The notes below the pieces were generated by a model. The model did not search any database, was not told where the DNA came from, and saw only the letters and a program-made list of their open reading frames with translations. Made by a program: the position numbers and the translations under genes. A DNA stretch of 36,973 nt from Armatimonadota bacterium. GTDB lineage: Bacteria; Armatimonadota; Chthonomonadetes; Chthonomonadales; CAJBBX01. Below are positions 1 to 36,973 of the stretch, piece after piece (position 1 is the stretch's first letter; each line of letters opens with the position of its first letter). The stretch is from NCBI GenBank assembly GCA_026392115.1, contig JAPLCQ010000034.1, positions 1 through 36,973 on the forward strand, in the 5' to 3' direction.

Positions 1-1
1 T

Positions 2-52
2 GGCGCGCAAGGACGGGACAGGGCTGACCGGCTGTCAAAGGAGGAAACATGA
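2..52 (+). CDS. possible C-terminal end of an upstream gene (partial)
   Basis: A reading frame is open from the left edge and stops at a TGA at 50-52 that overlaps the ATG of the next gene as ATGA. Its 16 residues (ending in SKEET) are too few to identify. The only support is the overlap, which is typical of translational coupling. The frame may be open by chance. Confidence 0.2.
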   Translation, partial: GAQGRDRADRLSKEET

Positions 53-870
53 GCATCACCATCGAACCGCTGTCGCCCTTTGTCGGCGCGGAGATATGCG
101 GCATCGACCCGCGCCTGCCCCTGGACTACTACCTCGACCTCCTGCGCGCCGCCAAGCGAGCCCGACCGGACGCCTGCGTCAAGGCGTTCACGGCCGTGGA
201 GATCGACCAGATCGCCCGCGTCGCCGGCCGGACCGTACCCAAGACCCTCGAACTGCTGATGGAGGCCGGTCTGGGCGCGGTGCCCGGCGGCGGCGCCGAG
301 GTCTTGTCCGATCGCGTGCACGGCCTGCTCCACCCCAACAAGCTGACGCCGAGCCAGTGGATCGGCATCTCCCGGCAGGTGGCGGCGGCGGGCTTGCCGC
401 AGTACGCCACGATGCTGTTCGGGCATGTGGAGACGGCGGAGGAGCGGGTGGACCACCTGCTGGCCCTTCGCGCGCTTCAGGACGAGACCGGACACCTGCT
501 GGCCCTGACCCCGCTGGCGTTCCACCCGGAGGGCACCTACCTGTCGCACCTGCCTGCCCCGACGGGAATGGACGATCTCCGCATGGCCGCCGTGTCCCGC
601 GCCCTGCTGGACAACGTGGCGCACATCAAGTCGTTCTGGGTCATGAGCACGGTTCAGGTCTCGCAGATTTCGCTCTGGTACGGCGCCGACGACATCGACG
701 GCACCGTGCAGGAGTACGAGATCACTTTCCCCGAGGGCCGCCTGGGCCACACCTCGCAAAGCCTCTCCCGCACAGAGCTGGAGGCGCTGATTATCGAGGC
801 GGGCCGCATGCCCGTGGAGCGCGACACGCTCTACCGGCCCGTTGCGCCGGTGGAGGCCCGCAATGGGTGA
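49..870 (+). CDS. mqnE: MqnE-like (aminofutalosine synthase) C-terminal part with a TauD-like N-terminus; radical-SAM domain missing
   Basis: From about residue 27 to the end (273 aa) the protein reads as the C-terminal two-thirds of MqnE, the radical-SAM enzyme that makes aminofutalosine in the futalosine menaquinone pathway. Visible family signatures are YYLDLLR, KAFTAVEI, the PGGGAE loop, DETG and FHPEGT. Residues 1-20 (MSITIEPLSP FVGAEICGID) do not belong to MqnE; they look like the start of a TauD/TfdA dioxygenase. The two meet in PRLPLD, which fits both families (bases about 106-126). The CxxxCxxC motif that holds the [4Fe-4S] cluster is absent, and the protein is about 100 residues shorter than usual MqnE, so it should not work as a radical-SAM enzyme. 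The start has a strong Shine-Dalgarno (AAAGGAGGAAAC). The stop overlaps the mqnC start by 8 bases. It is a chimera by deletion or an assembly join; I cannot tell which. Confidence 0.8.
   Translation: MSITIEPLSPFVGAEICGIDPRLPLDYYLDLLRAAKRARPDACVKAFTAVEIDQIARVAGRTVPKTLELLMEAGLGAVPGGGAEVLSDRVHGLLHPNKLTPSQWIGISRQVAAAGLPQYATMLFGHVETAEERVDHLLALRALQDETGHLLALTPLAFHPEGTYLSHLPAPTGMDDLRMAAVSRALLDNVAHIKSFWVMSTVQVSQISLWYGADDIDGTVQEYEITFPEGRLGHTSQSLSRTELEALIIEAGRMPVERDTLYRPVAPVEARNG
852..856 (+). promoter_or_regulatory. ribosome binding site of mqnC
   Basis: GGAGG lies six bases before the ATG at 863, inside the end of the preceding gene. It favours 863 over the TTG at 842 as the mqnC start. Confidence 0.6.
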
Positions 871-1966
871 ACTGCAACCGCGTAGCGGCTCCCTTGGCGA
901 CGCCCTCGCCCGTGCGGCGAACGGAGGGCGGCTGACCGCCGACGAGTGCCTGGCGGCGGCCCAGAGCGCCGACCTGCTGCAACTAGCCGCCGCAGCCGAT
1001 GCCGTGCGCCGGCGGCTGAACCCGGCGCAGGTCGTCACCTACGTGGTCGGCCGCAACGTCAACTACACCAACGTCTGCTGGGTGCGGTGCAAGTTTTGCG
1101 CGTTCTACCGCGTGCCCGGCTCCGACGCCGGCTATGTGCTCCCGCTGGAGGCCATCCTTCAGAAGATCGAGGAGATGGTCGACGCGGGCGGCGCCGAAGT
1201 GCTCCTGCAGGGCGGCCTCAACCCCTCGCTCAAGATCGACTGGTTCGAGGAGCTCTTCCGAACCGTGAAGCGGCGCTTCGCCGGCAAGACGGTCACGCTT
1301 CATGCCCTATCGCCTGCCGAGGCGATCTATATCGCCCGGATCAGCCGCCTGACCCTATCGGAGACACTCGGCCGCCTGCGGGCGTCCGGCCTGGACAGCA
1401 TGCCCGGCGGCGGCGCCGAGATTCTGACCGACCGCGTTCGGCACGCGATCTCGCCCTATAAGGACACTGCCGACGAGTGGATCGACTGCATGCGCGTCGC
1501 ACACGGCCTCGGCATCCGGACCACGGCAACGATGATGTACGGCTCCATCGACACCTGGGAGGACCGCGTCGAGCACCTGATGCGGCTCCGCGACCTCCAG
1601 GATGAGACCGGCGGCTTCACGGCCTTCATCCCCTGGTCGTTCCAGCCGGACGGCACCGAGCTGGGCGGCTCGCGGGCCAGCGCCGTCGACTACCTGCGCA
1701 CCGTGGCCGTTTCGAGGCTGGCGCTGGACAACGTGCCGCACCTGCAGGCGTCGTGGGTGACCCAGGGGCCCCGCGTGGCGCAGATCGCCCTGGGCTACGG
1801 ATTGGACGACTTCGGCTCAACCATGATGGAAGAGAACGTGGTCTCTGCCGCGGGTTGCCGGTTCACCATGCCCATTGAGGAGCTGGAACGGCAGATTCGA
1901 GCGGCGGGATATGAGCCGATTCGCCGAACCACCCAGTACGAGCCCATATTCGGTCCCAAAGCCTGA
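863..1966 (+). CDS. mqnC: cyclic dehypoxanthine futalosine synthase MqnC
   Basis: Radical-SAM enzyme that closes the spiro ring of dehypoxanthine futalosine in menaquinone biosynthesis. The 367-aa product has an intact cluster motif (C72, C76, C79 in CWVRCKFC), then LLQGGLNP, a PGGGAEI loop near residue 180, DETGGF, and a C-terminal QIALGYGLDDFGSTMMEENV segment typical of MqnC. Length is normal. The ATG at 863 is preceded by GGAGG and overlaps the stop of the mqnE-like gene, so the two are translationally coupled. MqnE and MqnC are paralogues, so the shared PGGGAE/DETG motifs are expected. mqnD lies 5.3 kb away on the opposite strand. Confidence 0.93.
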   Translation: MGELQPRSGSLGDALARAANGGRLTADECLAAAQSADLLQLAAAADAVRRRLNPAQVVTYVVGRNVNYTNVCWVRCKFCAFYRVPGSDAGYVLPLEAILQKIEEMVDAGGAEVLLQGGLNPSLKIDWFEELFRTVKRRFAGKTVTLHALSPAEAIYIARISRLTLSETLGRLRASGLDSMPGGGAEILTDRVRHAISPYKDTADEWIDCMRVAHGLGIRTTATMMYGSIDTWEDRVEHLMRLRDLQDETGGFTAFIPWSFQPDGTELGGSRASAVDYLRTVAVSRLALDNVPHLQASWVTQGPRVAQIALGYGLDDFGSTMMEENVVSAAGCRFTMPIEELERQIRAAGYEPIRRTTQYEPIFGPKA

Positions 1967-2020
1967 AACATGGAGGTGGGTCTGAAGCGTCTGTAGAGGT
2001 ACAGCAAGCGAGGTGAGCCT

Positions 2021-3157
2021 ATGAGGGCGGCTATGAGCGTCCGCAGTTTCGAGCAGTGGTTCGGTGCGCTGGTCCTTCTCTGCATGACGGCGATGGGCAT
2101 CACCGCGGGCAGCGTCGTCCGGTGGCCGGCCTACGGCTCGCTCCCCAGCTTCGATCAGCTCTGCCAGACGTACCCCGTCTACCGTTCGTTCACCGTTGCC
2201 GCCTTCGGCATCATCGGCATCGTCAGCGGGGCTGTGCTCGGGCCCAAGCTGGGTGCGGCGCTGGTGCGGCTGGGCAACGCCATCGACCAGATGTCGGCGC
2301 GCGACAAGGTGGCGGCGGTCGTCGGCGTCCTGTTGGGCCTGTTGGTGACGGCCCCGGTCATGCTCCTGCTCCATGGGATATCCCGTTTCGGCGTCCTCAT
2401 CTCTCTGGTTTTGGGCGTGGCCTTCGTCTACCTGGGCGTTCGCTACGCCCTTGGTATGGGCGACCAGCTCTCGGCGCTCTTCTTCCCCCACGCCCGCCCC
2501 GAGCACGGCGCCCTGCCCGCGGTTGCGCCCACCTCGTGCAAGATACTCGACACCAACGTCATCATCGACGGGCGCATCGTCGACGTCTGCCGAGCGGGGT
2601 TCATCGAGGGGACGCTCTACGTGGCGGGCTTCGTCCTCGACGAACTCCAGCACATCGCCGATGCCGCCGATCCCCAACGGCGGGCCCGCGGCCGGCGCGG
2701 CCTCGACATGCTGGCCGAACTCCAGGCGGACTACCCCCTGCTCGTCCGCACGCTTGACCACTTCCTGCCCGATCGAGCGCCTCGCGAGGTTGATGGGCGC
2801 CTCGTGGTGCTGGCCAAGCGCCTGAACGGCACGATCGTCACCAACGACTTCAACCTCAACAAGGTCGCGTCGCTACAGGGCGTCTCGGTGATGAACATCA
2901 ATGAGCTCGCCAACGCCCTCAAGGCTGTGATGCTTCCCGGCGAGGAGATGCGCGTGAGCGTGATCCGCGAAGGGAAGGAACCGAACCAGGGCGTAGCGTA
3001 TCTAGACGACGGGACCATGATCGTCATCGATGATGGCCGCAAGCACATCGGCGCAGATGTGGAGGTCACCGTGACCAGCGCACTCCAGACCTCTGCCGGC
3101 AAGATGGTCTTCGCGCGGCTCAAGCCCAGGCTCGAGCGCGCCAGAGACGCGGAATGA
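2021..3157 (+). CDS. YacL-type membrane protein with PIN and TRAM domains
   Basis: Four hydrophobic segments (about residues 13-33, 54-73, 96-118 and 124-142) anchor a cytoplasmic PIN domain that begins at KILDTNVIIDGRI (acidic D177, D183). It continues with LDELQHIAD and TNDFNLNKVA, which carry further acidic metal ligands of the PIN nuclease fold. A C-terminal TRAM-like RNA-binding segment (about 310-370) follows. This is the architecture of Bacillus YacL. The biochemical target is not established, but the PIN fold suggests an RNase. The start at 2021 has GAGGTGA four bases upstream; an ATG at 2033 is possible. The stop overlaps ispDF as ATGA. The yacL-ispD-ispF order is also seen in Bacillus, which supports orthology. 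Confidence 0.88.
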   Translation: MRAAMSVRSFEQWFGALVLLCMTAMGITAGSVVRWPAYGSLPSFDQLCQTYPVYRSFTVAAFGIIGIVSGAVLGPKLGAALVRLGNAIDQMSARDKVAAVVGVLLGLLVTAPVMLLLHGISRFGVLISLVLGVAFVYLGVRYALGMGDQLSALFFPHARPEHGALPAVAPTSCKILDTNVIIDGRIVDVCRAGFIEGTLYVAGFVLDELQHIADAADPQRRARGRRGLDMLAELQADYPLLVRTLDHFLPDRAPREVDGRLVVLAKRLNGTIVTNDFNLNKVASLQGVSVMNINELANALKAVMLPGEEMRVSVIREGKEPNQGVAYLDDGTMIVIDDGRKHIGADVEVTVTSALQTSAGKMVFARLKPRLERARDAE

Positions 3158-4323
3158 CCGTTGCCGCCATCGTCCCGGCGGCGGGCCGGGGCGCGCGATT
3201 CGGCGGCCCTGAGAACAAGATCTGGGTCGACATAGGGGGTCGGCCCCTGATCCAGTGGACGCTCAGGGCGCTGGAGACGCATCCGGGCATCGACAGCCTC
3301 GTCATCGTCGGGGCGCCCGATGAGCTGGACCGCCTCCGCGACGCCGCGGCGGCTCCGGCCAAACCGACGCGGATCGTCGCAGGGGGCGCCACGCGGGCCG
3401 AGTCTGTGCTGCGCGGGCTTGAGAGCCTCGACGCCGGCGTTCAAACGGTGTTGGTACACGACGCCGCGCGACCGGCCGTGCCGCCGGACCTCATCGACCG
3501 CGTGCTGGCCGGTGTCCGCAGCCATGGCGCCGCGATCCCCGGCATGCCCTGTACGGACACGGCCAAGGTTTGCGACCCGCAGGGCCGCGTTGAGGCCACG
3601 CTGGACCGTTCGCGGATCGCCCTGGTCCAGACGCCGCAGGGCTGCCGCCGCGACCTGCTCGAACGGGCCTACCGCGTTGCCGGAGCCGCCGCCAACGGAA
3701 CGACCGACGAGGCGTCGCTGCTGGAGCGTGCCGACATACCGGTGCATGTCGTGGCGGGCGACGCCGCCAACGTCAAGGTGACCCTGCTGGCGGACCTAGC
3801 CGCGGTGAGGCGGGCGCTGATCGGCCGCGGGTCCGGCGAGGTCCGGACGGGTCTCGGTTACGACGTGCACCGCCTCGCGTCCGGGCGTGAGCTCTGGCTG
3901 GGCGGCGTGCGCATAGAGCATGACCAGGGGCTCGAAGGGCATTCGGACGCCGACGTGGTGGTCCACGCCGTCTGCGACGCACTCCTGGGCGCGGCAGGTC
4001 TGGGCGACATCGGCCTGCTCTTCCCGCCGGGCGATCCGGCACACCGAAACCGGCGCAGCACCGAGTTTCTGGCCGAAATCGGACCCAGGCTACGGGCGGC
4101 GGGATGGCTGGTGACGAACATCGACGCGGCGGTGCTGGCCGAGGCGCCCCGGCTGGCCCCGCATCGAACCGCCATGGCCGAGGCCATGGCGCAGGCGCTG
4201 GAACTCGAAGCGAAGCGGATCAGTATTAAAGCCACTACATCGGAGGGACTGGGCCCCGTGGGTCGCCGAGAGGGTATCGGTTGCTGGGCCGTAGCGACCC
4301 TGCAGCGGGCCGAGGAGCAGTAG
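3154..4323 (+). CDS. ispDF: bifunctional IspD/IspF (MEP isoprenoid pathway)
   Basis: A 389-aa fusion of two MEP-pathway enzymes. Residues 1 to about 228 are IspD (CDP-ME synthesis): PAAGRGARFGG nucleotide loop, VHDAARP at 101-107, VQTPQG at 158-163 and TDEASLL. Residues about 230-389 are IspF (MEcPP synthase): GLGYDVHRL with metal ligands D237 and H239, GHSDADVVVH ending in H271, and KATTSEGLG near the end. The usual IspD PKQ after the glycine loop is replaced by NKIW, keeping the lysine. The two halves are directly fused with no IspE between them. The start overlaps the PIN-TRAM stop by four bases, so the genes are one transcription unit. Confidence 0.95.
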   Translation: MTVAAIVPAAGRGARFGGPENKIWVDIGGRPLIQWTLRALETHPGIDSLVIVGAPDELDRLRDAAAAPAKPTRIVAGGATRAESVLRGLESLDAGVQTVLVHDAARPAVPPDLIDRVLAGVRSHGAAIPGMPCTDTAKVCDPQGRVEATLDRSRIALVQTPQGCRRDLLERAYRVAGAAANGTTDEASLLERADIPVHVVAGDAANVKVTLLADLAAVRRALIGRGSGEVRTGLGYDVHRLASGRELWLGGVRIEHDQGLEGHSDADVVVHAVCDALLGAAGLGDIGLLFPPGDPAHRNRRSTEFLAEIGPRLRAAGWLVTNIDAAVLAEAPRLAPHRTAMAEAMAQALELEAKRISIKATTSEGLGPVGRREGIGCWAVATLQRAEEQ

Positions 4324-4343
4324 CACCGTACATTCTGCAGCAC

Positions 4344-4350
4344 AGGAGGT
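4344..4350 (+). promoter_or_regulatory. ribosome binding site of hpf
   Basis: AGGAGGT sits five bases before the ATG at 4356. It fixes this as the hpf start rather than upstream in-frame codons inside ispDF. Confidence 0.75.
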
Positions 4351-4355
4351 TCACG

Positions 4356-4898
4356 ATGGAAGCCAGGATCGCGCTGAAGGGCAAGCATGGGGGTGTGCCG
4401 GACACGGTGACGGAGTATGCGGAGCGCAAGCTGTCGAAGCTTGAGCGCCTGTTCCACCGTCCGCCTACCGTTGAGTTGCTGGGCACCTACGAGCGCGGCC
4501 AGTACGTCGTTGAGCTGAACGTCGATGGTGACGGCATCTTCCTTCGCAGCGAGGAACGGTGTCCCGAGTTGCACGCCGCCATCGACAACGTGACCGCCAA
4601 GCTGGACCGGCAGGTCAAGCGCTTCAAAGATCGAGTGCGTCACGACCACCGCAAGCCCGTCCGAGACGTGAACGACGCCGATGCGGCCCCGACGGTCGAC
4701 GACGACGAGCCGTTCGAGCCGAAGATCGCCCGGCGCAAGCACTACGTCATGAAGCCCATGCTGCCCGAGGAGGCGGCGCTCCAGCTCGAGATGATCGACC
4801 ATCCGTTCTTCGTCTTCCGCAACCTCGAGACCGGTGATGTCTCCGTGATCTACCGCCGACGCGACGGCTCGTATGGCCTGATCGAGCCGGGCGCCTAG
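4356..4898 (+). CDS. hpf: ribosome hibernation-promoting factor, long form
   Basis: 180 aa. The N-terminal S30AE/YfiA domain (residues 1 to about 100; VTEYAERKLSKLERLF, then VELNVDGDGIFLRSEE) binds the decoding region of the 30S subunit. A short acidic linker (DADAAPTVDDDEPFEP) leads to a C-terminal dimerisation domain (KPMLPEEAALQLEMIDHPFFVFRN, then VIYRRRDGSYGLIEP). The two-domain long form lets one protein make 100S ribosome dimers in stationary phase. The gene has an optimal Shine-Dalgarno, stronger than those of its neighbours, and starts 32 bases after ispDF. Confidence 0.94.
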   Translation: MEARIALKGKHGGVPDTVTEYAERKLSKLERLFHRPPTVELLGTYERGQYVVELNVDGDGIFLRSEERCPELHAAIDNVTAKLDRQVKRFKDRVRHDHRKPVRDVNDADAAPTVDDDEPFEPKIARRKHYVMKPMLPEEAALQLEMIDHPFFVFRNLETGDVSVIYRRRDGSYGLIEPGA

Positions 4899-5897
4899 AT
4901 GCAGCCCAGCCGCGTGACGCAGTCGCCGCCGCTGGTGGCGTGCCTTGGCGAAGCCCTCATCGACTTCGTGTCACTCGAGGCGGGCGTGACCGTCTCTGAT
5001 GCTCCCGGCTTCGTCAAGGCGGCCGGCGGCGCTCCTGCCAACGTGGCTGTTGGGGTGGCCCGGCTCGGCGGCCGGGCCGCCTTCCTCGGCAAGGTGGGCG
5101 CCGACCCGTTCGGCCGCCACATCCGCGACGTGTTGACCCAATCCGGCGTCGATACAAGCGGGCTCATGCTCGACCCGGAGAGCCGCACGGGGCTGGCGTT
5201 CGTCTCGATCCAGGCCGACGGAGAACGGGACTTCGCCTTCTGGCGCAATCCGAGCGCCGACATGCTGCATCGCCCGGACGAGTTACCGACAGCGTTGCTT
5301 GCCGAGTGCGATGCCTACCACTTTGGGAGCATCAGCCTCATCCAGGAGCCGTCGCGTTCCGCCACGCTGCAGGCAGCCGCCATCGCGCGCGGGGCGGGAG
5401 CCCTGATCTCGTTTGACCCGAACCTGCGGCCGGCGCTCTGGCCCGACCTCGCGACCGCCCGCGGCGCCATGTTGGACGCGATCCCCTACTGCGATGTCCT
5501 GAAGGTGAGCCAGGAGGAGGGCGAGTTCCTCACGGGCGCGTCGAGTGTGAGCGCGATGCTGGACGCGCTGCTGGGCCTGGGTGTGCGGCGACTGGTGGCC
5601 GTCACCATGGGAGCCGACGGCTGTGCGTGGCGCGCGACCGACGGCGCCGGCGGGCGAGCGACACCGCCGACCGTGACGCCCGTCGATACCACGGGCGCGG
5701 GCGACGGATTCGTGGCGGGTATGCTGGTGAGGCTGGCCGCGGCACGGCACAGCGACTGGCCGTCCTCGGAGCTTGCCGGGGTCTTCGCCTTCGCCAACGC
5801 CGTGGGAGCGCTGGCCACCACGGGCAAGGGCGCCATCCCGGCCCTTCCGAGCCTTGCCGACGTAAACGAGCTGATGGCCGCACCACGACCAAGATAA
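4899..5897 (+). CDS. PfkB-family sugar kinase, probably fructokinase
   Basis: 332-aa ribokinase-fold enzyme. Signature 1 is AAGGAPANVAVGVARLG (near residue 42) and signature 2 is DTTGAGDGFVAGML (near residue 263), with the catalytic aspartate in GAGD. The opening GEALIDF and the FRNPSADM-like segment (FWRNPSADML) are common in bacterial fructokinases, so fructose is the likely substrate; other sugars cannot be excluded. The ATG follows the hpf stop with no spacer and no clear Shine-Dalgarno, which suggests translation coupled to hpf. pfkA follows 18 bases later, so fructose 6-phosphate formed here could feed directly into glycolysis. Confidence 0.85.
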   Translation: MQPSRVTQSPPLVACLGEALIDFVSLEAGVTVSDAPGFVKAAGGAPANVAVGVARLGGRAAFLGKVGADPFGRHIRDVLTQSGVDTSGLMLDPESRTGLAFVSIQADGERDFAFWRNPSADMLHRPDELPTALLAECDAYHFGSISLIQEPSRSATLQAAAIARGAGALISFDPNLRPALWPDLATARGAMLDAIPYCDVLKVSQEEGEFLTGASSVSAMLDALLGLGVRRLVAVTMGADGCAWRATDGAGGRATPPTVTPVDTTGAGDGFVAGMLVRLAAARHSDWPSSELAGVFAFANAVGALATTGKGAIPALPSLADVNELMAAPRPR

Positions 5898-5915
5898 CGG
5901 AGCCAGGGGAACACC

Positions 5916-6878
5916 ATGCGCATAGGCGTACTCACCAGCGGCGGCGACGCACCGGGCATGAACGCGGCCGTTCGCGCCGTCGTCCGAACCGTGATCGCCA
6001 GGGGCGGCGAGGCTGTCGGGATCGAGCGGGGCTACCATGGCCTGGTGGATGACCACGTCATACCCCTGAGCCTCCACTCAGTTAGTGGGATCATCGACCA
6101 GGGCGGCACAATCCTGAAGACCGCACGGTGTGAGCAGTTCAAGACGCCGGAGGGGCAGGCCGCGGCCGCAGCCACCATCGCGCGCAACGGGATCGAGGGA
6201 ATCGCGATCGTCGGCGGCGACGGCTCCTACCGGGGCGCGCTGGCCCTGAACAAGACCTGCGGGGCGCACGTCATCGGCCTCCCAGGAACCATCGACAACG
6301 ATATCCCCGGTACGCTCTACACCATCGGGTTCGACACGGCCGTCAACACGGCGCTGGAGGCCATTGACCGCATCCGCGACACATCCGAGTCGCACGACCG
6401 CGTCTTCGTGGTCGAGGTGATGGGCCGCGCCGACGGGTCCATCGCCATGGAGGTCGCCCTGGCGGGCGGAGCCGAGGCGGTCATTACGCCGGAGCGCCGC
6501 GTCGAGATGGTGGAGCTGTGCCGGCGCATCCAGGCCTGGCGCGAGCGGGGCAAGATGTCCTGCATCGTGGTTGTGGCCGAAGGGGCCGCTGGCGGGGCTG
6601 CCGTGGGCGCGACGATCACGCAGGTCACGGGGATCGAGACCCGCGTTTCGGTGTTGGGCCACATCCAGCGCGGCGGATCACCCACCGCCCGCGACCGATC
6701 GCTCGCCACCCGCATGGGCGTCTGCGCCGCGGACCTGCTCCTTGCCGGCAGCACCAATCTCATGGTGGGCGTGGACGAAGGCGGCGCCACGGTCACCCAC
6801 CCGCTGGAGGAGATCCTGCAGCAGGAGCACAAGCTGGACGCCTCGCTGTTCGACGTGCTGGAAGTAACGGCCACTTGA
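5916..6878 (+). CDS. pfkA: ATP-dependent 6-phosphofructokinase
   Basis: 320 aa, the usual bacterial length. It phosphorylates fructose 6-phosphate to fructose 1,6-bisphosphate. Visible motifs are the ATP loop TSGGDAPGMNAAVR, GGDGSYRGA (glycine after GGD, which favours ATP over PPi), the catalytic PGTIDNDI, the substrate segment VVEVMGRADG, and LGHIQRGGSPTARDR near the C-terminus. A modest Shine-Dalgarno (AGGGGA) precedes the ATG. It lies just downstream of a PfkB kinase, so the pair forms a small sugar-catabolism unit. Confidence 0.95.
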   Translation: MRIGVLTSGGDAPGMNAAVRAVVRTVIARGGEAVGIERGYHGLVDDHVIPLSLHSVSGIIDQGGTILKTARCEQFKTPEGQAAAAATIARNGIEGIAIVGGDGSYRGALALNKTCGAHVIGLPGTIDNDIPGTLYTIGFDTAVNTALEAIDRIRDTSESHDRVFVVEVMGRADGSIAMEVALAGGAEAVITPERRVEMVELCRRIQAWRERGKMSCIVVVAEGAAGGAAVGATITQVTGIETRVSVLGHIQRGGSPTARDRSLATRMGVCAADLLLAGSTNLMVGVDEGGATVTHPLEEILQQEHKLDASLFDVLEVTAT

Positions 6879-6906
6879 CGCAGCCGAAGGGCGCCGGGAG
6901 CCCGCC

Positions 6907-7233
6907 GTGAGGATCGACGAGTTCCGCAAGGCGGTTCGCCAGGAGTTCGGCAAGCGGCTGGAGCACGCCACTCCGGCCAACGTGCGCGAATTCCTCGACA
7001 AGATGGGCGAGCGCGAGTTCGAGTCGCGAGGCAGCCGCCGCCGGATCGAGATCTGCGAGGAGCAGACCACCTACGAGAGCATCCTCAAGGACTTCTACGC
7101 CCGGGTCCTCGAGATGCCTCCCGAGGAGGGGATGATGCTCCTCTGGACGATGTCGTTCGAGATGTCCTTCGCCATGCTCGAGCACGACCTCTCGGAGCGG
7201 TTCGACCACCTCTTCGGCGAGGTGGCCGACTGA
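6907..7233 (+). CDS. small protein of unknown function
   Basis: A 108-aa, charged, probably soluble and largely helical protein (MRIDEFRKAVRQEFGKRL, with EEQTTYESILKDFYARV later). No catalytic motif, zinc site or membrane segment is visible, and I do not recognise the family. It starts with GTG, with GGGAG six bases upstream. Codon use matches its neighbours. It is the last gene of the + strand run and converges on mqnD; the two stop codons lie in the arms of one short inverted repeat. Confidence 0.7.
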   Translation: MRIDEFRKAVRQEFGKRLEHATPANVREFLDKMGEREFESRGSRRRIEICEEQTTYESILKDFYARVLEMPPEEGMMLLWTMSFEMSFAMLEHDLSERFDHLFGEVAD

Positions 7234-7245
7234 GGGCGCCTCAGT
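7229..7245. terminator. short inverted repeat spanning two convergent stop codons
   Basis: ACTGAGG (7229-7235) and CCTCAGT (7239-7245) form a perfect 7-bp stem with a 3-base loop. The TGA of the small + strand gene and the TGA of mqnD on the - strand each lie in one arm. There is no T-tract, so it is only a weak terminator candidate, but it would serve both directions. Confidence 0.35.
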
Positions 7246-8113
7246 CCACGAAGTCGATCTCGCCCACGCTGGGGGCCAGGCCGCGGTTCCGAGCTTCCTC
7301 CAGGAACAGGCGGATGCTCCGCTTGCCCGCCTCGCCCATGTCCACGGTCCAACTGTTCACGTACATACCCACGAACCGGTCGGCGGTGGCGGCGGGCATG
7401 TCGCGGGCAAACGTCAGCGCGTAGTCCAGAGCGTTCGAGCGCTGGTCCAGCCCGAGGACGATGCTTTTCTTGATGTCTCGCGAGATCGTGGCGGCCAGGT
7501 CGACGGCAAGGTCGCGCCGGATCGCGTTGACGCCGAGCGGCAACGGCAGGCCCGTCCGCTCCTTCCACCAGACCCCCAGGTCCACGGCAAGGCTCAGCCC
7601 CGCATCGGCATAGGTGAGCTGCCCCTCGTGGATGAGGAGGCCCGCATCGACCTCGCCGGCGATCACCGCTGGCATGATGGCGTCAAAGGGCATCACGCGG
7701 TAGCGCACGGCCCCTTCGCCCCCCGCGGTCCCCTCCTCCACCATGGGCTCGTCGAGGTAGAGCGAAAGGGCCAAGTAAGCGCTGGTCATGAGGCCCGGTA
7801 TAGCTACAACCTTGCCGCGCAGGTCTGCCGCAGCGGCGGGCCGCGCGGTAACGACCATGGGGCCGTAGCCGTCGCCCATGCTGGCGCCGTGAGTCAGGAT
7901 CGCGTACCGGTCGGCCACGTAGGCGTAGGCATGCACCGAGATCGCGGTTGTCTCCAGCAGGCCGTCGCGCGCCCATTCGTTGAGCGTCTGGATGTCCCGC
8001 AGCACATGCTCGTAGTCGATGCCCGGGGTCTGTACAGAGCCCGACGCGAGGCCGTAGAACATGAAGGCGTCATCGGAGTCGGGGCTGTGGCCAATGCGGA
8101 CGAGGGTGGACAT
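7241..8113 (-). CDS. mqnD: 1,4-dihydroxy-6-naphthoate synthase MqnD
   Basis: 290 aa. It converts cyclic dehypoxanthine futalosine, the MqnC product, to 1,4-dihydroxy-6-naphthoate. It has the periplasmic-binding-protein-like fold of the family: GHSPDSDDAFMFYGLA at the N-terminus, the VSVHAYAYV-like segment (ISVHAYAYVADRY), a YGPMVVTARP strand and LIHEGQLTYADAGL, which includes the conserved histidine region. It is separated from mqnC by six unrelated genes and lies on the opposite strand. The start has GGAAGG about ten bases upstream. Confidence 0.92.
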   Translation of the reverse strand: MSTLVRIGHSPDSDDAFMFYGLASGSVQTPGIDYEHVLRDIQTLNEWARDGLLETTAISVHAYAYVADRYAILTHGASMGDGYGPMVVTARPAAAADLRGKVVAIPGLMTSAYLALSLYLDEPMVEEGTAGGEGAVRYRVMPFDAIMPAVIAGEVDAGLLIHEGQLTYADAGLSLAVDLGVWWKERTGLPLPLGVNAIRRDLAVDLAATISRDIKKSIVLGLDQRSNALDYALTFARDMPAATADRFVGMYVNSWTVDMGEAGKRSIRLFLEEARNRGLAPSVGEIDFVD

Positions 8114-8316
8114 GATGCGGGCGCCTTCCAGCGGGGACGCGCGGGACGCGCGTCGGGATGTATCAGTCTACCAGCCGTTGCGAGCCGTGTAACCGCCACG
8201 GCCCCACGCGGGTTCCATCGGCAGCCATGCAAACGCTGGCCGGCGGATGGGAGCGCGGGGCACGCCGTGTGGCTGTAAACGAGGGCCTGGCGCTTGGTGT
8301 GGTACGCTCCTTGGCT
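8114..8316. other. intergenic region between mqnD and the ECF sigma operon
   Basis: About 200 bases between two divergent genes, so it should hold both promoters, but I find no convincing -35/-10 pair on either strand. A tandem 9-base duplication, GGGACGCGC twice, lies at 8134-8151. The + strand frame is open through it from an ATG at 8158, but the residues there do not resemble a sigma factor. Confidence 0.4.
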
Positions 8317-8913
8317 ATGAGTGCGCGGATGGCCACGAACCTAATGGAACACGAGACGCCGCCGGCCACGCGGGCCGCCGAGACCGACGACCTGCTCGCC
8401 GTGCGGTGCAGGGCCGGCGACCGATCTGCGTTCGATGTGATCGTGAGCCGCTATCAGGAGCGGCTCATGCGTTTCTCGACACGGGTCCTGGGGAGCCAGG
8501 CCGAGGGCGAGGACGCGGCCCAGGAGGCGCTCATCCGGGCGTACCGGGCCATGCAGAGCTACCGGACCGAGGGACTGCTCCAGAGCTGGCTGTACCGAAT
8601 CACGCTCAACGAGTGCCGACGCCGCATCCGGCGCCGCAAGCTGACGATGCCGTTCGACGCCCTGCGGCGGAAAGATCCGAGGCCGGGACCGGAAGAGCTG
8701 GCGGTGACCGCGGACCGGGCCCACGATGTGCGCGATGCGGTGGCCGCCCTGCCGGACCACTACCGAATCGTTATGGTTATGTTTTACTTTGAGAATATGA
8801 GCGTCGATGAGATATCCCGAACGGCAAGCCTGTCCGTGAGCGCCGTGAAGGTCCGGCTCCACCGGGCCAGGGAGCGCCTGCGCCACGTACTGGCAGAGGG
8901 ACAGGAACGATGA
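8317..8913 (+). CDS. ECF-type RNA polymerase sigma factor (sigma-70 family)
   Basis: About 198 aa. Region 2 (SAFDVIVSRYQERL, then EDAAQEALIRAYRAMQSY) melts and binds the -10 element and core polymerase. Region 4 (LPDHYRIVMVMFYFENMS, then ISRTASLSVSAVKVRLHRAR) is the helix-turn-helix that reads the -35. Start choice is uncertain: in-frame ATGs at 8317, 8329 and 8344 all lack a good Shine-Dalgarno, and an ATG at 8158 would add residues unlike the family. The stop overlaps an anti-sigma gene as ATGA, so the pair is expected to be co-expressed and the sigma held inactive until a signal releases it. The region 4 codons contain a local AT-rich stretch. Confidence 0.9.
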   Translation: MSARMATNLMEHETPPATRAAETDDLLAVRCRAGDRSAFDVIVSRYQERLMRFSTRVLGSQAEGEDAAQEALIRAYRAMQSYRTEGLLQSWLYRITLNECRRRIRRRKLTMPFDALRRKDPRPGPEELAVTADRAHDVRDAVAALPDHYRIVMVMFYFENMSVDEISRTASLSVSAVKVRLHRARERLRHVLAEGQER

Positions 8914-9353
8914 AGGGCCAACTGAACAAACCGACGAGCGGCCTCCTGACCTGCAGGCAGGCACGCCCCCGGATCGACGATTGGCTGGACGAGCGGGACG
9001 CCCACATGGGCGAAGACCTGGCCGCCCACGTCGGCTCTTGCCCGGGCTGCCGCGCATACGTGAGGCAGTGGAACGAGATCGAACTGGTGCTCCGCGGCGG
9101 AGCCGCCGAGGTGCTGGAGCCGAGGCCTGCACCGGCACGCCGGCGTCCTGCCGTCCGCATACGTCGGTTGGCTGCCGTGGCCGCCTGCGCCCTGCTGCTC
9201 CTGGCGGTCGTCTGGACCGCAGTCGCGCGGCCGCGAGCCCTCATGGCCTGGCGCAACTCCGGCGCCGGACGGGGGCGCACCTGGCAGGCTCCCGCCGGCA
9301 ATCCCGGCGCCGGCGTGGAGCCACGGGACCTGCCCATGGCCACCACGCCGTAG
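8910..9353 (+). CDS. membrane anti-sigma factor with zinc-binding motif
   Basis: 147 aa. The cytoplasmic N-terminus has the HxxxCxxC motif of zinc-binding anti-sigma (ZAS-like) domains: H40, C44 and C47, with C15 as a possible fourth ligand. A single transmembrane helix (about residues 87-105) follows a basic stretch, then a short Gly/Pro-rich extracytoplasmic tail of about 40 residues. No catalytic or sensor domain is seen in the tail. The start overlaps the sigma stop, the usual arrangement for a sigma/anti-sigma pair. Confidence 0.83.
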   Translation: MKGQLNKPTSGLLTCRQARPRIDDWLDERDAHMGEDLAAHVGSCPGCRAYVRQWNEIELVLRGGAAEVLEPRPAPARRRPAVRIRRLAAVAACALLLLAVVWTAVARPRALMAWRNSGAGRGRTWQAPAGNPGAGVEPRDLPMATTP

Positions 9354-9368
9354 AGAGGCAGTCAGGCG

Positions 9369-10661
9369 CTAGAACTCGGTGCCGCTGGTGAACTGGAAGC
9401 CCTCCACGCGCAAGGCCGGGACATAGGCTCCGAGGTAGGATTCCACCACCTCAGGCACGCCAACGTGCGTGACCGCTGAGAGCACTCGCAGCGGGCTGTC
9501 GTTGAAGCGCATGTTCTTGGCGCCGCCGACCACCTTCCCGTCGCGCACCACGAAGAGGCCGTCGCGCGTCATACCCGTGAGCAGCAGGCGCATGGGGTCG
9601 ACGAAGCGGATGTACCAGAACCGCGTTACCAGCAGGCCCTCTTCCGTGGCGGCGACCATCTCGTCCACCGTGGTCCCGCCGCCGTCGATCACCATGTTCG
9701 TCGGTCGGCCCACGAAGGGCCGTCCGCTCTTGGAGGCCCAGTACCGCGAGTTGGCCAGGTTCTGGAGGACGCCCTCGCGGACCCAGTCCACGCTCTTCGC
9801 CGGCAGTCCGTCCTCCACGAAGGAGGCGCCGGGGCAGAGCGGATGGGCCGGTTCGCTGCGTAGGGTAATCGACGGAGCGGCGATCCGGGTCCCCACCTTA
9901 CCCGTGAACGCGCTGCGGCCCTCGTCGGCGGCCTTGGCGTCCAGCGACCAGAGCATGAAGGCCAGCAGCTCCGCCACCGCCGCGGGCTCGAGAATGACCG
10001 TCGTGGGCTTGGCAAGAGCCGCGACCGGACCCGCCGCCGTGAGCGCCTTGCCCACCGCGGTGGCGGACACGGCGTCGGCATCGACCTGCGAGAGCTGCCA
10101 TCCGCCGCCGGAAGCCCAGCCGGAGCTGTCGCCGCCCAGAGCCGAACAGACCAGCTCGGCCGACGTGGCGCGATGGTACGCCCGATGCCCGGCCGAGTTC
10201 AGCAGCGCCGTGAAGCCGGACTCGGTAGCATAGCTACCCGCGCCGCGCAGGCCGGCGCCGACCACGGGCTTCAGCGTCCGCGCCACGACCTGGGCCCGAA
10301 GCTCGGGACCGCACTCCGCCACTGCATCGTCCCACGCCGGCACGGTCGGGCACTCGGTCGGGCCCGGCGGAGGCATGAACTCGGTGTCCGGAGCCGCCAC
10401 CCGGGCGATGGCCTCGGCGCGCCGCACCGCGTCGCGAACACCCTCAGGCGTCAGCAGGTTGGTGCGCGACCGGCCCAGTTGACATCCGAAGGCCGACTTC
10501 ACCGAGAGCTGCACGTTGGACTTGGCCACGTTCTGGGTGATGCTGTTGTTGGCGAACCGGGTGGAGCCCACGTTGGACCCGCTCAGCACCAGTTCCGTGT
10601 GCTCTGCGGTGGCGTGGCGAAGGGCCTGCTCCAGCAACTGCTGGGCCTCGTTCTCAGTCAT
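9369..10661 (-). CDS. TldE/PmbA-type member of the TldD/PmbA family
   Basis: 430 aa, normal for the family. Features are the N-terminal VGSTRFANNSITQNV strand (typical TldD/PmbA), LGGDSSGWAS, a central LEPAAVAELLAFMLWSLDAKAADEGRS helix and C-terminal FTSGTEF. I see no HExxxH motif, the metal site of TldD, so this is the TldE-like partner rather than the protease subunit. TldD/TldE act together in peptide and leader maturation. No tldD gene is in the window; it may be elsewhere or this protein may act alone. It has a strong AAGGAGG Shine-Dalgarno and is the last gene of the leuS-asnS-comEA-tldE run. Confidence 0.85.
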   Translation of the reverse strand: MTENEAQQLLEQALRHATAEHTELVLSGSNVGSTRFANNSITQNVAKSNVQLSVKSAFGCQLGRSRTNLLTPEGVRDAVRRAEAIARVAAPDTEFMPPPGPTECPTVPAWDDAVAECGPELRAQVVARTLKPVVGAGLRGAGSYATESGFTALLNSAGHRAYHRATSAELVCSALGGDSSGWASGGGWQLSQVDADAVSATAVGKALTAAGPVAALAKPTTVILEPAAVAELLAFMLWSLDAKAADEGRSAFTGKVGTRIAAPSITLRSEPAHPLCPGASFVEDGLPAKSVDWVREGVLQNLANSRYWASKSGRPFVGRPTNMVIDGGGTTVDEMVAATEEGLLVTRFWYIRFVDPMRLLLTGMTRDGLFVVRDGKVVGGAKNMRFNDSPLRVLSAVTHVGVPEVVESYLGAYVPALRVEGFQFTSGTEF

Positions 10662-10712
10662 GTGGGCCTCCTTGGCCTGGTTCGACCGGGCAAACGGTTA
10701 CGCCCGATTGCA

Positions 10713-11411
10713 TTACCGAACTCGAATGAAAGGCTGCATCTTGGCGAAGGTCTTCTCGCCGATGCCCGACACATCCATCAACTGCTCGGCGGCGGTGAAC
10801 TTGCCGCTCTGCCGCCGGTGCTCCATAATCCGGGCAGCCATGGAGGGGCCGATACCGGGCAACCGCTGCAACTCCTCGGCTGAGGCGCTGTTGATATCCA
10901 CGGTCCCCTCGCCCGCCGCCCGCAGCTTCTTCGGGCCTTCGTGGCGATCACCCGACGAACCGCGTCCTCGGGATGCCGCCACCGCGACGGGCCGCGCCTG
11001 GGGCGCAGCGGCGTCGCCCTTCTTCGGCACCACCAGTTGGCGACCGTCATCCAGCCGCTCGGCCAGGTTGATAGCCTGCAGGTCCGCCTCGGGCGCGGGG
11101 CCTCCCGCGGCGACCACGGCATCCTGCGTCCGCGCTCCGGGTTGGAGCGTCACCACTCCGGGCTTCACTACCGCCCCGATCACGTGCACCATGATCGGTC
11201 CCGCGGGTGCGGCCGCTCCGGCGTCGCCGACCGCCGCCTGGGCCTTGCCGGGAGGCGAGACCGTGATCTCGTCCTCGACGGCCCTGCCGCGACCAAAGAA
11301 GGCCACCGCGGCCATCACCAGCAAGGCCGCCAAGAGCACCGCGCTCGCCGCGATCTGGCTCCGACTCCACGCGATACCCGCCCTATCGCCGCCCGTCGGC
11401 TCCGTCGACAC
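10713..11411 (-). CDS. comEA: ComEA-like DNA-binding protein (SLBB plus helix-hairpin-helix)
   Basis: 232 aa. It has one N-terminal transmembrane anchor (about residues 18-39), a linker, an SLBB/soluble-ligand-binding domain (about 70-128; VIGAVVKPGVVTLQPGART) and a C-terminal pair of helix-hairpin-helix motifs (VDINSASAEELQRLPGIGPS, then LMDVSGIGEKTFAKM). This is the ComEA layout: a membrane-anchored, extracytoplasmic protein that binds incoming double-stranded DNA in transformation. It starts with GTG, with GAGG seven bases upstream. comEC is not in the window; a diverged dprA-like gene is at 27855-28727. The start is 12 bases after asnS. Confidence 0.88.
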   Translation of the reverse strand: MSTEPTGGDRAGIAWSRSQIAASAVLLAALLVMAAVAFFGRGRAVEDEITVSPPGKAQAAVGDAGAAAPAGPIMVHVIGAVVKPGVVTLQPGARTQDAVVAAGGPAPEADLQAINLAERLDDGRQLVVPKKGDAAAPQARPVAVAASRGRGSSGDRHEGPKKLRAAGEGTVDINSASAEELQRLPGIGPSMAARIMEHRRQSGKFTAAEQLMDVSGIGEKTFAKMQPFIRVR

Positions 11412-11423
11412 CCTGCGGCCTCG

Positions 11424-12815
<1,392 letters not shown>

Positions 12816-12835
12816 GATCCGCTCCTTTGCCTTCC

Positions 12836-15499
<2,664 letters not shown>

Positions 15500-15529
15500 G
15501 CCGCTCCCCTTTTCCGTAACGCACCCGCT

Positions 15530-15560
15530 ATTATAGATTCGCGGAGGGTTCGACCGTCAA
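15530..15560 (-). promoter_or_regulatory. sigma-70-type promoter for leuS
   Basis: Read on the - strand: TTGACG (15555-15560), a 19-base spacer, then a perfect TATAAT (15530-15535). Transcription would start near 15523, leaving a leader of about 24 bases before the leuS ATG. The -35 box overlaps the stop codon of the upstream cysteine desulfurase. The spacer is a little long, but both boxes are near consensus in a GC-rich region. Confidence 0.55.
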
Positions 15561-16696
15561 ACCCCGCGCCGCATCCGGCGCACCTGCTCCACGACGATGG
15601 AGGCCGCCTGGTCGGCCTGCTCCGCCGTAACGCCCCTGCCGAAGCTGAACCGAACGCTCGCCCGGGCCGCGTCCCCGTCAAGCCCCATGGCCAGCAGCAC
15701 GTGCGAGGGCTCCGGGCTTCCGGCCGAGCAGGCGGCGCCCGTGGAGGCCGCCACGCCGGCCATGTCCAGCAAGATCACCAGCGCGGCGCCATCGAGCCCG
15801 CCGAACCGCAGGTTGACGATGCCCGGTCTGCTGCGCCCGGCACAACCGTTGCGCTGGACATCGGGCAGTCCCGCTCGAACGGCGACCTCGAACCGGTCGG
15901 CGCAGGCGCGGGCCAGTGCGGCATCGGCCTCGCGGCGATCAATCGCCAACCGCACGGCCTCGCCGAAACCGACGACGAGGTGCAGGGCCTCGGTGCCGGG
16001 CCGAACTCCGCGCTCCTGGCTTCCGCCATGCAGCACCGGATGAAGCCGCACGCCGCGGCGTACGTAGAGCGCGCCGACGCCGGGCGGGCCGCCGATCTTG
16101 TGCGACGAGACCGAGGCGAGGTCGCAGCCCATGCTCGCGGGCAGGAAGGGCAGGCAACCGAAGCTCTGCACCGCGTCGGTGTGGCAAAGCGCGCCCGCGT
16201 GGTGCGCCGCCGCCGCCATGGCGGGCACGTCCATCACCGCGCCTGTCTCGTTGTTGGCGTGCATCACGGAGACAAGGGCAACCCGCCCGTCCAGCGCCTG
16301 CCCCACGGGCCCGGGCTCCACGCGTCCGTCGGAGCCCGGCGCCACGCGACACACCCGGAACCCGCGCCGCTCGGCCTCGTCGGCGGCGCCCAGCACGGCG
16401 TGGTGCTCAATGGCGGAGACGACCAGCCCGTCGCGTCCGACGGGAGCGGCGCTCATGGAGCCAAGAATAGCCAGGTTGTCGGCCTCGGTGCCGCCGCTGG
16501 TGAAGAGGACCTCGGCAAAGTCGACGCCCAGGGCATTCGCCAGCGTCTCCCGAGCCTCATCGACCAGGTCACGCGCCATGCGTCCACGCAAGTGGAGGCT
16601 CGAGGGGTTGCCAAGCCCCTGGGCCATCACCTGGGCGATCCGATCGGCCACCGCCGGGTCCAGGGGCGCGCCGGCGACGTAGTCCAGGTAGATCAC
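15557..16696 (-). CDS. cysteine desulfurase (NifS/IscS family)
   Basis: 379 aa, PLP-dependent; it takes sulfur from cysteine for Fe-S clusters and thiolated tRNA. Key residues are the lysine in SSHKIGGPPGVGALY that binds PLP, the histidine in EHHAVL, and the sulfur-carrying cysteine in the short GAACSAGSPEPSHVL loop. The usual N-terminal YLDNAATTP reads YLDYVAGAP. Its start overlaps the stop of the yprB-like gene as ATGA. There is no iscU, nifU or mnmA next to it, so whether it serves Fe-S assembly or tRNA modification cannot be told. Confidence 0.92.
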   Translation of the reverse strand: MIYLDYVAGAPLDPAVADRIAQVMAQGLGNPSSLHLRGRMARDLVDEARETLANALGVDFAEVLFTSGGTEADNLAILGSMSAAPVGRDGLVVSAIEHHAVLGAADEAERRGFRVCRVAPGSDGRVEPGPVGQALDGRVALVSVMHANNETGAVMDVPAMAAAAHHAGALCHTDAVQSFGCLPFLPASMGCDLASVSSHKIGGPPGVGALYVRRGVRLHPVLHGGSQERGVRPGTEALHLVVGFGEAVRLAIDRREADAALARACADRFEVAVRAGLPDVQRNGCAGRSRPGIVNLRFGGLDGAALVILLDMAGVAASTGAACSAGSPEPSHVLLAMGLDGDAARASVRFSFGRGVTAEQADQAASIVVEQVRRMRRGV

Positions 16697-17457
16697 GAAC
16701 CGAGGACCTGGTCGGCCAGATCGCCCCAGGCGGCGCGGCGCACGCGCGGCAAGGTCGTCTGCAGGATCGTCTGCATGTTGACCACATCCTCGGCGTTGTA
16801 GGCCAGCAGGTTGCGGCGGGCAGCCTCGTCATCGTCGTTCCACCACTGCCACCAGAGGCGCACGGCGTCATAGCCGCTCATGCCGGTTGTCTCGTCCGAT
16901 CGCCGGAGGCCGAGCTGGGTCTCGATGCTCTTGAGGCCGCCCTTGAGCCCGATGCGGCGCAGGACGTGGCAGAGGTCTACATGGAGTTGCGGGAAGCGAA
17001 CGCCGAACTCGCGTGTCAGCACAGGCAGGTCGAACGAAGACCCGGCGAACGTGACGATGACAGAGAAGCTCTCCAGAAGGTCGGCGAAGTCGCGGACGTT
17101 TTCGTTACGGACGAACTGGCGCATGACGTGGCCGTCGTAGATGCCCACCACGGTGGTGGAGTCCTCTGCCGAGCTGCCGGTGGTCTCGATATCAAGGTAG
17201 CCGATTCGGTCTCCGAACTCGGAGAGGGCCCGCCAGTGCTCGGACCGAGGCAACTCGGCGGCGAACCAGCGGTAGTCGCCCTTGGCCAGCCGTTCACGGG
17301 ACTCGGCCAGCCGGGGCAACAGCCAGCCCTCCAAGCGGCGCGGCACGGGGGCGCCTTCGGCAAGGCAGTCCTCCCACGTGAGCAGCCCGATACGCCAGAG
17401 GCGCTTTTCGGTGGCAGGCCCGACCGTGGGGCAATGAACGAACGTGTTCTGTAGCAC
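16693..17457 (-). CDS. YprB/MrfB-type RNase H-like 3'-5' exonuclease
   Basis: 254 aa. DEDD-type fold: YLDIETTG carries the first acidic pair, FAGSSFDLPVL the second aspartate, HVDLCHVLRRIGLKGGLK the middle motif and YNAEDVVNM the last aspartate. A short N-terminal segment (HCPTVGPATEKRLW) looks like a helix-hairpin-helix. The family includes Bacillus YprB (MrfB), which works with the helicase MrfA in mitomycin-lesion repair; no such helicase is in the window. The likely start is a GTG one base after the galT stop, and an upstream ATG would add residues that are out-of-frame galT sequence. The 3' end overlaps the cysteine desulfurase gene. Confidence 0.82.
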   Translation of the reverse strand: MLQNTFVHCPTVGPATEKRLWRIGLLTWEDCLAEGAPVPRRLEGWLLPRLAESRERLAKGDYRWFAAELPRSEHWRALSEFGDRIGYLDIETTGSSAEDSTTVVGIYDGHVMRQFVRNENVRDFADLLESFSVIVTFAGSSFDLPVLTREFGVRFPQLHVDLCHVLRRIGLKGGLKSIETQLGLRRSDETTGMSGYDAVRLWWQWWNDDDEAARRNLLAYNAEDVVNMQTILQTTLPRVRRAAWGDLADQVLGS

Positions 17458-17458
17458 G

Positions 17459-18517
17459 CTACGCGCCCAGCGATCCAGCGCGGTAATGCACCTCCGACTG
17501 GGCCCGGAGCAGGTCGGCGGCGGCCTCGGGGGTGATGTCGCGCTGGGCCTCGGCCAGCATCTCGTACCCAACCATGAACTTCTTCACGTCGGCGCTGCGC
17601 AGGAGCGGCGGGTAGAAGTGGGCGTGGAGTTGCCAGTGGTCGCCGGGGTACTCCGTGGCCGTGGGCGCGCCGTGCCAGCCCATGGAGTAGGGGAACGAGA
17701 TATCCCATACGTTGTCGTACCGCGTCAGCAACCTCTTCAGGATCTGGGCCAGCGCCTCGCGGGCCGGCGCATCCAGGTCGGTCATCCGCGCGAACCGACG
17801 CCGGGGCAGCAGGAGCGTCTCGAAGGGCCACATGGCCCACCAGGGCACCAGGGCCACCCATTCCTCGTTGGCTGCCACGATCCGCTCGTCGCGCTCCAGC
17901 TCCCAATCCAGATAACGGCAAAGCAGCGGGACGCCGTGGGAGGAGTGGAAGTCGCATTGGCGGGCATCCTCCTTGGCGGCCTCGTTGGGCAGGAAGTCGC
18001 CCGCCCAGATCTGGCCGTGCGGATGCGGGTTGGAGCATCCCATGACGGCGCCCTTGTTCTCGAAGACCTGCACCCACCGGTGGCGCGCACCCAGGTCGCG
18101 AACCTGCTCCGACCAGAGCTCCACGATGCCAACGATGCTCCGCTCGGGCAACTCCGGCAGCGAGAGATCGTGCCTCTCGGAGAAGCAGATCACCCGGCAC
18201 CTGCCCAGCACGGGCGACGCGGCGACCAGGCCGTCGCATTCAGAGACGGGATCGGCGGCGCCCGAATGCTCGGGGCGAATGGCCTGGAAGTCGTTATCAA
18301 AGACATAGGGGCCATGGTAATCCGGGTTTCGTGCGCCCAGTTTGCGCGCATTGCCGGGGCAGAGGTAGCAGTCGGCGCTGTACGGCACTCCGGCCGGCCC
18401 GCCGGAGCTCTTGGATCGGGCGCCGTCCCAGGGGCGGTCCACGCGGTGCGGTGAGACCAGCAGCCACTCGCCGGTGAGAGCGTTGAGCCTGCGGTGGGAG
18501 TTCTTGCCAAGCGCCAT
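17459..18517 (-). CDS. galT: galactose-1-phosphate uridylyltransferase
   Basis: 352 aa, HIT-superfamily enzyme of the Leloir pathway, exchanging UDP between glucose-1-P and galactose-1-P. The active site is [10 protein letters not shown], with the nucleophilic histidine in [12 protein letters not shown] gives two zinc-binding cysteines, and [10 protein letters not shown] and [12 protein letters not shown] are family signatures. The start at 18517 is set by GAGGAGG seven bases upstream; a longer frame adds a poorly supported 22 residues. No galK or galE is nearby. It is first in a unit with the yprB-like and cysteine desulfurase genes. Confidence 0.93.
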
Positions 18518-18524
18518 CCGGTAG

Positions 18525-18531
18525 CCTCCTC
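18525..18531 (-). promoter_or_regulatory. ribosome binding site of galT
   Basis: GAGGAGG on the - strand, seven bases before the ATG at 18517, fixes the galT start. Confidence 0.65.
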
Positions 18532-18566
18532 GAGCCCGACGGTGGAAGGTGGTACGATTCGCGGCA

Positions 18567-18581
18567 GGCGTCGCCGACGCC
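18567..18581. repeat. inverted repeat between galT and the acetyltransferase gene
   Basis: GGCGTC, GCC, GACGCC form a perfect 6-bp stem in the 86-base divergent region. It could be an operator for either gene, but no regulator is nearby. Such GC palindromes also occur by chance in this composition. Confidence 0.25.
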
Positions 18582-18603
18582 ACGCCGCCCAGAGAGGTCC
18601 GCC

Positions 18604-19134
18604 ATGCCCGTGCCTTCAGGTTACCGCATACGCCCGTTCGAGCCCGGCGACCTGCCCGCGCTGCAGGCGATCACCGTGGAGACCTTCGCGCCGGTCGCTA
18701 TCGACAGGGCCATCGACGATGCGTTCCCCGGCGCCCTGCCCGGCTCCTGGGCCGATCGCAAGGCGGCCGCCATAGCCGACGATTGCCGAACCGAACCCGC
18801 GGGCGTTCTGGTGGTTGTTGACGCCGACGGCGCCATAGCGGGTTATGTGACATCGAGGACGAACCCGACAACCCGCATCGGCTGGATCGCCAACCTAGCG
18901 GTGGGCCAAGGCCACCGTCGCCTGGGTCTCGGGCGCGCCCTGCTGGAAGCCTGCAAAGAGCGCCTGCTGGCGCACGGAATGGTGATCGCCAAGATTGAGA
19001 CGCTGGAACACAACGAGATCGGCCGTGCGCTCTACCCTTCGCTGGGGTTCCGCGAGATCGCACGGCAGGTCCACTACATCGCGCGCCTGACGGACGACGC
19101 GCCCCAAGACGGCGAGGGCAACGACCCATGCTGA
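18604..19134 (+). CDS. GNAT-family N-acetyltransferase
   Basis: 176 aa. The acetyl-CoA loop of motif A is present ([19 protein letters not shown], near residues 98-116), preceded by IGWIANL and followed by [19 protein letters not shown], the usual motif B. N-terminal [14 protein letters not shown] is typical of the RimI-like group. The substrate cannot be predicted. AGAGAGG precedes the ATG. The stop overlaps the start of the metallophosphoesterase gene by seven bases. Confidence 0.85.
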
Positions 19135-21245
19135 TTACAGCCACCATCGCGGCGCTACTGGCCGTGTCTATCCAGAGCACGGGACAGATCGGCGGGTTCT
19201 CGTTCGCGCACATCACCGACACGCACTGCTCCGGCGCAGCCAACGAGGCCGCGCTGAAGCGATGGGTCGCCGCATTGCCGAACCTCTCCACGCGTCCCGC
19301 GTTCGTGGTGAACACAGGGGATATCGCCGAGTTGGGCACGCCCGCCGAATTCGCCAGGTACCGCGCGGCCATCGCGGGTGCGTCCGCGCCGATCCACAGT
19401 GTTCCGGGCAACCACGACGTGCGCTGGGCGCCGCTGGGCAAGGAGGGCTTCACCCAGGGGGTCGGGCCTGCCTACCGCTCCTTCGACCAGGGAGGATGCC
19501 ACTTCGTCCTGCTGGACAGCACCATCGTGCTGGAGCACTGGGGCCACTTCGACGGCGCGCAACTCGCCTGGCTCGAGGGCGACCTGAAGAAGCTGAAGCG
19601 CGGCACGCCGGTCTTCGTCTTCTTCCACCACTGGGTCGGACGCGACAACTCGAACATCGACAACGGCGGCGATCTCCTCCGCATCCTCGCGCCCTACAAC
19701 GTGGCCGGCATCTTCATGGGACACGGGCACAAGGACTGGCACTGGACCACCGCGGGGATCGATTGCTTCATGGCGATGGGCCTCTACCAGGGCTCATGGC
19801 ACCGCATCGACGTGACGGCAGAGACGGCCAGGGTGGTCCTGGTCAAGGAGGCGGGCGAGCAAACGGTGGCCGAGATTCGCCTTCGCAAGCCTGCCCGTCC
19901 TGCACTGAGGCTGACCTGGGACGACCCCGAGGCGCCCAATCTGGCCCGGAGGAGGTTCCTCGCGGTGGTCAGCGGAGCCGACGGCAAGGCCGTGACCGAG
20001 GGCATTCGCGGCGAGTACGCCATCGACAACGGCGCACCGCAGCCGACGCTGGTCGATGCGGCAGCCAAGAAGCCGCGCGGCCTGACAGGCGAGTTTGATA
20101 CCGAGGCGCTGGCGGCCGGCAGCCATACGCTCGGCGTCACGGTGACGATGCCGGACGGCGCATCCGCGTCCAGCGAGATGCCGTTCGCCTATGAGCCCTC
20201 TGACACGCGCCCAACCCTGGCGTGGGAGTTCAAGACAGCCGACACCATCCAGGGCAATCCGACACTGGCCGAGGACCGCCTGCTCTGCCCCAGCTTCGAC
20301 GGCAAGCTCTACTGCCTGAAGGCGGCCACAGGAAGCAAGGCATGGGCGCTGGCCACCGGAGGGGCTCTCTTCTCATCGGCCGCGGTGGCGGATGGTCGCG
20401 TCTTCGTGGGTTCGATGGACCACAAGCTCTACGCCGCCGACCTGAAGACCGGCGCCAAGCTCTGGGCCACCGACATCGGCAGCCCCCTCTTCGCCACGCC
20501 GGCGGTCTGCGGCGGGGTGGTCTGCATCGGCGCGGACAAGGCCATCGTCGGGCTCGATGCCGCTTCAGGCGCGCAGCTCTGGCGCGTGGCGGCGGGAAGC
20601 TTCTTCCAGTCGCGCGCGGCGACCGACAGCACGGCGTTCTACCTGGGAGGCTGGGACAACACGCTCTACGCCATCGAGGCCGCCACGGGAGCGGTGCGCT
20701 GGAAGGCGCGCATGGGGCGCACCAAGGCCGGGGCCATCAGCACCTACTACTCCCCGGCCATCGCATCGCCGACCTGCGGCAACGGGCGCGTCTACGCCGT
20801 GACGAACGACGGCCTGCTCCACTGCCTGGACTCCGCCACCTGCGCCGAGGCGTGGGCCGTGCGGGCGCCGAAAGGCGGCGACGGCTTCGGCTACTCGTCG
20901 CCGCTCCTCCACGAGGGCCGACTCTACCTGGGCGGCCTGGGCGACGCCGGCCGCGGCGACTGCTACTGCCTGGACGCGGCCACAGGCGACCGGGTCTGGC
21001 GTTGCTCCACAGGGGCAGACAACTACGACTCGTCGCCGGCGGCCGTCGGGCCTTGGATTGCCATCGGCTCGGTGCAGCACCGGCTCACCTGGATCGACGC
21101 CAGAACGGGCAAAGCGTGCGGCACGTACGCCGTGGGGGTGGGGTACAGCTTCACCACGCCCTGCGGCTCGGCCGACCTCACCTTCACGGCAGGCATGAGC
21201 GGGATCGTCACGGCGCTGCGGACACCGACGGCGCCGGCGCTGTAA
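19128..21245 (+). CDS. exported calcineurin-like phosphoesterase fused to a PQQ-type beta-propeller
   Basis: 705 aa. A hydrophobic N-terminus (about residues 2-22) looks like a signal peptide or anchor. Residues about 25-235 form a metallophosphoesterase with all the expected motifs: ITDTH, NTGD, GNHD, FFHH and GHGH. A linker with a beta-rich segment (about 250-360) follows. The remaining ~340 residues are PQQ/PQQ-like repeats (YCLKAATGSKAWAL, LYAADLKTGAKLWA, GLDAASGAQLWR, LYAIEAATGAVRWK, CLDAATGDRVWR), a pattern found in beta-propellers such as BamB. The substrate of the phosphoesterase is unknown; I infer that the propeller binds a partner or surface. The start overlaps the acetyltransferase stop by seven bases. 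Confidence 0.87.
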   Translation: MLITATIAALLAVSIQSTGQIGGFSFAHITDTHCSGAANEAALKRWVAALPNLSTRPAFVVNTGDIAELGTPAEFARYRAAIAGASAPIHSVPGNHDVRWAPLGKEGFTQGVGPAYRSFDQGGCHFVLLDSTIVLEHWGHFDGAQLAWLEGDLKKLKRGTPVFVFFHHWVGRDNSNIDNGGDLLRILAPYNVAGIFMGHGHKDWHWTTAGIDCFMAMGLYQGSWHRIDVTAETARVVLVKEAGEQTVAEIRLRKPARPALRLTWDDPEAPNLARRRFLAVVSGADGKAVTEGIRGEYAIDNGAPQPTLVDAAAKKPRGLTGEFDTEALAAGSHTLGVTVTMPDGASASSEMPFAYEPSDTRPTLAWEFKTADTIQGNPTLAEDRLLCPSFDGKLYCLKAATGSKAWALATGGALFSSAAVADGRVFVGSMDHKLYAADLKTGAKLWATDIGSPLFATPAVCGGVVCIGADKAIVGLDAASGAQLWRVAAGSFFQSRAATDSTAFYLGGWDNTLYAIEAATGAVRWKARMGRTKAGAISTYYSPAIASPTCGNGRVYAVTNDGLLHCLDSATCAEAWAVRAPKGGDGFGYSSPLLHEGRLYLGGLGDAGRGDCYCLDAATGDRVWRCSTGADNYDSSPAAVGPWIAIGSVQHRLTWIDARTGKACGTYAVGVGYSFTTPCGSADLTFTAGMSGIVTALRTPTAPAL

Positions 21246-21268
21246 CTCGGGCGATGGCACGGCAAGAT

Positions 21269-21284
21269 GCCGAACCCTTTCGGC
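21269..21284 (+). terminator. small hairpin after the phosphoesterase gene
   Basis: GCCGAA and TTCGGC pair perfectly around a CCCT loop, 24 bases past the stop. The following bases are pyrimidine-rich but not a T-run, so it is a weak terminator candidate. Confidence 0.35.
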
Positions 21285-21299
21285 GGTCTCCTTCGTAGT

Positions 21300-21333
21300 G
21301 CTGGTAGGCCTCGCTGAAGCCGGGCCTACCAGC
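21300..21333. terminator. strong hairpin between the phosphoesterase and zinc-ribbon genes
   Basis: GCTGGTAGGCC (21300-21310) and GGCCTACCAGC (21323-21333) form a perfect 11-bp stem with a 12-base loop. No T-tract follows on either strand, so it may be an unusual terminator, an mRNA-stability hairpin or a small dispersed repeat. Confidence 0.45.
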
Positions 21334-21368
21334 GACCACCGGCGCCATGCGCCGCAGGAGAGACGGCC

Positions 21369-21968
21369 ATGAACTGCCGCGCGTGCGATGCCTCGCTTCC
21401 GGGCGATGCCGAAGCCTGCACGGTCTGCGGGCTGATGCCCAGCGGACCTGCCCTGGAGTGGACCCGAGCTCCCGAGGCGGAAGCCTTCGGCCAGTTGCGC
21501 GAGATCACAGACGACGAGCCCCTGCTCGGGTTCGCCCGGGGCCGCCTCGTCGGCGACGTGCCGGGAATGCCCTCGCTCAGCACGCTTCTGGGTGGCAGCG
21601 TCTACGCCAACGTCGCGATCTCGCCAACGCACCTGTGGGTACAGGCCCTGCGCGTCTCCCGAAGCGGCACTGCGCCCGCGCGGTATGTGGCGCTCGAGTT
21701 CCCCGCAGCCGTGCGGATCAGCGCCGAGGAGTCCGACCATCTCGGCGTCGGCTCCGTGGCGCGGATCACCATGGACTTCGGGACACGCGGCACGGCGCGG
21801 CTCCGCTCGGTGGGCCGCTTTGCGCGGCTTGCCATGAGGCTGGCCGAATGCGCCCCCAAGGGCGAGGGGGAGCCGACCGGTGCGGCCTGCGTCGCCTGCG
21901 GCAAGGAAGTCGAGCGAAGCGCGCGGTTCTGTCCCTTCTGCGGCTCGGCGCGCGAACTGGAGGTGTAG
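21369..21968 (+). CDS. protein with zinc ribbons at both ends; function unknown
   Basis: 199 aa. The N-terminus carries CxxC pairs C3/C6 and C17/C20, and the C-terminus carries ACVACGK and RFCPFCGSA. These are two four-cysteine ribbons bracketing a central domain of about 130 residues with beta-type hydrophobic patterning (VYANVAISPTHLWVQALRV). No catalytic motif, membrane segment or signal peptide is visible. CAGGAGAG precedes the ATG. The M48 protease gene follows two bases after the stop; I infer that the two act together. Confidence 0.8.
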   Translation: MNCRACDASLPGDAEACTVCGLMPSGPALEWTRAPEAEAFGQLREITDDEPLLGFARGRLVGDVPGMPSLSTLLGGSVYANVAISPTHLWVQALRVSRSGTAPARYVALEFPAAVRISAEESDHLGVGSVARITMDFGTRGTARLRSVGRFARLAMRLAECAPKGEGEPTGAACVACGKEVERSARFCPFCGSARELEV

Positions 21969-21970
21969 CC

Positions 21971-22909
21971 ATGGCGGACCAACCCAACGCACGACAGACC
22001 TTCCCCGGCATTGACGCGGCGGCCTTCGAGCACCCGCTGGACCGGGCCGCGCTGGAGGCGCTCCGGAAGACACCGGGCCTGGCCTTGCTCTTCAGGAAGC
22101 TCGGCGCGCTGGGCCCCGAGCGGCAGGTGCGGCTGTTCTTCACCGCCGACAGCCTGCGCATCTCGCCGCGGCAGTTGCCCGGCATCTACGAGCTGCATCG
22201 CGAGGCCTGCGCCACGCTCGACGTGCAGGAGCCGGACGTCTTCCTGTTCCAGGATCCCCGCCCCAACGCCTTCGCCATCGGCATGGAACGCTTCACCATC
22301 GTGCTCTCGTCGGGCCTTGTGGAGTTGCTGGATGCCGACGAACTGCGCTCCGTCATCGGCCATGAGTTGGGCCACGTGAAGTCCGGGCACATGCTCTACC
22401 GGACCATTGCCATCTTCCTCTGGATCCTGGGGGACGCGGCCCTGCGGCGGCTACCCATCATGGCGCTCATCAATGAGGCCATCGCGCTGGCGATGTACGA
22501 CTGGATGCGCAAGTCGGAACTCACCGCCGACCGCGCCGCCCTGCTGGTGGCGCAGGATCAGGAACACGTGAAGCGGACGCTGCTGAAGCTGGCGGCAGGC
22601 AAGGCGGCCCGGGAGGCAAGCACCGAGGAGTTTGTCCGGCAGGCCGACGACTACGAGGATATGGACACCAACCTGCTGGACCTGGTCTACAAGTTCGACA
22701 TGACCCGCTTCCAGACCCACCCGTTCCCCGCGTTGCGGGCCCGCGAGATACAGCGTTGGGCCTCTTCGCCTGAATACGGGGCCATTCTGGGCGGCGCCTA
22801 CCCACGCACCGACGGCGCCGCGGCGGCTGAGCGGAGATGCCCGGCCTGCGGGGCGCGCATCGGCAACGTGCAGTACCGGTTCTGCCCGGAGTGCGGTTCG
22901 GCGGCCTAG
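21971..22909 (+). CDS. M48-family metalloprotease with C-terminal zinc ribbon
   Basis: 312 aa. The zinc-protease motif is GHELGHVKSGH (HExxH), with the third-ligand glutamate expected in KSELTADRAALL. Flanking hydrophobic stretches (TIAIFLWILGDAALRRLPI, IMALINEAIALAMY) are common in this family and may place it at the membrane. The last ~26 residues form a second metal site, a C4 zinc ribbon (RRCPACGARIG and RFCPECGSA). GGAGGTG lies five bases before the ATG. Only two bases separate it from the two-ribbon gene. Its stop overlaps the stop of the convergent gene in a shared CTAG. Confidence 0.88.
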   Translation: MADQPNARQTFPGIDAAAFEHPLDRAALEALRKTPGLALLFRKLGALGPERQVRLFFTADSLRISPRQLPGIYELHREACATLDVQEPDVFLFQDPRPNAFAIGMERFTIVLSSGLVELLDADELRSVIGHELGHVKSGHMLYRTIAIFLWILGDAALRRLPIMALINEAIALAMYDWMRKSELTADRAALLVAQDQEHVKRTLLKLAAGKAAREASTEEFVRQADDYEDMDTNLLDLVYKFDMTRFQTHPFPALRAREIQRWASSPEYGAILGGAYPRTDGAAAAERRCPACGARIGNVQYRFCPECGSAA

Positions 22910-23622
22910 AAGAGCCGGAGTGCGAGCAGGCCGGTCGCCTTGAGGCCCGTGGCGATCATACCCACGCCCAATAGGGCCGCCAGGGCGAACTGACCCACGC
23001 AGACCAGTCCAACGGCGAACTGGGCGACGGCGATGGGCGCGGCGATGAACTGGCCGAGCCCGAACACCGACGCTGCACCCACTTGCGCCACGACGATGAC
23101 GCCCCGGGCGAACTGGCCGATCGCCACGACGCCGCGCGCCACGCGGAACTTGCCGTTTGCGTCGCGGCCGACCGCGATGTGCAACAGGGGCATCCCGCGC
23201 CATGTGGCGGTCGAGCGGTACTCATATCCTGTGCCGTTCCAGCTCTGGTTGGCGGGACGCGGAGCGCCGCAGTGGGGGCACACCGCGGCGGTCGCCGCCA
23301 CGCCCTGCTTGCAGACGCGGCACGCCGTGAGGCCGGCGACCGTCGGCGCATGCACCGGAGGCGCGGCGGCCGGAAGGTTCAGCGCGACGCGGGCCCGTCC
23401 GACCAGTTCGGTCGGGGCGCCGAGCCGCACCAGAACGTCGGCCACGCTGCCTGGAATCTGGGGCGAAGCGGAGGCGAGGTCCATCTCCAGTTCGAGTTGC
23501 GCCCGGACGTAGTCGAGGAGGCGTTGCCGTTCATCCGCAGCCGAGTCCGCCATCAGCCTCTCGGCCTCGGCCAGGTAACCCGCAACGTCGGCGTGATGCG
23601 CAGATTCCGCGGTCGTGAACAC
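22906..23622 (-). CDS. zinc-ribbon protein with tandem hydrophobic decapeptide repeats; unknown function
   Basis: 238 aa from a GTG start at 23622, which has GGAGG ten to fifteen bases upstream. Residues about 10-85 resemble a helical permease-prefix-like domain (HHADVAGYLAEAERLMADS). A C4 zinc ribbon follows (C101, C104, C115, C118). Residues 162-222 are six tandem units of about ten residues, mostly ending in Gln-Phe (VAIGQF, VIVVAQV, FGLGQF, IAVAQF, VCVGQF, then LLGVGM). They are hydrophobic and could be membrane-associated or a repeat solenoid. I do not recognise a named family. It converges on the M48 gene with overlapping stop codons, and prepilin is upstream by 41 bases. Confidence 0.72.
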   Translation of the reverse strand: MFTTAESAHHADVAGYLAEAERLMADSAADERQRLLDYVRAQLELEMDLASASPQIPGSVADVLVRLGAPTELVGRARVALNLPAAAPPVHAPTVAGLTACRVCKQGVAATAAVCPHCGAPRPANQSWNGTGYEYRSTATWRGMPLLHIAVGRDANGKFRVARGVVAIGQFARGVIVVAQVGAASVFGLGQFIAAPIAVAQFAVGLVCVGQFALAALLGVGMIATGLKATGLLALRLF

Positions 23623-23663
23623 CCGTCCATCCCCTCCGCGCCGCCGGCCGCGGCATAGGGCCT

Positions 23664-24380
23664 CTACGGGTCGGGGCTGCCCGTGCCGTTCCAGAGAGAG
23701 TTGTCGCGGTAGATGGCGCTGAGGCCAAGCCACTTCGCGTGCCCGTCGCAGAACGCCAGGTTCGCCCCGCCGTGGTGCCTGCCGGCCACCATGGCCGGAT
23801 CGTCGGGGTCATGGTACCCGTAGACATCCGGGTCGGGCTTGGGCTTGGGCGGATCGATCGCGTATCCGGCGCGCCCCTCGGTCGAAGTGCCGATGCGGCT
23901 CCGCGACCCCGCGCTGTCGGCGAACGCGATGGTCTGTGCGGGAACCTCAACGGCGCTGTCGGGAACGAGGCCGCGCCCGAAGGGCAGCAGCCGCGAGTTG
24001 CCCAGGTACTGCCAGTTGTAGCCGTAGACCTGCTGCTCGATGTTCATGGGCGGCTTGCGGTTGGACGACGGACAGTGGAAGAGCGAGGCGGCCTTCATGT
24101 AGGGATGGACCATCTGCATCCATCGGTATCCGGGATTGCCGAAACGGTTGAACGAGAAGAACATGTGGGCTTCCCAGTCCTGCACGTACATCGCCGTGGC
24201 CAGCGCGAACTGCCGCGTGTTGGACATGCAGGTGGTCTGCCGGGCCTTCTCGCGCGCGGAGGCGAATACCGGGAAGAGCATCGCGGCCAGAACGGCGATG
24301 ACGGCGATGACGACGAGAAGCTCGATCAGGGTGAAGGCGCTCCGCCTGCGCGTTGAGGCGGCGCACTCTATGTCATGCAT
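23664..24380 (-). CDS. type II secretion-like prepilin with DUF1559-type C-terminus
   Basis: 238 aa. The N-terminus has the prepilin peptidase site (A15/F16) followed by FTLIELLVVIAVIAVLAAM, with the conserved glutamate E20 at position 5 of the mature protein. The C-terminus has NLAFCDGHAKWLG, the CDGH signature of the H-X9-DG group of pseudopilin-like proteins. Such genes occur in many copies in Armatimonadota and Planctomycetes and are mostly exported, membrane-anchored proteins of unknown role. The SPVFASAREKARQTTC-like segment (FPVFASAREKARQTTC) is typical of Armatimonadota. The gene has its own promoter upstream. A secretion operon is not seen nearby. Confidence 0.88.
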   Translation of the reverse strand: MHDIECAASTRRRSAFTLIELLVVIAVIAVLAAMLFPVFASAREKARQTTCMSNTRQFALATAMYVQDWEAHMFFSFNRFGNPGYRWMQMVHPYMKAASLFHCPSSNRKPPMNIEQQVYGYNWQYLGNSRLLPFGRGLVPDSAVEVPAQTIAFADSAGSRSRIGTSTEGRAGYAIDPPKPKPDPDVYGYHDPDDPAMVAGRHHGGANLAFCDGHAKWLGLSAIYRDNSLWNGTGSPDP

Positions 24381-24441
24381 TGGCTGGACCCTTTCGTCAC
24401 TGTGTCGCGCCGCGTCGGGCGCGGGCCTGAACTACACCAAA

Positions 24442-24508
24442 CCCTTGCGGGCCGATTGTAACACCTACCGGAGCCATGGGCAAGGAACTCCGGAGCCCTT
24501 GCAGGCCG
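24442..24508. repeat. pair of 13-base direct repeats around the prepilin promoter
   Basis: CCCTTGCGGGCCG (24442-24454) and CCCTTGCAGGCCG (24496-24508) differ at one base and are 54 bases apart, start to start. One lies at the transcription start region and the other beyond the -35, a spacing of about five helical turns. They could be regulator sites; a chance match is possible. Confidence 0.4.
24455..24483 (-). promoter_or_regulatory. sigma-70-type promoter for the prepilin gene
   Basis: Read on the - strand: TTGCCC (24478-24483), exactly 17 bases, then TACAAT (24455-24460). Transcription would start near 24448, with a leader of about 68 bases to the ATG. Confidence 0.55.
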
Positions 24509-24614
24509 CGACGCGTCCCTGCATCACCGCGCGCGGGAACCGCACGACCCGAGCCGCGGCAGCACAGGTGCGCCGGGTGTCGGGCTACACTATTGGTATG
24601 AGGAACCGAACCGC

Positions 24615-25886
24615 ATGCTGAAGTACCTGACGGAACTGCTGAGCCGGCCCGTATTCGGCCCGGACGGCTCCAAGGTCGGCCGGGTGCATGACGCCATCGC
24701 GGGCCAGATCGGCCGGCTGCCGACGCTCAGCGCCATATTCATACGTGGTCGGCGGGGCGACGGGTGGATCGGGCTCGACGACATCGACCTCGGGGGCCCG
24801 CGCCTTCTGCTGCGCCGTTCCTGGGCCGACACTCCACGATACGCACCGGCGGACAACGATCTACGCCTTCAGCGCGACATCCTCGACAAACAGATCGTCG
24901 ATGTACACGATTACCGTGTAGTGCGCGTGAACGATGTGCGTCTGGCCGCCTGCGGTGACCGCGCCTGCGTCATCGGCGTCGATGCCGGGTTCCGAGCCAT
25001 CCTGCGCCGAACCGGCATCAGCAAGCCGGTTGAGGCCCTTGCGCGGCTCGTCGGCAGGCCGTTGCGCTCGCACCTGATCGCCTGGGACGATGTGGAAACG
25101 CTGGAGCCCGGCGCGGCGGGCGGCGGACGGATCAAGCTGAAGGTCCCCCACGACAAGATCGCGGCTCTGCACCCCGCCGACATCGCCGACATCATCGAGC
25201 AGCTGGACCCGCAGCAGCGCACCGAAGTAATCGAGGCGCTGGACGTGGAGACCGCAGCGGACACCATCGAAGAGATGGAGGACGAAGAGGCCGCGGCCGT
25301 CATGCAGTCGCTGCCCGACGAAAAGGCGGCCGACATCCTGGACGAGATGGACCCCGATGCGGCGGCGGACATCCTTGCCGACCTGACGGACGAGAAGTCC
25401 GAGGACCTCCTCGAGCAGATGGAGCCCGAAGAGGCCGCAGACGTCAAGGAGCTTCTGGCCTACCCCGAAGAGACGGCCGGCGGAATGATGACGCCGGACT
25501 TCATCGACATCCCGGAGCACATCAGCGCCGACGAGACCATCGCGCTCCTTCGGCGAACGCCGCCGGAGGGCCAGTCGATCTACTACCTCTACGTGGTGGA
25601 CGACGACCGGAGGCTGGTGGGAGTGCTCTCGTTGCGGGACCTGATCGTGGCCGATCCCTCGGCGCTGGTCAGCTCACTGATGACGACGAGCGTGCGATAC
25701 GTCCACACCGACGCCCACGCCGACGAGATCGCACAGACCGTGAACCGCTACAATCTGCTGGCGCTGCCGGTGCTGGACGACTCGGGTAGGCTCACGGGGA
25801 TCGTAACGGTGGATGACATGCTGGAGCGCATCCTGCCGCCCGACCGGCGGCGGCGGTTGCCGCAGGTCTCCGTCGACAACGAGTAG
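24615..25886 (+). CDS. soluble PRC-barrel / MgtE N-domain / CBS-pair protein
   Basis: 423 aa. Two PRC-barrel-like segments (about residues 1-75 and 90-160) precede an MgtE intracellular N-domain (about 180-295) of helical repeats (HPADIADIIEQLDPQQR; QSLPDEKAADILDEMDP; LTDEKSEDLLEQMEPEEA). A CBS pair follows (about 290-410; two GVLSLRDLI/GIVTVDDML-type units). In MgtE the N and CBS domains sense magnesium and gate a membrane channel. Here the channel domain is absent and there are no membrane segments, so this is a sensor without its own transporter. GAGGAA lies nine bases before the ATG. It is alone on its strand, with a terminator downstream. Confidence 0.86.
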   Translation: MLKYLTELLSRPVFGPDGSKVGRVHDAIAGQIGRLPTLSAIFIRGRRGDGWIGLDDIDLGGPRLLLRRSWADTPRYAPADNDLRLQRDILDKQIVDVHDYRVVRVNDVRLAACGDRACVIGVDAGFRAILRRTGISKPVEALARLVGRPLRSHLIAWDDVETLEPGAAGGGRIKLKVPHDKIAALHPADIADIIEQLDPQQRTEVIEALDVETAADTIEEMEDEEAAAVMQSLPDEKAADILDEMDPDAAADILADLTDEKSEDLLEQMEPEEAADVKELLAYPEETAGGMMTPDFIDIPEHISADETIALLRRTPPEGQSIYYLYVVDDDRRLVGVLSLRDLIVADPSALVSSLMTTSVRYVHTDAHADEIAQTVNRYNLLALPVLDDSGRLTGIVTVDDMLERILPPDRRRRLPQVSVDNE

Positions 25887-25887
25887 G

Positions 25888-25914
25888 CCGCCCGGAGCAT
25901 GGCGCCCCGGGCGG
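25888..25914. terminator. bidirectional terminator between convergent genes
   Basis: CCGCCCGG (25888-25895) and CCGGGCGG (25907-25914) form a perfect 8-bp GC stem with an 11-base loop in the 41 bases between two convergent stop codons. TTCATC follows on the + strand; the T-tract is weak. Confidence 0.55.
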
Positions 25915-25927
25915 TTCATCCACAGGT

Positions 25928-26914
25928 CTACCCCACCGCGACCGGCGCGCTGCCCTGTGCGGCGGACTTCCACGCGGCCTCGGTCAGCTCTATGACGCGC
26001 AGGCCGCACTCAAACGGCGACTGCACCTCATCGCGGCCCAGGATGGCGTCGGCGAAGTTGCGGTCGGGCGTCGAACCGCCGCGCAGGTTGTCGAACGTGT
26101 AGCGGCCGTTGTTGTCCGCAACCTGCAGCTTGCCGTTGCGCATGAAGAAGACGCCGCCTTCGCACCAGATCGTCACATCCTCGTGCCAGTCGGGCGCATC
26201 ACCCACGATGGAGAGCGTGGCCTGCGCGCCGCCGTCGAACCGGAGCGCCACCGCGGAGTTGATATCCACGGGTGTGTCGCAGTTGTCGATGTAGGCCGAA
26301 ACCGTCTCCACCTTGAGCCCGGTGATCCAGAGGATGATGTCGATCAGGTGGCTGCCGGAGTCGTTCAGCTGGCCGCCTCCGGAGAGTGCCGGGTCCTGGC
26401 GCCAGGAGCCCGCGACGCCCGTCTTCCAGCCCTGGCATTGCAGGGCGGAGATGAAGGTCACCTTGCCGAAGGCGCCCGATGCGATCTTCTCGCGAATCCA
26501 GCGGAACTCGGGCTGGAAGTGGCGCTGGTAGGAGAGTAGCCCCACCTTGCCGGCCGCGGCAAGACGCGCGATGACGTCCTTGGCATGGGCCACGGAGCAG
26601 ACCAGCGGCTTCTCGCAGAGGACGTTGAGCCCCTTGTCCAGCGCGGCCACGATCTGCTCGTGGTGCGTGGTATGGGGAGTACTGATCTCCACCGCGTCGA
26701 GCTGGAGCTCGTCCAGCATCTCGCGCCAGTCGGCGAACGCGGGCACGTCGGAGAGCTGGGCGTGCTGCTTCTTTGCTGCATGAAGCATGGCGGGGTTGGG
26801 GTCCGCCAGCCCCACCACCCGGTAGTCCGGGATGGAGAGGACCGTACCCATGTGCCAGCGGGCGTTGCCGCCGGTACCGATGAAACCGACCTTGATTGGC
26901 GCGCGATCAGGCAT
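25928..26914 (-). CDS. Gfo/Idh/MocA-family NAD(P)-dependent oxidoreductase
   Basis: 328 aa. N-terminal Rossmann fold with GFIGTGGNARWHM, then STPHTTHHEQIVAALDKG and the family EKPLV motif with its lysine. The C-terminal alpha/beta domain has GGGQLNDSGSHLIDIILW, including the conserved histidine region. Members oxidise or reduce sugars and inositols; the substrate is not predictable. The start at 26914 is chosen over the ATG at 26920 because GGAGG touches the latter directly but lies six bases from the former. It is the last gene of the mutS-to-kdsA strand run, 50 bases after kdsA. Confidence 0.88.
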   Translation of the reverse strand: MPDRAPIKVGFIGTGGNARWHMGTVLSIPDYRVVGLADPNPAMLHAAKKQHAQLSDVPAFADWREMLDELQLDAVEISTPHTTHHEQIVAALDKGLNVLCEKPLVCSVAHAKDVIARLAAAGKVGLLSYQRHFQPEFRWIREKIASGAFGKVTFISALQCQGWKTGVAGSWRQDPALSGGGQLNDSGSHLIDIILWITGLKVETVSAYIDNCDTPVDINSAVALRFDGGAQATLSIVGDAPDWHEDVTIWCEGGVFFMRNGKLQVADNNGRYTFDNLRGGSTPDRNFADAILGRDEVQSPFECGLRVIELTEAAWKSAAQGSAPVAVG

Positions 26915-26920
26915 GGACAT

Positions 26921-26925
26921 CCTCC
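26921..26925 (-). promoter_or_regulatory. ribosome binding site deciding the oxidoreductase start
   Basis: GGAGG on the - strand. The ATG at 26920 follows with no gap, while the ATG at 26914 has a normal six-base gap and is therefore preferred. Confidence 0.6.
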
Positions 26926-26964
26926 GTGTGATGCGGTGGAGCCGGTAGGGGCTCGCTGCCAGAC

Positions 26965-27849
26965 CTATTCGCTCTGCGGCTCGTCCTGTCCTGCTCCCTT
27001 GCGCCAAAGCCGCTGCGCCGGATTGTCGTGACCTCGCACAACGGCGTCGATGGCCACGACATCGCGCAGCAACCCCGGCAAGTCTGAAAGCGGCAGCATG
27101 CAAGCCGCGTCAGAAAGGGCGCGGCCGGGTTCCGGATGGACCTCAAGGAAGAGGGCGTCGATGCCTACGGCGGCTGCGGCCCGGGCCAGGTGCGGGATGA
27201 ACTCGCGGCGGCCGCCCGAGGCGGTGCCGGCAGCGCCCGGACGCTGGATACCGTGGGTCGCGTCCATACAGACGGGATGGCCGAGCCCGCGCATGATGGG
27301 CAACGAGCACATGTCGACCACCAGCGTGTTGTAGCCGAAGCTGGCCCCGCGTTCCGTAAGGATCACCTGCGTGCCGCCGGCCTCATTGGCCTTGGCGACG
27401 GCGTTGGACATATCCCAGGGCGACATGAACTGCCCCTTCTTGATGTTGACGACCTTGCCCGTCCGCGCAGCGGCGTCAATCAGGTCGGTCTGGCGGCACA
27501 GGAAGGCGGGAATCTGGATGATGTCGACCACCTCGGCCACGCGCTCGGCCTGCCACGTCTCGTGGATATCCGTAACAACAGGCACGCCCAGTTTGGCCTT
27601 GATCTCGGCCAACATGGCGATGCCGTCCTCCAAGCCCGGGCCGCGATAGGCGCCCACCGAGGAGCGGTTGGCCTTGTCGAACGAGGCCTTGAACACGAAG
27701 CCCATGCCGACGGCGTCTGCGGCAGCCTTGGCCTCCTCGGCGATCATGAGGCAGAGGTCCAGCCCTTCCGCCACGCACGGTCCGGCGATGAGCGCCGGCT
27801 TGCCTGCGGCGGGACCGATGCCCACATCACCCACCCACACGGTGTTCAT
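26965..27849 (-). CDS. kdsA: 3-deoxy-8-phosphooctulonate (KDO-8-P) synthase, metal-dependent type
   Basis: 294 aa. It condenses arabinose 5-phosphate and PEP to KDO-8-P for lipopolysaccharide. IAGPCVAEG has cysteine C25 where the metal-independent enzymes have asparagine, so it belongs to the metal-dependent class. Other ligands are visible as MDATHGIQ and FLEVHPEPGRALSDAACML. Substrate motifs include KASFDKANRSS, GPGLEDG and VNIKKGQFMSPWDM. GGAGGAGGG precedes the ATG. Five bases separate it from the dprA-like gene. Its presence argues for a diderm with LPS. Confidence 0.95.
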   Translation of the reverse strand: MNTVWVGDVGIGPAAGKPALIAGPCVAEGLDLCLMIAEEAKAAADAVGMGFVFKASFDKANRSSVGAYRGPGLEDGIAMLAEIKAKLGVPVVTDIHETWQAERVAEVVDIIQIPAFLCRQTDLIDAAARTGKVVNIKKGQFMSPWDMSNAVAKANEAGGTQVILTERGASFGYNTLVVDMCSLPIMRGLGHPVCMDATHGIQRPGAAGTASGGRREFIPHLARAAAAVGIDALFLEVHPEPGRALSDAACMLPLSDLPGLLRDVVAIDAVVRGHDNPAQRLWRKGAGQDEPQSE

Positions 27850-27854
27850 GTTGC

Positions 27855-28727
27855 TTACCCTCCTCCGGCAGCCATTGCCACTATCGCCTCGCGAGTCTGT
27901 ACGTTCATCGAATCGCCCACCGTTACCACCCCCCGGCCCGCCTTGACGGCTCGCCGACAGATGCCGTCCATGCCGCCGCCGGGCGTCACATGCCCCACGA
28001 GCACCAACGTGGCCAGCGCGGCGATCATCTCGTCCCTTCGCCGGTTGTTGGCGCCCAGCCAGTGGTCGCGCGGCCCGAAGGGCGACAAAGCCAGATGCCG
28101 GCCGGGATCGAACCCGCCGGTCCAGATGCCCGCCGCCGGAAAGAGCTCCCGATCCAGGTCCTCGCCCAGCGCGTCCACGATGCCCCGGTCCAGCACATAG
28201 ACCACACCCACCGCGGCCCGAAGCGCCACCAGCGCGGGCCGCTGGTACTCGATCCGGTTGTGCCCCGTGACCGGCGACATTCCGGCCGCCAGCGCTACGG
28301 CCATGGCCTCGTCGCAGGCGGCCAGTGCCTCCGGCGGCGCCCCGTTCGAGTTGGCCGCCATGACCAGCGGCCGAGAGAGCAACCGCACGTCGCCGTAGGC
28401 GCAGAGCAACGGCGGCGGCGCGTCCAGGAAGGCGCCCAGCGCCGCCGGATAGCTGGCATCGGCCACCGTGAGCAGCTGGACCCCCTGCCGCCGCAGGCGC
28501 CTCAGCTCCAGAGCGGCGCGCTCGGCGGCGGGCCTCAGGCCCTGCACGATGGCGTCGGCGGCCGCGTGGCGCAGACCAAACTCGCCCATGAGCGCCGGCG
28601 CGCCCATCTCCAGCAGCGCAACGGGACTCATGCCGCCCACCGCCACGCGCCGAAGGATGGCGGCGATGGACTTCTCACCGATGCCCGGCACCGCTGCCAG
28701 GCTGAATGCCAGCTCTGCGTCATCCAT
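27855..28727 (-). CDS. highly diverged DprA/Smf-like Rossmann protein
   Basis: 290 aa. An N-terminal helix-hairpin-helix (LAAVPGIGEKSIAAIL) and the segment PPPLLCAYGDVRLLSRPLV match the DprA plan, as do the order of later strands and NNRRRDEMIAALATLVLV, which stands where DprA has FPRRNRIIAGLS. The hallmarks are changed: the GSR loop reads AANSNGAPPEA, and GLARGIDAAAH reads GHNRIEYQRPALV. DprA loads RecA on incoming single-stranded DNA; whether this protein still binds DNA is doubtful. It may instead be another SLOG-superfamily nucleotide or ligand binder. It is shorter than typical DprA. It lies 39 bases after metH and 5 before kdsA. Confidence 0.6.
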   Translation of the reverse strand: MDDAELAFSLAAVPGIGEKSIAAILRRVAVGGMSPVALLEMGAPALMGEFGLRHAAADAIVQGLRPAAERAALELRRLRRQGVQLLTVADASYPAALGAFLDAPPPLLCAYGDVRLLSRPLVMAANSNGAPPEALAACDEAMAVALAAGMSPVTGHNRIEYQRPALVALRAAVGVVYVLDRGIVDALGEDLDRELFPAAGIWTGGFDPGRHLALSPFGPRDHWLGANNRRRDEMIAALATLVLVGHVTPGGGMDGICRRAVKAGRGVVTVGDSMNVQTREAIVAMAAGGG

Positions 28728-28766
28728 GCGGCAGACCTCAGGACCATCGTACCCGAGCGGCCGCGG

Positions 28767-31700
28767 CTACCGCGGCTCGTAGTTGAGGTTGGGCGACAGC
28801 CACCGCTCCACTTCGGCGACCGGCAAGCCGCGCCGGGCGGCATAGTCCTCCACCTGGTCGCGGTCGATCCTGCCCACAGGGAAGTAGCGCGCCTGCTTTG
28901 AAGCGAGGTACCAGCCGCTCACCGAACTCGCAGGCGCCATGGCCATGCTCTCGGTCAGCGTCATGCCGGTGGCCTTCTGCACATCCAGAAGCGACCAGAG
29001 GGTCCGCTTGGCGGTGTGATCGGGGCAGGCCGGATAGCCCGGCGCCGGTCGGATGCCCCGGTAGCGTTCGTGGACCAGCTCCTCAACGCTGAGGCGCTCG
29101 TCCGCCCCGTAGCCCCAGATCCTGCGCACGTGCCGGTGGAGCCACTCGGCGGCGGCCTCGGCCAACCGGTCGGCCAGCGCCGCCGCCATGATGGCGCCAT
29201 AGTCGTCCAACTCGGCGCGGAAGCCGTCGGCCAGGGCCTGCGCCTCGTGACCCGATGTCACTGCGAAGGCGCCCACCGCATCGGGGCACCCCGACGCGGC
29301 CGGCGCGATGAAATCGGCCAAGCACCAGTTGGGTCGACCGTCGGTCTTCGGCATCTGCTGACGCAGACAGTGGATCAGCGCCAGCCGGGCGCCGGACGCC
29401 GGGTCCATCACCTCGATGTCGTCGCCCACCGAGGCGGCCGGCCAGAGGCCGTAGACGCCCACGGGCCGCAGCAGGCCGCCGGTGACGATTCGATCAAGCG
29501 CGCGTCGGCCGTCCTCATAGAGCTCCCGAGCGCGCTCGCCAACGACGCGGTCTTCCAAAATCGCCGGGAACCGTCCGCGCAGCTCCCACGTGTGGAAGAA
29601 GGGCGACCAGTCGATCATCTCGGCCAGCTCCGCCAACGGCATCGGATCGATCACCTCGACGCCGTACCGCTGAGGCAACGCTATCTCGGCCGAAGCCCAG
29701 TCGGTCTTGGCGGCGTTGGCGCGGGCATCGGCCAGCGAGAGCATGGCTCGTGCGCTGCGCCGCTGCTCCAGCTCCTGCCGCAGGCGCTCTTGCTCGGCGA
29801 GGTTGGCCGTGAGGAAGGCGGGCTGCATCTCGGCGGAGAGGAGGCGGCTGACGACGCCGACGGCGCGGCCGGCATCGGGCACGTAGACAACGGGGCCGCT
29901 ATAGGCCGGGGCGATCCGCAGGGCGGTATGGGCCGCGCTGGTGGTGGCGCCGCCGATGAGCAGCGGCACCGTGAGCCCCGCGCGCTCCATCTCGCCCGCC
30001 ACATGCGCCATTTCGTCCAATGACGGGGTGATCAGGCCGCTGAGGCCCACGGCGTCGGCCCCGGTCTCGCGAACGGCGGCCAGGATGGCCTCTACGGGCA
30101 CCATGACACCCAGATCCTTCACGTCGTAGCTGTTACAGCTGAGCACGACGCCGACGATGTTCTTGCCGATGTCGTGTACGTCGCCCTTCACGGTGGCCAT
30201 CACGATCACCGGGTTGCGGGCCGCCTCTCCGCCGCCGCTGAGCCGCTCGGCCTCCATATGGGGCTCCAGCACGGCCACGGCGCGCTTCATCACGCGGGCA
30301 CTCTTCACCACCTGCGGCAGGAACATGCGGCCGTCGGCGAAGAGGTCACCCACCACGTTCATACCGGCCATGAGCGGGCCCTCGATGACGCCCAGAGGCG
30401 AACCCAGCTCGACGCGGGCCTCCTCCACATCGGCCTCGATGTGGTCCACGATGCCGTTGACCAGGGCGTGCGAGAGCCGGTCGGACACGGGCAGGCTGCG
30501 CCACTCGGCCGCCGCGACGCGCGCCCTCTGAGCCTCGCCGAACGCGCCCGCCCGGTCGATGAGCCGCTCGGTGGCATCTGCCCGGCGGTCGAGAAGCACA
30601 TCCTCCACGAGTTCGCCAAGCTCGGGATCGATGTCCTCGTAGATGGCCAGCATGCCGGCGTTCACGATGGCCATGTCGAGCCCGGCGTGGATGGCGTGAT
30701 AGAGGAACGCGGCGTGCATGGCCTCGCGCACCGTGTTGTTGCCTCGGAACGCGAACGAGACGTTGCTGATGCCGCCGCTGACCCGGGCGCCGGGACAGAG
30801 CTCCTTGATGCCGCGGACAGCCTCGATGAAGGCGACCCCGTAGGCCCGGTGCTCCTCCATGCCGCTGCCGACCGTCAGAACGTTGGGGTCGAAGATGATG
30901 TCCCCGGCCGGTACGCCCGCCTTCTCGGTCAGCAGGCGATACGCCCGGCCGCAGACCTCCAGCTTGCGCTCCAGCGTGTCGGCCTGGCCGACCTCGTCGA
31001 AGGCCATCACGACCATGGCGGCGCCGTAGCGGCGGATGACCCGTGCCCGCGCCAGGAACGCCTCCTCGCCCTCCTTCAGGCTGATGGAGTTGACCGCGCC
31101 TTTCCCTTGCAGGCAGCGAAGTCCGGCCTCCAGCACCTCCCATCGCGAGCTGTCCAGCATCACGGGAACGCGGCTGACCTCGGGCTCGGACGCCAGCAGG
31201 TTGAGGAACTCCACCATGGTGGCGACGGAGTCGATCAGCCCCTCGTCCATATTCACATCGATGATGTTGGCGCCGTTGCGGACCTGCTGCACGGCGATCT
31301 GGAGGGCGGCATCCATGCGCCCCTCGCGGATCGTCGTGGCGAAACGGGGCGAGCCGGTGATGTTCGTCCGCTCGCCGACCATGACGAAGTTGGCGTCCGG
31401 CTCGATGGTGAGCGGCTCCAGCCCGCTGAGGCGCGTCGCGGGCGCCACGGTGGGCACGATGCGCGGCGGCACTCCGCGGACGGCTTCGGCGATGGCGCCG
31501 ATATGCTCGGGCCCGCTGCCGCAGCAACCGCCGGCGATGTTGACCCAGCCGTTGTACGCGAACTCGCGGAGCCAAGCCGCCATCTCCTCCGGCGACTGGT
31601 CGTAGGCGCCCATGGCGTTGGGTAGGCCGGCGTTGGGGTAGCAGGCCGTCCGCACCGGGGCCAGGTCGGAAAGCTCGCCGGCGTAGGGCCGCATCTCCTG

Positions 31701-32435
31701 GGCGCCCAGGGCGCAGTTCAGCCCCACGGCCAGCAGGTCGACATGGGAGACGGAAGTCCAGAAGGCCTCCAGCGTCTGGCCGGAGAGCGTTCGGCCGCTC
31801 TTGTCTGCGATCGTCACGGAAACCACCACGCCCACGCGGCGGCCCACGGCCTCAAAGGCCTCCTCAACGGCGTAGAGGGCCGCCTTTGCGTTAAGCGTGT
31901 CGAAAACGGTCTCGATGAGGAGCAGGTCCACACCGCCCATCAGCAACGCCTGCGCCTGCTCGGAGTAGGCCTCCACCAGCGCCGCAAAGTCGACGTTGCG
32001 GTAGGCGGGCCGGTTCACGTCCGGCGATATGGAGGCGGTCCGATTGGTCGGCCCCATGGTTCCGGCGACAAAGACGGGCCTGCCGGCCGCGGATGCCGCC
32101 TTGCGGGCCAGGGCGGCCGCGGTGGAGTTCATCTCGACAACGCATCCCTCCAGGCCGAAGTCTGCCTGCGAGATGCGGTTGCCGTTGAAGGTGTTGGTGG
32201 CGACAATGTCGGCGCCGACGGCTATGAAGGCCTCGTGAATGCCCAGCACCAGGTGCGGCTGCGAGAGGTTGAGGGCCTCGTTGTTGTTCCGCAGGTCGAT
32301 CGGATGCCCGGCGAATGCCTCGCCGCGGAAGCCGGCCTCATCCAGGCCGAGCCGCTGGACCATGGTGCCCTTGGGCCCCTCCAGCACCAGTATGCGGCGG
32401 TTCAACGCTTCGATCAGTGCGGCCTGTGGTTCCAT
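28767..32435 (-). CDS. metH: cobalamin-dependent methionine synthase
   Basis: 1222 aa with all four modules in order. The homocysteine domain (about 1-330) has zinc ligands C241, C304 and C305 ([19 protein letters not shown]). The pterin/methyl-THF domain begins near [15 protein letters not shown]. The cobalamin domain has [13 protein letters not shown], whose histidine is the lower cobalt ligand, and [13 protein letters not shown]. The reactivation (SAM) domain includes [15 protein letters not shown]. The N-terminal loop usually written DGAMGT reads EGPKGT. No riboswitch fits in the 64 bases upstream. GAGGAGCG precedes the ATG. Confidence 0.96.
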
Positions 32436-32499
32436 CTGCGCTCCTCGTTGCGCCGGCGGCGCTGCGTTGCCGGCCCCGATCGGTCTCGGCGGGCCCGGG

Positions 32500-32989
32500 C
32501 TACCGCTTGAAGCGGCGGTCGATCTCTCCGTATGGTATCAGCACGACGGCCGGGCGGCCATGCGGGCACGCGAAGGGCACCTTGGCCTGCGCCAACTGCT
32601 CCAGCAGGCCCTCCATCTCGGGCATCTGCAGTGGGTCTCCAGCCTTCACGGCCATCTTACAGGCGTTGGTGATGGTCACATGGTCCCGCTGCACCACCAG
32701 CCGTCGGGCCACGGTCTGATGCACCAGTTCGTCGATCATGTCCCGCAGCAGCTGCTCGACGCCGCGCGCGGCCGAGAGGGCCGGTACCGCCCGCACCAGG
32801 AAGGACTCGCGGCCGAACGCCTCCAGTTCCCATCCCAGTTCACGGAAGTCGGGCAGCTTCTGGCGCACCAGCTCCGCCTCGGCCGCTCCCAGCTCCACAG
32901 TGAACGGCACCGCCAGCCGCTGACCATGGATGCCCTGCGCGTTGCGCGCCTTGAGCAGCCGCTCGTAGAGCACGCGCTCGTCGCCGCGC
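32500..32989 (-). pseudogene. mutL: C-terminal part of mutL, out of frame with the N-terminal part
   Basis: The frame from DERVLYERLL (near 32982) to the stop reads as the MutL C-terminal endonuclease and dimerisation domain: NACKMAVKAGDP, FACPHGRPAV, ending IDRRFKR. It is one base off the frame of the N-terminal part. The strand YIVA...LLLIDQHAA that normally precedes DERVLYE is absent, so both the frame and about 20 codons are lost near 32983-32990. ACK and CPHGRP, two of the endonuclease motifs, survive, but the DQHA half of the first does not. A plain frameshift fix cannot restore it. The open frame continues upstream of 32989 for about 70 codons, but that part is non-homologous. Confidence 0.8.
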
Positions 32990-34297
32990 CTGGCCAAGCA
33001 CCCGAAACCCGCGCAGCATCTCGCCGAACGGCTGCTCCGGCCCCGAACCGGCCTCCTCAGGCGGCGTCGCCTCCGGATCGGGCGCAAAGGGGTCACCCGA
33101 CAGGCCGGGCAATCCCAGCGACGGCGCGACAGAGGAGGCGCCGGGCTCCGGCGCGCTGGGCGGCGTCCAGACGGCATCGACGAGGCTGCTCGGGACGGCA
33201 CCGGCCTCGCGTCCGGACGAGCGCCAACCGAAAGTGCGTGGAGGCGTTAGCGTAGGCGCCTGCCCGTGCCCGGAGAGGGCCGCGCGCACCGACTGCGAGA
33301 CGGCGTGGTGGACCTCGCGGTCGTTGGTGAACTTCACCTCCATCTTGGTGGGATGGACGTTCACATCGACGAGCAGCGGGTTCACATCGATGAGGACCAC
33401 CGCCACCGGGTAGCGCGCGTCGGGCGTGAGTGTGCGGTAGGCATCCTCCACGGCGTGGGAGACGAAGCGGCTCCGGATGGGCCGCCGGTTCACATAGAAG
33501 AGCTCGTGGCTTCGGCCGGGCCGGTGGATGTCCGGCGGCGCGATGAAGCCCTCCACGCCGACCCCGTTGGACTCGCCGCTGATGGGCGCCAGCGTGCGCG
33601 CCGTCTCGCGGCCCCAGAGCGCGGCCAGGGCGCCGATGGCGTCGCCGGCGCCGGGAGTCTGCAGCACGGTCTGGTCGTCGTGCAACAGGTGGAAGCTGAT
33701 GGCGGGGTGCGAGACGGCCAGGTGCCCCACCGTCTCCACGGAACGGGCAAGTTCGGTAGGCGTGGTCTTGAGGAACTTCAGGCGAGCGGGCGTGTTGTAG
33801 AAGAGGTCTTCAATGGCCAGTGTGGTGCCGTCGCTGCAGCCGGCGGGGTCGGCGCCCTCGATATCGCCGCCGTGGACGATCACCCGACAGCCCGCATCGC
33901 AAGCTGCGGTCTTGGTCACAAGCTGCAGGTGCGATACGGAGGCGATGCTGGGCAGGGCCTCGCCCCGGAAGCCCAGCGTCGCCACGGAAGCCAGGTCGTC
34001 GGCAGATCGGATTTTGGATGTGGCGTGCCGCTGCAGGGCAAGGACGGCCTCCTCGGCGCTCATGCCGCAGCCGTTGTCCGCCACCTCGATGAGGCGCTTG
34101 CCGCCGTCCAGCAGGCGCACCCGGATGCGCGTGGCCCCGGCGTCGATGGCGTTCTCGACCAGCTCCTTGACGACCGACGCGGGCCGCTCGACCACCTCGC
34201 CCGCCGCGATGCGGTTGGCCGTGTTGTCGTCCAGCAGCACGATGCGACACTCGGGCTGCGCCGAGTCCCGCGCCTGCTCGCTCTCATAGTCCGTCAT
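32840..34297 (-). CDS. mutL: mismatch repair protein MutL, N-terminal part; frame shifts at the C-domain
   Basis: GHKL ATPase part of MutL: NTANRIAAGEVVERP, ELVENAIDAGATR (catalytic Glu and Mg-binding Asn), DNGCGM, TLGFRGEALPSI and DLFYNTPARLKFLK are intact, and the transducer domain follows to about residue 340, then a Pro-rich linker. At about residue 436 (GFRVLGQ, near 32990) the frame departs from homology, and the remaining ~47 residues to the stop are frame-shifted. The start ATG overlaps the mutS stop as ATGA. MutL works with MutS; here the C-terminal dimerisation and endonuclease domain is lost from the translated product. A deletion or an assembly fault is equally possible. Confidence 0.88.
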   Translation of the reverse strand: MTDYESEQARDSAQPECRIVLLDDNTANRIAAGEVVERPASVVKELVENAIDAGATRIRVRLLDGGKRLIEVADNGCGMSAEEAVLALQRHATSKIRSADDLASVATLGFRGEALPSIASVSHLQLVTKTAACDAGCRVIVHGGDIEGADPAGCSDGTTLAIEDLFYNTPARLKFLKTTPTELARSVETVGHLAVSHPAISFHLLHDDQTVLQTPGAGDAIGALAALWGRETARTLAPISGESNGVGVEGFIAPPDIHRPGRSHELFYVNRRPIRSRFVSHAVEDAYRTLTPDARYPVAVVLIDVNPLLVDVNVHPTKMEVKFTNDREVHHAVSQSVRAALSGHGQAPTLTPPRTFGWRSSGREAGAVPSSLVDAVWTPPSAPEPGASSVAPSLGLPGLSGDPFAPDPEATPPEEAGSGPEQPFGEMLRGFRVLGQARRRARALRAAAQGAQRAGHPWSAAGGAVHCGAGSGRGGAGAPEAARLP

Positions 34298-36744
34298 GAG
34301 CCCCGAGCCATCCGCTGCAGCTCGTCGAGCTTGATCAGCGCCTCAATGGGCGTCAGCGCCGCAGTGTCCAGCACGTCGAGCTCCTCCAGCGCGGGATGCC
34401 GGTCGAGGTCGAAGAGCGTGAGTTGCAGCTTCTTCTTGCTGGTCGGGATGGCCTGACCCGGCGCCACCACATCGCCGGCGGCCCGGGCGCTGGTCTTCTC
34501 CAGGCTTGCCAGCACCTCTTTGGCCCGCCGGATCACCTCGGCGGGCACGCCGGCCATGCGGGCGACCTGGATACCGTAGGACTTGTCCGTCCCGCCCGGT
34601 ACGAGCTTGTGGAGCCAGACGATCTGGTCGCCCTTCTCCTTCACGGCCACGCGGTAGTTGCGGATGCCCGGCATGCGCCCCGCCAGATCGTTGAGGTGGT
34701 GGTAGTGGGTGGCGAATAGCGTCCGGCAGCCGATGCCCGCCAGATGCTCCACGACGGCCCAGGCGGTGGACTTGCCCGACATGTTGGGTCCGGTCAGCAC
34801 GTGGAGCCGGCTCTCCGTGCAGTCGAGCGTGCAGTCGTTGGCGACGAAGGCGCCGGCGCCCTGGATCTTCTCCACCACCGGGTGGCGGCCGCCGCGGATA
34901 TGGATGCTGTCGGAATCGTCCACTATGGGGCGGCAGAAGTGGCTCCGAACGGCCGTCTCGGCCAGCGCTGCCAGCACATCGAGCTCCGCCACCGCACGGC
35001 CCACGTCCAGCAGCGGACGCGAAGCCTCGGCCACCTGGTCGCGAACCTGCGCGAAGAGGGCGTACTCCAGCTCGACGATCTTCTCGTCGGCGCCCAGCAC
35101 CCGCGCCTCCCACTCCTTCAGCGCCGGGGTGATGTAGCGCTCGCCGGCGGCCGTGGTCTGCTTGCGGATGTAGTCGGCGGGAGCCTTAGCCAGGTTCGCC
35201 TTGGTGATCTCAATGTAGTAGCCGAAGACCGCGTTGTAGCCGACCTTCAGCGAGGCGATACCCGTGCGCTCGCGCTCGTCGGCCTCCAGGCCTGCGATCC
35301 AGGCGCGACCGTTCGACGCCGCATCGCGCAGGGCGTCAAGTTCAACGGAAAAGCCCGGCCGTATGAGCCCGCCGTCACGCAGGCCCGCCGGCGGTTCGTC
35401 GACAACGGCGCGCCTGATGAGGGCGGCGATGCCCGCCGTGGTGCCGTCGACCCGGACGTCGCGCACCACAGGCACCGGCAGCGCGGCGGGCGCCCGAACG
35501 CCGGCCAGACGGGTCCGGCACTCGACCAGCATCTCGGACGAGGCGGCGGCCAGCTTGTCGCAGGTAGCCGGGAGGAGGTCCAGCGACGTTCGGAGGCCCA
35601 CCAGGTCGCGGGCGTTTGCCAGCCCTGCGGCGCAGCGGGAGACGAGCCGTTCGACGTCGCTGACGCCGCGAAGCATCTCCCGCAGGTCGCCGCGGATCAA
35701 CTCATCGCCGGCTAGTTCGGCGACCGCATCGAGGCGACGGATGATGCCTGCCACGTCGAGCAGCGGCTCCTCCAGGCGCCGGCGGAGCATACGCCCGCCC
35801 ATGGCCGTAAGCGTCGTGTCGACGACACCCAGGAGGCTCCGAGCCCGGCTTCCGTCCGCCATGGAGGAGCTGATCTCGAGGTTGCGGCGCGCCGATGCGT
35901 CCAGCGTCATGTGGTCGCGGACCGAGTACGTGCTGATGCCCGTAATGTGCGACAGGGCCGCGACCTGGGTCTCCTTCAGGTAGTCGATCACCAGCGCGGC
36001 CGCGTCCAGACCCGTGGTGTACTCCTCGCATCCGAAGCCGCGCAGCGATGTGGTCCCGAAGTGCCGGGTCAGCGCCTCGCGGGCGGTGCGGGAGCGGGGC
36101 ACATCCCGGGCGGCGAACGGGGTGACCGCGGCGCCGGTGGCGCGCTTGATGATCTCCACGAGGTCGTCGCGGCCCTCGGGCACCAGGACCTCGGCGGGCT
36201 CCAGGCGGCAGATCTCGTCGGCCAGTTGGGCCTCGGGATGCTCGCCGTCCAACTCCGTGGTGAGGAACTCGCCCGTCGAGACGTCCACAACGCCCAGCCC
36301 CGCGATGGAGTCGCCCACTACCGCCGCCACGAGGTAGTTGTTGGAGCGGTCATCCAGCAGCGCGTCCTCGAAGACGGTGCCGCGGGAGACGACGCGGGTG
36401 ACGCGCCGCTTGACGAGCCCCTTGGCCGCCTTGGGGTCCTCGACCTGGTCCATCATTGCGACCCGGAAGCCGCCCTTGATGAGCCGGGCCACGTAGCGCT
36501 CGGCGGCATGGTGCGGCACCCCGGCCATGGCGATGCGCTGCCCGCCGTCCTCGCGGCCCGTGAGGGTGATGTTCAGGAAGCCCGCGATGGTCTCGGCGTC
36601 GTCGCCATAGGCTTCGTAGAAGTCGCCCACGCGCATGAGGAGGAGGACGCCCGGGTGCTCCGCCTTGCCGCCGAAGTACTGCATCATGAGCGGCGTCTTG
36701 GCCGTGTAGGCGACCGCGGTCTCGGGGGTGGTTGGCTCCTGCAT
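34294..36744 (-). CDS. mutS: mismatch recognition protein MutS with an in-frame deletion across Walker B
   Basis: 816 aa. The mismatch-binding domain (DFYEA, GVPHHA, EDPKAAKGLVKR), connector, lever and clamp domains are normal. Walker A is GPNMSGKST (residues 652-660). Directly after it comes AWAVVEHLAGIG, then TLFATHYHHL. In other MutS proteins about 85 residues, including the STFMVEM signature and the Walker B DEIGRGTS, lie between these. The loss is in frame (junction near 34764/34765), and the C-terminus is intact. ATP hydrolysis should be absent. With the missing part the length would be about 900, normal for the family. The Shine-Dalgarno is weak. The stop overlaps mutL as ATGA. Confidence 0.9.
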   Translation of the reverse strand: MQEPTTPETAVAYTAKTPLMMQYFGGKAEHPGVLLLMRVGDFYEAYGDDAETIAGFLNITLTGREDGGQRIAMAGVPHHAAERYVARLIKGGFRVAMMDQVEDPKAAKGLVKRRVTRVVSRGTVFEDALLDDRSNNYLVAAVVGDSIAGLGVVDVSTGEFLTTELDGEHPEAQLADEICRLEPAEVLVPEGRDDLVEIIKRATGAAVTPFAARDVPRSRTAREALTRHFGTTSLRGFGCEEYTTGLDAAALVIDYLKETQVAALSHITGISTYSVRDHMTLDASARRNLEISSSMADGSRARSLLGVVDTTLTAMGGRMLRRRLEEPLLDVAGIIRRLDAVAELAGDELIRGDLREMLRGVSDVERLVSRCAAGLANARDLVGLRTSLDLLPATCDKLAAASSEMLVECRTRLAGVRAPAALPVPVVRDVRVDGTTAGIAALIRRAVVDEPPAGLRDGGLIRPGFSVELDALRDAASNGRAWIAGLEADERERTGIASLKVGYNAVFGYYIEITKANLAKAPADYIRKQTTAAGERYITPALKEWEARVLGADEKIVELEYALFAQVRDQVAEASRPLLDVGRAVAELDVLAALAETAVRSHFCRPIVDDSDSIHIRGGRHPVVEKIQGAGAFVANDCTLDCTESRLHVLTGPNMSGKSTAWAVVEHLAGIGCRTLFATHYHHLNDLAGRMPGIRNYRVAVKEKGDQIVWLHKLVPGGTDKSYGIQVARMAGVPAEVIRRAKEVLASLEKTSARAAGDVVAPGQAIPTSKKKLQLTLFDLDRHPALEELDVLDTAALTPIEALIKLDELQRMARGS

Positions 36745-36960
36745 GGCGTCAGTTTACCTGTGGCGGGCGTGTGCGGCAGGATGGGGGCGGACAAACGGAA
36801 ACGGGACGCCCGAAGGCGCCCCGCAGTTGTAAATCCTTCAAAGCCGGGCAGGCTTGGATAGACCTTGTTTGATCGGACTGAACTGAAAGGAACAGAGGAT
36901 CGACCTGAGATTGCGAGGGATGGCGACGCTGTTGAGGCGCCTCACCCATCGTCAATCCTT
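36745..36960. other. non-coding region between mutS and the 16S rRNA gene
   Basis: 216 bases. It contains the terminator at 36802-36823 and, next to the rRNA end, AAGGAT, which is common just after 16S genes. I looked for a tRNA and found none. No 23S sequence is present. A mutS promoter is not obvious. Confidence 0.4.
36802..36823 (-). terminator. rho-independent terminator of the 16S transcript
   Basis: On the - strand: CGGGGCGCC, TTCG loop, GGCGTCCCG; a 9-bp stem with one G-U pair. The C(UUCG)G tetraloop is extra stable. It is followed by TTTCCGTTTGT. It lies between the rRNA end and mutS. Confidence 0.65.
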
Positions 36961-36973
36961 AGAAAGGAGGTGA
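36961..36973 (-). rRNA. 3' end of a 16S rRNA gene (partial)
   Basis: The last 13 bases, read on the - strand, are TCACCTCCTTTCT, the universal 3' end of 16S rRNA with the anti-Shine-Dalgarno CCTCC. AAGGAT follows directly, as in many 16S spacers. The rest of the gene lies beyond the window. The alternative, a Shine-Dalgarno for a + strand gene just outside, is less likely because the match extends further than the ribosome site. Confidence 0.75.

Follow-up and report, generated by a model that had tools for sequence, protein, structure and literature searches.

The first open reading frame of the window raises the question of whether an MqnE homologue has lost its Fe-S domain and begins instead like a TauD/TfdA dioxygenase. 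The window is the whole stretch of DNA that was analysed, 36,973 nucleotides long, and corresponds to an entire contig, C6 (G000:C6:1-36973), of a genome assembled in 181 contigs and 98.64% complete. The frame runs from an ATG at position 49 to a stop codon at 868-870, encodes 273 amino acids and is preceded by AAAGGAGG. The contig end is 49 bases away from its start. The presence of a contig end at base 1 was missing from the sequence-only reading that had proposed the domain loss, and it is not knowable from the letters alone. As judged from the sequence comparisons described below, mqnE is very probably an ordinary gene that has been cut by a break in the assembly and carries a chimeric tip on one of its two ends, and the domain loss would be an artefact.

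The open reading frame at the start of the contig

Most of the frame is a piece of MqnE, as had been recognized from the letters. In a profile search, residues 17-265 were aligned with positions 103-351 of the MqnE family (TIGR03700) at 275 bits (E 7.5e-82), which makes the frame the C-terminal two thirds of MqnE from residue 17 onwards. MqnE is the best family for this frame, as the MqnC profile gives 225.7 bits, and the score is under the curated TIGR03700 cut-off of 434.55. Profile positions 1-102, the site of the radical-SAM cysteines, are missing, and the CxxxCxxC motif is indeed gone from the frame. MqnE enzymes are radical-SAM aminofutalosine synthases, and this activity is predicted for the gene discussed here.

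The likeness of the beginning of the frame to a TauD/TfdA dioxygenase was also borne out. With residues 1-26 as the query, ten PDB sequences were retrieved at E<=10, nine of them TauD/TfdA-type 2-oxoglutarate dioxygenases (best E 0.024). In a plasmid search, 16 of the 20 matches carry a TauD/TfdA family or RdpA annotation, and four are without a listed gene (E 0.4 to 9). Each of these matches is weak because the query has only 26 residues; the agreement among them makes the predicted TauD/TfdA likeness of this stretch convincing. Pfam and NCBIfam gave no match for the N-terminal stretch with queries of 47 and 26 amino acids, and the Pfam search of the frame returned CofH_C as the only domain, PF02668 not being found there. 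The first 20-26 residues resemble the N-termini of known members such as taurine dioxygenase and RdpA. In contrast to those enzymes, the frame has the first 16 to 26 codons only, and no catalytic core follows.

Table 1. Positions of the features discussed, counted from the first base of the window
Feature	Positions	Strand	Basis
Putative foreign contig tip: 48 bases with ribosome-binding site and first 16 codons, TauD/TfdA-like dioxygenase	1..97	+	No homology to the congeners; PDB and plasmid matches
Stretch fitting both mqnE and TauD (GIDPRLPLD)	98..126	+	98-146 fully identical to G002 mqnE; L063 and L065 agree at 23/30 bases over 97-126
3' part of mqnE (aminofutalosine synthase), genuine piece	98..870	+	TIGR03700 positions 103-351; 692/773 bases identical to G002
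mqnC, intact, with CWVRCKFC	863..1966	+	TIGR03699 466.7 bits, above cut-off 428.1; adjoins mqnE in both congeners
mqnD-type menaquinone biosynthesis protein	7241..8113	-	PF02621, 237 bits

The 5' half of mqnE and its place in the congeners

The part of MqnE that the frame lacks lies elsewhere in the same genome. The profile search located TIGR03700 positions 2-83 at 18938-19189 of another contig, C88. This contig is 19194 bases long, so the piece runs off its end. The 5' part of mqnE is formed by the last 317 bases of C88, 105 codons plus two bases with an open 3' end. It contains the radical-SAM CxxxCxxC motif as CNKGCRFC, and gyrB is located upstream. The protein search and the TIGR03700 profile search of this genome matched only mqnC, the frame at 49-870, the C88 fragment and one weak match of 11 bits. 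A second full mqnE, which had been put forward as one way out, was thus not found by either search.

In both congeners (G001 and G002), gyrB, mqnE and mqnC are contiguous, and mqnE is intact, encoding 380 amino acids with CNKGCRFC (G002 L053:5115-6257; G001 L054:14406-15548, minus strand). The end of C88 and C6 from base 98 are found on one contig in each congener, in the same order and orientation. In G002, a single contig spans the last 5.4 kb of C88 at 88.1% identity, the compared G002 stretch beginning there, and then covers C6 from base 95 at 86.8% (first 8 kb of C6 searched). In G001, the identity is 89.1% over 4.8 kb at the C88 end and 87.9% in C6 from base 100. In both congeners, 53 bases lie between the C88 terminus and C6 base 98. 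As 317 + 53 = 370, base 98 falls on codon position two, in the same phase as in the frame at 49-870, and the reading frame is kept. At their opposite ends, the two contigs also follow G002: bases 1-3000 of C88 do so without a break (90.0%), and of the last 2974 bases of C6 the first 1425 do so, bar one indel, until the G002 contig ends.

The claim that this homologue had lost its Fe-S domain is not supported by these comparisons. The Fe-S part is located at the end of C88. A full mqnE at this locus, named in the sequence-only reading as a finding that would overturn the claim, is present in both congeners and, in two pieces, in the genome under study. Taken together, the C88 end and C6 98-870 correspond to the intact 380-amino-acid congener protein minus the 53-base assembly gap, and nothing biological was seen that sets them apart from MqnE. 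The intact G002 protein is itself best assigned to MqnE (382.3 bits with TIGR03700, 300.5 with MqnC), and as its score is also below 434.55, that threshold is a strict one for the lineage. In each of the 29 relative mqnE loci that were retrieved as DNA, to which the motif count is confined among the listed relative genomes, a single open frame with CxxxCxxC spans the two halves. mqnC adjoins mqnE in 10 of these loci, and gyrB is present within the available flank in six. As a side observation, given the score of G002 L053:5115-6254 (382.3 against 434.55), mqnE genes of this lineage may escape automatic annotation.

The apparent Fe-S loss is almost certainly a feature of the assembly and not of the biology. 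The cell would carry an unbroken mqnE that is interrupted in the assembly alone: C88 would end with the first 105 codons and two further bases, about 53 bases would be missing, and the remainder would start at C6 base 98.

The tip of the contig and alternative explanations

Homology to the congeners is lost sharply at base 97/98. Downstream, C6 follows G002 to the end of the gene, at first without a mismatch (Table 1). Upstream, bases 1-97 agree with the syntenic G002 stretch at 26 of 97 positions, which is the chance level (mean 26.2, s.d. 4.3, for all positions when the stretch is slid without gaps along 20 kb of G002). Over bases 1-96 (12-base bins summed), G001 and G002 have 83 of 96 positions in common, and C6 matches G002 and G001 at 26 of 96 each.

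These 97 bases would be a chimeric tip that stems from the 5' end of some TauD/TfdA-type gene. The junction had been placed at 106-126. Congener homology starts slightly earlier, at base 98, and, with letters common to a TauD gene, the join could lie as far downstream as about base 126. The TauD-like genes of two alphaproteobacterial MAGs, L063 and L065, read GVDPRRPLD here, and their likeness to the window offers a way for a TauD gene and mqnE to share a stretch permitting a wrong join. The join would have been made where the two genes have similar letters, around GGCATCGACC, either by a step of the assembler or through a read or library molecule that was itself chimeric. The sequence-only reading had also allowed for an artefact caused by a shared k-mer; the artefact stands, as a split gene with a foreign tip, and the k-mer is only a plausible cause of it.

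Chimeric contig ends are known from metagenome assemblies; passages on contig-end errors in PMC7953547 and PMC6843070 were consulted, and PMC7953547 describes the addition of wrong sequence during contig extension. The misjoins in that paper lie within one viral genome, whereas the donor of the C6 tip seems to be another organism.

The donor was searched for at several levels. The sequence-only reading had suggested looking for a TauD gene truncated at the same point, and PF02668 gave no match at E<=10 in the genome under study, an E. coli control being detected. No PF02668 match was obtained in either congener at E<=0.001, and TauD is present in five of 61 relative genomes. As there is no TauD gene in the bin, the tip most likely comes from another organism in the sample. 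No other copy of the 97 bases exists in the genome, and this single copy rules out a stretch common to another of its contigs. Apart from its own contig, the tip matches only 22 bases among the relatives, in G027, where the frame agrees over seven residues and then differs; this match was taken as chance. A degenerate pattern derived from the TauD-like motif of the tip retrieved 30 stretches in public genomes. Most of these read as dioxygenase starts, which is favoured by the way the pattern was built. None fits as the donor, the best DNA match being partial (49 of 66 bases, L063).

Some observations speak against an artefact. The tip looks like a gene, as its start codon and ribosome-binding site are intact and the reading frame continues through the join. 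In addition, the donor search gave partial DNA matches at best, and the two contig ends are without overlap, C88 breaking off 53 bases before the join. A real TauD start would bring its start codon and ribosome-binding site along, and an in-frame join is expected by chance one time in three, or more often if the genes were joined at similar codons. The same in-frame join behind a start codon and ribosome-binding site, together with a bin that holds no other full mqnE, would fit a real rearrangement in the strain, which would have cut mqnE, attached the 3' part to the start of a TauD gene and left the pathway broken or dependent on another enzyme. Such an event is very unlikely, as the supposed breakpoint is no more than about 100 bases from the ends of both C88 and C6, and each part keeps its expected neighbour, gyrB or mqnC. 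Moreover, the remainder of TauD is not found in the bin, and the remaining MqnE part has an open frame and matches G002 at 692 of 773 bases. A genuine fusion gene in the strain or a sub-population, with a TauD start joined in frame to the radical-SAM barrel, would give an MqnE-like protein without an Fe-S cluster; it is likewise highly improbable. The least probable reading is a mixture of strains, most cells having an intact mqnE and a minority the rearranged form. The assembler would have broken where the assembly graph forks, which would account for two contig ends here, and the split is indeed observed, but a TauD gene able to supply the tip is present neither in the genome under study nor in the two congeners, in which the tip is without a match.

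With mqnE split by the assembly and fused to a chimeric tip, the enzyme would work as in the relatives, and a normal MqnE step is again expected in this genome. The case serves only as a caution: a gene that seems to lack its catalytic domain where a contig stops may have been split, and the remaining contig ends should be searched for the other half before the pathway is declared broken.

Other menaquinone genes and neighbours

mqnC had been described as intact, and its profile score agrees with this (Table 1). The PF02621 protein encoded on the minus strand is one that we take to be MqnD, not MqnA; a second PF02621 gene is located on contig C22. For MqnB (futalosine nucleosidase), no gene above the TIGR03664 cut-off was found in the genome, and a different enzyme may carry out the nucleosidase step. 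The only two matches to this profile, of 30.7 and 23.4 bits, are both in one open reading frame (L089, G000:C85:10109-10633). At positions 3154-4323 of the window, IspD and IspF are fused in a single open reading frame (PF01128 then PF02542), which is a known kind of fusion.
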